Shown piece after piece: positions 1-60,811 of a stretch of 60,811 bases of DNA. The stretch covers positions 1 through 60,811 of the forward strand of contig CAMAWM010000012.1 of the NCBI GenBank assembly GCA_945861965.1, in the 5' to 3' direction. The first letter of the stretch is position 1; each line of letters starts with the position of its first letter. Position numbers and translations under genes: made by a program. Origin of the DNA: Chitinophaga pinensis. Its GTDB lineage: Bacteria; Bacteroidota; Bacteroidia; UKL13-3. The notes beneath the pieces were generated by a model. It was not told where the DNA came from. It saw nothing but the letters and a program-made list of their open reading frames with translations, and ran no database searches.

Positions 1-168
1 TGGGGCAAACTGGTATTCCAAACTTCGGACATCAACATAGGATGGAATGGTGATGACATGAAATCAGGCGGACCTTGTGAACAGGATGCCTATATTTATC
101 AAATCAATGCTATTAGCCACAGTGGTAAAAAATACCAGTATAGTGGGTCTATAACTTTATTAAGATAA
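1..168 (+). CDS. Gliding motility-associated C-terminal domain protein (3' end only)
   Basis: Reading frame 1 is open from the first base to TAA at 166-168 and gives 55 residues. It contains GWNGDD, a PCEQDAYIYQI-like strand, SGKKYQYSG, and ends in SITLLR. This layout (W-G, GW-G, G-Y-Y-I, G-x-x-x-x-x-x-G, ending L-L-R) is that of the CHU_C / gliding-motility C-terminal domain found at the end of many large secreted Bacteroidota proteins and treated as a type B T9SS sorting signal. The rest of the protein lies outside the window, so its function cannot be given. A strong terminator follows 25 bases after the stop. Confidence 0.8.
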   Translation, partial: WGKLVFQTSDINIGWNGDDMKSGGPCEQDAYIYQINAISHSGKKYQYSGSITLLR

Positions 169-192
169 TTTAAATACTAAAATTTTAAGAAT

Positions 193-225
193 AAAATGGG
201 GGCCTATTAGGCACCCATTTTTTTT
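193..225 (+). terminator. Rho-independent terminator after the gliding-motility type gene
   Basis: AAAATGGG and CCCATTTT form the outer stem, with GCC/GGC inside around a TATTA loop and a run of T after it. It sits between the truncated gene and pnuC and should end the upstream transcript. Confidence 0.85.
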
Positions 226-264
226 ATTCATTTTCCAATCTTAAAATATCTTAATTCGCGGCAC

Positions 265-843
265 ATGAATTATTTTCAATCATTTAGTTGGATAGAGTGG
301 ATAGGCGTTTGTTTTACATTGCTATACAATTATTTTATGATGCGCGAAAATAGTTGGTGTTGGCTTTTTGGAATTGCGTCATCAATTTGTGCGCTTATTA
401 TTTTTTATCAAAAAGATTTGATGGGCCAAGCTTGTTTAAATTTATTTTATATGGCAATGGCAATTTACGGATTGATAAGTTGGCGAAATGCTGAAAAAAA
501 AAAAACACATATATTAGTATGGAAAGCCAACCATCATTTTTATGCATTATTGATTGGCATAATGGCGAGCATCGTTTTGTATGTTTTATTAAAAAATTAT
601 ACTGAAAACAAACAGCCAATTTTTGATGCAATGCTTACAGTTTTCTGTTTGCTTGCAACGTATAAAGAGGTAAAAAAAATATTGTCGGGTTGGATTTATT
701 GGATTGTATTAAATATTGCAAGTGCTGTACTTTACTTTCAAAATGATTTGTACGGATATTTTATTTTGATGATTATTTATAGCGGATTATCCATTGTCGG
801 ATATTTTGAATGGAAGAAAATTTACGAAAAACATTTGCATTAA
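265..843 (+). CDS. pnuC: PnuC-family nicotinamide riboside / vitamin transporter
   Basis: The 192-residue protein is almost entirely hydrophobic, with about seven membrane segments. It carries the PnuC signatures: W-x-x-G-x-x-(S/A) in the N-terminal third, G-Q-A-x-L-N-x-x-Y-x-x-x-x-x-Y-G-x-x-x-W at about residues 54-73, and W-x-x-W-I-x-L-N near residue 145. PnuC proteins carry nicotinamide riboside (related PnuT proteins carry thiamine) across the inner membrane by facilitated diffusion, with trapping by a cytoplasmic kinase. No NadR, thiamine kinase or TPP riboswitch is visible next to it, so the substrate is inferred from the family only. It is convergent with the receiver-domain gene, 7 bases away. 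Confidence 0.85.
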   Translation: MNYFQSFSWIEWIGVCFTLLYNYFMMRENSWCWLFGIASSICALIIFYQKDLMGQACLNLFYMAMAIYGLISWRNAEKKKTHILVWKANHHFYALLIGIMASIVLYVLLKNYTENKQPIFDAMLTVFCLLATYKEVKKILSGWIYWIVLNIASAVLYFQNDLYGYFILMIIYSGLSIVGYFEWKKIYEKHLH

Positions 844-850
844 AAACAAT

Positions 851-1219
851 TTATTTACACAAACCCAATGCATTTTCAATTGCGTTTTTTAATGAAATTT
901 GAGTTATTGGTTTCATCACAAAACTTACTTTTTTTAGAGCATTCAATTCTTCATTCGCTTCTGCCGAAAAGGTATTTGATATAAAAATTATCGGAGCATT
1001 TGTAGATATAAGTTTAGCTGTTTCAACTCCGTCTAATTTTTCATTCGGCAGTAGATCCATTACAATTAAATCCATCTTTTCTAAACGAGAGATGTTGATG
1101 GCGTCAAAGCCATTTGAACAGCAAATAACATTGCTGTAATTAAACTCAAACAACATTTTTTTTATCGTTTCGCGATTTTTAGATTCGGCATCAACAACTA
1201 ATACTTTCATGTTTTTCAT
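851..1219 (-). CDS. Stand-alone response-regulator receiver (CheY-like) domain protein
   Basis: The 122 residues form a single REC domain with no output domain. Visible landmarks are D10 in the N-terminal acidic site (VVDAE), the likely phospho-acceptor D55 in IVMDL, S81 after the fourth strand, and K103 in MKPI. The acidic pocket usually has two adjacent acidic residues; here position 11 is Ala and Glu follows at 12, which is tolerated in some receivers. Such proteins pass phosphate to or from a histidine kinase, or act by protein contact. No kinase is encoded nearby, so its pathway is unknown. M4 is an alternative start. Confidence 0.85.
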   Translation of the reverse strand: MKNMKVLVVDAESKNRETIKKMLFEFNYSNVICCSNGFDAINISRLEKMDLIVMDLLPNEKLDGVETAKLISTNAPIIFISNTFSAEANEELNALKKVSFVMKPITQISLKNAIENALGLCK

Positions 1220-1324
1220 AATGCTAAAATTTATGAGTACAAAAGTTGTTTAATACTTGATATCGAAACCTAAATGATTTCAAAGTTATTCGCAATGCCA
1301 TGTGATTATTATACATTTGGATAC

Positions 1325-1355
1325 AAAAAAAGGCAACTATTTTTAGTTGCCTTTT
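1325..1355 (-). terminator. Rho-independent terminator of the large T9SS gene
   Basis: A perfect 12-bp stem (1328-1339 with 1344-1355) around a 4-base loop, followed on the minus strand by a T run. It lies just downstream of the stop codon of the minus-strand gene that ends at 1376. Confidence 0.85.
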
Positions 1356-1375
1356 CAATAAAAAATGAGTTAAGA

Positions 1376-4300
1376 TTACCTTGTAGCTTTCATAAGTTTA
1401 AATACTTTCTTCGTTTTAGAATCATTAATTTTCAGCAAGTAAATTCCTTTTTCTAAAGTACTCAAGTTGTCAAGTATCATTGAAGTAGTGTTAATTGTTT
1501 TTGAAACAATTTCTTTGCCACTCAAATCGCAAATCGAAACTACTGCAGGCAGGTTTTCTTTTTGAATTTCAATGGTTAGATTTTCGTTAAATGGATTTGG
1601 AAATACTTTAACTTGATTTTCATTGTTTGTAAAATCAACGCATGCAATATTGCTAAAGCAATTTGTGCCATCAAAATCTATTTCTTTAATTCTGTAGCAT
1701 AACAAATTTTGCGAAGGAGAAGTTAAATCCAGATACGAATAATTGAGTTGGACGGCAGAATTTCCTGCTGCTTTCATTTCCCCAATTGATTCAAAAATAC
1801 CTCCATTCACACTTCTTTCAACAACAAAAATATTGCTGTTAATTTCAAATGCTGTAGACCATTTTAACAAAACTTTATCGTCCAATTTTTCAGCAGTAAA
1901 GTTTATAATTTTTACTGGCAAACCATTGTAAATTGGTTGGCTGCCAATTGCAAAATCACAGAATCCGATGATTGGTCCTGCGGTTAAAATTGTTCCAGAA
2001 CGAGAGGTGCTTAATGCAGTCCACGAACCATTGTTTTCAGAACGTTTCATAATATAAAGTCTATCGGGTTGCGAAATGTTTGAAATAACATTTGTATTAA
2101 TAGAAATATAATACGGAATTGACGAAGGCAAATAACCGGTACCCATACCAGAATAGCTAACAGTCCACCACGCACTTGGGCTTACATTGCTTGGAGTGAA
2201 GACGCTTAAATTATTTGTTGTTGCTGAGGAGTTGCTTGCAAATACTGGTGTTGATGATGAAAAAGGAACTCCAACATACCGATTGATTGTAACCTGCCCG
2301 CCAACAGCGCCAACGCCCGAATTAAAACTAACTGTTGCAGCGCCACTCGAAAAAGAAGAATCTGCACTGCTGATAGTTTTAGAGCTAATACTATCTGGAT
2401 TTGATACAATTATATCTGCTAAATAAACACTGTTTCCCCATTCCGAAATACCACGAAATGCAATGATGACAGATGCACTATTTGCAAATGCAGATAAGTT
2501 TACGGATTCGTGTCGCCAATCAATGGCCGATGAAGGTACAAATTGAAATGATTGAGCACTTAAAGTTCCTAATGGAAGTACAGACAACTGATTTGATTTG
2601 GTATAAACAGTTGTAAATGTTAAACCGTTGTTTGTCGAAACCAAAACTTGCAAGGTGTCGTCATACCCACTTGAAGAATAAGGTGCACAAGCAACATAAA
2701 AATTTAATGTTGGTTTTGTTGCTGCTGAAAAATTAAAAACAGGCGAAACCAACAGCGCACTATTTTGAGTAACATTAAAATTATCCATATACAAAAGACT
2801 ATCTGTAAACATACTATTTGCTTTGTTTGCCGAACCTTGCTTCCAAAGCAACGATGAATTATTTATTGCTACCCACGAACCCATAATATTTTTAGCTAAT
2901 CGATAAGGCAAACTTGATGCAGAATTTACTGCTGTAAAATTTAAAGTAAGCGTATCATTTAATAAAAATTGATCGTTTGTTAAAGCTGAATAAATTCTAA
3001 CAGTATAATTTCCGGGTAGTGTAAAATTTAATGCATTAGCGCCAGTAAATAAAACACTAGTTGTATCGCCACCAACATACAATATACTACTTGTGTTCAC
3101 AGGGCCTACCGGAGAATTATTATTTATTTTATAATAAACAGGAATTCCTACGCTTCGACTAAAACATCCAAAATTTTTGATCGTTGATCTAAAACTAATT
3201 GGTGTGTTAGTTCTAACAATATTATTGTTTAATAAAGTAGAACGTTCAACACCAACATCGTTTGCGAAAAGTGAATCTAAAATACATTCCATCATCAATC
3301 GTCCAGCTGAAAATAAAAAGGGTGTGGCATAAAAATTTCCAGCTACAAAAGCTGAAATACCACTTGTATTGTTCAATTGCCAATACCCATCATTTAATGG
3401 ACGAATTGGCGTCTCGGTTTGAATTGTTCCCATAAAATAATTTACACTTGTTACTACAGTAATTCCACATCCAATACCGGCAAGAAAAGATTTATTTGTA
3501 ATGGTTGGTGGATTAACAATATCAAATGTTAAGTAAGTTCCAAGATCAGCCGTTGTAACAATATAATTTGTTGAGCGCGCTAAAATAATTCCAAGAGTAT
3601 CTAATACAACTCCACAAACTGTATCGCCAACTGCGGCCGAATTAGCTAAAACGGGTGAACGTACTTGAATCACTTTTCTAGTACCATTCATTCGGCATTT
3701 TATTGACCATATGACTCCAATTGTGGTTCCATACGATTGAGTTGCTGGCAGCAATGTATCCAAATATCCAAAGTTTGAATTGGTAACCGACATACCATAA
3801 GTACCAAGATTATTGGTTGGATTATCGTCTGAAGGGACAGTAATAGAAATTAAATTTTTACCATAAGCAGTTGGTTTAAAAATTGGAAACTCAACAAATG
3901 CACTTCCTGTTACTGCTGCTAATGATGGAATAATAAATGTTGATGTAAATGTATTAGCCCCACTAATTGTTAATGTTACAGGAACATTTGTTTTGGCATT
4001 TAAACCAGGGTTTGTAATATAAGCTTTAATTGATTCTGGAGTATATCCTGGCAGAGCAACTTTTCCTACACCATAAACAGTAGATACTGCAACATCGTTA
4101 AATACAATTGGAGTAAAACGATAAACTCTACCAACATCAGGAGCAGGTCTTGCAATAGTTACATTGTTACCATAATTCAATGCATTTACTGTGTAGTTTC
4201 CTGGATTGATAGTTGGTGCAGACCAAGCTGTTCCTGACCCTTTTGTAACGGTTAACATTCCAGCGGTATTCGCTTTAATACCACAAGCTGCAAATCGTGC

Positions 4301-4927
4301 AGAAGATGTATTTGTTGAAGGCACCCATTTACCATAAACAAATTCTATCATCTTATTTCCTTCATAAAGTTTGAGTTGAAAATTAATTGTATCGTATTGA
4401 GAAGCGACAGAATTTTGAAGTTTATCACAAACATTTTTCCATTGAATTGTACAAACTCTTAATCCAATTGTACCTGTTGTATACACTCTAAATTCAGGTG
4501 TTTGTAATCCATTTCTATCCCACAAATCTTGTCCAAATGGAACGAGTAATGGAGTGTCAAGAACGGAGGTGCTATTAAATGGACCACCACCAGGAGGTTG
4601 TACAAAAGTTGTAAACCACAAATTTCCAGATGCGGTATCATTGCCCAAAGTGTCATTTGTAAGTTTTATAAATCCATCGTAATACATAATGAATTTATTG
4701 TAAGAAATGCCATTGAAACTAAAATTAAATCCAATGGATTCGGATGACGAATGGGTCGTATCGAAACTTGTCATGTTTACAACACTGCCATTTGTGCCAA
4801 GGTCTGAATAGGTGCTTGTAGCGGTGCTAAATCCACCTGTAGAATAATTAATTTGAGCATTTGTAGTTTTTGTAGTAAATATTACAAGCAAAATTACAAA
4901 TACATTTTTTGTAGAAATTTTTTTCAT
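1376..4927 (-). CDS. Large secreted protein with T9SS type A sorting domain
   Basis: The 1183-residue protein starts with a lysine-rich signal peptide ending at about residue 25 (TTNAQ). The last ~80 residues are a type A T9SS domain: KVFPNPF, an IxIxxLSGK-like turn, then LEKGIYLLKI and a basic end. Between them are beta-rich Ser/Thr/Asn-rich modules. The region around 275-380 resembles a CARDB-type adhesion module, and the region around 660-830 resembles the jelly-roll (MAM-like, choice-of-anchor) domains of Bacteroidota surface proteins. No catalytic motif was seen. It is probably exported by Sec, then by T9SS, and fixed to or released from the cell surface. It is monocistronic, with its own promoter and terminator. 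Confidence 0.85.
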   Translation of the reverse strand: MKKISTKNVFVILLVIFTTKTTNAQINYSTGGFSTATSTYSDLGTNGSVVNMTSFDTTHSSSESIGFNFSFNGISYNKFIMYYDGFIKLTNDTLGNDTASGNLWFTTFVQPPGGGPFNSTSVLDTPLLVPFGQDLWDRNGLQTPEFRVYTTGTIGLRVCTIQWKNVCDKLQNSVASQYDTINFQLKLYEGNKMIEFVYGKWVPSTNTSSARFAACGIKANTAGMLTVTKGSGTAWSAPTINPGNYTVNALNYGNNVTIARPAPDVGRVYRFTPIVFNDVAVSTVYGVGKVALPGYTPESIKAYITNPGLNAKTNVPVTLTISGANTFTSTFIIPSLAAVTGSAFVEFPIFKPTAYGKNLISITVPSDDNPTNNLGTYGMSVTNSNFGYLDTLLPATQSYGTTIGVIWSIKCRMNGTRKVIQVRSPVLANSAAVGDTVCGVVLDTLGIILARSTNYIVTTADLGTYLTFDIVNPPTITNKSFLAGIGCGITVVTSVNYFMGTIQTETPIRPLNDGYWQLNNTSGISAFVAGNFYATPFLFSAGRLMMECILDSLFANDVGVERSTLLNNNIVRTNTPISFRSTIKNFGCFSRSVGIPVYYKINNNSPVGPVNTSSILYVGGDTTSVLFTGANALNFTLPGNYTVRIYSALTNDQFLLNDTLTLNFTAVNSASSLPYRLAKNIMGSWVAINNSSLLWKQGSANKANSMFTDSLLYMDNFNVTQNSALLVSPVFNFSAATKPTLNFYVACAPYSSSGYDDTLQVLVSTNNGLTFTTVYTKSNQLSVLPLGTLSAQSFQFVPSSAIDWRHESVNLSAFANSASVIIAFRGISEWGNSVYLADIIVSNPDSISSKTISSADSSFSSGAATVSFNSGVGAVGGQVTINRYVGVPFSSSTPVFASNSSATTNNLSVFTPSNVSPSAWWTVSYSGMGTGYLPSSIPYYISINTNVISNISQPDRLYIMKRSENNGSWTALSTSRSGTILTAGPIIGFCDFAIGSQPIYNGLPVKIINFTAEKLDDKVLLKWSTAFEINSNIFVVERSVNGGIFESIGEMKAAGNSAVQLNYSYLDLTSPSQNLLCYRIKEIDFDGTNCFSNIACVDFTNNENQVKVFPNPFNENLTIEIQKENLPAVVSICDLSGKEIVSKTINTTSMILDNLSTLEKGIYLLKINDSKTKKVFKLMKATR

Positions 4928-4949
4928 AATTTTTATTGATTAGATAGTG

Positions 4950-4980
4950 TAAAGTTAAATTCAAAAAAACTAGAATTCAA
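4950..4980 (-). promoter_or_regulatory. Probable Bacteroidota-type promoter of the large T9SS gene
   Basis: On the minus strand TTG (4978-4980) is followed by 20 bases and TAACTTTA (4950-4957), one base off the TAnnTTTG -7 box. It lies 23 bases before the start codon. Confidence 0.5.
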
Positions 4981-5117
4981 AGAAATTTGTGTAAAATTTT
5001 TTATCTAATTAGATGAACGTCAATATTTATTACAAAATTAGATAGAAAAATTAATGGAAATAATAAAAATGAAAAGTTGGATTTTCAATTTTAAAATCAA
5101 AACAAAGAAATTTTTTG

Positions 5118-5191
5118 TCGGAGTGGCGGGATTTGAACCCACGACCTCTTGCTCCCTAAGCAAGTGCGCTACCAGGCTACGCTACACCCCG
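5118..5191 (-). tRNA. tRNA-Pro (anticodon AGG)
   Basis: The minus strand folds into a complete cloverleaf of 74 nt. The acceptor stem is CGGGGTG with CACTCCG (one G-U pair), with discriminator A73. The anticodon stem CTTGC/GCAAG closes a loop TTAGGGA, giving anticodon AGG. The T arm carries GGTTCGAATCC. C1-G72, A73, G35 and G36 all fit bacterial proline tRNA identity. CCA is not encoded. A34 is unusual for a bacterial proline tRNA (normally TGG, GGG or CGG). The gene is 26 bases downstream of mscS on the same strand. Upstream, 4928-5117 holds only the T9SS gene promoter and AT-rich sequence. Confidence 0.95.
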
Positions 5192-5217
5192 AATTTTAAT
5201 GATGTATAAAAACAATT

Positions 5218-6312
5218 TCAACTTTCTTTTTCTAAAAAAACTGTTTGAGTTGGGTATGCAAAAGCACAATTGTTTTTTTCTACAATTTGAAGAATTTGTA
5301 AATTAATAGTTTCTTTTATTTCAATCATTTTTTCGTAAACATTTGTATTTACAAAATAGGTTATCAATAATTTTAATGAACTACTTTCAATATCAGAAAA
5401 ATTTACTGTAATTTCATCATTAATTTCAGGATGATTTTTTAATATTAATTTAATTTCATGGATAACCTTTAATATATCGGAAGAAGAAGTTTGATAAGTT
5501 AAATGCAAATGAAAAAGAACTCGTCTTTCTGAACTTCTTGAAATATTATTCAGTGCAGAATCTACCATTTTTTTATTCGGCACTGTCAATAAACTTCTAT
5601 CTAAAGTTCTAACTTTTGTTGTTCTAAATCCTACACTTTCTACAACACCATTTACTTCTCCAACTTGAACTTGATCGCCAACCTGAAAAGGTTTGTCCAA
5701 GTATATTACAAATGAACCAAACAGGTTTGCAATGGTATCTTGTGCTGCCAATGCTATTGCCAATCCTCCAATACCCAAACCTGCAAACAAGGCTAAAATA
5801 TTTACTTTAAACGCAAAATCAAGAACTGCAAAAAACGCAATGATTACCAATATTACTTTAATAAGTTCTTTTGAAAATGCAACTAAACCTTTGTTTATTT
5901 TTTCGTCTTCGTTGTGATTAAAAACGTAACTTACAAAGTCGGTCGTTTTTAATAATAATTTGCAGATGACAACGATAACAGCAATTGTAAAAGTTGCTTC
6001 AATCAACCAACGAAAACCAAAAATTTCGGCAGATGCCAAATTCCATTCTGTCGGAAAATTAAGTGTATTGAAAGCATAATAAATTACGATTAAAATAAAC
6101 AACTGCTCAAAAGGATTGCGAAGTAAAAGTATAAATACTTCGGAGTATTTGTCTTGCGAAAACTTTTTGAAAATTCTAAATGTTTGCTTGCTAACTAGTG
6201 TTGCAAAAAGCCGTTTAAAAATAAAACCGGATAGTAAAATTCCAACACAAAGCAGATAAGCACGAAATGTGTTTCCTAAAAATGTTTGTTCTAAAAGTAA
6301 ATTGTAGTTCAT
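5218..6312 (-). CDS. MscS-family mechanosensitive ion channel
   Basis: The 364-residue protein has about five membrane segments (near 17-35, 60-82, 101-121, 150-168 and 171-190). The last is the glycine/alanine-rich pore helix (LFAGLGIGGLAIALAAQD). It leads directly into the MscS beta domain (PFQVGDQVQVGEVNGVVESVGFRTT at about 208-232, then PNKKMVDSALNN). Channels of this family open under membrane tension and release solutes during osmotic downshock. It lies 40 bases downstream of paaC on the same strand and could be read through from it, although its function is unrelated. Confidence 0.93.
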   Translation of the reverse strand: MNYNLLLEQTFLGNTFRAYLLCVGILLSGFIFKRLFATLVSKQTFRIFKKFSQDKYSEVFILLLRNPFEQLFILIVIYYAFNTLNFPTEWNLASAEIFGFRWLIEATFTIAVIVVICKLLLKTTDFVSYVFNHNEDEKINKGLVAFSKELIKVILVIIAFFAVLDFAFKVNILALFAGLGIGGLAIALAAQDTIANLFGSFVIYLDKPFQVGDQVQVGEVNGVVESVGFRTTKVRTLDRSLLTVPNKKMVDSALNNISRSSERRVLFHLHLTYQTSSSDILKVIHEIKLILKNHPEINDEITVNFSDIESSSLKLLITYFVNTNVYEKMIEIKETINLQILQIVEKNNCAFAYPTQTVFLEKES

Positions 6313-6352
6313 TTTTGCTCGCTAACCAATGAGCAATAGTAGCAAAAATATT

Positions 6353-7108
6353 TTACCATTCAGCGCTTGCATCAATCTTAAATACTTCGCTCATTTCATC
6401 TAACAATGGTTGCAGATTTGGAGTGTGTTTTCCTTGTCGTCCTCCATTTATAGCTTGCCATGTATTTGTATTAGGAATTTTTAAATTGGCTTTTTCTAAA
6501 ATTCCGCTAATGTTTTCAAGCCATCGTTTTTTTAATTCAACTTCGCCTTCAAATATTTTTTCTTCAATCAATTGCCTCTCAAATTGGCTTTCTTCAAAAA
6601 TACCTAATGCAAAATTCCAACATTCGTTCAATGCATTTTGCATTCTTGAATGGCTTTCTTCATTTCCATTTCCAAGTTTTGTAACCCAAATATTGGCATG
6701 AAAAACATGGTATTTTAATTCGCCTTTTATTTTTCTCGAAAGTTTTGCAAGTGGTTCAAACAAAGAGTTTGATAGCATTTCAAACCTCAACTGATCGGCA
6801 TGATCAAATAAAAAATGCCGAATGGTACTAAAATCATATTCGCCATTTGGCAACTCAACAAATTGTGAATTGTGAAACTGATTTGCATTGCGCATAAACG
6901 CAACGATGTCTGGTTCTTGTTCTCCAAGTGAATGTAAAATTTCGAACAATGCTTGCGATTGACCAATTTTATCTTGCGCCATAGATGAAAAGGCGATATC
7001 TTCCTCCAATATCGGGCCCAATCCTGTCCATTCGCTATTTCTATGGCCAAGTATTAATAGGTCATCGGCCATTTTGTAAAGCAATTCTTTTATTGCGTCT
7101 TGATTCAT
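6353..7108 (-). CDS. paaC: 1,2-phenylacetyl-CoA epoxidase subunit PaaC
   Basis: This 251-residue ferritin-like helical protein matches PaaC across its length. Visible features are an LGHRNSEW segment near residues 20-27, EEDIAFSSMAQDKIGQS at about 35-51, and a C-terminal HTPNLQPLLDEM segment typical of the family. PaaC is the structural partner that pairs with the diiron subunit PaaA in the PaaABCE oxygenase. That complex epoxidises the ring of phenylacetyl-CoA in aerobic phenylacetate breakdown. It begins 2 bases after paaB. No paaD or paaE follows; the next gene is mscS. Confidence 0.93.
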   Translation of the reverse strand: MNQDAIKELLYKMADDLLILGHRNSEWTGLGPILEEDIAFSSMAQDKIGQSQALFEILHSLGEQEPDIVAFMRNANQFHNSQFVELPNGEYDFSTIRHFLFDHADQLRFEMLSNSLFEPLAKLSRKIKGELKYHVFHANIWVTKLGNGNEESHSRMQNALNECWNFALGIFEESQFERQLIEEKIFEGEVELKKRWLENISGILEKANLKIPNTNTWQAINGGRQGKHTPNLQPLLDEMSEVFKIDASAEW

Positions 7109-7110
7109 TT

Positions 7111-7488
7111 TTATTTCGAAATTTTAGTTTCTTTTCTATACTTGTTTATCTTTTCCATCACTTTGTAACCGCCTGCTTCGCGATAAATTTTTTCAGGCGT
7201 TGTTTCAAAAATATCTTGATCATCGTATTCGGTCATAAATATATGGGCTGTTTTTACAACCCAAATATTTGCTGTAATTCCCCTTCGTCCGTATTGATCT
7301 TTTGCAAACAACAATGCCATTTCCGGATTTGGTGCATGTACAATTCCAACATGTATGTGTTGTTCACCGCGTTTTTTTTGATGAAACGCTTCGTAGGTTT
7401 CCCACTGATCTAAATCTTTTAGTGGATCAATCGAATTGTTCAAGTCAATTTCAGATCGTGTTACTCTTGGGTCTAATGATTTTATCAT
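7111..7488 (-). CDS. paaB: 1,2-phenylacetyl-CoA epoxidase subunit PaaB
   Basis: The protein is 125 residues when started at the ATG at 7486-7488. That start leaves 8 bases after the paaA stop and removes 22 unrelated residues that a longer reading would take from inside paaA. The sequence has the family core WETYEAFHQKKRGEQHIHVG, followed by AxxxYxRRG. PaaB is a small subunit needed for assembly of the PaaABCE complex. It lies in the paaR-A-B-C operon. Confidence 0.93.
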   Translation of the reverse strand: MIKSLDPRVTRSEIDLNNSIDPLKDLDQWETYEAFHQKKRGEQHIHVGIVHAPNPEMALLFAKDQYGRRGITANIWVVKTAHIFMTEYDDQDIFETTPEKIYREAGGYKVMEKINKYRKETKISK

Positions 7489-7496
7489 ACTATTTT

Positions 7497-8483
7497 TTAT
7501 GCTAATGGAATCAAATATTTTGAATCTTTTGCCAACAATGCTTGTCGCACCCATCTTCCTCTTTCTTCAGCATTTCTTCTTACAGCAAGTCGTTCGGCAT
7601 TGCAAGGGCCACCGCCATTTATTACGCGTTTAAATTCATCCCAATCGGGCTCAGTATATTCCCATTTATTTTCATTGTTTTTCATAAGTTTTGAATCAGG
7701 AACTGTTAATCCCAAATCCCAAATTTTGGGAACATACATATTTAAAAATTGTTGACGCATATCGTCATTAGTAGCCATTTTCACTTTCCACTTCATCAAT
7801 ATTTCAGTGTGTAACGAAATTTTATCTGAAGGGCCAAAAAAATGCATAATTGGCGGCCACCAACGATTTAAAGCCGCTTGTACCATTTCGCGTTGTATTT
7901 TGCTTCCTGTAGCAAGTGTTACTACATTGTCGTGACCATATTTTAAATGAAAACTTTCTTCGACACAAATTCTATCCAAAGCCCTACAATAAGGTCCGTA
8001 ACTTCCCTTTGCATTTGCCACTTGATTAATAATTGCACCAGCATCAATCAGCCATGCAATGATGCAAGCATCAGCCCAAGTATAAGCTGGATAATTAAAT
8101 ACATTTGAATATTTTGATTTGCCGGTAATCAAATCGTTGATCATTGCCTCGCGGCTTTTGCCAAGTGTTTCGGCTGCGCTATACAACAATTGCGCATGAC
8201 CAACTTCGTCTTGAACTTTTGCCATCAATGCCAATTTGCGTCTGAAACCAGGTGCTCGTGTTATCCAAGTTCCTTCTGGCAATGCACCAATAATTTCGCT
8301 GTGTGCATGTTGTTCTATCATTCGAACTAACTGCTTGCGATATTCTTTGGGCATCCAATCTTTGGGTTCGATTTTTTCGCCATTTGAAATTCGTGATTCA
8401 AATGCATTCAATTTCTGAATGTCTTCACCATCTGTTATTGAATTTGATTTCTCATTTGGATCAATGTAAGCGTTTCCGTACAT
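7497..8483 (-). CDS. paaA: 1,2-phenylacetyl-CoA epoxidase catalytic subunit PaaA
   Basis: The 328-residue protein is the diiron oxygenase subunit. Metal-ligand motifs are visible: E63 in HSEIIGALPEG, E93 and H96 in QDEVGH, and the EESFH motif at about 175-179. The C-terminus carries GGPCNAERLAVR, as in PaaA. The enzyme inserts one oxygen atom into the ring of phenylacetyl-CoA, using electrons normally delivered by PaaE. It follows paaR by 28 bases with no separate promoter or operator that I can see, so it is probably transcribed from the paaR promoter. Confidence 0.95.
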   Translation of the reverse strand: MYGNAYIDPNEKSNSITDGEDIQKLNAFESRISNGEKIEPKDWMPKEYRKQLVRMIEQHAHSEIIGALPEGTWITRAPGFRRKLALMAKVQDEVGHAQLLYSAAETLGKSREAMINDLITGKSKYSNVFNYPAYTWADACIIAWLIDAGAIINQVANAKGSYGPYCRALDRICVEESFHLKYGHDNVVTLATGSKIQREMVQAALNRWWPPIMHFFGPSDKISLHTEILMKWKVKMATNDDMRQQFLNMYVPKIWDLGLTVPDSKLMKNNENKWEYTEPDWDEFKRVINGGGPCNAERLAVRRNAEERGRWVRQALLAKDSKYLIPLA

Positions 8484-8511
8484 GTTTATTTGGTTTTAAT
8501 TTTTGTAATAT

Positions 8512-9111
8512 TTAAATATCTGTCACTAATTTTTTTCTCAATCCACTCATAACAAAATTGCAAATTCGTTTTGAAATTTCATCGGCTTTCATTTTTCCAT
8601 TTGGGTTGTACCATTCAGTAATCCAATTTACGCTTGATAAAATACTTAATACGGCAAATTTTTTATCTACATCGTCAAACACATCTTCGTTAACTCCATC
8701 GCTAAGTATGGTTTTGAATCCTTGTTCGTACTCAGCTCTTAATTTTTTAAATTCAGAAAGTTTTGGTTCGCTTAAACTTGTCCAATCGCGCAAAAAAACT
8801 GTTGATTGGTGCAAGTTATTTGTAATTATTTCCACATGATTTTTTATTGCCAGACGTAATTTTTCTTCAGCATTAAAATAAATATCGTTCACGTCATGAA
8901 GCGTTGTTAAAAATTTTTCAGCCATGCTGAAACAAATGATTTCTAAAATTTCCTCTTTTGATTTTATGTGATGGTAAAGGCTGGCTGCCTCCATATTCAT
9001 TTCGCTGGCAATATCGCGAACGGTTGTAGCTCCAAAACCCTTGCTGTGAAATAGCTTTGCAGCAGCAGTTAAAATTTGTTCCTTACGAGTGTTTGCAGAT
9101 TGTTCAGCCAT
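8512..9111 (-). CDS. paaR: TetR-family regulator of the paa operon
   Basis: The 199-residue protein has an N-terminal TetR DNA-binding domain: RKEQILTAAAKLFHSKGF, then the helix-turn-helix at about 29-50 (TTVRDIASEMNMEAASLYHH). The ligand-binding half is helical. Its position as first gene of paaR-paaABC, and an operator at its own promoter resembling the PaaR site described in Thermus, support a repressor that responds to phenylacetyl-CoA or a related acyl-CoA. The gene name is by context. Related TetR proteins in Bacteroidota also control fatty-acid oxidation. Confidence 0.8.
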   Translation of the reverse strand: MAEQSANTRKEQILTAAAKLFHSKGFGATTVRDIASEMNMEAASLYHHIKSKEEILEIICFSMAEKFLTTLHDVNDIYFNAEEKLRLAIKNHVEIITNNLHQSTVFLRDWTSLSEPKLSEFKKLRAEYEQGFKTILSDGVNEDVFDDVDKKFAVLSILSSVNWITEWYNPNGKMKADEISKRICNFVMSGLRKKLVTDI

Positions 9112-9115
9112 TCTA

Positions 9116-9131
9116 CCTAACGTTTGTTAGG
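9116..9131 (-). promoter_or_regulatory. Operator palindrome at the paaR transcription start
   Basis: CCTAAC-GTTT-GTTAGG is a perfect 6-bp inverted repeat with a 4-base spacer. It starts right after the -7 box and ends 4 bases before the paaR start codon. Its 14-base core differs at one position from CNAACGNNCGTTNG, the PaaR site described in Thermus thermophilus. Binding here would cover the transcription start. Confidence 0.75.
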
Positions 9132-9161
9132 CAAATATAAAGGCTTATTTTATAATGGCAA
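9132..9161 (-). promoter_or_regulatory. Bacteroidota promoter of paaR-paaABC
   Basis: On the minus strand TTG (9159-9161), a 19-base spacer, and TATATTTG (9132-9139) match the Bacteroidota consensus TTG-N19-TAnnTTTG exactly. Confidence 0.8.
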
Positions 9162-9178
9162 GTAAAAAGTTTTGCTTT

Positions 9179-10021
9179 TTACTTTAAGAGTTTTCCGATT
9201 TTTAAACCAACAGTGTAAGAGATAGGGTTATTCGAAAAAGGGCCAATCATTGCGTGATTGTTGAAACTATAGGCATCATCATCCTGATGTTTGGTAGAGA
9301 AACCATACCCTAATCCAACAAAATAATCCACCAAATAGTTATCATTAAACACCCATTGCTTCCCCAAATTAATCATAAAAGCGCCAAAAGTTACATCTCT
9401 TGTTTTAACTGTTTTAACGGAAAGGAAATAGTCATTTAATTGATATGTTTCTGAACATTGCCCAATTGTAATTTCTGGGCGAATGTATGATCCCTTTAAA
9501 ATATGAGAATAACGCATGCCTCTCAAATAAAAATCGGGCGACTTTATAAATTTATAACCTACTCTTATAAAAGTTCCTCTTGCACTGAAATGCTCATCGC
9601 TTTGAACACCTGCACCAATTATACTTAGTTGCAACTCAATGCTTGATCCAGGATTTAAACTTCTTTCATATCCCATAGTAAATTGCCCGAACATTGGGGC
9701 AAGAAAATCAATTTTGATTGCACTTCTTTTGTTGTTAGCATAATTATTAGGATTTTCCATTTCATCTAAAAAAATTTGTTCTTTTCCGTTTTCATATTTC
9801 ACTTTGTAAACTTCAGCTTTGGCAATAACCAAAGTCATTCCATCTTGTTTGCTGAAATCTTTATACTTAATTTCGTCAATACCCACTTCAATAATTTTTA
9901 CAACCAAAACTTCTTTATTTTTTTTGTAAATTAAATCCTGAGATTTAGCAAAGTTTGATAAGCAAAGTGTAAAAAACAGAATTGCAACAATTTTTGACAG
10001 ATTTGACAGATTGGTTTTCAT
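9179..10021 (-). CDS. Predicted outer-membrane beta-barrel protein
   Basis: The 280 residues begin with a signal peptide ending near residue 28 (FAKSQ). Next is a segment of the type DLIYKKNKEVLVVKIIEV with EIKY and YENGKE, which is frequent in Bacteroidota proteins that join a small beta module to a porin-like barrel. The rest alternates short strands with aromatic and glycine residues (GYERSLNPGSSIELQLSIIG, FIRVGYKF, FVGLGYGF) and ends in YTVGLKIGKLLK, as expected of a barrel. The function is unknown. The 157 bases between it and paaR hold the paaR promoter. Confidence 0.65.
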   Translation of the reverse strand: MKTNLSNLSKIVAILFFTLCLSNFAKSQDLIYKKNKEVLVVKIIEVGIDEIKYKDFSKQDGMTLVIAKAEVYKVKYENGKEQIFLDEMENPNNYANNKRSAIKIDFLAPMFGQFTMGYERSLNPGSSIELQLSIIGAGVQSDEHFSARGTFIRVGYKFIKSPDFYLRGMRYSHILKGSYIRPEITIGQCSETYQLNDYFLSVKTVKTRDVTFGAFMINLGKQWVFNDNYLVDYFVGLGYGFSTKHQDDDAYSFNNHAMIGPFSNNPISYTVGLKIGKLLK

Positions 10022-10095
10022 AATACTGTTGTTTTAAATTTATATGCGCAAGGTAAAAGTTTTTTTTACAAACAAAACTTTCTTTCCTCAAAAAT

Positions 10096-11049
10096 TTAGT
10101 TTTTTGATATATAACTGGCATTTAGATTTGTCAGCATATCATCCGTCATTTTTTCTAAATCAAACTCGGCTTTCCAACCCCAATGTTCATTTGCTTCGTT
10201 ATCATTTATACTTTGTGGCCAACTATCGGCAATGGATTGACGAAAATCGGATTGATATGAGATTGTAAATTCGGGAATGTGTTTTCTGATTGAAGCGGCT
10301 ATTTCTTCGGGATTAAAACTTACACCTGCAATATTGTAACTGCTGCGAATTTTTACTTTATCTGCATCTGCTTGCATCAAATCTATTGTTGCACGCAAAG
10401 CATCGGGCATATACATCATGGGCAAAGTAGTTTCAGCATTTAAAAAACACGCGTACGATTTATTTTTCAATGCTTCGTGATAAATATGTACAGCGTAATC
10501 CGTTGTGCCTCCACCAGGTGCAGACTTCCAACCAATCAATCCGGGATATCGAATGCTTCGTACATCCACTCTGTATTTTTGAAAATAATATTCGCAAAAT
10601 CGTTCACCGGCTTGTTTGCTAATTCCATAAATGGTGTTGGGTTCCATAATGGTATATTGAGGTGTATTTTGTTTTGGAGTTGAAGGACCAAACACCGCAA
10701 TTGAACTCGGCCAATACACTTTATTAATTAACTTTTCTTTTGCTGCATCTAGTACATTAAATAAGCTTTGCATATTCAATTCCCATGCAAATTTTGGGTT
10801 CTTCTCGCCAGTTGCACTCAACATTGCAGCTAATAAATACACTTGTGTAACATTGTATTTTTTGAGTATGAAATACATTCGATTTTTGTCCATAATGTCC
10901 AAAATTTCAAAAGGCGCAACTTGATTTTTTGGTTCTTTAATATCCGAACAAATTACATTTTCAGTTCCGTAAATTTTTTTTAGTTCTTCGGCAAGTTCAG
11001 TTCCTATTTGTCCGTTTGATCCTATGATGAGAATTGTTTCTTTTTGCAT
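10096..11049 (-). CDS. L-threonine 3-dehydrogenase (SDR type)
   Basis: The 317-residue short-chain dehydrogenase has the NAD-binding motif GSNGQIG at 10-16, catalytic S115/S116 in WPSSIAVFGP, and Y141-x-x-x-K145 in YGISK. The segment PGGGTTDYAVHIYHEA is characteristic of the UDP-galactose-epimerase-like threonine dehydrogenases found in Flavobacterium and other Bacteroidota. It oxidises L-threonine to 2-amino-3-oxobutyrate, normally cleaved next by Kbl to glycine and acetyl-CoA. No kbl is in the window. It has its own promoter, back to back with the epimerase pair. Confidence 0.88.
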   Translation of the reverse strand: MQKETILIIGSNGQIGTELAEELKKIYGTENVICSDIKEPKNQVAPFEILDIMDKNRMYFILKKYNVTQVYLLAAMLSATGEKNPKFAWELNMQSLFNVLDAAKEKLINKVYWPSSIAVFGPSTPKQNTPQYTIMEPNTIYGISKQAGERFCEYYFQKYRVDVRSIRYPGLIGWKSAPGGGTTDYAVHIYHEALKNKSYACFLNAETTLPMMYMPDALRATIDLMQADADKVKIRSSYNIAGVSFNPEEIAASIRKHIPEFTISYQSDFRQSIADSWPQSINDNEANEHWGWKAEFDLEKMTDDMLTNLNASYISKN

Positions 11050-11069
11050 TTTTAATAAATAAATGGGGT

Positions 11070-11098
11070 CAAATGTATGTCAATTCTTAAAGAATCAA
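11070..11098 (-). promoter_or_regulatory. Promoter of threonine 3-dehydrogenase
   Basis: On the minus strand TTG (11096-11098) is followed by 18 bases and TACATTTG (11070-11077), an exact TAnnTTTG box, 20 bases before the start codon. Confidence 0.65.
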
Positions 11099-11147
11099 AA
11101 ACATCAAATGTGGCCAAAAACCTTTAAACTTGCAGGCATAAAAAAAC

Positions 11148-12215
11148 ATGACTAAACAAATTCTTATTTCTGGAGGAGCTGGTTTTGTAGGTTCTACATT
11201 GTGTTTGGGATTAAAGAAAAAATATCCTGCTTACACTGTCTCTGCATTTGATAACTTAAGCAGAAAAGGTTCTGAATTGAATGTGCCACGACTAAAAGAA
11301 GCCGGCATTCGTTTTATACTTGGCGATATTTGTAAGCCTGAAGACTTGAATGTTTTTGAGCATCTGGATTTACTTATTGATGCTTCGGCAGATCCAAGTG
11401 TGTTGAGTGGAATCAACTCTCCTGTTATGCCTTTAATCAATACCAATTTATTTGGTACGGTTAATTGTTTGGAGTTGGCAGATAAACACAAAGCCGATTT
11501 TATTTTTCTTTCGACAAGCCGAATTTATCCTATAAAAAATTTGGAAGTTGCTGCTTTTGATGAATTGGAAACCCGATTTGTATGGAAAGATGAACAAGCA
11601 ATGCTTGGAATAAGTTCAAAAGGAATAACTGAAAATTTTTCGATTGAAGGAAGTCGTAGTTTTTATGGATCGACCAAATTGGCATCCGAATTATTAATAA
11701 CCGAATACAATGCATTGAAAGGAATGAAAACCGTAATCAATCGTTGTGGAGTTATAAGCGGCCCATGGCAAATGGGTAAAATTGATCAGGGTGTTTTGGT
11801 ATTGTGGTTGGCGCGGCATTTTTTTAAAGGCGAGTTAAATTACATCGGTTATGGTGGAGCCGGAAAACAAATGCGCGATGTTTTGCATGCTGATGATTTG
11901 TTGGATTTAATTGATGAACAAATTCATCATGTCGATTTGTATAATGGACAAACTTTAAATGTTGGAGGAGGTTTAGATATAAGTTTCAGTTTGCAAGAAT
12001 TGACAAAGCTTTGCGAAGAAATTACTGGAAATAAAATTAACATTCATTCGGTTAAAGCAAACCGCGCAGCAGATATCAGAATATATGTAAGCGATTACTC
12101 AAAACTTATGAAATTATCGGGATGGAAACCGAAAAGAAATTTGAAAACAATTGTTGCAGAAACATTTGATTGGATGAAAACAAACGAGAAAAATTTAAAA
12201 GGAATTTTAGGATGA
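11148..12215 (+). CDS. NAD-dependent sugar-nucleotide epimerase-like SDR, first of a pair
   Basis: The 355-residue extended SDR has GGAGFVG at 9-15 and an intact YGSTK (Y173, K177). The segments [13 protein letters not shown] and [13 protein letters not shown] are of the CDP-paratose 2-epimerase (TyvE) type. Enzymes of this group epimerise sugars carried on nucleotides for surface polysaccharides. Its stop overlaps the start of the next gene, a second SDR of the same group, so the two products are probably made together. There is no glycosyltransferase or dTDP/CDP-sugar pathway nearby, so the substrate is unknown. Confidence 0.75.
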
Positions 12216-13285
12216 ACATAGCATTAATAACAGGTAGTAGTGGTTTGATTGGCGGAGAATCGGTAGAGTTTTTTGCGTCAAAATTTGACTTAATAATAGG
12301 AATTGATAACAACCTGCGATTGTATTTTTTTGGAGAGGATGGAAGTACCATTTGGAACAAAAATCGATTGGAACAAAAATTTGATAATTTCCAATCAAAC
12401 GACATTGACATTCGCGATTACACATCTTTAGAAAAAGTTTTTTCTGAATACGGTAACGATATTAAACTTATAGTCCACACTGCTGCTCAACCAAGTCACG
12501 ATTGGGCTGCAAAAGAACCAATCACCGATTTCGAAGTAAATGCAAATGGCACTTTGAACATGCTTGAATTGACAAGATTGCATTGCAATGATGCCGTTTT
12601 TATTTTTACATCAACCAATAAAGTGTATGGTGATACGCCCAACAATTTACCATTAATTGAATTAGAAAAACGTTGGGAAATTGACCAATTGCATCCGTAT
12701 TATAATTTTGGAATTGATGAACAAATGAGCATTGATAACACAAAACATTCTGTGTTTGGTGCCAGCAAAGTTGCAGCTGATGTAATGGCTCAGGAATATG
12801 GAAAATATTTTGGAATGAAGATTGGGATTTTTCGTGGAGGATGTTTAACAGGCCCAAATCATTCGGGCGCACAACTTCATGGTTTTTTAGCGTACTTAAT
12901 GAAATGTGCTATCACAAAAAACCAGTATACCATTTTTGGTTACAAAGGCAAACAAGTGCGCGATAATATACACAGCTACGATTTGGTAAATATGTTTTGG
13001 CACTTTTATCAAAACCCACGACAAGGTGAAGTGTACAATGCCGGTGGTGGTCGATTTGCAAATTGCAGCATGTTGGAAGCAATTGATTGTTGCGAAAAAA
13101 TAACGGGAAATAAAATGAATTATTCCTATGCTGAAACCAATCGAATTGGCGATCATATTTGGTACATTAGCGATGTAAATAAATTCAAAAATCATTATCC
13201 CGAATGGAATTGGAAATTTGATTTGCAAACTACATTGATAGAAATGCACGATAAAATGAATGAACGTATTACAAAAAATAGTTAG
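12212..13285 (+). CDS. CDP-paratose 2-epimerase-like SDR, second of a pair
   Basis: Starting at the ATG at 12212, which overlaps the upstream TGA as ATGA, the protein has 357 residues. It begins [15 protein letters not shown] and carries the hallmark [45 protein letters not shown] and [14 protein letters not shown] motifs of a well-conserved family annotated as CDP-paratose 2-epimerase or NAD-dependent epimerase. The usual catalytic Tyr of YxxxK is Phe here (HSVFGASK, F182 and K186). The upstream partner keeps its Tyr. An upstream in-frame ATG at 12170 lies inside the previous gene and is unlikely to be used. Confidence 0.8.
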
Positions 13286-13320
13286 TTAAAAATAATTAAT
13301 CCTACAGTTAGAAAATCAAT

Positions 13321-13352
13321 TTTGTCAAGCCCGAAAATTATCTGCAAATTTG
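13321..13352 (+). promoter_or_regulatory. Possible purL promoter
   Basis: TTTG (13321-13324) is followed after 20 bases by CAAATTTG (13345-13352), one base off TAnnTTTG, 17 bases before the purL start. Confidence 0.4.
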
Positions 13353-13369
13353 CTGGCTGAAAAAGTAAC

Positions 13370-15613
13370 ATGAATCAAAGCATTCCAATAGGTAAGCTTG
13401 CCACTTTAGAGCAAGCAACACAACTCGGATTAAGAGAAGAGGAATTTGAAAAAATAAAAGAAGTTCTTGGTCGAACCCCAAATTTTACTGAGCTTAGCAT
13501 ATATAGCGTTATGTGGAGCGAACATTGTTCGTACAAAAACTCGATAGTTTGGCTAAAAACATTACCCAAAGAGGGCGAAAAAATGTTAGCAAAAGCCGGT
13601 GAAGAAAATGCCGGATTGATAGATATTGGCGATGGTTTGGCTTGTTGTTTTAAAATTGAAAGTCATAATCATCCAAGTGCGATAGAGCCATATCAAGGCG
13701 CTGCGACAGGCGTTGGAGGAATTAATCGCGATATCTTTTCGATGGGCGCAAGGCCCATTGCACAACTAAATAGTTTACGCTTTGGAAATATTGATTCCGA
13801 AAAAACAAAATGGCTTGTTCGTGGTGTAGTAAAAGGAATTGGCGATTATGGAAATGCATTTGGAATACCAACAGTTGGTGGCGAAGTATATTTTGACGAT
13901 TGCTATCAAATAAATCCATTGGTAAATGCAATGAGTGTTGGAATTGCCAAAGTAGGAAAAACAGTCTCTGCCATTGCTGAAGGTATTGGAAATCCAGTTT
14001 ATATTTTTGGTTCGGCAACTGGAAAAGATGGAATTCACGGAGCTGCATTTGCATCCAAAGATATTACTGAAGATTCGGCAAAAGATTTACCAAGCGTTCA
14101 GGTTGGAGATCCTTTTTGGGAAAAACTGATTTTGGAAGCCAGTTTGGAACTGTTAGAAACCAATGCAGTAGTTGGAATGCAAGATATGGGCGCAGCTGGA
14201 ATTACATGCTCAACTTCTGAAATGACAGCCAAAAGCGGAACCGGAATGAAAGTGTGGTTGGATAAAGTTCCGATGCGTCAGAAGGAAATGAAAGATTGGG
14301 AAATTCTATTGTCAGAATCTCAGGAACGAATGTTGGTGATTGTAAAAAAAGGAATGGAATCAAGTGTTGAAAGCATATTTAAAAAATGGGATTTGACGTA
14401 TGAAATTATTGGCGAAGTTACTGATAGTGGCAGAGTTCAATATTATATGAACGATGAATTAAGAGCAGATATTCCGGCTGAGAGTTTAGTGTTGGGTGGC
14501 GGTGCGCCAGTTTATCATCGCGAATATTCAGAGCCCAAATATTTTAAAGAAATTGAAAAATACACGATTGAAAATATTAAAGATTGTTCTTTAGATGAAG
14601 CAAAAAAAATTGCAAAATTTCTTTGTGCTCATCCTAACATAGCTAGCAAAAAATGGGTTTATAATCAATACGACAGCATGGTTGGAACTATAAATCAAAC
14701 AAGCAATTCGCCAAGTGATGCAGCTGTTGTAAAAGTAAAAGGAACCGACAAATCTATTGCTATGACTGTTGATTGCAACAGCAGATATGTTTGGGCAAAT
14801 CCATTTGTTGGAGGAATGATTGCAGTAAGTGAAGCCGCTCGAAATTTAGTTTGTAGCGGAGCAGAACCAGCTGCCATTACAAATTGTTTGAATTTTGGCA
14901 ATCCGTATAATCCAGAAGTATATTACCAATTTGTACATGCGATAAAAGGTCTGAGCGAAGCTTGCAAAAAATTTGATACACCTGTAACTGGAGGAAATGT
15001 AAGTTTTTACAACCAAAGCAGTGATGAAAATGCAGTTTTTCCAACACCAACAATTGGAATGGTAGGATTGATTTGTGGAAATAAAAAACACATGACATTG
15101 GATTTTAAAAACGATGGCGATGAAATTTACTTATTAGGAGAAAATAAAAATGACATTTCGTGTTCGCATTATTTATCGCATTATCACAAAGTACAATTTT
15201 CGCCTGCGCCTTATTTTAATTTGGACGAAGAACATAATTTACACAAAGCAGTTTTAAATTTAATTGACAAAAATTTAATTCAATCGGCACATGATATTAG
15301 CGAAGGAGGACTGTTTGTTGCTTTGCTTGAAAGTGCGATGCATCGAAACTTTTCATTCAACATTCAACATTCAACATCCAACATTAGAAACGATAGTTTC
15401 TTATTTGGCGAAGCACAAGGAAGAATAATAGTTTCAGTTCCCAGTTCTCGCTTCTCGCTTCTTGAAGCCGAGTTGCAAGCAAGTGGTGTCACATTTGAAA
15501 AATTAGGAAAAGTTACTTCGTCAAAAAATATAAAAATAAATGATGTTGATTTTGGAAGTGTGGATGAATACAAAGGTTTATATGAAGAAAGCTTGGAGAA
15601 GTTATTAAAATAA
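13370..15613 (+). CDS. purL: Phosphoribosylformylglycinamidine synthase subunit PurL
   Basis: At 747 residues this is the small-type PurL, which works with PurQ and PurS. It converts FGAR to FGAM with ATP in purine synthesis. Visible motifs are [14 protein letters not shown] near the N-terminus, [33 protein letters not shown] and [17 protein letters not shown]. The second ATP-grasp-like half has [10 protein letters not shown] and [10 protein letters not shown]. Near the C-terminus (about residues 660-700) the chain contains two stretches encoded by 7-base repeats, probably in surface loops. purQ and purS are not in the window. Confidence 0.97.
15354..15385 (+). repeat. Heptanucleotide array (CATTCAA) inside purL
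   Basis: Three perfect CATTCAA units, one CATCCAA and a final CATT run in tandem. Because 7 is not a multiple of 3, the array encodes [10 protein letters not shown]. The reading frame of purL stays open. Confidence 0.85.
15435..15462 (+). repeat. Second heptanucleotide array (CAGTTCY / CGCTTCT) inside purL
   Basis: Four 7-base units follow one another: CAGTTCC, CAGTTCT, CGCTTCT, CGCTTCT. They encode [10 protein letters not shown]-like sequence 50 bases after the first array. Confidence 0.75.
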
Positions 15614-15642
15614 ATTTAATAAGAAAAAGCTATATTTACGGC

Positions 15643-15852
15643 ATGTTCAATCAAAAAATACATATGGATTTTGTAAAGGTAATTAAACGGGGAAGCCCAG
15701 AAGATGAAGATACTTTGTATTGGTTGACTAAAACCCCACAAGAAAGATTGAGTGCTGTTGAAGAAATCCGCAAATCATACAACGACTGGAAATATGGAAC
15801 TGAGCAACGATTTCAAAGAGTTTATACAATTATTAAACGACAACAAAGTTAA
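15643..15852 (+). CDS. Small protein paired with a nucleotidyltransferase (possible antitoxin-like partner)
   Basis: The 69-residue charged protein contains WLTKTPQERLSAVEEIRKSY and ends QRVYTIIKRQQS. Small proteins with this WL-x-K-TP-x-ER-x-x-A-x-E pattern are often found just upstream of nucleotidyltransferase genes in Bacteroidota and other phyla, but I know of no proven function. The internal ATG at 15664 gives 62 residues starting MDFVKVIKRG and may be the true start, because a TATATTTA box lies at 15631-15638. The gene overlaps the start of the nucleotidyltransferase by 59 bases in another frame. Confidence 0.6.
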   Translation: MFNQKIHMDFVKVIKRGSPEDEDTLYWLTKTPQERLSAVEEIRKSYNDWKYGTEQRFQRVYTIIKRQQS

Positions 15853-16246
15853 ATACCTTGTTGTCGGCGGGTATGCTGTGGGTTATTATGGCAATCCCCG
15901 TTATACCAAAGATATTGATTTGTGGGTGATGCTACACCCTGAAAATGCTGAACATCTCATAGATGCAATTAAACAATTTGGTTTTAAATCTTTGGGATTA
16001 ACTGAGGATGATTTTTTAGATACTGAAAACATAATTCAGCTTGGTAAGGCACCCAATAGAATAGATTTACTAACTGACTTGACTGGAGTTGATTTTGAAA
16101 TCTGCTTTTCGTCAAAAGTTACTGTTAACTTTGAAGGAGTAGAGATGAATTTTATTTCGCTCGATGATTTAATAAAAAACAAACAGGCTGCCGGCAGGTT
16201 GCAAGATTTGGCTGATGTGGAAAAACTAAGCAAACACAAAAAATAA
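15794..16246 (+). CDS. Nucleotidyltransferase (AbiEii / DUF6036-like)
   Basis: From the ATG at 15794 the protein has 150 residues. It carries the minimal nucleotidyltransferase signature: VVGGYAVGYYG followed by RYTKDIDLWV, giving the hG-G...D-x-D metal site, and later NRIDLLTD as a third acidic position. The C-terminal LIKNKQAAGRLQDLADVEKL is common in this group. Relatives act as toxins that modify tRNA ends, or have unknown substrates. The frame is also open from an ATG at 15752, deeper inside the upstream gene. The overlap with the small upstream gene suggests translational coupling. Confidence 0.75.
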   Translation: MELSNDFKEFIQLLNDNKVKYLVVGGYAVGYYGNPRYTKDIDLWVMLHPENAEHLIDAIKQFGFKSLGLTEDDFLDTENIIQLGKAPNRIDLLTDLTGVDFEICFSSKVTVNFEGVEMNFISLDDLIKNKQAAGRLQDLADVEKLSKHKK

Positions 16247-16283
16247 TTAATGTACATCTTGGATAGACAAATGAAACACAAAA

Positions 16284-16315
16284 TTGCACGAAACAATTTT
16301 GAAATAATATCTTTG
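16284..16315 (+). promoter_or_regulatory. Promoter of tatC
   Basis: TTG (16284-16286), a 21-base spacer, and TATCTTTG (16308-16315), an exact TAnnTTTG box 23 bases before the tatC start. Confidence 0.7.
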
Positions 16316-16338
16316 CGCTTCAATCTGCAAAATAAAAT

Positions 16339-17175
16339 ATGCCTTTAGACCAAATCCCTGAAAATCATTTTACCGAAGAAAAAGAAATGTCTTTCTTCGA
16401 TCATATCGATGAGCTTCGTGGGCATATTTTAAGATCAGTAATTGCAATTTTTGCAATGTCAATACTTGCTTTTGTAAACAAACATTTGCTTTTTGATGTG
16501 ATACTTTTTGGGCCAAAAAACATTGATTTCTGGACCTACAGAAAAATGTGCGATATATCCTATTATCTTACCGGAACAGATACATATTGTATCAAAGAAA
16601 TAGGATTTACACTATCCAACATAACTATAATGGGACAGTTTACGCAGCATTTATTTGTTTCATTTGTTGCTGGATTGGTAATGGCATTTCCATTTATTGT
16701 TTTTGAATTGTGGAGATTTATAAAACCTGCATTGTCAAAAAAAGAAAAAAACTATGCAAGCGGTTTGGTGTTTTATGTGTCAATTCTTTTTTTTATCGGC
16801 ATATTATTCGGATACTTTTTTATCGCCCCAGTTTCAATTAATTTTTTAGGAAGTTATCGTGTTAGCGAAGCCGTTACAAACGAAATAAATTTGGATTCAT
16901 ACATTTCATTTGTAGCATCTATGACACTAGCTGCAGGATTGATTTTTGAACTTCCGATGTTAGTTTATTTTTTAACAAAAATCGGTTTGATGGGAAGCCA
17001 ATGGATGCGCAAATATCGCAAACACGCAGTGGTTGTAATTTTAATTGTAGCTGCAATTCTTACACCTTCGCCAGATATTGCAAGCCAACTGTTAATGGGA
17101 ATTCCATTGTATGCACTTTACGAGTTAAGTATTTTTGTTGCACGAGGAGTTGAGAAAAATGAAAGCAAAAAATAG
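16339..17175 (+). CDS. tatC: Sec-independent protein translocase subunit TatC
   Basis: The 278-residue inner-membrane protein has about six membrane segments. It carries the cytoplasmic N-terminal motif FFDHIDELRGHILRS (family pattern HLxELRxR), the FELWRFIKPALSKKEK motif before the third segment, and LTPSPDIASQLLMGIPLYALYE near the end. TatC recognises twin-arginine signal peptides and recruits TatA. tatA lies 5.8 kb away on the other strand rather than in an operon with it. Confidence 0.96.
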   Translation: MPLDQIPENHFTEEKEMSFFDHIDELRGHILRSVIAIFAMSILAFVNKHLLFDVILFGPKNIDFWTYRKMCDISYYLTGTDTYCIKEIGFTLSNITIMGQFTQHLFVSFVAGLVMAFPFIVFELWRFIKPALSKKEKNYASGLVFYVSILFFIGILFGYFFIAPVSINFLGSYRVSEAVTNEINLDSYISFVASMTLAAGLIFELPMLVYFLTKIGLMGSQWMRKYRKHAVVVILIVAAILTPSPDIASQLLMGIPLYALYELSIFVARGVEKNESKK

Positions 17176-17216
17176 CAATATTATTTTTTTACTAATCAAT
17201 ATAAAATAAATTTACA

Positions 17217-17645
17217 ATGAAACTATCCATAGCCTGCGATCATGCAGGATTTGACTACAAAGAAACTATCAAACAGATGTTGTTAGACGAAGGAAATGAG
17301 GTGAAAGATTTTGGAACTCACAGCACCGATTCAATGGATTATCCTGACACCACACATCCACTTGCAAATGCTGTTGAATGCAAAGAAAGTGAACTTGGAA
17401 TATTGATTTGCGGAAGCGGAAATGGAGTTTGCATGACAGCAAACAAACATCAAGGAATACGAGCCGCGCTTTGTTGGAATGAAGAACTTAGCAAATTTGC
17501 ACGTTCGCACAACGATGCAAATGTATTGTGTTTGCCAGCTCGGTTTATCGAGTTGGATTTGGCTAAAAAAATTGTAAGTGTATTTTTAAACACAATATTT
17601 GAAGGCGGAAGACATCAAAACAGAGTGAATAAAATTTCTTATTGA
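17217..17645 (+). CDS. rpiB: Ribose-5-phosphate isomerase B
   Basis: The 142-residue protein is a standard RpiB. It has CDHAGFDYKE near the N-terminus, the CGSGNGVCMTANK loop that holds the catalytic cysteine and phosphate contacts, and SHNDANVLCLPAR. It interconverts ribose 5-phosphate and ribulose 5-phosphate in the non-oxidative pentose phosphate pathway. It follows tatC by 41 bases. Confidence 0.96.
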   Translation: MKLSIACDHAGFDYKETIKQMLLDEGNEVKDFGTHSTDSMDYPDTTHPLANAVECKESELGILICGSGNGVCMTANKHQGIRAALCWNEELSKFARSHNDANVLCLPARFIELDLAKKIVSVFLNTIFEGGRHQNRVNKISY

Positions 17646-17712
17646 TGTAGTTTTGTAAATGCAATTCCAATTATTTAACACTCATTTTCTCTTATTTTCG
17701 TTTTCTAAAAAT

Positions 17713-19515
17713 ATGCTAAAGAAAACAAGTTTACTTTTTTTTATTTTTATATCACTTCAACTTTTTGCGCAAGAAAAAGATGAACCTTTAGCTGCACAAT
17801 ATTTTAGCAACAAGGAATTTGATAAAGCAGCTGATGTGTACGAAAAATTAGTGTCGCGAAATTCACAATCTGTTTATTTTTACGATAATCTTTTGCAGTG
17901 TTATTTTAATCTGAACAAGTTTGAAGATGCCGAAAAATTAGCAAAAAAACAAGCAAGAAAAAACAATAACTCGCCATATTACACAGTAGATTTAGGATAT
18001 ATTTATAAAAAATGGAACAAGCCCGAAAAGGCAAAAAAGCAGTTTGAGAATGTGCTTTCGCTGCTTGTACCCAACGAAGAAATTATAAACGAAACTTCCG
18101 GTGCATTCAAAAAAAGAAATGAAAAAGAATTTGCCATCTATGTTTATTTAAAAGGAAGAAAATTATTACAAAGCAATCTTTTTTTTTGTATCGAGTTGGG
18201 TGGATTGTATATGGAAACGGGAAAAACAAAAGAGATGATTGAAGAATATCTCAATCTTGTTTCAAACAATCCAATGGCAGAAGAAGAAGTTCAAGGCCTT
18301 TTTCAAAATTATTTAAACTCGGATGCTGAATACGAATTGTTGAAAAACGCATTGTTGAAACAGCTAAAAATTCAAGGACAAAACGATGTGTTTTATGAAA
18401 TGTTGCTTTGGTTTTATGTTCAACGAAAAGACTATGGAAATGCGCTGATTCAAGCAAAGTCAATTGATAAGCGTTGCCGTGCTTTGGGAAAAAGAATTTT
18501 AGATTTGGGATATTTGGCTGTAGCAAACGAACAATACGATGCAGCGATAAAAATTTTTAATGAAGTGGTTTTAATAGGCGATGATAAACCGTATTACCGC
18601 ATGTCGAAACTTGGAATTTTAAATGCTAGAAATAAAAAACTATTGACTTCAGCAAGTCCAATGATTCAAGATTTGAAATTGTTGGAAAAAGACTATCAAG
18701 ATTTTTTAATTGAAAATGGTAAAAGTAATTATACCGCTTCTTCACAAAAAGAATTAGCCAATTTACAAGCGCAATATTTATTTGATTATTCTTCGGCAAT
18801 TGCAAATTACAACGAGTTGATAAATATGCAGGATGCCGAAAAACATTTTCGTGCCGAGTGTAAACTTGAGTTGGCTGATGTCTATGTTTTAAAAGGAGAA
18901 GTATGGGAAGCAATGTTGTTGTATGGACAAGTTGACAAAGATTTTTTGGAAGATCCTTTGGGGCAAGAAGCCAAATTTAGACAATCAAAATTAAGTTATT
19001 ATTTGGGCGAGTTTGAGTGGGCAAGAGCGCAACTTGATGTACTAAAAACTGCAACTACACAACTGATTGCAAACAATGCTTTAGAACTTTCATTAATGAT
19101 TCAGGACAATACAGTAGATAGCATTGAAGATGCATTGAAATTATTTTCAAAAGCAGATTTATTTTATTTTCAAAACAACACAGATTCTGCTTTCATTTTT
19201 CTTGATAGCATCAACAAAACTTTTCCAAAACACGCATTAAGCGATGATATTGCATTTAAAAAAGCGCAGATTTATACCAAACAAAATAAATTTATTGAAG
19301 CAGCGATTTGGTTAAACATTGTTGTAAACGAACACGGAACAGATATACTTGGCGACAACGCATTGTATGCGCTAGCGAGGTTGTACGATAAAAATATGGG
19401 CGATAAAGAAACCGCAAAAAAGTTATACGAAAAATTTATTGAAACCTATCCCGGTAGCTTATTTATTATTGACTCGCGAAAAAGATTTAGAATTTTGCGT
19501 GGCGATTTACTTTAA
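17713..19515 (+). CDS. Secreted tetratricopeptide-repeat protein
   Basis: I chose the ATG at 17713 because it gives a clean signal peptide (MLKKTSLLFFIFISLQLFAQ). An upstream in-frame ATG at 17659 would add 18 residues and spoil it. The remaining 580 residues are repeated helical hairpins of TPR type (YFSNKEFDKAADVYEKL, QARKNNNSPYYTVDLGYIY, KAKKQFENVL, EKFIETYPGS). Periplasmic TPR proteins of this kind act as scaffolds in envelope assembly. No partner can be named from the neighbours. Confidence 0.8.
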   Translation: MLKKTSLLFFIFISLQLFAQEKDEPLAAQYFSNKEFDKAADVYEKLVSRNSQSVYFYDNLLQCYFNLNKFEDAEKLAKKQARKNNNSPYYTVDLGYIYKKWNKPEKAKKQFENVLSLLVPNEEIINETSGAFKKRNEKEFAIYVYLKGRKLLQSNLFFCIELGGLYMETGKTKEMIEEYLNLVSNNPMAEEEVQGLFQNYLNSDAEYELLKNALLKQLKIQGQNDVFYEMLLWFYVQRKDYGNALIQAKSIDKRCRALGKRILDLGYLAVANEQYDAAIKIFNEVVLIGDDKPYYRMSKLGILNARNKKLLTSASPMIQDLKLLEKDYQDFLIENGKSNYTASSQKELANLQAQYLFDYSSAIANYNELINMQDAEKHFRAECKLELADVYVLKGEVWEAMLLYGQVDKDFLEDPLGQEAKFRQSKLSYYLGEFEWARAQLDVLKTATTQLIANNALELSLMIQDNTVDSIEDALKLFSKADLFYFQNNTDSAFIFLDSINKTFPKHALSDDIAFKKAQIYTKQNKFIEAAIWLNIVVNEHGTDILGDNALYALARLYDKNMGDKETAKKLYEKFIETYPGSLFIIDSRKRFRILRGDLL

Positions 19516-19555
19516 AATTTTTTATTCAGACTTACGAAATATATTTGTTGCATAA

Positions 19556-20071
19556 ATGCTTATTTACATTAAAACATTACGAAATTGGTTTGCCAAGTAT
19601 CCGTTTACCAAAAAAATTATCAAATTCTGTATTGTAGGAACTTCAAGTACTGCAGTTAGTTTAGGAGTGTTTTGGTTATTGGCAAGGCAGTTTCCGGCTT
19701 ACAATTTATTAACTAAAGCAATCGGGTACTTGATGGGATTTTTTGTCGGATTTACTTTGAATAAATTTTGGACCTATGTTGACCAAACCGATGATGGCGA
19801 AAAATACTTGTTGAAATATATTTTAGTTTACGGCTCAACTTTTATTGTTTATCTACTTTTCAATTTTGTTTGTGATCACTACTTTTATCCAAACCTATAC
19901 TTATCTAATTTAGCCGAAACATTTGGATTTAGTTACTTGGGTTTTTGGTTAACATTGAACGGACCATTTGTATCAAATGTGCTTTCAATTATTGTAAATG
20001 TTTTTCTGAATTTTATTGGAACTAATTTTTTGGTATTTAGAATACCCGAACCAGATAAATTATTTGATTAA
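19556..20071 (+). CDS. GtrA-family membrane protein
   Basis: The 171-residue protein has four membrane helices and the GtrA pattern: KIIKFCIVGTSSTAVSLGVFWLL near the start, GFFVGFTLNKFWTY in the middle, and FIGTNFLVFR at the end. GtrA proteins are thought to flip polyprenyl-linked sugars or assist glycosyl transfer to surface polymers. A TATATTTG box at 19540-19547 precedes the start, without a clear TTG box. Its TAA stop overlaps the opposite-strand stop of the lytic transglycosylase within TTAA. Confidence 0.88.
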   Translation: MLIYIKTLRNWFAKYPFTKKIIKFCIVGTSSTAVSLGVFWLLARQFPAYNLLTKAIGYLMGFFVGFTLNKFWTYVDQTDDGEKYLLKYILVYGSTFIVYLLFNFVCDHYFYPNLYLSNLAETFGFSYLGFWLTLNGPFVSNVLSIIVNVFLNFIGTNFLVFRIPEPDKLFD

Positions 20072-21303
20072 TCTTTTTTCTTCAGTTTTTTCTTCTGATT
20101 GGGTTGCATTTTGTTTATTCGTTTGTAGTAACCACTTTTATTTGCAGGCACAAAAATGCTCAGCTTTTGTCCTTGTTTTACTCTATCTGATTTTAATTTA
20201 TTCTGCTTTTTTATTTCAGAAACCGATACATCAAACCAATCAGCAATATCGCCCAAAACATCTTTTCGCTTAACAGTATAAAACACTTTTGTTTTAGAAA
20301 TGTTTTTTTCTTGTGCTTTTTCAACAGGCAAATCAGCCGGTTTTATTTTCTGTGAAATTTGAATAGCTGGAGCATTTGCTAAACTTTCATTTTGAATAAC
20401 CAATGGAGCAAATTCTAAATTTACAGGATTGTAAAACGAGTCGCGAAGCAAATCAATTTGAGAAGATTTTTCTTTTGGTAATTTTAAAAAATATCCATCA
20501 GCCGCCATCGGAACAACATCTTTCCTGAATTTCGGATTTAGTTTTCGCAAATCCTCAATGGGAATTTTTAATGTGCTTGAAATTTGTTGAAATGAAAGAG
20601 CTTTATTAATTAATACACTGTCAAATTCAAAATTCAATTCGTGATTGCTAGGTTTAATTCCATGTTCTTTATAATAATTAACTATGTATGCAGCGGCTAC
20701 AAATTTAGGATACAAATCGCGGCAGCTTGTAGGTAGAAAAGGATAGATATCCCAAAAATACAAACTGTTTCCTGCCATGCGAATGCATTTGTTTAGCGTT
20801 ACAGGCGAACATCCATACGCTACAATTGCAAGAGGCCAACTGTTGTAAATGCTGTATAAATCTTTGAAATGCTGAGCAGCAATTGCCGATGAAAGTTGTG
20901 GATCTCTGCGTTCGTCTACCAAGGTGTTTACTTTCAATTTGTAAATTTTTGAGACGGTATAACTCATCATCCAAACTCCACTGGCACCAGTTGAATTAAC
21001 ATAAGTTGGATTTAATTCAGATGCTGCAAGTGCTAAATATTTTAAATCTATAGGAGCATTTTTTGCCTTTAGATTTTTTTCAAATAGCGGAAAATAAAAT
21101 CTACTCAAACCAATTAACTCTTTTGTTTTTTCTGGATGAGCCAAATATTCATCAATAAATACTTTTACTTCTTCTCGGTAACTTAATTCGGTTTGCGATT
21201 TTAGTTGTGCAATTCTTGTTTGATAAATATCTTGTCCATTAATTGAACCTGCCATTAAAAATAAAATGGAGAAAAAGAAAAATATTTTAGTTTCTTTTAA
21301 CAT
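20068..21303 (-). CDS. MltD-like lytic transglycosylase with LysM-type domains
   Basis: The 411-residue protein starts with a signal peptide ending near residue 24. A transglycosylase fold covers about 85-215, with the catalytic glutamate E96 in AASELNPTYVNSTGASGVWMM. The usual WQFM segment reads WMMS here. Two LysM-like segments follow, at about 225-275 and 340-385 (FYTVKRKDVLGDIADWFDVS ... IKKQNKLKSD), then a lysine-rich tail. Such enzymes cleave the glycan strand of peptidoglycan with formation of 1,6-anhydro ends. Activity is probable, since the Glu is kept. Confidence 0.85.
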   Translation of the reverse strand: MLKETKIFFFFSILFLMAGSINGQDIYQTRIAQLKSQTELSYREEVKVFIDEYLAHPEKTKELIGLSRFYFPLFEKNLKAKNAPIDLKYLALAASELNPTYVNSTGASGVWMMSYTVSKIYKLKVNTLVDERRDPQLSSAIAAQHFKDLYSIYNSWPLAIVAYGCSPVTLNKCIRMAGNSLYFWDIYPFLPTSCRDLYPKFVAAAYIVNYYKEHGIKPSNHELNFEFDSVLINKALSFQQISSTLKIPIEDLRKLNPKFRKDVVPMAADGYFLKLPKEKSSQIDLLRDSFYNPVNLEFAPLVIQNESLANAPAIQISQKIKPADLPVEKAQEKNISKTKVFYTVKRKDVLGDIADWFDVSVSEIKKQNKLKSDRVKQGQKLSIFVPANKSGYYKRINKMQPNQKKKLKKKD

Positions 21304-21372
21304 AAATCTACTGCAATTGTAAACGTTTGAAAAATTAAAAAATTGTGAAGTAATTAAGATGTGAACAATTTT

Positions 21373-22797
21373 TTAAAGGATTGGTCTTATATTTTCGACC
21401 ATTGATAAAAGTTTGGATTCCTCAAAATGATTGGCCATTAATTGCATTCCAATTGGCAAATTATTGCTATCGTTTGCAAAAGGAAATGATAGTGCAGGAA
21501 TACCAGCAATGTTTGCGTGAACACAAAAAATATCGGCCAAATACATGGCCATCGGATCGTTTGATTTTTCGCCAATTTTAAATGCTGTACTTGGCGATGT
21601 TGGCGATAAAATAAAATCGTATTGTTCAAAAATTTTTGCTGTACGATTTGCAACAAGTCGTCTAACTTTTTGAGCTTTGGTATAATAAGCATCGTAATAT
21701 CCAACTGACAATACAAAAGTGCCAAGCATAATTCTACGCTTCACTTCGGCACCAAATCCTTCTGACCTTGACTTGCGAATTGTACTTTCCAAATCCTTCC
21801 CATTTTTTGTTCTATAACCGTAATGCATTCCTGTAAATCGCGAAAGATTTGAAGATGCTTCGGCTGTAGTAAGTGTGTAATAAACCGGAATCATTGCTGA
21901 TAATTCTGGAACAGAAACCATTTCAACCAAATGGCCATCTTTTTTTAATTGTTCAATCAAATCTTCTGTTGCACTTTTTACTTCAGAATTTATTCCATCT
22001 AATTCAATCGCCTCTTTGATTACAGCAAATCGAAATTTTTTATTTTCTGAAACTTGTTTTGAATATTCAATATTTTTATTTGAGCTTGAAGTTGCATCGT
22101 ATTCATCTTTCCCCGCCATTACTTCAAGTAAAAGTTTTGAATCTTCAATACTTTGCGTTATGGGTCCAATGATGTCAAATGATGATGCGTATGCAATTAA
22201 TCCCCAACGTGAAATTCTTCCATAAGTAGGTTTCAAACCAAATGTTCCAGTCAATGCAGCAGGTTGCCTAACAGAGCCACCCGTATCGCTTCCCAATGCC
22301 GCTAAACATAAATTTGCTTGCACAGCAACTGCTGCGCCTCCTGAACTTCCTCCAGGAACTCGCGAGTTGTCTACATCGTTCAACACATTTCCAAAAGCCG
22401 AATTTTCGTTTGATGAACCCATTGCAAATTCATCGCAATTAAGTCTTCCAATGATAATTGCATCTTCAGCCAATAATTTTTCAACAGCTGTTGCTGAATA
22501 TAGTGAAGTGAAATTGCTTAAAATTTTTGAAGAAGCCGATACTTTATGTCCTTTATAGCAAATATTATCTTTAATGCCAATAACCATTCCGGCAAGCTTT
22601 CCTGCAGTTCCGTCATTTATTTTTTGCTGAATTTTTTTTGCTGATAATTTGGCTTCATCAGCCCAAACTTCCAAAAATGCGTTAAGGTGTTTTTTTTCTT
22701 CAATTCTGTTTAAATAAAAATCGACCAATTTTTCTAAATCGGTACTTCCGTTTGCAAAGGCATTTTTAATTTCTGAAAGTGATTTGAATCTTTCCAA
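21373..22797 (-). CDS. gatA: Aspartyl/glutamyl-tRNA amidotransferase subunit A
   Basis: The 474-residue amidase-signature enzyme has the full Ser-Ser-Lys triad: K76 in IGIKDNI, cis-Ser S151 in VPGGSSGGAA and nucleophile S175 in GSDTGGSVRQPA. The latter segment is followed by FGLKPTYGRISRWGLIAYASSFD, which is specific to GatA. It releases ammonia from glutamine for the GatCAB complex, which converts Glu-tRNA-Gln or Asp-tRNA-Asn. gatB and gatC are not adjacent. Confidence 0.97.
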   Translation of the reverse strand: MERFKSLSEIKNAFANGSTDLEKLVDFYLNRIEEKKHLNAFLEVWADEAKLSAKKIQQKINDGTAGKLAGMVIGIKDNICYKGHKVSASSKILSNFTSLYSATAVEKLLAEDAIIIGRLNCDEFAMGSSNENSAFGNVLNDVDNSRVPGGSSGGAAVAVQANLCLAALGSDTGGSVRQPAALTGTFGLKPTYGRISRWGLIAYASSFDIIGPITQSIEDSKLLLEVMAGKDEYDATSSSNKNIEYSKQVSENKKFRFAVIKEAIELDGINSEVKSATEDLIEQLKKDGHLVEMVSVPELSAMIPVYYTLTTAEASSNLSRFTGMHYGYRTKNGKDLESTIRKSRSEGFGAEVKRRIMLGTFVLSVGYYDAYYTKAQKVRRLVANRTAKIFEQYDFILSPTSPSTAFKIGEKSNDPMAMYLADIFCVHANIAGIPALSFPFANDSNNLPIGMQLMANHFEESKLLSMVENIRPIL

Positions 22798-22870
22798 TTG
22801 CTTAATTTATTTTAATTTGACTAGGATATTAAAATCCTGTAAAGATTACGAATCCGTATTAAATAAAATA

Positions 22871-22925
22871 GTCATGCTGAAAGTAGTTTTTGAGTTATTC
22901 AAAAACTAGTATCTTTCAGAATGAC
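22871..22925. repeat. REP-like hairpin between tatA and gatA
   Basis: GTCATGCTGAAAG (22871-22883) pairs with CTTTCAGAATGAC (22913-22925) with one mismatch. Inside it TAGTTTTTGA pairs perfectly with TCAAAAACTA around GTTAT. The ends GTCATxCTGA match the REP-like elements at 36.2-36.4 kb. It may also end the tatA transcript. Confidence 0.7.
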
Positions 22926-22965
22926 CATTTGTTTTTACACAGTCAATCAAGTTATGTAAAAACAC

Positions 22966-23151
22966 TTACGCTTGATTATCTTTTTCCTTCATTCCTTCTT
23001 CAACCTGATCTTTCACATTTTTTTTAGCATCGTTAAATTCACGAATGCCTTTTCCTATTCCACGCATAAGTTCTGGAATTTTTTTCCCTCCAAACAAAAG
23101 GATAATAATCAAAACGATTACGATTAATTCGGGTGCTCCTAGTCCAAACAT
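22966..23151 (-). CDS. tatA: Sec-independent protein translocase subunit TatA
   Basis: The 61-residue protein shows the whole TatA/E pattern: a short N-terminal membrane helix (GAPELIVIVLIIILLFG), the hinge GGKKIPELMRGIGKGI, an amphipathic helix with REFNDAKKN, and a charged tail. TatA multimers form the protein-conducting element of the twin-arginine system. It is transcribed alone, ahead of gatA, with a REP-like hairpin between them. Confidence 0.95.
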   Translation of the reverse strand: MFGLGAPELIVIVLIIILLFGGKKIPELMRGIGKGIREFNDAKKNVKDQVEEGMKEKDNQA

Positions 23152-23358
23152 AGTTGTTGTTATTTACTGTTGTGAAGGCAAATTTACTACTTTATTTGAT
23201 TTGGCGAAGAAAAAGAGACAGAAAATATCTTAAATCAGATTTAATCAACAATGGTTTAGATTTCATTTATATTAAAAAAGCAGCGCAAAAAAATAGTAAC
23301 AAAGTGCTGAAAAGAGTATTCGGTTTTCTCGTTCCTTTTTATTTGTTTTGAAAACAAG

Positions 23359-24780
23359 ATGCGACAGGTTGAAGAATTTGAAAAATCAGTAAAAATTTCA
23401 TTGCGCGAAAGTGAAATGCAAAAGCGAACTGCTTTGGTTTCTCAAAAACAACTTTCTTCCATTGAATTGGCTTTTAAACAATTTGAAAATTTAGAATTAG
23501 CCAGAAACCGTGCTGCGTATCTTAAATGGAAAGTAAACGAAAACTTAGATAAATATTTAATTGATTTTGAATCCGCTTTGGTCCGCAAAGGAGGAAAAAT
23601 ATTGTGGGCTGATGATGCAGCAACTGCACTGAAAGAAATAGAACAAATTTTAAAACGTAAGAATGCAAAAAAAATAATAAAGAGCAAGTCTTTAATTGCC
23701 GAAGAGATAGAATTGAATAAATTTTTGAAAAGCAAATCCTATCAAATAATTGAAAGCGATATTGGTGATTATATTGTAGATCAGTTTGGCGAAAAATCAT
23801 TTCATCCTCAATTTTCGGCAATGCACAAAAGCGTTGGAGAAGTGAATGAAATGCTAAATAAAAAAATCAGCTCATCGCTTGACATTCAAATTGACGAATT
23901 GAATATGGATTTGCGGATGAATTTACGCGATAATTTTTTTCTTGCAGATGTAGGAATTTCGGAAGCTAATTTTTTGATAGCCGAAAGCGGAAATGTTTGT
24001 ATTACAGAAAACGAAGGCAACGCAAGTTTGTGTAGCACTTTTGCAAAAACACACATTGTAATTGCCGGAATTGATAGCATACTTCCTTTGCTCAACGATA
24101 TTGATTTGTTTTTTCCCTTATTAGCAACGTATCAAAGCGGACAAAAAATTGCAACGTATAATTCTATTATTGGCCCAAAAACGCCCGATGAGGATGATGG
24201 ACCGGATGAATTTATTGTGGTTTTAATAGACAATGGCAGAAGCAATATTTTGGCAGCACAAGATCAGCGAAGTGCACTTAGTTGTATTCAATGCGGAGCT
24301 TGTCATCACGTTTGTCCTGTATTCAAAAATATTGGCGGACCTGCTTATAACACCGCTCATACCGGACCAATAGGAAAAGTAACTGAACCTTTGGCAAAAG
24401 GATTGAAAGATTTTCAACACTTGAGTTTTGCAAGTACCAACTGTGGAAAGTGTAAAGATATTTGCCCAGTAAAAATTGATATTCCAAATCATCTTAATCA
24501 AAATAAGAGAGATGCAATTCAACTAGGTTTAGGAAATACAGGCGATAAGTTGACTTGGTTTGCTTGGAAACAAGCAATGTCGAGCAGGAAAAATTTAAAC
24601 AGTTCGGAAAAATTTAAAAATTTTACATTCAAAAAATTACTCAAATCGACTTGGGGTGATGAAAGGGAATTTCCGAAAGTAGTAGTAAAATCATTCAATC
24701 AACTTTGGCGTGAAAAATTTGGCGAACAAAAACCAGATAAACAAGTTCCGTTTACAAATAAATCATTCAAAACTTATTGA
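23359..24780 (+). CDS. lutB: LutB-like iron-sulfur protein (lactate utilisation)
   Basis: The 473-residue protein has an N-terminal LUD domain with NFLIAESGNVCITENEGNA and a C-terminal ferredoxin-like part with two clusters of cysteines: CIQCGACHHVCP and CGKCKDICPV. A short C-terminal tail (DUF3390-like) follows. In Bacillus, LutABC oxidises L-lactate to pyruvate. Here lutA and lutC are not adjacent. The 207 bases before it, shared with tatA, hold only a weak -7-like box for tatA and no gene I can defend. Confidence 0.88.
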   Translation: MRQVEEFEKSVKISLRESEMQKRTALVSQKQLSSIELAFKQFENLELARNRAAYLKWKVNENLDKYLIDFESALVRKGGKILWADDAATALKEIEQILKRKNAKKIIKSKSLIAEEIELNKFLKSKSYQIIESDIGDYIVDQFGEKSFHPQFSAMHKSVGEVNEMLNKKISSSLDIQIDELNMDLRMNLRDNFFLADVGISEANFLIAESGNVCITENEGNASLCSTFAKTHIVIAGIDSILPLLNDIDLFFPLLATYQSGQKIATYNSIIGPKTPDEDDGPDEFIVVLIDNGRSNILAAQDQRSALSCIQCGACHHVCPVFKNIGGPAYNTAHTGPIGKVTEPLAKGLKDFQHLSFASTNCGKCKDICPVKIDIPNHLNQNKRDAIQLGLGNTGDKLTWFAWKQAMSSRKNLNSSEKFKNFTFKKLLKSTWGDEREFPKVVVKSFNQLWREKFGEQKPDKQVPFTNKSFKTY

Positions 24781-24793
24781 AATTAATTTTTTT

Positions 24794-26809
24794 TCAATCA
24801 AGTTTTAATTCATTCACATCACTAAAAGGCAATCCACAGGTTTTATCTTTACACACATAAATCAGCGTTTTATTTTCAGTAGATTTATTTTTTAATAAAG
24901 GAATTTGAGTAGTGTGTTTTGCAATTGCAAAAATTGCATTTGGCAAATATTTGTTTTGAATTTGTTTCATCGTTTTTTCTGCGTTTTCGCCACAAGCAAT
25001 TAGTTGATACAAACCTTTTGTTTTATTCATCAACACTTGCATCCAATTGCTATAACTCGATAGTTGTTTTGTTATTTTTGGTTCAATAATCGAAAGCATT
25101 TTGTTTAATAACATTTCATATTCTTCATCATCAAAATAATACATCAATTGCTGAAGACATTTTGCAAAAACACTGTTAGCCGAAGGAATTACATCGTCAG
25201 TAAAATCAATTTTTCGGACAATTAATTTGGTGTCGTTTATTGATTTGAAATGAAACATATTTTTTTCGTTCGAATAAAAATATTCTATCGACAACTTCAT
25301 CAATTCATTTGCTTTTACTAAATATTTTTCATCAAATGTGCATTGATAAATCGAAATTAATGCATCGCAAAAACAAGCATAATCTTCGGCAAAAGCAGCG
25401 ATGCTTATTTTTCCGTTTTTATAAATTCGGAATAGTGTTTTGTCAATCCACAAATTAGCTAAAATAAAATCTGTGCATGATTTGGCTTTCAATAAAAATT
25501 TTTCATCGTCAAAGCATTTGTACGCATTGCAATATCCTTTTATCATCAACGCATTCCAGCTTGTAATGCATTTGTCATCAAGCAAAGGTTTTGTTCTTTT
25601 TGATCGGTATTCAAGCAAAATAGTTGTGCATCGAAAAATAATTTCATCCATTTTTTCAATCGGAATTCGCGCTAATTTTTCTAACTCATCATCGCTGTGT
25701 GTTTTGTACAAAATATTTTTCCCGTGCTCCCAATTTCCATAAGTATCCACCGAATAATAAAGGCTAAATAACAATTCGTCATCTCCAAGTAAATTTTGCA
25801 ATTCGGCTTTGGTCCACACATAATATTTCCCCTCCTCATTTTCGCTATCGGCATCCATTGCAGAAAAAAATAATCCTTCGGCCGATGTCATTTCGTTTTC
25901 GATAAATGCATCAATTTTGTAAACTGTTTTCTTGTACAATTTTGATGGGTTGATTACACATGCGTTTGAAAACAAACTCATCAGTTGTGCATTGTCGTAA
26001 AGCATTTTTTCGAAGTGCGGAACTTTCCAATAGCTATCGGTACTGTATCTTGCAAATCCACCTCCTAAATGATCAAATATTCCACCATCGGCCATGCAAT
26101 TCAACGTTTTGAAAACGATATTTTTAATAAAATCATCATCAGCATGGTATTGAAATTGCAAAAACATTTCCCAGTTATTCGGCATTGGAAATTTTGGCGA
26201 CCATCGATATCCGCCAAGTTGCAAATCAAAATTTGGTTTCCATGCTTCAATTGTTTTTTCTATTGAATCAAAACTTATTTTTGAATTTGTTTCATCCAAA
26301 AAAGCATCTAGTTTTTTTATTTCATTGGTTAAATTATTTGTAAAATCAATTGCTTTTTCGCGATTGTCTTTGTAAAAATCTGCCAAGGATTTCAAAATTT
26401 TTTGCCATTCATTTTTTCTAAAATAAGTTCCTCCATGTAAAGGTTTTCCATCAGGAAGCAAAATGCAATTCAATGGCCAACCGCCACGCCCAGTAATGAT
26501 TTGAACGGCATCCATATATATCTGATCTATGTCTGGTCTTTCTTCGCGGTCTACTTTTATACAAATGAAATTTTCGTTCATTATTTTGGCAGTTTCTTCG
26601 TCTTCAAAACTTTCGTGCGCCATAACATGACACCAATGACACGATGAATATCCGATGCTAACCAAAACCAATTTATCCTCTGATTTTGCTTTTTCAAATG
26701 CTTCATCAGACCACTCAATCCAATCAACTGGATTGTATGCATGTTGCAACAAATAAGGACTTGAAGAATGAATTAAGCTGTTTGTATATCGTTGTTTTTT
26801 TTCTTCCAT
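24794..26809 (-). CDS. Thioredoxin-domain protein of the YyaL / DUF255 family
   Basis: The 671-residue protein begins with [21 protein letters not shown], and its thioredoxin-like domain carries CHWC at 57-60 followed by HVMAHESF and [12 protein letters not shown] long alpha/alpha-barrel region resembling N-acylglucosamine epimerases follows, including [18 protein letters not shown]. The family (SPATA20 in animals) is widespread, but its reaction is not established. The gene is convergent with lutB, with 13 bases between the stops. Confidence 0.9.
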
Positions 26810-26896
26810 TTTGTATCGACAATTGTAATAAGGAGTGCAATAATAGCGTATTAATAAAACTAAACAGGATGCTTAAATTGATTAAATATTTCCAAA

Positions 26897-26927
26897 TTGT
26901 AAGCTTAAAATTTTAAAGCTAATATTG
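26897..26927 (+). promoter_or_regulatory. Promoter of hutI-nudix-E1
   Basis: TTG (26897-26899), a 20-base spacer, and TAATATTG (26920-26927), one base off TAnnTTTG. The box ends 5 bases before the hutI ATG, so the leader would be very short or absent. Confidence 0.5.
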
Positions 26928-26932
26928 CAGCA

Positions 26933-28177
26933 ATGCCAAAAACAATTTTAATTAAAAACATAAAAACGCTTGCCGGAATTGACGAAGAAAATTTGCTTTT
27001 GAAAAAAGGCAAACAAATGAGTGAATTCAAAAGCATAGACGATGCCTGCGTATTAATTGAAGATGGAATCATCAAGGAATTCGGTCATCATTCGACTTTT
27101 AACATTCAACTCTCAACAATTGAAACCATTGATGCAAAAGGAGGATTTGTATTGCCATCGTTTGTTGATTCGCATACGCATTTGGTTTTTGCCAAAACGC
27201 GAGAAGAAGAATTTGTGATGCGTATAAATGGAAAAAGCTACGAAGAAATTGCTGATGCAGGAGGAGGAATTTTAAATTCTGCCAAAAAATTGCAATCAAT
27301 GAGTGAGAATGAACTTTTTGATTCTACACTTATAAGACTGCATGAAGTAATAAAATTTGGTACCGGAGCAATTGAAATTAAAAGTGGATATGGATTAACG
27401 GTAAAAGATGAATTGAAAATGTTGAGAGTTATTGCTCGACTAAAAGAAGCTTCTCCCATTGTAATCAAAGCAACTTTTTTGGGGGCGCATGCTTTTCCAA
27501 CCGAATTTAAAAATAATCACGAGGGTTATATTAAATTAATTTTGAACGAAATGTTGCCCAATATTGCCGCTGAAAAATTAGCGGATTACTGCGATGTTTT
27601 TTGCGACAAAGGATTTTTTAATCCAACAGAAACCGATGTGATTTTAAATGCTGCTGCAAAATTTGGTTTGAAAGCAAAAATTCATGCAAACGAGTTAGGT
27701 TATACAGGCGGAGTTCAGGTTGGAGTAAAGAATCGCGCTTTGAGTGTTGACCATTTGGAATATATAGGAGATGAAGAAATTAATTGTTTGAAAAATTCAA
27801 ATACAATGCCTGTTGCATTGCCCAATTGTTCATTCTTTTTGGGTATTCCATATGCACCTGTAAGAAAAATGATAGATGCCGGTTTGCCTGTTTGTTTAGC
27901 CAGTGATTACAATCCCGGATCATCTCCCAATGGACGCATGAGTTTTATAATCAGTCTTGCGTGTACTCAAATGAAACTAAGACCAGAAGAAGCCTTGAAT
28001 GCTTCAACAATAAATGGAGCTTATGCATTGGAATTAAGCAAATCTCACGGAAGTATAACGATTGGAAAACAAGCTAACTTTTTCATTACAAAACCAATTT
28101 CAAGTCTTGCCCTAATTCCATATAGTTTCGGTGTAGATTTTGTAGATAGGGTTTTTATAAATGGCAATGAAATTTAA
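26933..28177 (+). CDS. hutI: Imidazolonepropionase
   Basis: The 414-residue metal-dependent amidohydrolase has FVDSHTHLVFAKTREEEF (His-x-His metal site, and the typical R-E-E-E run), KIHANELGYTGG with a further metal His, SVDHLEYI, and ASDYNPGSSPNG. It hydrolyses imidazolonepropionate to formiminoglutamate in histidine breakdown. hutH, hutU and hutG are absent here. Residues about 50-62 (HHSTFNIQLST) are encoded by degenerate heptamer units. It appears to be the first gene of a three-gene run with a nudix hydrolase and an E1 enzyme. Confidence 0.95.
   Translation: MPKTILIKNIKTLAGIDEENLLLKKGKQMSEFKSIDDACVLIEDGIIKEFGHHSTFNIQLSTIETIDAKGGFVLPSFVDSHTHLVFAKTREEEFVMRINGKSYEEIADAGGGILNSAKKLQSMSENELFDSTLIRLHEVIKFGTGAIEIKSGYGLTVKDELKMLRVIARLKEASPIVIKATFLGAHAFPTEFKNNHEGYIKLILNEMLPNIAAEKLADYCDVFCDKGFFNPTETDVILNAAAKFGLKAKIHANELGYTGGVQVGVKNRALSVDHLEYIGDEEINCLKNSNTMPVALPNCSFFLGIPYAPVRKMIDAGLPVCLASDYNPGSSPNGRMSFIISLACTQMKLRPEEALNASTINGAYALELSKSHGSITIGKQANFFITKPISSLALIPYSFGVDFVDRVFINGNEI
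27089..27123 (+). repeat. Degenerate heptanucleotide run inside hutI
   Basis: Five 7-base units in a row: CATTCGA, CTTTTAA, CATTCAA, CTCTCAA, CAATTGA. The middle unit is identical to the unit of the first array in purL. Confidence 0.5.
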
Positions 28178-28194
28178 AAAAATGTATTGGTAAG

Positions 28195-28794
28195 ATGAAC
28201 GAGGAAGAGTGCAAAATTAATTTATGGAAAACATTAAATAGCAATTCAGTTTACGATAATAATTGGATTTGTGTGTCTCATGAAGATGTATTGAATCCGA
28301 ATGGAAACAATGGTATTTATGGAGTGGTTCATTATAAACATATAGCAATGGGAATTATTCCACTTGATGAAAATAATAATACTTGGATTGTTGGTCAATA
28401 CCGTTACCCTTTGAAGCAATATAGTTGGGAAATTCCTGAAGGTGGTGGAAAACTTGGTATTGATCCATTAGAATCTGCAAAACAAGAATTGTTAGAAGAA
28501 TGCGGTTTAGTTGCTTCAGAATGGAATGAAATTTTACAAATGCATCTCAGTAATTCAGTTAGTGATGAGCTGGCAATTGTTTATGTTGCCAAAGGATTAA
28601 GTCATCAAAAGCCACAGCCTGAAGATACAGAATTGTTATGTTTAAAAAAATTGCCTTTCAATGAATTATTCAACATGGTTATGAATGGTGAAATAACAGA
28701 TAGTATGAAGTGTTGCAGCTGTTTTAAAATTAAAGCTTTTAATGCAATAAAAAATAAAAAATTGTATGTTTGGCAAAACAAAAATAAGGAATGA
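28195..28794 (+). CDS. NUDIX hydrolase (ADP-ribose pyrophosphatase-like)
   Basis: The 199-residue protein has the fold markers of ADP-ribose pyrophosphatases: QYRYPLKQYSWEIPEGGG followed by a Nudix helix AKQELLEECGL. The helix keeps the two metal-binding glutamates of REUxEExGU, but Arg is Gln. The upstream Glu of GX5E is missing, because the loop is one residue shorter and has Ile. It probably cleaves a nucleoside diphosphate derivative; the substrate is not certain. It starts 17 bases after hutI, and its stop overlaps the E1 start (ATGA). Confidence 0.8.
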   Translation: MNEEECKINLWKTLNSNSVYDNNWICVSHEDVLNPNGNNGIYGVVHYKHIAMGIIPLDENNNTWIVGQYRYPLKQYSWEIPEGGGKLGIDPLESAKQELLEECGLVASEWNEILQMHLSNSVSDELAIVYVAKGLSHQKPQPEDTELLCLKKLPFNELFNMVMNGEITDSMKCCSCFKIKAFNAIKNKKLYVWQNKNKE

Positions 28795-31196
28795 ACGAAA
28801 CGCAGTCTAACTTATCGTTTGAAGCAAAAAAATCAATCGTTTTACAAGATTATAAAATTGCCTATCAAAGCAGGCAGGCAAGTTTGTTAGGGCGAAAAGA
28901 AGTGCTTACCGGAAAGGCGAAATTTGGAATTTTTGGCGATGGAAAAGAACTTCCGCAAATAGCCATGGCAAAGGTATTTAGGAACGGAGATTTCAGAAGC
29001 GGCTATTACCGCGATCAAACTTTTATGATGGCTGCTGACATCTTAAAAGTGCAAGAATTTTTTGCGCAGTTGTATGCAAATACCAACATAGAAGCAGAGC
29101 CCGCAGGTGCAGGAAGAATGATGAACGGGCATTTTGGAACTAGAAGTTTGGATGAAAATGGAGAGTGGAAAAACTTAAAAGAAATGAAAAACTCTTCGAC
29201 CGATATTTCTCCAACAGCAGGACAAATGTTGAGATTAGTTGGATTGGCTTTGGCATCAAAATACTACCGTGAAAATGCCGAATTAATTGGCGAAAATAAT
29301 TTTAGCAACAATGGAAATGAAATTGCTTGGGGAACAATTGGAAATGCAAGCGCAAGCGAAGGACATTTTTTCGAATCGATAAATGCTGCTGGAGTTATGC
29401 AAATTCCTATGGTCATTTCGGTTTGGGACGATGATTATGGAATTTCAGTTCCAGCAAAATATCAAACCACAAAAGAAAATATTTCTGAAATATTAAAAGG
29501 ATTTCAACGCGATGAAAAGGGAAAAGGATTTGAAATATTTAAAGTAAAAGGTTGGGATTACGAAGCACTTTGTAAGGTATATGAAAAAGCCGAAAACATT
29601 GCTCGAAAAGAGCATGTTCCTTGCCTCATTCATGTTGTTGAACTTACGCAACCACAAGGCCACAGCACAAGTGGATCGCATGAGCGCTATAAAAGTCCTA
29701 AACGCTTGGCTTGGGAAATAGAAGTGGATTGTTTGAAAAAATTTCGCGAGTGGATTGAAGCAAATAATTTTGCATCAAAAACGGAATTAGATGCCATCGA
29801 AAACGAAGCAAAAATTCATGTCAATGTAAGCAAAAAAAATGCTTGGGAAGAATACATCACTCCAATTAAAAACGAAATAAATGAAGTAGTTGGATTGCTG
29901 AATGATTTGTCCAAAGTTTCAAAAAATGCCGATGCAATTGTTCAAACCACAAATGAATTGCAACAGATTTTAGAACCTGTACGAAAAGACATTTCAATTG
30001 CAATTAATAAAGCTTTGAGACTAAGCTATAACGAAACCTCTTCACAACGCGATAGATTAATTGCATACAAAAAAGATAGTGTAAACGAAAATTTTGAGCG
30101 ATTCAATTCATTGCTGCATAGCAACTCAAAATATTCGGCAATGAAAGCGCAGGAAATCAAACCCATTTATTCTGATGAGTCAAACAGTGTAAATGGATTT
30201 GAAATTATGAATGCCTGTTTTGATGAGGCATTGAAAAACAATCCAACTGTTTTTGCGTTTGGCGAAGATGTTGGAAAAATTGGTGACGTAAACCAAGGAT
30301 TTAGTGGCTTGCAAGAAAAATATGGCGAGAAAAGAGTTTTCGATACCGGCATTCGTGAACTAACAATTATTGGACAAGGAATTGGAACTGCAATGAGAGG
30401 ACTAAGACCCATTGCCGAAATTCAATACCTTGATTATTTATTGTATGGATTGCAACCCTTGAGCGATGATTTGGCAACCTTGCAATACAGAAGCAAAGGC
30501 GGACAAAAAGCACCTTTGATTGTTCGAACTCGTGGTCACAGATTGGAAGGAATTTGGCACAGTGGATCGCCCATGTCAATGATTTTAGGATCTCTTCGAG
30601 GCATGTATGTTTGCGTTCCAAGAAACATGACGCAAGCTGCTGGAATGTACAATGCGCTACTAAAAAGCGATGAGCCCGCTTTGGTTATTGAATGTTTGAA
30701 CGGATATCGCATCAAAGAAAAAATGCCGCAAAACATCGGAGAGTTTACTGTTCCATTAGGCAAATCAGAAGTATTGATTGAAGGTACTGACCTAACAATT
30801 GTAACTTACGGAAGTTGTGTAAGAGTGGCCGAAGAAGCCATCAAACAATTATCAGAAATTGGAATCAGTGTTGAGTTGATTGATGTGCAAACTTTGCTTC
30901 CATTTGATGTTACCGAAAATATTTTGCAATCAATAAAAAAAACCAACAAAGTAATTTTTTTAGACGAAGATGTTCCCGGAGGAGCTTCGTCTTACATGAT
31001 GCAACAAGTGATCGAAAAACAAGGCGCATACCAATGGTTGGACTATGCACCAATTACAATTTCGGCAAAAGAACATAGACCAGCTTATGGTACCGATGGG
31101 GATTATTTTAGCAAACCTTCAGTCGAAGATATTTTTGAAAAGGTAGTAAAAACAATGGCCGATTACGAACCTGGAAATTTTGCGAAATTCGACTAA
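28791..31196 (+). CDS. Fused E1 alpha-beta subunit of a 2-oxoacid dehydrogenase
   Basis: The 801-residue protein joins both halves of a thiamine-diphosphate E1. The alpha half (about 1-350) has GYYRDQTFMMA, an AWGTIGNASASEGHFFE cofactor region and a QPQGHSTSGSHERY phosphorylation-loop-like segment. The beta half (about 460-801) has FAFGEDVGKIGDVNQGFSG, DTGIRELTIIGQGIG and FLDEDVPGGASSYM. It decarboxylates a 2-oxoacid, with branched-chain acids most likely from similarity to BkdA/B, and passes the acyl group to an E2 lipoyl protein. E2 and E3 are not nearby. Confidence 0.88.
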   Translation: MNETQSNLSFEAKKSIVLQDYKIAYQSRQASLLGRKEVLTGKAKFGIFGDGKELPQIAMAKVFRNGDFRSGYYRDQTFMMAADILKVQEFFAQLYANTNIEAEPAGAGRMMNGHFGTRSLDENGEWKNLKEMKNSSTDISPTAGQMLRLVGLALASKYYRENAELIGENNFSNNGNEIAWGTIGNASASEGHFFESINAAGVMQIPMVISVWDDDYGISVPAKYQTTKENISEILKGFQRDEKGKGFEIFKVKGWDYEALCKVYEKAENIARKEHVPCLIHVVELTQPQGHSTSGSHERYKSPKRLAWEIEVDCLKKFREWIEANNFASKTELDAIENEAKIHVNVSKKNAWEEYITPIKNEINEVVGLLNDLSKVSKNADAIVQTTNELQQILEPVRKDISIAINKALRLSYNETSSQRDRLIAYKKDSVNENFERFNSLLHSNSKYSAMKAQEIKPIYSDESNSVNGFEIMNACFDEALKNNPTVFAFGEDVGKIGDVNQGFSGLQEKYGEKRVFDTGIRELTIIGQGIGTAMRGLRPIAEIQYLDYLLYGLQPLSDDLATLQYRSKGGQKAPLIVRTRGHRLEGIWHSGSPMSMILGSLRGMYVCVPRNMTQAAGMYNALLKSDEPALVIECLNGYRIKEKMPQNIGEFTVPLGKSEVLIEGTDLTIVTYGSCVRVAEEAIKQLSEIGISVELIDVQTLLPFDVTENILQSIKKTNKVIFLDEDVPGGASSYMMQQVIEKQGAYQWLDYAPITISAKEHRPAYGTDGDYFSKPSVEDIFEKVVKTMADYEPGNFAKFD

Positions 31197-31250
31197 TTAT
31201 TCTCGCAATACAGTTCAATAAAAATATGTTTACAACAAGCGAATATTTTT

Positions 31251-31282
31251 TTGTTACTTATTTGTAAACTACTATACATTTG
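31251..31282 (+). promoter_or_regulatory. Promoter of kup
   Basis: TTG (31251-31253), a 21-base spacer, and TACATTTG (31275-31282), an exact TAnnTTTG box 27 bases before the kup start. Confidence 0.6.
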
Positions 31283-31309
31283 CACCTGCGATTATAAGAA
31301 TTTAAGAAA

Positions 31310-33262
31310 TTGGGCGAACATCGAAACGGTCATCACAATAAGTTAACAGTTGCCGGACTTATTGTTACACTTGGTATTATTTATGGTGATATTGGAACAT
31401 CCCCCCTCTACGTATTTAACGCCATTATTGGCGATAAGCCAATTAGCGAACTTTTAATTTACGGAAGTCTTTCCTGCATTTTATGGACACTCACGCTTCA
31501 AACCACCATTAAATATGTAATTTTTGTACTGCGAGCCGATAACAAAGGCGAGGGAGGAATTTTTGCTCTTTTTGCTTTAATTCGTAGAAGAAAACCTTTT
31601 TTAATTATTCCTGCCATTATTGGCGGTTGCGCTCTGTTGGCTGATGGCATGATAACTCCGCCCATTTCGGTTACTGCTGCTATTGAGGGTTTAATAATTA
31701 TTGAGCCTGAGTTTTTTACCGGCAAAATTATTCCAATAGTATTGGTGGTAATTAGCTTTTTGTTTGTTATTCAGCGGGTTGGAACCTCCATTGTTGGAAA
31801 AGCTTTTGGTCCCATTATGTTTGTTTGGTTTAGTATGTTGGGCATTTTGGGTATAGCTGGTTTAATGCACCATCCGGGCGTGTTAAAAGCCATAAACCCC
31901 TATTACGGCTACCAGTTGCTAACCGAATACCCCAACGGATTTTGGCTGCTGGGTGCGGTTTTTCTTTGCACCACCGGGGCTGAGGCTCTGTATTCCGACA
32001 TGGGGCATTGCGGCAAAAAGAATATCAGGGTAAGTTGGACATTTGTAAAAACCACCTTGCTGTTAAACTATTTTGGGCAGGGCGCATGGTTGCTCAATCA
32101 TTTGGGCTCTACCGCCTCACATATCAATACCTTTTACGCCCTTATACCACAGTGGTTTTTATTACCCGGAATTTTAATTGCCACCATGGCTACGGTTATT
32201 GCCAGTCAGGCTATGATTAGCGGATCGTTTACACTTATATCCGAAGCTATTCGGCTAAATGTTTGGCCCAAGGTTGCCATTAAATTTCCCAGCGAACTGA
32301 AAGGACAGATCTACGTTCCCAGCATGAATTTTATTTTATGGGTGGGCTGCATGTGTATTGTTTTATACTTTAAGGAATCATCGAAAATGAACGCTGCCTA
32401 TGGGCTTGCCATTATTATTACCATGTTAATGACCACCATTTTAATTGTAAACTTTTTGCGGCAGCAAAAAGCCTCGCGCATATTGGTAGTAACCCTGCTG
32501 GTCGTTTATTTATGCATTGAAACCTGCTTTTTAATTGCCAATCTTGTTAAAATACCCTCGGGCGGATGGATGACGCTGTTGGTAAGCAGTATTTTTATGC
32601 TAATCATGTGGATTTGGTATCGGGGGCGAAAAATTAAAAACCGCCTTACCGAATTTGTACAACTTAAAAGTTACATCCCGATTCTTGCCCAACTAAGCAA
32701 TGATGAATCGGTGGCAAAATTTGCAACCCACTTGGTTTATTTAACCAGTGCAGACACACTTACTGAAATTGAATCGAAAATTATGTATTCCATTTTGCAA
32801 AAACAACCCAAGCGTGCCGATATTTATTGGTTTGTTCATGTACATGTTGACGATAACCCTTACACCAGGCAATATAAAGTTGACCATATTGTATCAAATG
32901 ATATTATCAGAGTGGAATTTAAATTGGGTTTCAGGGTTGATCAAAAAGTAAATTATTATTTTAGAAAAGTGGTGGAGGAATTAGTAAAAAATGGTGAGGT
33001 GGATGTTACCTCGCGATACACTTCCTTGCGTGAGCAAAATATTACAGGCGATTTCCGATTTGTGGTTTTGCAACGACACCTTTCGCACGAAAACGAATTA
33101 ACCGGGTTGGAACGTTGGATTATGGATATGTATTTCACCCTCGATAAATTAAGTTTATCCGAAGCTAAAGCTTTTGGTTTGGATACCAGTTCGGTTTTAA
33201 TTGAAAAAGTTCCGCTGCTAATTACCCCAGCCAAAGAATTGAAGTTGCAAAGGGTTTATTAA
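31310..33262 (+). CDS. kup: Kup-family potassium transporter
   Basis: The 650-residue inner-membrane protein has the Kup signature VTLGIIYGDIGTSPLYVF, then DNKGEGGIFALFALI, about twelve membrane helices and a ~170-residue soluble C-terminus. These proteins import potassium together with protons. The start is TTG: an in-frame stop lies 15 bases upstream, no ATG fits, and the protein begins MGEHRNGHHNKLTVAGL as relatives do. Base composition is unlike the neighbours: my hand count of 31861-32040 gives 91 of 180 G+C, against 20 of 60 at 30001-30060. This suggests acquisition from another, less AT-rich genome. Confidence 0.95.
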   Translation: MGEHRNGHHNKLTVAGLIVTLGIIYGDIGTSPLYVFNAIIGDKPISELLIYGSLSCILWTLTLQTTIKYVIFVLRADNKGEGGIFALFALIRRRKPFLIIPAIIGGCALLADGMITPPISVTAAIEGLIIIEPEFFTGKIIPIVLVVISFLFVIQRVGTSIVGKAFGPIMFVWFSMLGILGIAGLMHHPGVLKAINPYYGYQLLTEYPNGFWLLGAVFLCTTGAEALYSDMGHCGKKNIRVSWTFVKTTLLLNYFGQGAWLLNHLGSTASHINTFYALIPQWFLLPGILIATMATVIASQAMISGSFTLISEAIRLNVWPKVAIKFPSELKGQIYVPSMNFILWVGCMCIVLYFKESSKMNAAYGLAIIITMLMTTILIVNFLRQQKASRILVVTLLVVYLCIETCFLIANLVKIPSGGWMTLLVSSIFMLIMWIWYRGRKIKNRLTEFVQLKSYIPILAQLSNDESVAKFATHLVYLTSADTLTEIESKIMYSILQKQPKRADIYWFVHVHVDDNPYTRQYKVDHIVSNDIIRVEFKLGFRVDQKVNYYFRKVVEELVKNGEVDVTSRYTSLREQNITGDFRFVVLQRHLSHENELTGLERWIMDMYFTLDKLSLSEAKAFGLDTSSVLIEKVPLLITPAKELKLQRVY

Positions 33263-33267
33263 GAACG

Positions 33268-33285
33268 ACACAGATTACACAGATT
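33268..33285. repeat. Tandem 9-base repeat after kup
   Basis: ACACAGATT occurs twice in perfect tandem, starting 6 bases after the kup stop and ending in the last codon of the convergent haem-binding gene. Similar short tandem strings are scattered in many Bacteroidota genomes. Confidence 0.6.
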
Positions 33286-33785
33286 TATTTTTCTTCAACA
33301 GTTTTTGAAGTTTTTGCCAACGAATCAGCCAACAATTTATCGTAAGTTTTTTTCGCCCAATCTGCAACTAACTTTATTTGTTGCGGGTTCAAAATTGCAT
33401 CTTTATGAATATAGGTATAAGATTCTAAAGGCATCTCACGCTTCTCAACCATTTTGGCAATTTCTTTCAGTTTCTTTAATTGTCCTTTTAGGTTTCTTTT
33501 TTTAAAGGTTGAAAAATTAAGTTCATCTTTTCCATCCTTTATGTGGTCGTTAAGCCACCAGGCAACAGGCTGCACATTGGCGTACCAAGGGTAAACAGTG
33601 CTATCAGAATGGCAATCGTAGCATGAAACTCTAAGAATCTGCTCTACATTTTCGGGTACATCAACTACATTGCATATAAAAGATTCGGTATAAATTTCAC
33701 CGCTGTTTTTTTCAGGTCGTATGAATTGAATAAAGATAAGTAGCGCCAATAAAATCCATAAACCAATTTTAACTATTTTCATCAT
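33285..33785 (-). CDS. Haem-binding domain protein (cytochrome-like, membrane-anchored)
   Basis: The 166-residue protein has one N-terminal membrane helix (about 5-21). Next is a Haem_bd-type domain with one haem-attachment motif CYDCHS at about 55-60, then STVYPWYANVQPVAWWLNDHI and KREMPLESYT. Such proteins are small c-type cytochromes of the envelope in Bacteroidota, and the electron partner is unknown. It is convergent with kup. Base composition is mixed (32 of 60 G+C at 33541-33600, 20 of 60 at 33661-33720). Confidence 0.88.
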   Translation of the reverse strand: MMKIVKIGLWILLALLIFIQFIRPEKNSGEIYTESFICNVVDVPENVEQILRVSCYDCHSDSTVYPWYANVQPVAWWLNDHIKDGKDELNFSTFKKRNLKGQLKKLKEIAKMVEKREMPLESYTYIHKDAILNPQQIKLVADWAKKTYDKLLADSLAKTSKTVEEK

Positions 33786-33885
33786 TCATATTATTTCAGC
33801 AAGTATAAAATATTTTTACAAGTAATTATTCTTGGCTTATTATTGCTACACTATTTTTTTGTTTTACAAATAACACAATCAAACT

Positions 33886-35436
33886 ATGTTGGTTAAAACT
33901 TTTGGCAGCGCAGTGTACGGAGTAAGTGCGGTAACCATAACCATTGAAGTAAATATGGGCGAAGGAAATGGAGTAGGTTATTTTTTGGTAGGATTGCCAG
34001 ACAATGCAGTCAAAGAAAGCCAACACCGAATCGAAACTGCATTAAAAAACAACGGCTACAAATTGCCTCGCCAAAAAGTAGTAATTAATATGGCTCCGGC
34101 TGATATTCGTAAAGAAGGTTCGGCTTACGATGCCACTTTGGCAATTGGATTTTTGGCTGCATCCAAACAAATAAAGCAAGAGCAAATTGAAAAATACATC
34201 ATCATGGGCGAGCTTAGTTTGGACGGATTTTTAAAACCAATAAAAGGCGCTTTGCCGATTGCAATTCAAGCACGAAAAGAAAATTTTGAGGGATTTATTT
34301 TGCCAAAAGAAAATGTCCGCGAAGCTGCCATTGTAAATAATCTGAAAGTTTTGGGCGCAACGCACATCAGCGAAATCATTGATTTTTTTAATGGCGATGA
34401 AAGTAAATTAGAACGAATAGAAATTGATACCCGCAAAGAATTTGAAACAAATTTAAACAATATCGAAAACGATTTTTCGGATGTGCGCGGACAGGAAAAC
34501 ATAAAACGTGCATTAGAAATTGCAGCAGCCGGAGGGCACAATGTCATTTTAATTGGTCCACCAGGAGCGGGAAAAACCATGCTCGCCAAAAGACTTCCAA
34601 GCATATTGCCACCGCTTACTTTGCAAGAAGCATTGGAAACAACAAAAATACATTCGGTAGCTGGTCGATTGCAAAAAGAAACTGCCCTTTTGTACAACCG
34701 TCCTTTCCGATCGCCACATCATACCATCAGCGACATTGCTTTGGTTGGTGGTGGAAACAATCCGCAGCCGGGCGAAATTTCTTTGGCTCACAATGGAGTT
34801 TTGTTTTTAGACGAATTGCCCGAGTTCAAACGCAGCGTTTTGGAAGTTATGCGACAACCTTTGGAAGAAAGACGAGTAACCATTTCCAGAGCAAAATTTT
34901 CAATCGAATATCCTACAAGTTTTATGTTGGTGGCAAGTATGAATCCTTGTCCCTGTGGATATTTTAACCATCCCGAAAAAGAATGTGTGTGCGCGCCCGG
35001 AATGGTTCAAAAATACTTAAGCAAAGTATCAGGACCCTTGCTCGATCGAATTGATATACATATTGAAGTAACACCTGTAAATTTTGAGCAACTTACCGAT
35101 TCTCGAAAATCGGAACTAAGCAAAAACATTCGCGAACGAGTAATTCGTGCGCGCGATATTCAAAGCAAGCGTTTTGAAAACAACAAGGAAATTTACAGCA
35201 ATGCGCAAATGAGCAGCACACAGGTTAGAGAAGTGTGTCAGATTAATACGATAGCGCAAAATTTGCTAAAAACTGCGATGAACAAACTGCAACTTTCGGC
35301 CAGAGCTTACGACCGTATTTTAAAAGTAGCACGCACCATCAGCGACCTTGCAGGAAGCGAAGAAATAAAAACAGAACACCTTGCCGAGGCAATTCAATAC
35401 CGAAGTTTGGACCGAGAAAGTTGGGGAGGAAAGTAA
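33886..35436 (+). CDS. YifB / ComM-family AAA ATPase
   Basis: The 516-residue protein has the YifB arrangement. An N-terminal domain begins [15 protein letters not shown] and contains [16 protein letters not shown] Mg-chelatase-type ATPase domain has Walker A GPPGAGKT at 224-231, followed by [27 protein letters not shown] as Walker B, and [10 protein letters not shown] with a cysteine cluster. A C-terminal helical domain follows. ComM acts as a branch-migration helicase in natural transformation in Vibrio; the role here is inferred. It abuts trmN6 with no gap. Confidence 0.93.
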
Positions 35437-36171
35437 TTGAGATCCTCCGTTTTTCATTTTCGACAATTTAGTGTTGCGCAAGACAAATGTGCCATGAAAA
35501 TTGGAACCGACAGCATTTTACTTGGCGTATTTGTGAAATGCGAAAATGTAAAAACCATATTGGATATTGGCACAGGAACTGGCATTTTAGCTTTGATGTT
35601 GGCACAAAAATCAAGTGCGAAAATTGATGCAGTTGAAATAGACAAAAACGCATCGCTGCAAGCCAAACAAAATTTTGAAAACTCGAAATGGAATGAGCGA
35701 TTGAACAGTTTTAATTCTTCCATTCAACAATTCAAAACAGATGAGATTGAAAGCTATGAACTCATTGTCAGCAATCCGCCTTTCTATCGTGCCCAAAAAA
35801 ACATAGCAATAAAAAACGAACAGCGAAGCACTGCAAGACACGACACTGATTTGCCTTTTGAAACATTGTGTGATGAAGTGGTAAATAGATTAAGGATAGA
35901 CGGATTTTTTTATTTGATTTTACCCGAAACAGAAGCGCAAGAGTTTGTACAAATTGCAAAAAATAAAAAATTATTTTTAGTTGAAAAAATTTCCATTCAA
36001 CCCAAACCATCCAAACCTGCAAAACGATGGATCATGTGTTTTTCGAAGCTTGAAACAGAAAAGCCGAAATACGAAACATGTGTACTATACAACGAAGACG
36101 CATCGCCAACAAACGAATACATTGAAAGAACCAAAGAATTTTATTTGTGGACGTGCCAGCTTATAGAGTAA
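35437..36171 (+). CDS. tRNA1(Val) A37 N6-methyltransferase family protein
   Basis: Starting at the TTG right after the previous stop, the protein has 244 residues and opens with FHFRQFSVAQDKCAMKIGTD, as in the TrmN6 (YfiC) family. The AdoMet motif ILDIGTGTG is at about 41-49 and the adenine-N6 motif NPPF at 113-116. It methylates A37 of tRNA-Val in E. coli. No in-frame ATG exists before residue 20, which supports the TTG start. It forms a two-gene unit with the ComM-like gene. Confidence 0.85.
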   Translation: MRSSVFHFRQFSVAQDKCAMKIGTDSILLGVFVKCENVKTILDIGTGTGILALMLAQKSSAKIDAVEIDKNASLQAKQNFENSKWNERLNSFNSSIQQFKTDEIESYELIVSNPPFYRAQKNIAIKNEQRSTARHDTDLPFETLCDEVVNRLRIDGFFYLILPETEAQEFVQIAKNKKLFLVEKISIQPKPSKPAKRWIMCFSKLETEKPKYETCVLYNEDASPTNEYIERTKEFYLWTCQLIE

Positions 36172-36215
36172 ATTGTACATGCTAGCTGTACTCAGCAAGT
36201 ACGGATAAAAACCCT

Positions 36216-36404
36216 GTCATCCTGAGCTTGGCTTTTGTATTCTGTCACCCTGAGCTTGACGAAGGGTTGTTTGATTAGTCTTCGTCAGGCTCAGACTGAC
36301 TTTTGTATTCTGTCCTTCTGAGTGCAGCGAAGAATCTTCATTTAGATGCTTCACTTCACTCAGCATGACAAAGAGGAAAGCTGCTTCGTCAAGCTCAGCA
36401 TGAC
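36216..36404. repeat. Cluster of REP-like hairpin elements
   Basis: The 366-base gap between trmN6 and rpsO holds at least four copies of a core close to GTCATnCTGAGCttGACGAAG. A single copy begins at 36216. An inverted pair at 36244-36300 can form a stem of about 21 bp. A second inverted pair lies at about 36312-36370. A lone inverted copy lies at about 36384-36404. CTTTTGTATTCTGTC is also repeated directly at 36232 and 36300. These resemble the short intergenic repeats common in Bacteroidota. Confidence 0.8.
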
Positions 36405-36470
36405 AAAGCCACAGTTCAAAGCACGGACAAAAAACAGCAATGAAAAAAATTTGATTTTTTTAGCAAAGGG

Positions 36471-36500
36471 TTGCATTTTATTGTAATTCTCCTATCTTCG
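36471..36500 (+). promoter_or_regulatory. Promoter of rpsO
   Basis: TTG (36471-36473), a 19-base spacer, and TATCTTCG (36493-36500), one base off TAnnTTTG, 38 bases before the rpsO start. The leader carries no obvious structure. Confidence 0.75.
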
Positions 36501-36537
36501 CGCCTCAATTTTTTTAACAAATAAATAATTTACTATC

Positions 36538-36813
36538 ATGCATTTGACACAAGAATCGAAGCAAGAGATCTTCGAACAACACGGTAAAGCCAAGTCGAAA
36601 ACCGACACGGGCTCGGCTGAGAGTCAGATCGCTCTGTTTTCAGAGAGGATTAACCACATCACCGAACATTTAAAAATCAATAAAAAAGACTTCTCTGCTG
36701 AGACCAGTCTGGTAAAATTGGTTGGAAAAAGGCGTGCCTTACTTAACTACCTGAATCGCAAAGATGTTTTCCGTTACAGGGCAATTATCAAAGAACTTGA
36801 GATTCGCAAGTAA
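36538..36813 (+). CDS. rpsO: 30S ribosomal protein S15
   Basis: The 91-residue protein matches S15 along its length, with DTGSAESQIALFSERINHIT and HLKINKKDFSAETSLVKLVGKRRALLNYL. S15 binds the central domain of 16S rRNA early in 30S assembly. It stands next to pnp, a conserved order, but a terminator and about 100 further bases separate the two. Confidence 0.98.
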   Translation: MHLTQESKQEIFEQHGKAKSKTDTGSAESQIALFSERINHITEHLKINKKDFSAETSLVKLVGKRRALLNYLNRKDVFRYRAIIKELEIRK

Positions 36814-36848
36814 TACTTTTTCAATAAACCGTATTTAACAAAAAATAT

Positions 36849-36890
36849 AAAAGCAGGGCTAAACTTTTAAAAAGTTCCTGCTTTTGTATT
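36849..36890 (+). terminator. Terminator of rpsO
   Basis: AAAAGCAGG (36849-36857) pairs with CCTGCTTTT (36877-36885), with an inner AACTT/AAGTT stem, followed by a T-rich tail. 36891-37004 holds no clear promoter box. Confidence 0.8.
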
Positions 36891-37004
36891 TTTACAAAAA
36901 CACAAAAAAAATAATTCTCAAAAATCCTGTCACATTCCCATCGTGTGATGCACGGAAAACAATAAAACAAACAGCGTAAAAGATGGGGCTGAAAAAAATA
37001 AATT

Positions 37005-39173
37005 ATGACACAAGGAACAATCAAAACTTTCGAAATTGATGGAAAAACGATATCAATCGAAACAGGAAAATTAGCACGTCAGGCAGATGGTGCAGTAGTA
37101 ATTAAACAAGGCGACACCATGATATTGGCTACAGCAGTATCGTCAAAAGACGCCAAAGAAGATATGGATTTTATGCCACTAACGGTGGATTATCAAGAAA
37201 AATTTGCTGCCGTAGGAAGAATTCCAGGTAGCTTTCACAAACGCGAAGCAAGACTTACAGATTACGAGATATTGATTTGCCGTTTGGTTGATAGATCATT
37301 GAGACCACTTTTCCCAGAAAATTACCATGCCGACACACAGGTAAGTCTTACGCTTATATCATCAGACAAAAACATAATGCCCGATGCATTGGTTGGTTTA
37401 GCTGCTTCAGCTGCCTTGATGGTGAGTGATATTCCGTTCAACGGACCAATTTCTGAAGTGCGTGTTGCGCGAATAGACGGGAAATATGTTATCAATCCAT
37501 ACAAAGACGAATTAGAAAAAGCCGATATTGACTTAATAGTAGCAGGAACCGAACACGATTTAAATATGGTGGAAGGCGAAATGGCTGAGGTTAGCGAGTT
37601 GGAAATGTTAGAGGCATTGAAAGTAGCTCATTCGGCTATCAAACTTCAGATAAAAGCGCAGTGGGAACTTTGCGAAATGTTAGGCGGACGGAAACCTGCA
37701 CGCGAATACAATCACGAACGCAGTGATGAAGCTTTGGAAAAACACATTCACGAATTTGCTTACGATAAAGTGTATGCAGTAGCAAAATCAAAATTGGGAA
37801 AAGCCGAGCGAACTGTAGCATTCAAAAAAATTCGTGAGGAATACAAAGCTGGATTGCCAGAAGGAACTGTGTTGGATAAGTTTTTATCAAACAAATATTT
37901 TCACCACGTAGAATATGATGCTGTTCGCGCAATGATTATTAACGATCGTGAACGATTGGATGGAAGAAATTTAACACAAGTTCGCCCAATTTGGAGCGAG
38001 GTAAATTATTTGCCAGGCGCACACGGATCTGCAGTTTTTACTCGTGGCGAAACGCAATCGCTTACCAGCGTAACATTGGGATCAAAATTAGACGAACAAT
38101 TGTTGGATGCTCCAATGAATTTTGGATACTCAAAACTTTTATTGCATTATAATTTTCCGGGTTTCAGTACAGGCGAAGTAAAGCCAAACCGTGGACCAGC
38201 AAGAAGAGAAATTGGACATGGAAATTTAGCGCTTCGTAGTTTGAAACGCGTGCTTCCAGGTATTCAAGAAAACCCCTATACAATTAGAATTGTCAGCGAT
38301 ATTTTAGAGTCAAACGGCTCGTCAAGTATGGCTACAGTTTGTGCAGGATCAATGGCATTAATGGATGCAGGAATTAAATTAAAATCTGCAGTAAGTGGAA
38401 TTGCAATGGGATTAATTACAGACGAAAAAACAGGCGGATACGCAATTCTTTCAGATATTTTGGGCGATGAAGATCATTTGGGCGACATGGATTTTAAAAT
38501 CGTTGGATCGAGCAAAGGAATTGTTGCATGCCAAATGGATATAAAAATAAATGGATTGAAATGGGAAATGGTGGAAGAGGCATTATTACAAGCCAGAGAA
38601 GGCAGATTGCATATAATGAACGAGATGAACAAAACCATTTCGGAACCTGCATCAGATTACAAACCTCATGCACCACGAATAGAAACTATTTTTATTGATA
38701 AAGAATTTATTGGCGCTGTGATAGGACCGGGCGGAAAAATTATTCAAGGCATACAAAAAGAGACTGGAGCTGTTGTAAGTATTAGCGAAAGCGAAACGCA
38801 CGGAGTGGTTGAAATTGCATCCAACAATAGAGAAGCTTTGCAAAAAGCTATGGCCATGATTAAAGGAATTGTTACTGTTCCGTTAGTTGGCGAAGTGTAC
38901 ACTGGAAAAGTAAAAAACATAATGGACTTTGGTGCATTTGTTGAATTTTTGCCTGGCAAAGAAGGCTTGCTTCACATCAGTGAAATTAGCTGGAAACGCA
39001 TTGAAAAAATGGAAGGCGTGTTGCAAACAGGCGAAGAAGTAAAAGTAAAACTGATAGAGGTAGATAAGAAAAGCGGTAAATATCGTTTGAGCAGAAAAGT
39101 GCTTATGCCAAAACCTGAATCTACACCAAGAGCTGAAGAAAATAAAGAAGAGAATACAAACTCTCCTGCGTAA
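37005..39173 (+). CDS. pnp: Polynucleotide phosphorylase
   Basis: The 722-residue protein has two RNase PH domains: [22 protein letters not shown]-like sequence in the first, and [14 protein letters not shown] with [23 protein letters not shown] in the second. A KH domain at about 565-620 ([13 protein letters not shown]) and an S1 domain at about 625-695 ([21 protein letters not shown]) follow. It degrades RNA 3' to 5' using phosphate and is part of RNA turnover. It has a long complementary terminator. Confidence 0.98.
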
Positions 39174-39179
39174 AAACAG

Positions 39180-39223
39180 AATTTCAAGAGTTGTATAATT
39201 TAGTACAACTCTTGAAATTTTTT
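39180..39223. terminator. Bidirectional terminator between pnp and the M1 aminopeptidase
   Basis: A perfect 16-bp inverted repeat (39180-39195 with 39204-39219) around an 8-base loop, with a T run on the plus strand. It lies between the convergent genes. Confidence 0.85.
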
Positions 39224-39235
39224 AGTTTGAAAATC

Positions 39236-41707
39236 CTATTTCAACCAAGCTAATTGTTTGCTAAGAATTTCATTTTCGCGAGCATCAAAATTGCTTTTAG
39301 CAAATACATTTTTCATCAAATCTTTGTAAGCAAACTGCGCAGCAAAATAATTTGCTGTTTCGGCTGCAGGATTTGCTAAACGTGAATTGGTGCTGCAAAT
39401 TGCCTGAAACAGATTTTTAATTACGGCTTCGTCCAAATAATTTATGTTTTTTAAACTTGCAAAGGCATTGTTGCGTGTTCTAAATTCGTAAAACGGACCT
39501 GCAAAATAGCTGATTTGGCGTGCGGCATCCGCTTTTTTGATGTTTAAATTTATTGAAATTTCAAGCCATTTTATTTTTACTGAATTATTCATTCCCATTA
39601 CATTTTTGCTGACATCCAAAAAATTTGGAGCATCGGCTGGATACTGATAACAAAGTTTTTCTAAAGCCACTTTTACTACATCGTAACTGCTGTCGAACAA
39701 TGCAGTTATGGCTATGTTTTTCCAATCAGAATTGATGCTGCTAAGTTTGTTTAAAATATTTTCGCGGACTGTTGCTTTTGGGTGTTGACTCAATTTTTGA
39801 ATAGCCGAAATACTTTTTGGATCTTTGTCGTTTATCAATTGATTTACTAGTTCATTGATGATGGCATAATGCTTTTCTTTAAAACTTATTTCAATCAAAA
39901 TTTCGCGTTTGCTGTTGTAATCTATTTCTTTCATTGCCGCAACTGCATCATATCTGTCAATATAATTTTCAGCGTGAAGCGCTTGTGCTTTTAACTCGTC
40001 AAACGACTTTTTAAAACTTACTTGTTTAATGATATTTGAGTTCACATCGAACAATACAAAAGAGATTTTCTTTTTGTTTTTATTGTCAATTTTCAATACT
40101 TCAAATTGTCCATTTATCATTTCCTGAACTCGGTCAAAACTTCCATCTTCGTAATGTACTTCAAACCAAATAGGCATTTTAAATATGCCAACAGTTTCGT
40201 CTGTTTTCTGCACTTGTTCTACAGCAATTTCGGTTGATCGGCTTCCATCTTGATAGGTTAAATCTTCGTAATGAATTTGAAAATTTGGTTCTCCACCGCG
40301 ATAAACCCACTCATCAAAAAACCAATCCAAATTCAAACCCAATTTGTCTTTTATGGCTTGTTGCAAATCGTTGGTTTCAACATTTGCGTAGGCATGCGTT
40401 TTCAAGTAATGATTCAAAGCGCGTTTCCATTGCTCTTCGCCCAAAACATATTCAAGCATCGAAATAACAGCTGCACCTTTTGGATAAACTCGTGAAGTGC
40501 CGCCTTGTGTATGACGTACCGGAAAATTATCTTTTTTTCCTGCTTCAACCGCAGCATTTTGTTGCGATCTGCGTTGCCAGCTCCATTCGTCAATTCCCTC
40601 GTTTACTTTCGAAAATTGTTTTGGAAAATAGGTCGCAAAACTTTCTTGCAACCAAGTGTCTCTTCCATCGCGAGCTGTTATAAAATCGCCAAACCATTGA
40701 TGTGTCATTTCGTGGCAATTCACTCCAATATAATTTCTGTCTTGAAAAGCCCTAGCATCGACATTAAAAAAATCGCCAAAAATAGTTGCTGTGGTATTTT
40801 CCATTGCGCCAAAAATAAAATCCTGAACCATTACCTGACTGTAACTTTCCCAAGGATATTTAATACCGGTTTCTTTTTCCAAAAAATCAATCATTTCGGG
40901 CGTATAACGATAGGTTGGTTCCATCCTGTTTGCAAACTCTGGGTAGTAGTAATAATTGAGTGGTACAGATCCTGAACTTTTGCTTGAGTAAACAGAATAT
41001 TTGCCAATGGCTAACATCAATAAATAGCCTGCATGGGGTTTGCTCATTTTGTAATTCCAAGTAGTTGTTCCATCTTTGTTTTCAGTTTTATTTATCAAAC
41101 TTCCGTTGGATAAAACTTTGTAATTCTTGTCAAAAGTAACTAGCGTTTCGGTTGTAAATTTATCGTTCATTTCATCGTACATCGGTATCCAGTAGCGGTT
41201 GTCTATTCCTTGTCCTTGAGTCCAAATTTGTTTTCTTACGGCAAAAGGATTGCTTTCGTTGTATTCTTTTTCGCCAGCTATTGCTGAACTTTCGGCAGGT
41301 AAATTCCAACCTATAAAATAAATTCCTTTGCGAGGGCTGGCTTCGTATTCAAAAGTTATGATTCCATTTTCGTCCCATACCAAACTTTTTGAAGGATAAA
41401 CTACAAGGCCTTGGTTGTTTATTGAATATTTGATGGGTTGATTATTCAGCTTTGCCGAAATTATTTTGATTCCTGGTGCGTCAAAAAATACCGAATCAAC
41501 TTTTTGTTGTAGCACTTTGAAACTATGCGTAACCAAGCCCTTCACCAAGGATTTTTCGGGGTTGAAACTAAGCGCCACTTTCATGTGAAGTATGTCTAAG
41601 GAATGCTCTCTTGAACTTGCATTGTCTTTTAAATACGAGTTGTAATTTACTTGAGCACTAACTAAAAAAGGGATTGCTAGGATTTGAAGGAATAGAAATT
41701 TTTTCAT
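39236..41707 (-). CDS. M1-family aminopeptidase, secreted
   Basis: The 823-residue protein has a signal peptide ending at about residue 18 (FLVSAQ). The catalytic domain has the GAMEN exopeptidase motif and the zinc site HEMTH at 332-336 with the third ligand E355, exactly 18 residues after the second His. The C-terminal ~250 residues are helical and HEAT-like. It should remove N-terminal residues from peptides in the periplasm or outside the cell. It lies 61 bases downstream of lptB on the same strand, but has a promoter-like TTG-N19-TTTATTTG of its own (41712-41741). Confidence 0.95.
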   Translation of the reverse strand: MKKFLFLQILAIPFLVSAQVNYNSYLKDNASSREHSLDILHMKVALSFNPEKSLVKGLVTHSFKVLQQKVDSVFFDAPGIKIISAKLNNQPIKYSINNQGLVVYPSKSLVWDENGIITFEYEASPRKGIYFIGWNLPAESSAIAGEKEYNESNPFAVRKQIWTQGQGIDNRYWIPMYDEMNDKFTTETLVTFDKNYKVLSNGSLINKTENKDGTTTWNYKMSKPHAGYLLMLAIGKYSVYSSKSSGSVPLNYYYYPEFANRMEPTYRYTPEMIDFLEKETGIKYPWESYSQVMVQDFIFGAMENTTATIFGDFFNVDARAFQDRNYIGVNCHEMTHQWFGDFITARDGRDTWLQESFATYFPKQFSKVNEGIDEWSWQRRSQQNAAVEAGKKDNFPVRHTQGGTSRVYPKGAAVISMLEYVLGEEQWKRALNHYLKTHAYANVETNDLQQAIKDKLGLNLDWFFDEWVYRGGEPNFQIHYEDLTYQDGSRSTEIAVEQVQKTDETVGIFKMPIWFEVHYEDGSFDRVQEMINGQFEVLKIDNKNKKKISFVLFDVNSNIIKQVSFKKSFDELKAQALHAENYIDRYDAVAAMKEIDYNSKREILIEISFKEKHYAIINELVNQLINDKDPKSISAIQKLSQHPKATVRENILNKLSSINSDWKNIAITALFDSSYDVVKVALEKLCYQYPADAPNFLDVSKNVMGMNNSVKIKWLEISINLNIKKADAARQISYFAGPFYEFRTRNNAFASLKNINYLDEAVIKNLFQAICSTNSRLANPAAETANYFAAQFAYKDLMKNVFAKSNFDARENEILSKQLAWLK

Positions 41708-41711
41708 TCAA

Positions 41712-41741
41712 CAAATAAATGAAAAGCTATGTCGTAATCAA
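41712..41741 (-). promoter_or_regulatory. Possible promoter of the M1 aminopeptidase gene
   Basis: On the minus strand TTG (41739-41741), 19 bases, then TTTATTTG (41712-41719), one base off the -7 consensus. Confidence 0.4.
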
Positions 41742-41768
41742 AAATATATTTTATCAGGATTGTAAATT

Positions 41769-42491
41769 TTATCTCAACGAAAAATTTTCGCCTAAATACA
41801 CTTTGCGAACAATTTCATCGTTTGCTAATTCTTCTGCTGTTCCAGATTTCAAAATTTTTCCTTCAAACAAAAGATAAGCTCTATCTACAATGGACAGAGT
41901 TTCGTGCACATTGTGGTCGGTAATTAGTATTCCAATGTTTCGATGTTTCAGTTGCGAAACTATTTGTTGTATGTCTTCTACTGCAATGGGATCAATGCCT
42001 GCAAAGGGTTCGTCAAGCAAAATAAAACTTGGATTGACAGCAAGCGCACGAGCAATTTCTGTTCTTCGTCTTTCGCCACCGCTCAACACATTTCCTAAGC
42101 TTTTGCGTACTTTATGCAAATTGAATTCATTGATTAAAATTTCAAGTCTGTCTAATTGTTCTTGCTTGCTCATCTTAGTCATTTCCATCACGGCTTTAAT
42201 GTTATCCTCAACACTTAGCGTTCTGAATACAGACGATTCTTGTGGTAAATATCCCAAACCTTTTTGAGCTCTTTTGTACATAGGAAGTGAGGTTATGTCT
42301 TTTCCGTCAAGCAACACTCTTCCATCGTCAGGTTTTATTAATCCAACAGTCATATAAAATGTAGTTGTTTTTCCGGCACCATTTGGTCCAAGCAAACCAA
42401 CACATTCGCCTTGATTTACCTCAATACTTACATTGTTTACAACGGTTCTTTTTTTGTAACGCTTTACTAAGTTTTCGGTTTTAAGAATCAT
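41769..42491 (-). CDS. lptB: LPS export ABC transporter ATP-binding protein LptB
   Basis: The 240-residue ABC ATPase has Walker [10 protein letters not shown] near residue 35, Q-loop [19 protein letters not shown], signature [16 protein letters not shown] and Walker [21 protein letters not shown]-x-xS-x-F and LSGGERRR are typical of LptB. LptB drives extraction of lipopolysaccharide from the inner membrane with LptFG and LptC. It follows lolA by 49 bases on the same strand. Confidence 0.95.
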
Positions 42492-42540
42492 GTTTGATTA
42501 AACTAATTTTTTATCAATTATAATGAATTGGATGAACGTA

Positions 42541-43188
42541 TTATTTGTGATCTCTTAAATCTATTAATTCAATTCCGGGATGTTTTTTAATGTTAAATAC
42601 AAAAAAACCATCAGCGTATTTAATGTTTGGTATTTGGTTGGTAATGCTGTACGTATGGATTGTCCCACTTTTGTCAAACACCATGCTTTTAAGTATTTGT
42701 TGATTGTGTTTTTCGACAAACAATTTTATTTTAAAGTACGACTTTTTTTTGTCTTTTGGAGTAAGATCTATGACTGTTAATTCTCGTCCGGCTTCTTTTA
42801 TATTTTCCAAATGTTTGCAAATAAAACCTTTGTTGTACATCGTAAAAATATCATCGAGTTTTATTGCTCCATTTTTAGGTTTGTAATAGTTAATTTGAAC
42901 TTCGTTTACTTCTTTGCTATAAGTCCAAATGGTTTTGTTGTCGCAAATAATGGTTTGGTCAGCAATGTCCAATCTGAATTTATTTGATTTAACAATAATT
43001 GTCCCTTTTTGTTTCTCATTTATTTTCTCGGCTTTGCTTTCGATGGCATAAATAAAATCGGCTTTTATGGTTTTGAAATTTTTATACCTCTTGCTTATGC
43101 GATCTATAAGTTTTTCGGCTTCTTTGTCAGTTTGTGCCGATGCATAAAATGTAAGAAATGATAGACAGATTGTTGTTATTATTTTCAC
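42541..43188 (-). CDS. lolA: Outer-membrane lipoprotein carrier protein LolA
   Basis: The 215-residue protein has a signal peptide ending near residue 18 (FYASAQ), then the LolA pattern: FKTIKADFIYAIESKAEK, GTIIVKSNKFRLDI, DNKTIWTYSKEVNEVQINYY, and a C-terminal strand pair with PGIELIDLR. LolA carries lipoproteins across the periplasm from LolCDE. The adjacency to lptB links lipoprotein and LPS export. It is divergent from ndk. Confidence 0.9.
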   Translation of the reverse strand: MKIITTICLSFLTFYASAQTDKEAEKLIDRISKRYKNFKTIKADFIYAIESKAEKINEKQKGTIIVKSNKFRLDIADQTIICDNKTIWTYSKEVNEVQINYYKPKNGAIKLDDIFTMYNKGFICKHLENIKEAGRELTVIDLTPKDKKKSYFKIKLFVEKHNQQILKSMVFDKSGTIHTYSITNQIPNIKYADGFFVFNIKKHPGIELIDLRDHK

Positions 43189-43282
43189 TTTGCAATAATA
43201 AGTTTTATGTGTATTTTATTTATTAAATATAAATGAACCAGGAAAAAACTGCTAATACTCATTATTAAAATTCGTGCCAAAA

Positions 43283-43314
43283 TTGTGCGCTTGCGACTTA
43301 AAGAAATACTTTTG
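43283..43314 (+). promoter_or_regulatory. Promoter of ndk
   Basis: TTG (43283-43285), a 21-base spacer, and TACTTTTG (43307-43314), an exact TAnnTTTG box 21 bases before the ndk start. Confidence 0.65.
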
Positions 43315-43335
43315 CGATCGAAAAAGATACACTAA

Positions 43336-43752
43336 ATGAGCACTATTACATTTACAATGATAAAGCCCGATGCGGTTTTGAATGGTCACACAGGAAAAAT
43401 TATAGATCAGATTATTCAGTCAGGTTTCAAAATCAAAGCGTTGAAATTTACTCGACTAAGCAATGAAAAGGCTGGAGAGTTTTATGATATTCACAAAGAG
43501 CGTCCATTTTTTAATGACTTGGTGAATTTTATGACAAGCGGAACAATAGTGGCTGCTGTGTTGGAAAAAGAAAATGCAGTGTTAGATTTTAGAAATATAA
43601 TTGGTGCAACCGATCCTCAAAAAGCGGAAGCCGGAACAATCAGAAATTTGTACGCAAAATCAATCGATGCAAATGCAATTCACGGAAGCGATAGCGATGA
43701 AAATGCTGAGCGCGAAGCAAGTTTTTTCTTCTCAGCTTTCGAAAGATTTTAG
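43336..43752 (+). CDS. ndk: Nucleoside diphosphate kinase
   Basis: The 138-residue protein has MIKPDAV near the start, [14 protein letters not shown], and the catalytic histidine H116 in [14 protein letters not shown]. It transfers the gamma phosphate of ATP to other nucleoside diphosphates through a phosphohistidine. It is monocistronic and convergent with the hypothetical gene at the end of the nuo run. Confidence 0.98.
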
Positions 43753-43762
43753 TAAAGATTAA

Positions 43763-44152
43763 TTAGCTTTTGTTTTCGTAATAAGGAATTTCGTCATTCG
43801 AAATCGTTTCCTTCTGTTCCCAATAATTTAATGTAACTATTTTGCCGCTGTTTGTTTTTAGCAATCTGCCAAAAATTGCATTGATTGAATTGAACATTAA
43901 ATCTGTAACTCCAACTGTAAATGTTTCTTCTTCGATTATTGGTTGAATTGTCTCTTCAGATTCAGTGGATTCAGTTGCAGGTTTAGCAACTATAATTTTT
44001 GCAGGTGGACTTAATGCTATTTGAACTTCATAATTATTATAAGTTAAAATAGTTTTCAAAAAAGCAACTCTTTCTTTTGAAACTTTTTTTTCGACCACTG
44101 AGCACTTTATTCCGTTTAACTCTTCAACTGTATGATTTTGATTGATCGCCAT
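43763..44152 (-). CDS. Hypothetical protein at the 3' end of the nuo operon
   Basis: I do not recognise this 129-residue protein. It has no signal peptide or membrane helix. It has an alpha/beta N-terminal half with an FLKTILTYNNYEVQIALSPP segment, an acidic Thr/Ser/Glu linker (about 67-85), and a C-terminal half with TVGVTDLMFNSINAIFGRLL and IVTLNYWEQKE. It begins 25 bases after nuoN on the same strand with no terminator between them, so it may be cotranscribed with the complex I genes. Codon use looks like that of its neighbours, which supports a real gene. Confidence 0.7.
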   Translation of the reverse strand: MAINQNHTVEELNGIKCSVVEKKVSKERVAFLKTILTYNNYEVQIALSPPAKIIVAKPATESTESEETIQPIIEEETFTVGVTDLMFNSINAIFGRLLKTNSGKIVTLNYWEQKETISNDEIPYYENKS

Positions 44153-44177
44153 TTTTCTGGTTTATATTTCTACTGGG

Positions 44178-45587
44178 TTAATAGCCAAAACTGAGTTTAA
44201 AAATATATTCATAAATTTCGCCATACAAGCCAACAATAATTATTCCGGCTGTGCAAATTAACATGGCAATTTTTGGTAGAATTGGTACGTGTATTTTTTC
44301 AATCGCTTGTTCATTTTTATCCATAAAAATGGCTTTAACTAGTATTAAATAGTAATACAATGATATTACCATATTTAAAGCTGCGATGCTAATAAAAAGG
44401 TAATTTCCGTTTTGCGCGGCTGACATTATTAAAAAGAATTTTCCGAAAAAACCTGCAGTTGGGGGAATGCCGGCCAATGAAAACAATGCTATTGTTATGG
44501 TCCACGATAAAAACGGATTTGATTTGTACAATCCTTTATAATCGCTGATTGTTTCTTTGCCTGTTGTTGAGCTTATAATACTTACAACACCAAAAGCACC
44601 AAGATTTGAAAACACATAAATTAAAATAAAATAAATTACAGATGTTGTGCCTAATTGCGAACACCCCGAAATGCCTGCTAAAATAAATCCGACTTGTGCA
44701 ATGGATGAATAAGCAAGCAGTCTTTTAATATTGTTTTGTCGAATAGCAAATAAATTTCCAATGATCATGGTTAAAACCGAAAGCAGAATAAGCATGTTCT
44801 GCCATGCAATTCCTAAGGATTTGAAAACAGTATAAAGTACCGAAACAAACACAAACAAAACAGCACCTTTGGATATTACCGACAAGTATGAAGTAACCGC
44901 AACAGGCGAGCCTTCGTAAACATCTGCAGTCCACAAATGAAATGGAACAGCTGAAATTTTAAATGCAAATCCTGCCAGTAAAAGTATAAATGCAAACAGT
45001 TGCAAATTGCTTCCGTTTAAATGTTGTGAAATTTCGCTAAGGTTTAATGTTCCACTTGTTCCATACAACAATGAAATACCAAACAACAGCAAACCTGAAG
45101 AAAGTGCAGAGGAAATAATGAGTTTAAAAGCAGCTTCTGACGATTGGCGTTTGTGTAAATCAAAGTTTGCTAAGGCTGCCAATGGAATGGTTGAAAGCTC
45201 TAATCCAAGATAAAACATCAACAAGTTATTGGATGAAATCATAAAAAACATTCCCAACAAAGTAGATAGCAATAGCATGTAAAATTCTGCAACATGCTTA
45301 TGATTTTTTAACCAATGGTACGATTGTAATGAGATTAGTAGAGTACCTAAATTTAGTATGTTTTTCTCTAAACAAATAAGAGAGTTTGTTTTAAACATTT
45401 CATCAAAAATGATTCCATCAGTATTTAAAACAAATCCTAAAATAAAATTAATCAGCAGTAAAATATTTGCCAGATACAAGAGGTTTTCGTTTTTCCATTC
45501 GGTGCTACCAACTTTAATAAAAAGAAAAATAATGATGATGAGCAAAAGCACCCACTCCGATTTCATCAATATTAAAATTTCGTTCAT
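44178..45587 (-). CDS. nuoN: NADH-quinone oxidoreductase subunit N
   Basis: The 469-residue protein is an antiporter-like membrane subunit with about fourteen helices. It has FYLGLELSTIPLAALA with the conserved Glu, the middle lysine-containing helix region, WTADVYEGSPVAVTSYLSVISKGAV, and RLLAYSSIAQVGF. It forms one of the proton channels in the membrane arm. It is the last recognised gene of the nuo run, 7 bases after nuoM. Confidence 0.96.
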   Translation of the reverse strand: MNEILILMKSEWVLLLIIIIFLFIKVGSTEWKNENLLYLANILLLINFILGFVLNTDGIIFDEMFKTNSLICLEKNILNLGTLLISLQSYHWLKNHKHVAEFYMLLLSTLLGMFFMISSNNLLMFYLGLELSTIPLAALANFDLHKRQSSEAAFKLIISSALSSGLLLFGISLLYGTSGTLNLSEISQHLNGSNLQLFAFILLLAGFAFKISAVPFHLWTADVYEGSPVAVTSYLSVISKGAVLFVFVSVLYTVFKSLGIAWQNMLILLSVLTMIIGNLFAIRQNNIKRLLAYSSIAQVGFILAGISGCSQLGTTSVIYFILIYVFSNLGAFGVVSIISSTTGKETISDYKGLYKSNPFLSWTITIALFSLAGIPPTAGFFGKFFLIMSAAQNGNYLFISIAALNMVISLYYYLILVKAIFMDKNEQAIEKIHVPILPKIAMLICTAGIIIVGLYGEIYEYIFKLSFGY

Positions 45588-45594
45588 TTTCTTT

Positions 45595-47061
45595 TTATAA
45601 TTTAGTTGTTATCCAATTTGTTCCGGGCGAAATTAAATCGATTAGTAAAAATGGAACTATGCCTATAATTACAATTCCTAAAATCAACAATATGGCAGCA
45701 AGTTTTTCGTTCCAGCTTGCATCTTTCAATGCATTGAATTTGTTATTTTCTAAATTGCCCATTACTACTTTTCCAATGGCACTCAAAATGTAAACAGCCG
45801 TTACAACAATTGATGCACAAGAAAGTATGGTTGCTATTCGATACCAAAGTTCTGAATTCTTCCATGATCCCATAAACACAGTCATTTCGGCAACAAAGCC
45901 ACTAAATCCAGGCAAGCCAAGCGAGCACAATCCGGCAATTACAAAAACCGATGAAATGAATGGCATTATTTTTAGCATTCCGCCCAATTGCGAAACAAGT
46001 CGCGTGTGTGTTCTTGAATAAATCATACCGATAGTAGCAAAGAAAAGGGCTGTCATTAATCCATGAGAAACCATTTGCATAACGGCTCCGTTAATTGCGG
46101 TTTGATTCAACATTCCAATTCCTAACAAAACAAATCCGCAATGGCTAACCGAAGAGTAAGCATTGATGTATTTTAAATCGGTTTGCATCATGGTTGCAAA
46201 TGCACCATAAATTATTGCAATGGTTGAAAGTAAAATGATTGCAGACGAATAATAATGTGCAGCATCGGGCATTAAATACGTAGCTACACGCAAACATCCA
46301 TAACCGCCAAGTTTCATCGAAATGCCTGCAAGAAACATAGATGCAGCAGTTGGTGCTGATGAATGTCCGTCAGGAACCCAAGTATGAAAAGGAAACAACG
46401 CAGTAAAAATTCCAAAGCCAATAAAAGCAAAAGGGAAAAATAATTTTTGGACTTCAAACGAAAGTTTCATTTGCGAAATTTGAATCAAATCAAAAGTGCC
46501 TGTATTGAAATAAATTCCAAGCAATCCGACAAAAACTAAAGCGGATCCTGCCATTAGCATCAATGCAAGTTTCATGGCGCTATATTCTTTTTTGCCGCTT
46601 CCCCATATTCCAATCAGCAGGTATTTGGGTACAACTGCAACTTCAAGAAAAAAGAAAAGTGTAAATAAATCAAGTGAGATAAAAAATCCGTATGCGCCAA
46701 CACTAAGTAACATGAGCAAAAAGAAAAATTCTTTGCTCATTCGTTCTTCATTCCACGAAACTAAAATACCAGCAAGTACTACAAATGCAGTTAGCAATAT
46801 CATTGCAATTGAAATTCCATCGACACCAACATGGTAATTAATATTTAAGGGTGCAAACCACACCAAATTGTTTTCAAAAACCATTTGCGATGTGTTGCCT
46901 AAATTTCGCTTAATAGAATAAAAATATAATAATGCAAAGCAAAGCAGAAGTTGAATGACTGCGCCAATAAATGCAAGCATTCGAATTTGTTTTAAGCCAT
47001 TGCAAAATGGAATTGCAAGTGCAAAAATTAATGGGAATAGTATAAGTAATGATAGATTCAT
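45595..47061 (-). CDS. nuoM: NADH-quinone oxidoreductase subunit M
   Basis: The 488-residue antiporter-like subunit has FFLEVAVVPKYLLIGIWG with the conserved membrane Glu, TWVPDGHSSAPTAASMFLAGISMKLGGYG and YINAYSSVSHCGFVLLG. It is one of three proton-pumping subunits. It starts 1 base after nuoL ends. Confidence 0.97.
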   Translation of the reverse strand: MNLSLLILFPLIFALAIPFCNGLKQIRMLAFIGAVIQLLLCFALLYFYSIKRNLGNTSQMVFENNLVWFAPLNINYHVGVDGISIAMILLTAFVVLAGILVSWNEERMSKEFFFLLMLLSVGAYGFFISLDLFTLFFFLEVAVVPKYLLIGIWGSGKKEYSAMKLALMLMAGSALVFVGLLGIYFNTGTFDLIQISQMKLSFEVQKLFFPFAFIGFGIFTALFPFHTWVPDGHSSAPTAASMFLAGISMKLGGYGCLRVATYLMPDAAHYYSSAIILLSTIAIIYGAFATMMQTDLKYINAYSSVSHCGFVLLGIGMLNQTAINGAVMQMVSHGLMTALFFATIGMIYSRTHTRLVSQLGGMLKIMPFISSVFVIAGLCSLGLPGFSGFVAEMTVFMGSWKNSELWYRIATILSCASIVVTAVYILSAIGKVVMGNLENNKFNALKDASWNEKLAAILLILGIVIIGIVPFLLIDLISPGTNWITTKL

Positions 47062-47062
47062 T

Positions 47063-48991
47063 TTATTTTAATATGTAAATAAACAAAATTGCCAAAGCGG
47101 CTATCCCAGCAAAAAAATACAATGCATAATTTTGTACTTTTCCTGACTGAACACCTTTAATTAATTCAGATATTTTTGCTGTTGTTTCTGCCATTAAATT
47201 CATCAATCCATCCACAATATTTTTGTCAAACCAAGCTGTGGGTTTTGCAATGAGGGTGTAAATAAATTTATGAGTGATGAACAAATACACTTCGTCAACA
47301 AAAAACTTTTTTTGTGCACTCGTATAAAATTTCCCTAAGGATTTGGAGATGATTTCTGGTTCCAAATTTTGTTTTTTGTACAAAACAGAAGCAACAAAAA
47401 TTGAAATTAGCGATAATGTAACAGGTGTGATTGAAAACAAATAATCGATATGCGAATGAAACCCAATTCCATTGTTAGTTACCAATTCAGAGAAAGGCAC
47501 AAAACCAACTGCCAATGTGCAAATTCCTAATATGATTAAAGGAATTTTCATAGTTAAAGTTCCTTCGCCATGTTCGGAATGAGCTTGAGATTCTTTGTTC
47601 CAGAAAATAGAAAAGTACAAACGAAACATGTAAAATGCCGTTAATGCCGAGGTGATTAATGCAACATAAAACACAAGTTTATTGGAGTTGCTTGCAGCCA
47701 ACAATATTTCTTCTTTGCTAAAAAAACCTGCAAATGGTGGAATTCCAGAAATGGCTAAACAGGCAATTAGAAAAGTAATGTGTGTAATAGGCATCAATTT
47801 TCTTAATCCACCCATGTCTTTCATTTCGTTGCTATGAACCAAATGAATTACAGCACCAGCACCAAGAAATAATAAGGATTTAAAAAATGCGTGAGTAAAC
47901 AAATGAAACATTGAAGCCATGTATCCTAAACCTTCTTCGCCACCAATTTTTGAAATGCCTAAAGCAAACATCATAAACCCAATTTGCGACATGGTTGAAT
48001 ACGCCAATACTCGTTTTATATCTGTTTGTGTGCAAGCAATAATTGCGGCAATAACTGCAGAAATAAGTCCGGTATACGTTACCGCATCCAATGCAGTTAC
48101 ATCCAATGCAAAAACAGGAAATAAGCGTGCGACTAAAAAAACTCCGGCCACTACCATTGTTGCCGCATGAATTAATGCCGAAACTGGGGTTGGTCCTTCC
48201 ATTGCATCGGGCAGCCAAATGTGCAAAGGAAACATTGCGCTTTTTCCGGCACCACCTATAAACACTAAAACCAATGCCCAAGTAAGTGCAGTAATTCCAA
48301 AAAACGAAGCACTTGTAATGCTTAAAAATTGTGCTGATTGCGGATTGGTTAGTGTTGAAATAAGTGTATTGAAATCTAAAGTTTCGGCATGAAATCCAAG
48401 AATTAATATTCCAATTAAAAAACCCAAATCGGCAAATCGAGTAACTACAAATGCTTTTTTACTTGCTGCAATTGCAGAAGCTTTTGTAAAATAAAATCCA
48501 ATTAATAAATAAGACGATACGCCAACTAATTCCCAGAAAATATATATCTGAAAAATATTTGTCGAAAGAACCAATCCTAACATTGAAAATGTAAACAAAG
48601 AAAGAAAAGCATAATACGTTGCAAATCGTTCCTCGCCTTTCATGTATCCTAAGCTGAAAATATGAACCATTAACGACACAAAAGTTACAACTACTACCAT
48701 CATCATTGAAATTGGATCGAGTAACAATCCCATATCAATACTTGTTGTGGTTGAAAACTGCAACCAGGAAAATTTTAACACTTCAAATTTTTGATAAACG
48801 GCATTTACTTTTCCAAAAACAAAAAAATAAGTATAAGCTGCATAAAGCGATAAAACGCATGAAGCTAACAACGAAGTTGTGCCAATGATACCAGATAATT
48901 TATTGAAATATTTTTTGCCGAACAAACCTAATAGCACAAAACTTGCAAAAGGCAAAAGTGGAATCAATGCTATGTAATTATTATTGCTCAT
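47063..48991 (-). CDS. nuoL: NADH-quinone oxidoreductase subunit L
   Basis: The 642-residue subunit is the distal proton channel. It has IYIFWELVGVSSYLLIGFYF, FPLHIWLPDAMEGPTPVSALIHAATMVVAGVF, and VLAYSTMSQIGFMMFALG. The C-terminal part forms the long lateral helix. Length and order match ordinary NuoL. Confidence 0.97.
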   Translation of the reverse strand: MSNNNYIALIPLLPFASFVLLGLFGKKYFNKLSGIIGTTSLLASCVLSLYAAYTYFFVFGKVNAVYQKFEVLKFSWLQFSTTTSIDMGLLLDPISMMMVVVVTFVSLMVHIFSLGYMKGEERFATYYAFLSLFTFSMLGLVLSTNIFQIYIFWELVGVSSYLLIGFYFTKASAIAASKKAFVVTRFADLGFLIGILILGFHAETLDFNTLISTLTNPQSAQFLSITSASFFGITALTWALVLVFIGGAGKSAMFPLHIWLPDAMEGPTPVSALIHAATMVVAGVFLVARLFPVFALDVTALDAVTYTGLISAVIAAIIACTQTDIKRVLAYSTMSQIGFMMFALGISKIGGEEGLGYMASMFHLFTHAFFKSLLFLGAGAVIHLVHSNEMKDMGGLRKLMPITHITFLIACLAISGIPPFAGFFSKEEILLAASNSNKLVFYVALITSALTAFYMFRLYFSIFWNKESQAHSEHGEGTLTMKIPLIILGICTLAVGFVPFSELVTNNGIGFHSHIDYLFSITPVTLSLISIFVASVLYKKQNLEPEIISKSLGKFYTSAQKKFFVDEVYLFITHKFIYTLIAKPTAWFDKNIVDGLMNLMAETTAKISELIKGVQSGKVQNYALYFFAGIAALAILFIYILK

Positions 48992-48997
48992 TCGTAC

Positions 48998-49312
48998 TTA
49001 ATATTTCATTTCTGATGCATCATCAACATCTATTGATTGATGACTTCGATATAAATTAATGATTATAGAAATTGCAACAGCAGCTTCGGCTGCTGCTATT
49101 GTAATGATGAAAATTGTAAAAAATATTCCATCTAAATTTTGTGGATATAGATACTTGTTAAATGCAACAAAATTTATATTTACACTATTTAAAATAAGTT
49201 CTACCGACATGAGCATCGTGATCATATTTCGTCTGGTAAATAATCCATACATGCCAATAAAAAACAATGCTGTGCTTACAAATAAAATATGTGTTATTGT
49301 TATCTGATTCAT
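48998..49312 (-). CDS. nuoK: NADH-quinone oxidoreductase subunit K
   Basis: The 104-residue protein has three membrane helices with the conserved glutamates in MLMSVELILNSVNINFVAF and IAAAEAAVAISIIINLYR. Its start overlaps the nuoJ stop by 4 bases. It forms the fourth proton path with NuoA, NuoJ and NuoH. Confidence 0.97.
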   Translation of the reverse strand: MNQITITHILFVSTALFFIGMYGLFTRRNMITMLMSVELILNSVNINFVAFNKYLYPQNLDGIFFTIFIITIAAAEAAVAISIIINLYRSHQSIDVDDASEMKY

Positions 49313-49830
49313 TGTTGTCCGGATTTAGATTTCATAGCAATAACAATACAACCAATCATGGCGGCTAACAATAAAACACTCACTACTTCAAAGGGTAAAA
49401 TAAAACCATGTTCTTGTGTACTTAACATTTGCATTCCAATATTTTTTACGCTTGCATCAAATGTATTTGCATTAGAAATCGCAAAATTATTTTGATAAAT
49501 AAGCAATGCAGTTAATGCAAAACCAAATGTTACAGATAATACAGAAAAGAAAATTCGTGCCTTGGTTGGTTTAGGCATTTCGTCTCCCGATTTTTGTGTA
49601 AGAAAAATGGAGAATATTATCAAAACCACAATTCCGCCAACATAAACTATAATTTGAACTGCAGCAATAAATTCAAGCTGCAACCAAAAATACAATGCTG
49701 CAATTCCTATCAACGAAAACAAAAGCCAAATTGCCGAACGAAATATTTTGCGACTTGTTACAGCCAAAATTCCTGTAGTTAGAATAAATGCAGAAATTAA
49801 ATAAAACAGTATGCTTGATGCGTTCATCAT
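49309..49830 (-). CDS. nuoJ: NADH-quinone oxidoreductase subunit J
   Basis: The 173-residue membrane subunit has about five helices, including FIAAVQIIVYVGGIVVLIIF with the typical Y-V-G-x-x-V-L turn, and a C-terminal helix VVSVLLLAAMIGCIVI. Its start overlaps the nuoI stop by 4 bases. Confidence 0.95.
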   Translation of the reverse strand: MMNASSILFYLISAFILTTGILAVTSRKIFRSAIWLLFSLIGIAALYFWLQLEFIAAVQIIVYVGGIVVLIIFSIFLTQKSGDEMPKPTKARIFFSVLSVTFGFALTALLIYQNNFAISNANTFDASVKNIGMQMLSTQEHGFILPFEVVSVLLLAAMIGCIVIAMKSKSGQQ

Positions 49831-50303
49831 TCAACGCCCTCCCTTAATTTTGAACCTTCGAAATTTAATTTTTTTAACAGCTTGTTTCTATCAAACACGC
49901 TGTGCTCAAATGTTTGAGCCATTTTTATTGCGTCAGTTGGACAAGCAACAATACACAAGTTGCACATGGTACAAAGCTCTAGGTGATAAACAAAAGTATC
50001 AATGGCTTTTTTCTTTTTCCCTTCAGCGTTTATTTCAAATTTATTTAAGATTTTTATCGTTCCGTTCGGGCAAGCAATTTCACAAGCAGAACAACCTGTA
50101 CAGGCATGCTCATTGTTTTCATCGTGCAACAAAACTACTTCGCCACGAAAGCGATCGGCCAATTTCAATGTGCTTCTGTTATCAGGATATTGTTGTGTAA
50201 TTATTTCTTTGTGATGCAAAAAATAATACATCGTTCTTCTCAAACCAATTAGCAATGATTTTACAGCATTGAAAATATCTTTTATATAATTAATTATATA
50301 CAT
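49827..50303 (-). CDS. nuoI: NADH-quinone oxidoreductase subunit I (2 [4Fe-4S] ferredoxin)
   Basis: The 158-residue protein has two ferredoxin motifs, CTGCSACEIACPNG and CTMCNLCIVACPTDAI, that bind clusters N6a and N6b. The N-terminus is amphipathic and rests on the membrane. It hands electrons to NuoB. It starts 9 bases after nuoH ends. Confidence 0.97.
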   Translation of the reverse strand: MYIINYIKDIFNAVKSLLIGLRRTMYYFLHHKEIITQQYPDNRSTLKLADRFRGEVVLLHDENNEHACTGCSACEIACPNGTIKILNKFEINAEGKKKKAIDTFVYHLELCTMCNLCIVACPTDAIKMAQTFEHSVFDRNKLLKKLNFEGSKLREGVE

Positions 50304-50312
50304 GTATCTATT

Positions 50313-51389
50313 TTAAAAATGCCAACCCATTATTGCAGTTAGTGTAATTAACAGCAAATTAAACATACTAATTGGTAGCAAATATTTCCATTCTAAATTC
50401 AATAATTGATCAACTCTTAATCGCGGAAAAGTCCAACGAAACCACATCATCACAAAAATTAAAAAAAATGTCTTTCCGAAAAACCATAACGAGGAAGGAA
50501 TAAAATCCATGATGTGATTAAACGCTTCCCAGTTTCCAATATGAAATGGCATCCAACCACCTAAAAATAAAGTTGCTCCTATTGCGCAAGCAATAAAAAT
50601 ATTGATATACTCAGCTAAAAAAAACAAAGCGAATTTCATTCCTGAATATTCCGTATGAAATCCGGCAGTAAGTTCTGATTCTGCTTCGGCTAAATCAAAC
50701 GGAGCGCGATTTGTTTCTGCTGTTACTGCAACAAGAAATATAACAAAAGAAATGAGTACTGGTATGTGGCCTTTGAAAACCCACCAACCATTTTGCTGCG
50801 ATGCGATGATTTCTGAAATTTGTAAACTTCCGGTTAATACAACTATTGAAATAATTGCAAAACCTGCAGACAATTCGTAACTTACTATTTGTGCTCCGCT
50901 TCGCATAGCACCCAGCAACGAGTATTTATTGTTGCTAGACCAACCCGCCATTAAAATTCCGATTACAGATATGGATGAAACGGCAGAAACATAAAGTACC
51001 CCAATATTGATATCCCAGATTTGAAAGTTTTTTGCAAACGCAATGGGCGCAAGAATTAACATGGCAGCAATCATTACTACAAATGGTGCAAGATTGAATA
51101 AAAATTTATCGGCTCCATCAGGAGTTAATCCTTCTTTCAATACCAATTTTAAAGTGTCGGCCAAAGTTTGAAAAATTCCTTTTGGTCCAACACGATTTGG
51201 TCCCAATCTGATTTGCATGTAGGCAGAAACTTTTCTTTCCATAAACACTAAAATCAAACCCAACATCGCAAACAATGTAATGGCACATAATCCAACAAGT
51301 AAAAACTCGCTAAGCAAAGCGATTGTTGGGTTGAATGTTTCATTCAGCCAAAGATGAATTGATGTTGTTATATTTTCTAAACTAAACAT
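50313..51389 (-). CDS. nuoH: NADH-quinone oxidoreductase subunit H
   Basis: The 358-residue membrane protein has eight or nine helices and the NuoH signatures: ERKVSAYMQIRLGPNRVGPKG, MRSGAQIVSYELSAGFAI, and NRAPFDLAEAESELTAGFHTEYSGMKFALFFLAEY, with the acidic residues near the quinone tunnel. It sits between the peripheral and membrane arms. It follows nuoD by 2 bases, where nuoE, nuoF and nuoG would normally lie. Confidence 0.97.
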   Translation of the reverse strand: MFSLENITTSIHLWLNETFNPTIALLSEFLLVGLCAITLFAMLGLILVFMERKVSAYMQIRLGPNRVGPKGIFQTLADTLKLVLKEGLTPDGADKFLFNLAPFVVMIAAMLILAPIAFAKNFQIWDINIGVLYVSAVSSISVIGILMAGWSSNNKYSLLGAMRSGAQIVSYELSAGFAIISIVVLTGSLQISEIIASQQNGWWVFKGHIPVLISFVIFLVAVTAETNRAPFDLAEAESELTAGFHTEYSGMKFALFFLAEYINIFIACAIGATLFLGGWMPFHIGNWEAFNHIMDFIPSSLWFFGKTFFLIFVMMWFRWTFPRLRVDQLLNLEWKYLLPISMFNLLLITLTAIMGWHF

Positions 51390-51391
51390 TT

Positions 51392-52507
51392 TTATCTGTC
51401 GATATCAGGAATTACTAAATCCAAAGTCCCCATAATTGCTACTAAATCTCCAATTTTTCCGCCACGTGACATAAAATCTAAAGCTGAAAGATTAGAGAAA
51501 CCCGGTGATCGAAATTTAATTCTATACGGTGTCGATCCGCCTTCGCTAACAATATAAACGCCAAGTTCGCCACGGGCAGTTTCAACTCGTTGGTAAAATT
51601 CGCCTTTTGGTAACTTTAAAACTGCTTTTGTTTTTGCTAAAAATTCGCCTTCAGGAATATTATCAATTAGTTGTTCAATAATTTTTATGGATTGATGCAT
51701 TTCATTTATTCGAACCATATATCGTGCAAAGGAATCTCCGGCTGTTTCCAATACTTCATCAAATTCTATTTGCTTATAAATTTCGTATGGATATAGTTTT
51801 CTAATATCACAACTAACTCCACTTCCTCTTCCGGTTGGTCCAGTGCAACCATATGATATAGCGTCTTCTTTACTTAATATTCCGATGTTTTTCATTCGGT
51901 TTTGGAAAATAATATTTCCGGTTACCATCTCATCGTATTCGCCAACTTTCGATTTGAAAAGTTTGATAAAAGCTTTTACGCTTTTTTGAAAATCAGGATG
52001 CAAATCATTCATAACACCACCCGGAACAATGTAGTTCATTGTTAATCTTGCACCGCAAGTTTCCTCCATTATATCGTTTATGGATTCTCTTTCGCGAAAG
52101 GCATGAAAAAAAGGAGTGAATGCACCCAAATCCATTGCCATGGCTCCCCACCAAAGTTCGTGCGAAGCAATGCGAGTAAGCTCATCCATAATTACTCGAA
52201 TGTATTGAGCGCGTGAAGGAATTTCAACTTCAAGTCCTTTTTCAACACACAAAGCACAGCCGTGATTATTGATATGAGACGAAAGATAATCCATGCGGCT
52301 TGTTGAATAAATAAATTGCCGATACGATAAACTCTCACACATTTTTTCAATTGAACGATGAATGTAACCAAGATGTGGCTCTACTTTTTTTATGGTCTCA
52401 CCATTTAGTGTAATAACCAAATGCAACACACCATGAGTTGCAGGATGCTGTGGTCCAATATTTATTATAAAATCGCCTTCGGTTACTTTTTCTGCTGTTT
52501 CTAACAT
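51392..52507 (-). CDS. nuoD: NADH-quinone oxidoreductase subunit D
   Basis: The 371-residue protein is the hydrogenase-like large subunit. It has NIGPQHPATHGVLHL, EPHLGYIHRSIEKM, and CGARLTMNYIVPGGVMNDL, and ends in GTLDLVIPDIDR as NuoD does. It lines the quinone site with NuoB. NuoC is a separate gene here, not fused as in E. coli. Confidence 0.97.
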   Translation of the reverse strand: MLETAEKVTEGDFIINIGPQHPATHGVLHLVITLNGETIKKVEPHLGYIHRSIEKMCESLSYRQFIYSTSRMDYLSSHINNHGCALCVEKGLEVEIPSRAQYIRVIMDELTRIASHELWWGAMAMDLGAFTPFFHAFRERESINDIMEETCGARLTMNYIVPGGVMNDLHPDFQKSVKAFIKLFKSKVGEYDEMVTGNIIFQNRMKNIGILSKEDAISYGCTGPTGRGSGVSCDIRKLYPYEIYKQIEFDEVLETAGDSFARYMVRINEMHQSIKIIEQLIDNIPEGEFLAKTKAVLKLPKGEFYQRVETARGELGVYIVSEGGSTPYRIKFRSPGFSNLSALDFMSRGGKIGDLVAIMGTLDLVIPDIDR

Positions 52508-52548
52508 TAATAAACTCTTCTAATTGAGATTCAAATTCTACAATTGTT

Positions 52549-53001
52549 TTATAATTTTATCATATTAATTGGGTCATCGTAATCTTTTCTCAAAGGATAT
52601 CCAACCCAATCATCGGGTAATAATAATCTTCGTAAATCGGGGTGATTTAAAAAAATCACACCAAACAAATCAAACACTTCGCGTTCGAGCAACTCTGCAG
52701 TTCGCCAAATGTCACACACTGTTTCAATCTCAGGATTTGTTCTATCTAGTATTGATTTTACAACTATTGAATGTCTATGCAAGGTTGAACTTAAATGAAA
52801 AACCATAGTTAAATGTGTTTTCCAATCAACACAAGTCAAGCAAAACAAATAATCAAAATCTAAACCTGAAGTAGTACGAAGTTGAAGTGCAAATTTTTTC
52901 CAATCTTTAGCATCAATAAAAATAGTTAACCATTCGCCATCTTCAAAAGTTGCTGTTGGATAAAATGCGCTTATGTTGGTTTTTAAATCTTCTATTTCCA
53001 T
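52549..53001 (-). CDS. nuoC: NADH-quinone oxidoreductase subunit C
   Basis: The 150-residue 30-kDa-type subunit has DFDYLFCLTCVDW and the family signature EREVFDLFGVIFLNHPDLRRLLLPDDW, with YPLRKDY at the end. It supports the quinone module. It lies 32 bases after nuoB. Confidence 0.95.
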   Translation of the reverse strand: MEIEDLKTNISAFYPTATFEDGEWLTIFIDAKDWKKFALQLRTTSGLDFDYLFCLTCVDWKTHLTMVFHLSSTLHRHSIVVKSILDRTNPEIETVCDIWRTAELLEREVFDLFGVIFLNHPDLRRLLLPDDWVGYPLRKDYDDPINMIKL

Positions 53002-53033
53002 TCAACTAAATCAGTTAATTTTTGGAGTTGTTT

Positions 53034-53585
53034 TTAACTTGTAATTTTTAATTCTTCTTTAATCTGCTCTCTTGTTAATCCGCTTTTAATTTTTTCTTGT
53101 AAAGTAATCAAAGCGTGTAACAATGCTTCTGGCCGTGGCGGGCAACCAGCAATGTAAACATCAACAGGAATCACATGGTCAGCACCTTTAACAACCGAAT
53201 ATGTATTGTAAAAAAAAGGTCCTCCACTAATGGCACATGCACCCATTGCAATTACATATTTTGGGTCGGCCATTTGGTCGTATAATCTTTTTAAAACAGG
53301 CGCCATTTTATTTACAATTGTTCCGGCAATGATTATTACATCAGCTTGGCGCGGTGTTGCCCTTGCTACTTCAAATCCAAATCGCGAGAAATCATATTTT
53401 GCAGATGCTACTGACATCAGTTCTATTCCGCAACAACTTGTAGCAAATGTTAAAGGCCAAAGCGAATTGGAACGTGCCCAATTAATAACTTCATCTAATT
53501 TACTTACAACAATTCCTCCTCCTGGCGTGTCGTGAATTTGACCAGGAAATGAATTTTTGTTGTTCGTGTTTTTTTCTTCAATCAT
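53034..53585 (-). CDS. nuoB: NADH-quinone oxidoreductase subunit B
   Basis: The 183-residue protein carries the N2 cluster ligands: the tandem CC in ATSCCGIELM, C in MGACAISGGPF, and C in GCPPRPEALLHAL. The ARATPRQADV segment is typical. It passes electrons from NuoI to quinone together with NuoD. Confidence 0.97.
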   Translation of the reverse strand: MIEEKNTNNKNSFPGQIHDTPGGGIVVSKLDEVINWARSNSLWPLTFATSCCGIELMSVASAKYDFSRFGFEVARATPRQADVIIIAGTIVNKMAPVLKRLYDQMADPKYVIAMGACAISGGPFFYNTYSVVKGADHVIPVDVYIAGCPPRPEALLHALITLQEKIKSGLTREQIKEELKITS

Positions 53586-53620
53586 TTTTTAAAAATCCAA
53601 ATTAGCAATTTGATTTGTGA

Positions 53621-53971
53621 TTACATCCACTTCAATGCGCCTATTTTATGTGCGTATAAAAATCCCATAAACAGTATGAAAAGAAAAATTAATATTTCTA
53701 TCAGTGCCGGCATTCCAATTTGTTTTACAACTACAGCCCATGGATACATAAAAATCAACTCGACATCAAAAATTAAAAAAACAATGGCAAATAAATAATA
53801 CCCAACATTAAATTGACTCCAAGTGGTTCCTTTAGTTGCAACTCCACACTCGTAAGGTTCTCCTTTTTGACTATTTACAGATCCTTTCACTAAAAATTTA
53901 GCGACTAAAATTCCTCCTGCAGAAAATACAATGGCTGAAATTATTAATACAAGTAATGACGCTGCGCCCAT
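53621..53971 (-). CDS. nuoA: NADH-quinone oxidoreductase subunit A
   Basis: The 116-residue membrane protein has three helices, the loop motif PYECGV, and FDVELIFMYPWAV with the conserved acidic residues. It is the first gene of the nuo run. A 68-codon frame ends on its ATG (TAATG). The region 53972-54191 is shared with the divergent M6 protease. Confidence 0.96.
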   Translation of the reverse strand: MGAASLLVLIISAIVFSAGGILVAKFLVKGSVNSQKGEPYECGVATKGTTWSQFNVGYYLFAIVFLIFDVELIFMYPWAVVVKQIGMPALIEILIFLFILFMGFLYAHKIGALKWM

Positions 53972-54140
53972 TAATTTCTAGTTAAATAGTTAGACTGCAA
54001 ATAAAGTGCGTAAACCACAAAAATAAAGCAAGAGACAGTAAGTGTGGATAAAATAAAAATCATACAAAATATTTTGATAGTTGAGTAATTGATTTTTTGT
54101 GTCAGCAATCCAAACGGATTGGAATACAATAAATATAGTT

Positions 54141-54169
54141 TTGGTGTACTAGTACAAATTGTTAGATTG
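54141..54169 (+). promoter_or_regulatory. Possible M6 protease promoter with a 12-bp palindrome
   Basis: TTG (54141-54143), 18 bases, then TTAGATTG (54162-54169), two bases off consensus, 22 bases before the start. The spacer contains TGTACTAGTACA (54145-54156), a perfect 12-bp palindrome that could be an operator. Confidence 0.35.
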
Positions 54170-54191
54170 CAAACCATTATAAATAAATCAA

Positions 54192-56531
54192 ATGAAGAGA
54201 ATTCTTACCAGTACAATTTTTGTAATGCTTTTAAGTAATGTGTTCTCACAAAGAAGCGATTGTTCGGTTTATCCTTATCCAAATACGTCCATTCAAAAAG
54301 ACGGAAGCAGTATTACTTTAGTTGGGTACGGAACTGAATCGGAACATTATGTAGAAACAACTGAAGGATTTACTGTTTTGTTAAATAGCAATGGAATTTA
54401 TGAATTTGCGAAATACGATGAGAAAGGAAATTTGGTTCCTAGCGGAGTAAAAGCAGCGTCAGGAGTAAAAGCATTGGGAAAATCAACAGTAGAAAAACAC
54501 TTAAGATACAGCAAACAACAACGTGCAATTTTAGCCGAAACCTTTGCTCAGTTAAGTGAAATTAGCGCAAAAAAATCATTAGGCAAAGCAGGACCGCAAG
54601 GATTTCCTACAAAAGGAAATCGTAAAGTGTGTGTATTGTTAATTCAATATCCTGATCTACTTGCTTCGGTTTCAAGAAGTGTATTTGAAAATCTTTTCAA
54701 TCAACTAAATTATAATAACACAGGAAGTTTTAAAGATTACTATCAAAAAGCAAGCTACGGGCAACTCAATCTTTCAATCGATGTATTTGGTTGGTTTACT
54801 TCTGTTAATGGATATAAAACGTATGCTTCAAGTTCGCGAAGTTTGGCAGTTAGAGCAGTAACACAAGCCGATTCGGCAGGCGTTGATTTTTCGCAATACG
54901 ACAACGATAACAATGGCGAAGTGGATGGTGTAATGATATTGCATTCAGGAATTGGTGCTGAAGAAGTTTCTGCGCCTAATTCATCAGATTATATTTGGTC
55001 GTACCGATCAAATTTGGGCAATCAAGCGGTAAATACAAACGACACTGTAAAGGTAAATTCGTATTGTATGTTTCCCGAAAAACGCTACAGCGGTGGTTTG
55101 TACCCAACTGTAGGAATTGGTGTAATGTCACATGAATTCGGACATTTGTTAGATGCACCCGATTTATACTCAGTAGCTGGAAATGGTGAAGGTGCTGGAA
55201 ATTTTTCGAACATGGCAGGCGGGCCGTGGCTTAATAGCGAAAAAACACCTTGCATGCACGATGCGTTTATCAAAATAATTTTAGAGTGGCATACACCAAC
55301 TTTGATTTCTCAAAACGGAACCTATACTATAAAAAAATGTGCAGCAGATAGCAATTTTAGTTACAAAATAGCTACTACAAAAGTCAACGAATATTTTTTA
55401 CTTGAAAACAAACAACCTCGCGGATTTGATAAATTTGTTCCTGGACGAGGATTAGCAATTTGGCATATAAACACAAATACTGCTGGATTGTTATCGGCCA
55501 AAGGAAACAGTGCTAATAATGACACTTCAAAATATGGAGTGGGATTAGTTCAGGCAGATGCTCAACGACACCTTGAAAGAGAAATTAACCGTGGCGATGT
55601 TGGCGATTTGTATCCCGGAAGCAGCAACAATCGCAGCTTTACATCTGCTAGCATTCCAAGTTCAAATTTTTATCCTGCTTCGGGAGGTGGAATTAGATTA
55701 CCAACCAATGTATCAATTTCAAACATTACAATAAACCCCGATAGCTCAATTACCTTTACATTCGGTAGTATTGCATCAGCAGATTTTTCAGTTCCTTCGA
55801 TTTCTGGTTGTGTTCCTTATAAAGTTACATTTAATAATACCTCTGTTTTTGCTAATAATTATCGTTGGAATTTTGGAAATGGAAACACAAGTACGCAGCA
55901 AAATCCATCGTATACTTTTACACAAGCAGGTTCATACGCTGTTGTTTTATATGTTTTGGATTCGGTTGGCAATGTGCTTGATTCTACAACAAAAACAATT
56001 CTTGTGTCTGAAAGTCCATCGGCAACTTATTTAGTTTCAAGAGGAGATAGCAATACATTTACTTTTAATACAACTTCAACAAATACAGATTATGTAACCT
56101 GGAAATTTGGCGCAAGTCAATCTTCTTCGGCACAAAATCCTACTGTAACTTTTACTGGAACAGGATCGCTTGCATTTAAGTTAATCGCGTATAAATCCAT
56201 TTGTACAGACACCGCAGTTGGTTCAATTGATTTGTGGGCTTTGGCGGTAAATAATTTGGACGAAAATTGTATAAACGATGCAGTTGTTTATCCTAATCCA
56301 TTTGAAGAAAATACAAGCATTAAATTTAATTTAAGCAAACAAGCCGATATAAAAATTTCGCTAATAAATATTTTAGGCGAAAAAATTTGGGATCAAAATT
56401 ATTTGAATTTAACAAGTGGAATTAATCAAATCGCACTGACAACCGAAAGGATGAAAGCGGGTATTTATTTTGCTGAAATCAGCATTAATAATTCAATTGT
56501 TAAAACAATAAAATTGGTAAAAAGTTTTTAA
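54192..56531 (+). CDS. Secreted M6-family metalloprotease with PKD and T9SS domains
   Basis: The 779-residue protein has a signal peptide ending at about residue 19 (NVFSQ), a propeptide-like region to about 150, and an M6 (immune-inhibitor-A-like) protease domain with the zinc motif HEFGH at 314-318 followed by LLDAPDLY. A PKD domain at about 530-605 includes WNFGNGNTS and PSYTFTQAGSYAVVLYVLD. A second, weaker PKD-like unit and a type A T9SS domain (VYPNPFEE, then MKAGIYFAEISI) end the chain. It is probably secreted to digest proteins. Confidence 0.92.
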   Translation: MKRILTSTIFVMLLSNVFSQRSDCSVYPYPNTSIQKDGSSITLVGYGTESEHYVETTEGFTVLLNSNGIYEFAKYDEKGNLVPSGVKAASGVKALGKSTVEKHLRYSKQQRAILAETFAQLSEISAKKSLGKAGPQGFPTKGNRKVCVLLIQYPDLLASVSRSVFENLFNQLNYNNTGSFKDYYQKASYGQLNLSIDVFGWFTSVNGYKTYASSSRSLAVRAVTQADSAGVDFSQYDNDNNGEVDGVMILHSGIGAEEVSAPNSSDYIWSYRSNLGNQAVNTNDTVKVNSYCMFPEKRYSGGLYPTVGIGVMSHEFGHLLDAPDLYSVAGNGEGAGNFSNMAGGPWLNSEKTPCMHDAFIKIILEWHTPTLISQNGTYTIKKCAADSNFSYKIATTKVNEYFLLENKQPRGFDKFVPGRGLAIWHINTNTAGLLSAKGNSANNDTSKYGVGLVQADAQRHLEREINRGDVGDLYPGSSNNRSFTSASIPSSNFYPASGGGIRLPTNVSISNITINPDSSITFTFGSIASADFSVPSISGCVPYKVTFNNTSVFANNYRWNFGNGNTSTQQNPSYTFTQAGSYAVVLYVLDSVGNVLDSTTKTILVSESPSATYLVSRGDSNTFTFNTTSTNTDYVTWKFGASQSSSAQNPTVTFTGTGSLAFKLIAYKSICTDTAVGSIDLWALAVNNLDENCINDAVVYPNPFEENTSIKFNLSKQADIKISLINILGEKIWDQNYLNLTSGINQIALTTERMKAGIYFAEISINNSIVKTIKLVKSF

Positions 56532-56585
56532 CCCAATTTCATTAAGGCATTTTTGCTGATGGTTTAAATCTATCAACTTACTTAG

Positions 56586-57269
56586 ATGCTCAAAAATATT
56601 TTCAATTTATTTTACCCCGAAATATGCATTTGTTGCAATAAGAATTTAGTAAAAACCGAAAAGCATATTTGTTCTGATTGTTTAGTTGGGTTGCCATATA
56701 CGCAACATCATAAAAATTTGGACAACGACTTAATCAAAATCTTTTGGGGAAGAACAATTATTCAATCCGCCTGTTCGCTTTTTTATTATCGTAAAGGCGG
56801 TGTTGTACAAAAAATTCTTCGTGGAATAAAGTATCAAGATAACAAAGATGTTTCAACTTATCTTGGTAGGTACTTTGCCACAATATTGAAGGATACAGTT
56901 AAAGAAAAACAAATAGATGCAGTTGCTGCTATTCCATTACACAAAAGCAGAATTCGAAAACGCGGATACAATCAAAGCGAGTTGATAGCACAAGGCATGG
57001 CCGAGGTATTGCAAATTGAATCGTGTAGTATGAATCTTAAACGCGTAATAGCAACCAAAACACAAACGCAAAAAGGAAGAATTGATAGATTAGATAATGT
57101 AAGCAATATTTTTAGTGTGTCCAATTCAAACGTACTAAAAAGCAAACACATTTTATTAGTTGATGATGTGATTACAACTGGGGCAACAATTGAATCCTGC
57201 GCAAACGAAATTTTGAAAATTGAAGGATGCAAAGTCAGTATTGCAAGTTTGGCTTTTGCAAAAAACTAA
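56586..57269 (+). CDS. ComF-family phosphoribosyltransferase-like protein
   Basis: The 227-residue protein has an N-terminal zinc ribbon with cysteines at 14, 17, 29 and 32, the segment AAIPLHKSRIRKRGYNQSEL, and the PRPP-binding loop ILLVDDVITTGAT. ComF proteins take part in DNA uptake in transformable bacteria, although the exact reaction is not settled. A ComM-like gene is elsewhere in the window. The start is 54 bases after the M6 gene. Confidence 0.92.
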   Translation: MLKNIFNLFYPEICICCNKNLVKTEKHICSDCLVGLPYTQHHKNLDNDLIKIFWGRTIIQSACSLFYYRKGGVVQKILRGIKYQDNKDVSTYLGRYFATILKDTVKEKQIDAVAAIPLHKSRIRKRGYNQSELIAQGMAEVLQIESCSMNLKRVIATKTQTQKGRIDRLDNVSNIFSVSNSNVLKSKHILLVDDVITTGATIESCANEILKIEGCKVSIASLAFAKN

Positions 57270-57337
57270 TTCCTTCCATTGTTGAGATTAAATTTGATAG
57301 AGTTAAAAAAAAACTATTTTCGAAAAAAATATACCCT

Positions 57338-60175
57338 ATGAAATTAAACCTACTAGCGTTTTTTTGTTTTTTTATTTCAACCCATTTATTTGCGCAAACA
57401 GTTGTAACTGGAGTGGTTTCAGACTCCAAAACCAACGAAAAATTAATAGGTGTTTTTGTAAACGTTAAAGGAACTAACAACGCAGTTACTACAGATTACG
57501 AAGGGCAATTTTTATTAAAAACAAATCAGAATTTGCCGCTTGTTTTATTAATCAAATACATTGGATATCAAGAAAAGGAAATTAGCATTGAGAGTGTAAA
57601 AACGCCCTCACAGATTAAATTACAAAAATCAGAAAAAGTACTTAAAGAAGTTATTGTAAAAGACAGTAGAATTAGCGAAAGACAAAGGCAAAATCCATTG
57701 ACGGTTGAAACGATGGATGCTTTGGCAATTAAACAAACACCAGCAGCAAATTTTTACGAAGGACTTGCACACTTAAAAGGAGTTGATTTAACATCAGCAA
57801 GCATTGGTTTTAAAATTATAAATACACGTGGATTTAATTCTACTTCACCGGTGCGCAGTTTGCAATTAATTGACGGAGTTGATAACCAAAGTCCGGGTTT
57901 AAATTTTTCATTGGGTAATTTTTTAGGCGCATCAGAATTGGATGTCCAAAAAGTAGATTTAGTTGTAGGTGCAAGTTCAGCGTATTACGGACCAAATGCG
58001 TTTAACGGAGTAATTAGTATGTCAACCAAAAATCCATTTGTTCATCCTGGATTGAGTGCTCAAATAAAAGTTGGCGAAAGAAATTTAATGGAAACATCCA
58101 TTCGTTGGGCACAGGTTTTTAAAAACAAAAAAGGCGAAGATGTAATGGCATACAAGTTAAATATTTTCTACATGAAAGCGTATGATTGGAATGCCACCAA
58201 TTACAATCCAACAGCTCAATCTCCGGTTTTTGGTAACAATCCCGGAATGTATGATGCGGTAAATAAATATGGCGATGAGTATTCAAATCCAATTTTTCGC
58301 AGTCAGTTGTCAAACCTAACGTATGTTGGACAAGGATATTTTCTTCGAGATGGTTATCAAGAAAAAGATTTGGTGGATTACAATTCGAAAAACTTAAAAG
58401 TGAGTGGAGCGCTTCATTATAAAATTTCGGAAAAGGACGAATTTATTTACACCTCAAGTTTTGCTAGTGGAACTACAATTTATCAAGGCGACAATCGTTT
58501 TAGTTTGAAAGACATTATGTTTTTTCAAAACAAGTTTGAATTAAAACGCGAAGGCAAATATTTTATTCGATTGTATGCAACAAATGAAGATGCGGGAAAA
58601 AGCTACGATGCATACGCAACAGCTTTGATTTTACAAAATTCGGTGAAGAAAGATTTTGATTGGGGAAAAGAATACAGCGGCTATTTAACTGGAACTATTG
58701 GAAGTTATATAAACAGCACTTGGTATCCGCAAAACCATGGTGCGGGATTGAGATTAGACACCATTCCGGGCGATAGAAGGCTTGCATTTATTGAAAATTA
58801 TTGGAGAACAATATTTGCCGATTCCTTAGTAAAATACCACGACAAAGCTCGGCTAAGAGCAAACTCTGAAACAACAAATGGATTATCAAGATTGATACCA
58901 GGCACAGCGCAATTTGATTCGGCATTTGCGTATGTTACTTCAAGAACAAATCGCGAAGGCGGATCTAGATTTTTTGATCAATCTGCCTTGTATCATTTGG
59001 CAAGCGAGTATCAATTCAATCATAGAAATTATGATTTTAAAGTTGGAGGAAACTTTCGTTTGTATGCGCCTTTTTCAAAAGGAACTATATTTTTAGATAC
59101 GGCAGTCAATCAAAGAATTTATAATCGCGAAGTTGGAATATATGTCGGAGTAGAAAAAAAGTTTTTGGAAAATAAATTGAAGTTGAGCATGACAATCAGA
59201 ACGGATAAAAACGAAAATTTCAATTCCAAAAGCATCAGTTTTGACGAAACAAAAACAACTGTATCGCAAAGGCAACTTGATCCAACAATTTGGCTTTGGT
59301 CTCCAGCAATTTCCGCAGTTTATTCAAAAAACGAACATGTTTTTCGTGTTTCTATTTCATCGGCATTGCGCAACCCAACCCTGACAGATCAATACATTAA
59401 TTTAAATGTTGGTAGAGCAACATTATTAGGAAACTTAAATGGGTTTGATAGCTTGGTTACTATCGAATCTTTAATTTCTGCATTCAATGCTGGAAACAAA
59501 ACTTCATTGAATTATTTTAGTGTAGCAGCAGTAAAACCTGAACAAGTAAAAACGATTGATTTGGGATATCGAGTAGCAATCAAAGAAAAATTATTTGCCG
59601 ATATCAGTTATTATTATAGTTGGTATCAAAATTTTCTTGGCTATAAAATCGGAGCAGTAGTTGATTGGCCAGGAGTAATTGTAAACGATGTAAAAGTATA
59701 TCGAGTTACAGCCAATTCAGCTGATTTGGTAACCACACAAGGATTTAGTTTGGGCATCAATTATTTTTATAAAAAATATTTAGGATTTGTTGCAAATTAT
59801 TCATGGAATAAACTTGACAGACAAGGTTCGTTAGATCCATTGATTCCTGCCTTTAACACACCCGAACATAAATACAATTTTGGTATCAATGGAAGAGATA
59901 TTGCTTTAGGAAATTCACCATTTTGGGGATACAGCATAAATTGGAAATGGCAACAAGGATTTATGTACGAAGGATCGCCACAATTTACGGGCGAAGTTCC
60001 ATCTTATAGCATGTTAGATGCCCAGGTAAACAAAAAATTTTCTGATGTAAATTGCACGGTGAAAATCGGAGCTAATAATCTACTCGATAATTTGGTTTTT
60101 CAAGTTTGTGGAGGCCCTTTTGTTGGTCGATTAGCTTATATTTCAGTAGTATTTGAATTTGATAAATGGAAATAA
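57338..60175 (+). CDS. TonB-dependent outer-membrane receptor
   Basis: From the ATG at 57338 the protein has 945 residues and a clean signal peptide (ending near residue 21, HLFAQ). A longer frame from 57227 would run through the end of comF and is rejected. Next come a carboxypeptidase-regulatory-like domain (about 22-105, VVTGVVSDSKTNEKLIGVFV), a plug domain (about 115-230, TRGFNSTSPVRSLQLIDGVD, then ASSAYYGPNAFNGVISM), and a long beta-barrel with a terminal FEFDKWK. It imports a ligand across the outer membrane. No SusD partner follows, so it is not a SusCD pair, and the substrate is unknown. Confidence 0.93.
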   Translation: MKLNLLAFFCFFISTHLFAQTVVTGVVSDSKTNEKLIGVFVNVKGTNNAVTTDYEGQFLLKTNQNLPLVLLIKYIGYQEKEISIESVKTPSQIKLQKSEKVLKEVIVKDSRISERQRQNPLTVETMDALAIKQTPAANFYEGLAHLKGVDLTSASIGFKIINTRGFNSTSPVRSLQLIDGVDNQSPGLNFSLGNFLGASELDVQKVDLVVGASSAYYGPNAFNGVISMSTKNPFVHPGLSAQIKVGERNLMETSIRWAQVFKNKKGEDVMAYKLNIFYMKAYDWNATNYNPTAQSPVFGNNPGMYDAVNKYGDEYSNPIFRSQLSNLTYVGQGYFLRDGYQEKDLVDYNSKNLKVSGALHYKISEKDEFIYTSSFASGTTIYQGDNRFSLKDIMFFQNKFELKREGKYFIRLYATNEDAGKSYDAYATALILQNSVKKDFDWGKEYSGYLTGTIGSYINSTWYPQNHGAGLRLDTIPGDRRLAFIENYWRTIFADSLVKYHDKARLRANSETTNGLSRLIPGTAQFDSAFAYVTSRTNREGGSRFFDQSALYHLASEYQFNHRNYDFKVGGNFRLYAPFSKGTIFLDTAVNQRIYNREVGIYVGVEKKFLENKLKLSMTIRTDKNENFNSKSISFDETKTTVSQRQLDPTIWLWSPAISAVYSKNEHVFRVSISSALRNPTLTDQYINLNVGRATLLGNLNGFDSLVTIESLISAFNAGNKTSLNYFSVAAVKPEQVKTIDLGYRVAIKEKLFADISYYYSWYQNFLGYKIGAVVDWPGVIVNDVKVYRVTANSADLVTTQGFSLGINYFYKKYLGFVANYSWNKLDRQGSLDPLIPAFNTPEHKYNFGINGRDIALGNSPFWGYSINWKWQQGFMYEGSPQFTGEVPSYSMLDAQVNKKFSDVNCTVKIGANNLLDNLVFQVCGGPFVGRLAYISVVFEFDKWK

Positions 60176-60248
60176 AAAGCAAAAAAAAACAACATTTTGT
60201 TTTGGATTTCCTAAATTTTGTCTTAATTGCCCAAAGATTTAAACCCAA

Positions 60249-60811
60249 ATGAACATGAAAAAATTACTATTACAAGTATTTGCTATTGTTACAACAGTTG
60301 CAATAGTTAACAAGGCATCAGCGCAAGTGCGTTACCTTGACCCAGTATTTAGCTCAGTGAATAAAACATCAAACATTGAGTATGATTCAAACCGTTCCCT
60401 CAATATTTTGTACGGAACACCTTATCCAATCGGTAACCAACCTTTTATCACATTTAAACTTAAATGCGATATTTATGAGCCAGCTGGAGACACAGTAACA
60501 AATCGCCCATTAATCATAATGCTTTCAACGGGCAGTTACCTTCCACCTATTATTAATAGACAGACAACTGGTTCAAAAGACGATAGCAGCATTGTTGAAA
60601 TGTGTACTCGGTTTGCACAAAAAGGATATGTTGTTGTTGCTATGAATTATCGTTCTGGTTGGAATGCAGCCACTACCGTTCAGGCAGATGCGGCTGAGCA
60701 ACTTATTAAAGTTACTTACCGTGCATTACAAGATGTAAGAAACTGCGTACGATTTATGAAATCAAATGCCTCAACTTATAAAATTAACACCAATAAGATT
60801 TGTGTTGGTGG
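60249..60811 (+). CDS. Secreted alpha/beta hydrolase (cut by the window end)
   Basis: The frame opens at ATG 60249 (or 60255) and runs to the last base without a stop. It starts with a signal peptide (MKKLLLQVFAIVTTVAIV, ending near ASAQ). Then comes RPLIIMLSTGSYLPP, followed by FAQKGYVVVAMNYRSGW and YRALQDVRNCVRFM, and it ends at KICVGG. There the nucleophile motif G-x-S-x-G would begin. This is the pattern of secreted carboxylesterases of Bacteroidota. The active site and any C-terminal sorting domain lie outside. Confidence 0.8.
   Translation, partial: MNMKKLLLQVFAIVTTVAIVNKASAQVRYLDPVFSSVNKTSNIEYDSNRSLNILYGTPYPIGNQPFITFKLKCDIYEPAGDTVTNRPLIIMLSTGSYLPPIINRQTTGSKDDSSIVEMCTRFAQKGYVVVAMNYRSGWNAATTVQADAAEQLIKVTYRALQDVRNCVRFMKSNASTYKINTNKICVG

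Follow-up and report, generated by a model that had tools for sequence, protein, structure and literature searches.

The window, the whole 60,811-nucleotide stretch that we analysed, is contig 12 of a 2.10 Mb genome (G000; 61 contigs, 96.2% complete). It carries a 74-nt tRNA-Pro(AGG) gene without an encoded CCA on the minus strand (positions 5118–5191). ARAGORN called tRNA-Pro(agg) at 5117–5191, minus strand, and the Rfam model RF00005 matched 5118–5191 over its complete length (model positions 1–71) at 63.7 bits against a gathering score of 29, so that a chance match is of no concern. The gene folds as a cloverleaf with the C1, G72, A73 and NGG anticodon of a tRNA-Pro (acceptor stem CGGGGTG/CACTCCG). 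The anticodon stem forms five perfect pairs (CTTGC/GCAAG) and, read directly from the sequence, encloses the loop UUAGGGA at 5153–5159 (positions 32–38 in the order U32 U33 A34 G35 G36 G37 A38, bases 5159–5153, minus strand). The anticodon AGG occupies 5155–5157 on the same strand, with A34 at base 5157, by ARAGORN and by direct reading. This confirms a canonical, intact tRNA-Pro with an AGG anticodon, not a degenerate copy. A sequence-only reading of the window had given the loop, the stems, the coordinates and A34 correctly, and to these we add the strand. An MscS-type mechanosensitive channel gene lies 26 bp upstream of the tRNA gene (5218–6312, minus strand), assigned from NCBIfam MscS matches below the curated cut-off and from synteny. 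Genes for the phenylacetyl-CoA epoxidase subunits PaaC and PaaA are found at 6353–7108 and 7497–8483, also on the minus strand.

An Rfam tRNA search with identities assigned by ARAGORN yielded 33 tRNAs in G000, and the proline set among them consisted of AGG and UGG. Neither tRNA-Pro(GGG) nor tRNA-Pro(CGG) was found in this census or in pattern searches that left position 34 open; the census scored 150 of 199 candidates, from which a divergent tRNA copy could escape. Loose proline patterns were used for the searches; an exact family pattern with a fixed D arm missed most proline tRNAs, and its negatives were dropped. The reduced proline set that had been suspected from the anticodon alone is thus borne out, and tRNA-Pro(AGG) stands in for tRNA-Pro(GGG) in this genome. 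All four proline codons are used (n = 4013; CCU 31%, CCC 11%, CCA 46%, CCG 11%), which requires tRNA-Pro(AGG) or the UGG tRNA to read CCU and CCC. A further suggestion, that the AGG tRNA reads the whole CCN box, is unnecessary because UGG is present, and coverage of CCU and CCC suffices. In the 33-tRNA census, tRNA-Pro(AGG) and tRNA-Arg(ACG) were the only tRNAs with A34.

The tRNA-Pro(UGG) of G000 (L009, contig 15, positions 46849–46922) has the anticodon stem CCTGC/GCAGG, near that of the AGG tRNA, where nearly all family relatives have CCACA/TGTGG. Two other G34 tRNAs, tRNA-Val(GAC) and tRNA-Ser(GGA), were not found among the 150 of 199 Rfam candidates scored and could have escaped detection; in G000, GUC accounts for only 4% of valine codons.

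To place the tRNA among its relatives we used a sample of the order, which comprises one family of 64 genomes with G000 as the sole member of its genus. Five of 74 bases separate the window tRNA from the GGG tRNA of three genomes (G045–G047), loop positions 34 and 38 among them; its anticodon stem, like the bulk of its body, is also found in the GGG proline tRNAs of the family. Elsewhere in the family, in three other genera (G057, G046 and G025), an MscS homologue lies approximately 1 to 2.5 kb from the GGG tRNA, in a partial synteny whose order and distance vary between genera. Because of the few differences and the shared MscS neighbourhood, we read the gene as a tRNA-Pro(GGG) that changed in place to AGG. 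U38 was retained in three A34 tRNAs elsewhere (L097 and L099 of the scan described below, and G070 of a class-wide draw), as expected if an intermediate acquired A34 first.

The same tRNA recurs well beyond this family. A pattern scan over 84,980 named genomes returned at least 117 stretches, 80 of them as loci, numbers that are counts and not frequencies. All 80 loci listed were called tRNA-Pro(AGG) by ARAGORN, and 77 of them had the loop UUAGGGA. Judged by record title, they comprised 49 Lachnospiraceae, further Clostridia, 15 Bacteroidota, two Succinivibrionaceae and one record labelled Chlorobiota; the Bacteroidota among the matches listed included Cyclobacteriaceae, Chryseotaleaceae, Microscillaceae and others. 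In the class-wide draw of 395 genomes, the G34 loops among the matches listed were AUGGGGU, UUGGGGU or CUGGGGG, without A38, and the A34 match stood alone in each of G000, G076, G271 and G070. The replacement of a GGG by an A34 proline tRNA therefore recurs in several unrelated bacterial groups. Position 34 had been flagged as a departure from the bacterial norm; the A34 is real, but it is no one-off, being common in Lachnospiraceae and recurrent in Bacteroidota.

Two PF14437 proteins were found in G000, a 148-residue TadA (contig 23) and RibD, which leaves one TadA homologue besides RibD. The 148-residue protein had TadA as its best NCBIfam match (133 bits, below the model cut-off of 150) and the TadA structure 1wwr as its best PDB match; a tadA gene is thus present. 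Its residue 109 is isoleucine and aligns with K110 of the Escherichia coli enzyme and K106 of the Staphylococcus aureus enzyme (SaTadA), where, in the S. aureus structure, the lysine contacts the RNA backbone and the 32–38 pair of the anticodon arm. The suggestion that TadA be inspected for changes hence proved fruitful: within the window's family, G000 has isoleucine, as against lysine in those G34 relatives whose site could be read.

Among the first 29 TadA sequences compared, all from Bacteroidota, residue 109 fully separated A34 from G34 genomes. In a set of 107, the 18 A34 Bacteroidota had Q (12 genomes), I, A, E, T, R or D, and 79 of the 89 G34 Bacteroidota had K, with four more carrying K one residue on and one gapped. 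Lysine at 109/110 was accordingly present in 0 of 18 A34 versus 83 of 88 G34 genomes (Fisher P = 3e-16, uncorrected for kinship). Column 109 was the best separator of A34 from G34 among the 148 TadA columns (0.93; next best, 0.67), a signal found by scanning all columns, and the three A34 genomes that joined the set later lie within the largest clade of A34 genomes. On the best TadA tree, built without these columns, eight path-disjoint A34/G34 pairs could be drawn, of which seven to eight agreed and none opposed; resolution of the tree is low, with 11 of its 104 branches starred as supported, and only one pair is left on starred branches. Outside Bacteroidota the pattern does not hold. The lysine was kept in all 19 A34 genomes of Clostridia and Succinivibrionaceae in which TadA was found, so its loss is not a general route to tRNA-Pro(AGG), and we rejected the idea that it is required everywhere.

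The usual TadA substrate is tRNA-Arg(ACG). In nearly all Bacteroidota seen, its loop is CUACGGA; it is UUACGGA in G000 and UUACGGC in G447, both of them A34 genomes. In G000, therefore, the arginine loop UUACGGA and the proline loop UUAGGGA differ at position 35 alone, which SaTadA holds without base-specific contacts (PMC10586758). With respect to the U33-A34-C35-G36 loop of TadA substrates, the window tRNA has U33, A34 and G36, with G at position 35; an exception to this loop is known in tRNA-Leu(AAG), in which the Streptococcus TadA makes I34 (PMC11472039, PMC13249217). The tRNA-Arg(ACG) of G000 (L016, contig 9, positions 50052–50125) has the T arm GGTTTGAATCC with U at position 56, a feature seen in many, not all, Bacteroidota. 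C at position 56 is nearly invariant in tRNAs.

We consider it probable that TadA deaminates A34 of the proline tRNA to inosine and that the resulting tRNA-Pro(IGG) reads CCU and CCC. In this scheme, G34-to-A and U38-to-A changes in the family's tRNA-Pro(GGG) would have given a working tRNA with the loop UUAGGGA, whose A34 is most likely deaminated by the single TadA of the cell alongside that of its arginine substrate. The tRNA-Pro(IGG) would then read CCU and CCC and could read CCA, and tRNA-Pro(UGG) would read CCA and CCG. Loss of the contact residue from Bacteroidota TadA (SaTadA K106, E. coli K110; I109 in G000) probably represents an adaptation of the enzyme to its second tRNA. The covariation favours inosine over unmodified A34, because TadA changes where tRNA-Pro changes, which decoding by plain A34 would leave unexplained. 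A finding against this scheme comes from trypanosomes, where ADAT2 was weakened by removal of the cationic residue at this site (PMC9643335).

A decoding model in which A34 stays unmodified, and in which the change from U38 to A38 does no more than return the loop to the form usual in proline tRNAs without G34, seems to us unlikely, even though several observations suit it. U34 and C34 proline tRNAs also carry U32 and A38, so A38 need not concern TadA, and the clostridial TadA is unchanged at the lysine. In E. coli, TadA left the AGG anticodon of a test tRNA unmodified, and this tRNA still read CCU and CCC, about equally (PMC11066159); PMC11066159 also cites a Salmonella tRNA-Pro with unmodified A34 that is reported to be functional and to read CCC. 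Such a model, however, gives no account of the loss of the TadA contact in 18 of 18 A34 against 5 of 88 G34 Bacteroidota. Codon usage was tried as a discriminator and set aside: the ratio CCC/(CCC+CCU) was 0.27 and 0.43 in A34 genomes versus 0.30–0.45 in G34 genomes, inside or just below the G34 range, and it tracks the boxes for Ala and Thr, which makes it uninformative about the choice between the hypotheses.

The TadA change could also reflect avoidance of tRNA-Pro(AGG), or be incidental, through shared ancestry or relaxed constraint, and would then be compatible with either decoding model. The replacements at residue 109 are diverse, as under relaxed constraint, the 12 A34 genomes with Q belong mostly to one clade, and E occurs in three related G34 genomes. 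Avoidance or accident is nonetheless somewhat improbable in our view, given the contrast between isoleucine and lysine within the window's own family and the loss of the lysine on several separate branches of the best tree, never in the opposing direction. A sequencing or assembly error that hides a true GGG anticodon is very improbable. G000 is a single draft assembly and has no congener in the sample, but a single-base error would leave unexplained that position 38 differs from the GGG relatives as well, that at least 80 other, independent records carry the AGG anticodon, and that the TadA of G000 differs as it does in other A34 genomes.

A wider proposal would be that bacteria have, in tRNA-Pro(IGG), a second inosine tRNA that is widespread and has evolved repeatedly, that each gain in Bacteroidota came with loss of the K106-type lysine, and that this one residue signals how a homodimeric deaminase broadened its substrate range in the direction of the eukaryotic one. 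We judge this proposal slightly less likely than not.

The change resembles systems known from elsewhere. Chen et al. reportedly described in 2002 a Salmonella tRNA-Pro(AGG), proL207, that was unmodified. As in the window's genome, it has A34 in place of G34 in tRNA-Pro(GGG); proL207 is a laboratory mutant, however, whereas the natural tRNA-Pro(AGG) genes also have A38 and are fixed in whole lineages. Eukaryotes likewise have an A34 proline tRNA in place of a G34 one, and their tRNA-Pro(AGG) is modified by ADAT2/ADAT3, whereas G000 would rely on a bacterial TadA encoded by one gene, judging from the PF14437 search. Another bacterial likeness is the tRNA-Leu(AAG) with I34 of Streptococcus and Oenococcus (PMC11472039, PMC13249217), in which an A34 tRNA replaces the G34 isoacceptor beside a U34 one and provides a second substrate for a single TadA, as we infer for G000. 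That system concerns another amino acid and another lineage, its inosine was demonstrated by RNase T1, cDNA and in vitro assay where ours is deduced, and the Streptococcus pyogenes TadA (2nx8 alignment) keeps lysine at the 109 site, unlike that of G000.

TadA-modified extra A34 tRNAs are therefore already known for tRNA-Leu(AAG), and the bacterial exceptions named in a review are Leu and Thr, not Pro (PMC8007984). In the open-access literature searched, we found no account of a natural bacterial tRNA-Pro(AGG), of its spread or of its covariation with TadA; papers elsewhere could hold one, and such genes are surely present in tRNA databases. Bacterial TadA is normally tied to one arginine tRNA, and the way in which its range widens bears on how the inosine tRNAs of eukaryotes arose. 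This question becomes directly testable where A34 proline tRNAs have been gained naturally several times and a candidate residue of the enzyme changes with them; if A34 is instead unmodified, the same genomes would be an uncommon example, in nature, of decoding by plain A34.

Among the genomes with tRNA-Pro(AGG), Acetatifactor muris (G457) carries two full-length TadA copies (L346 and L364), which lie approximately 17 kb apart on one contig (C72).
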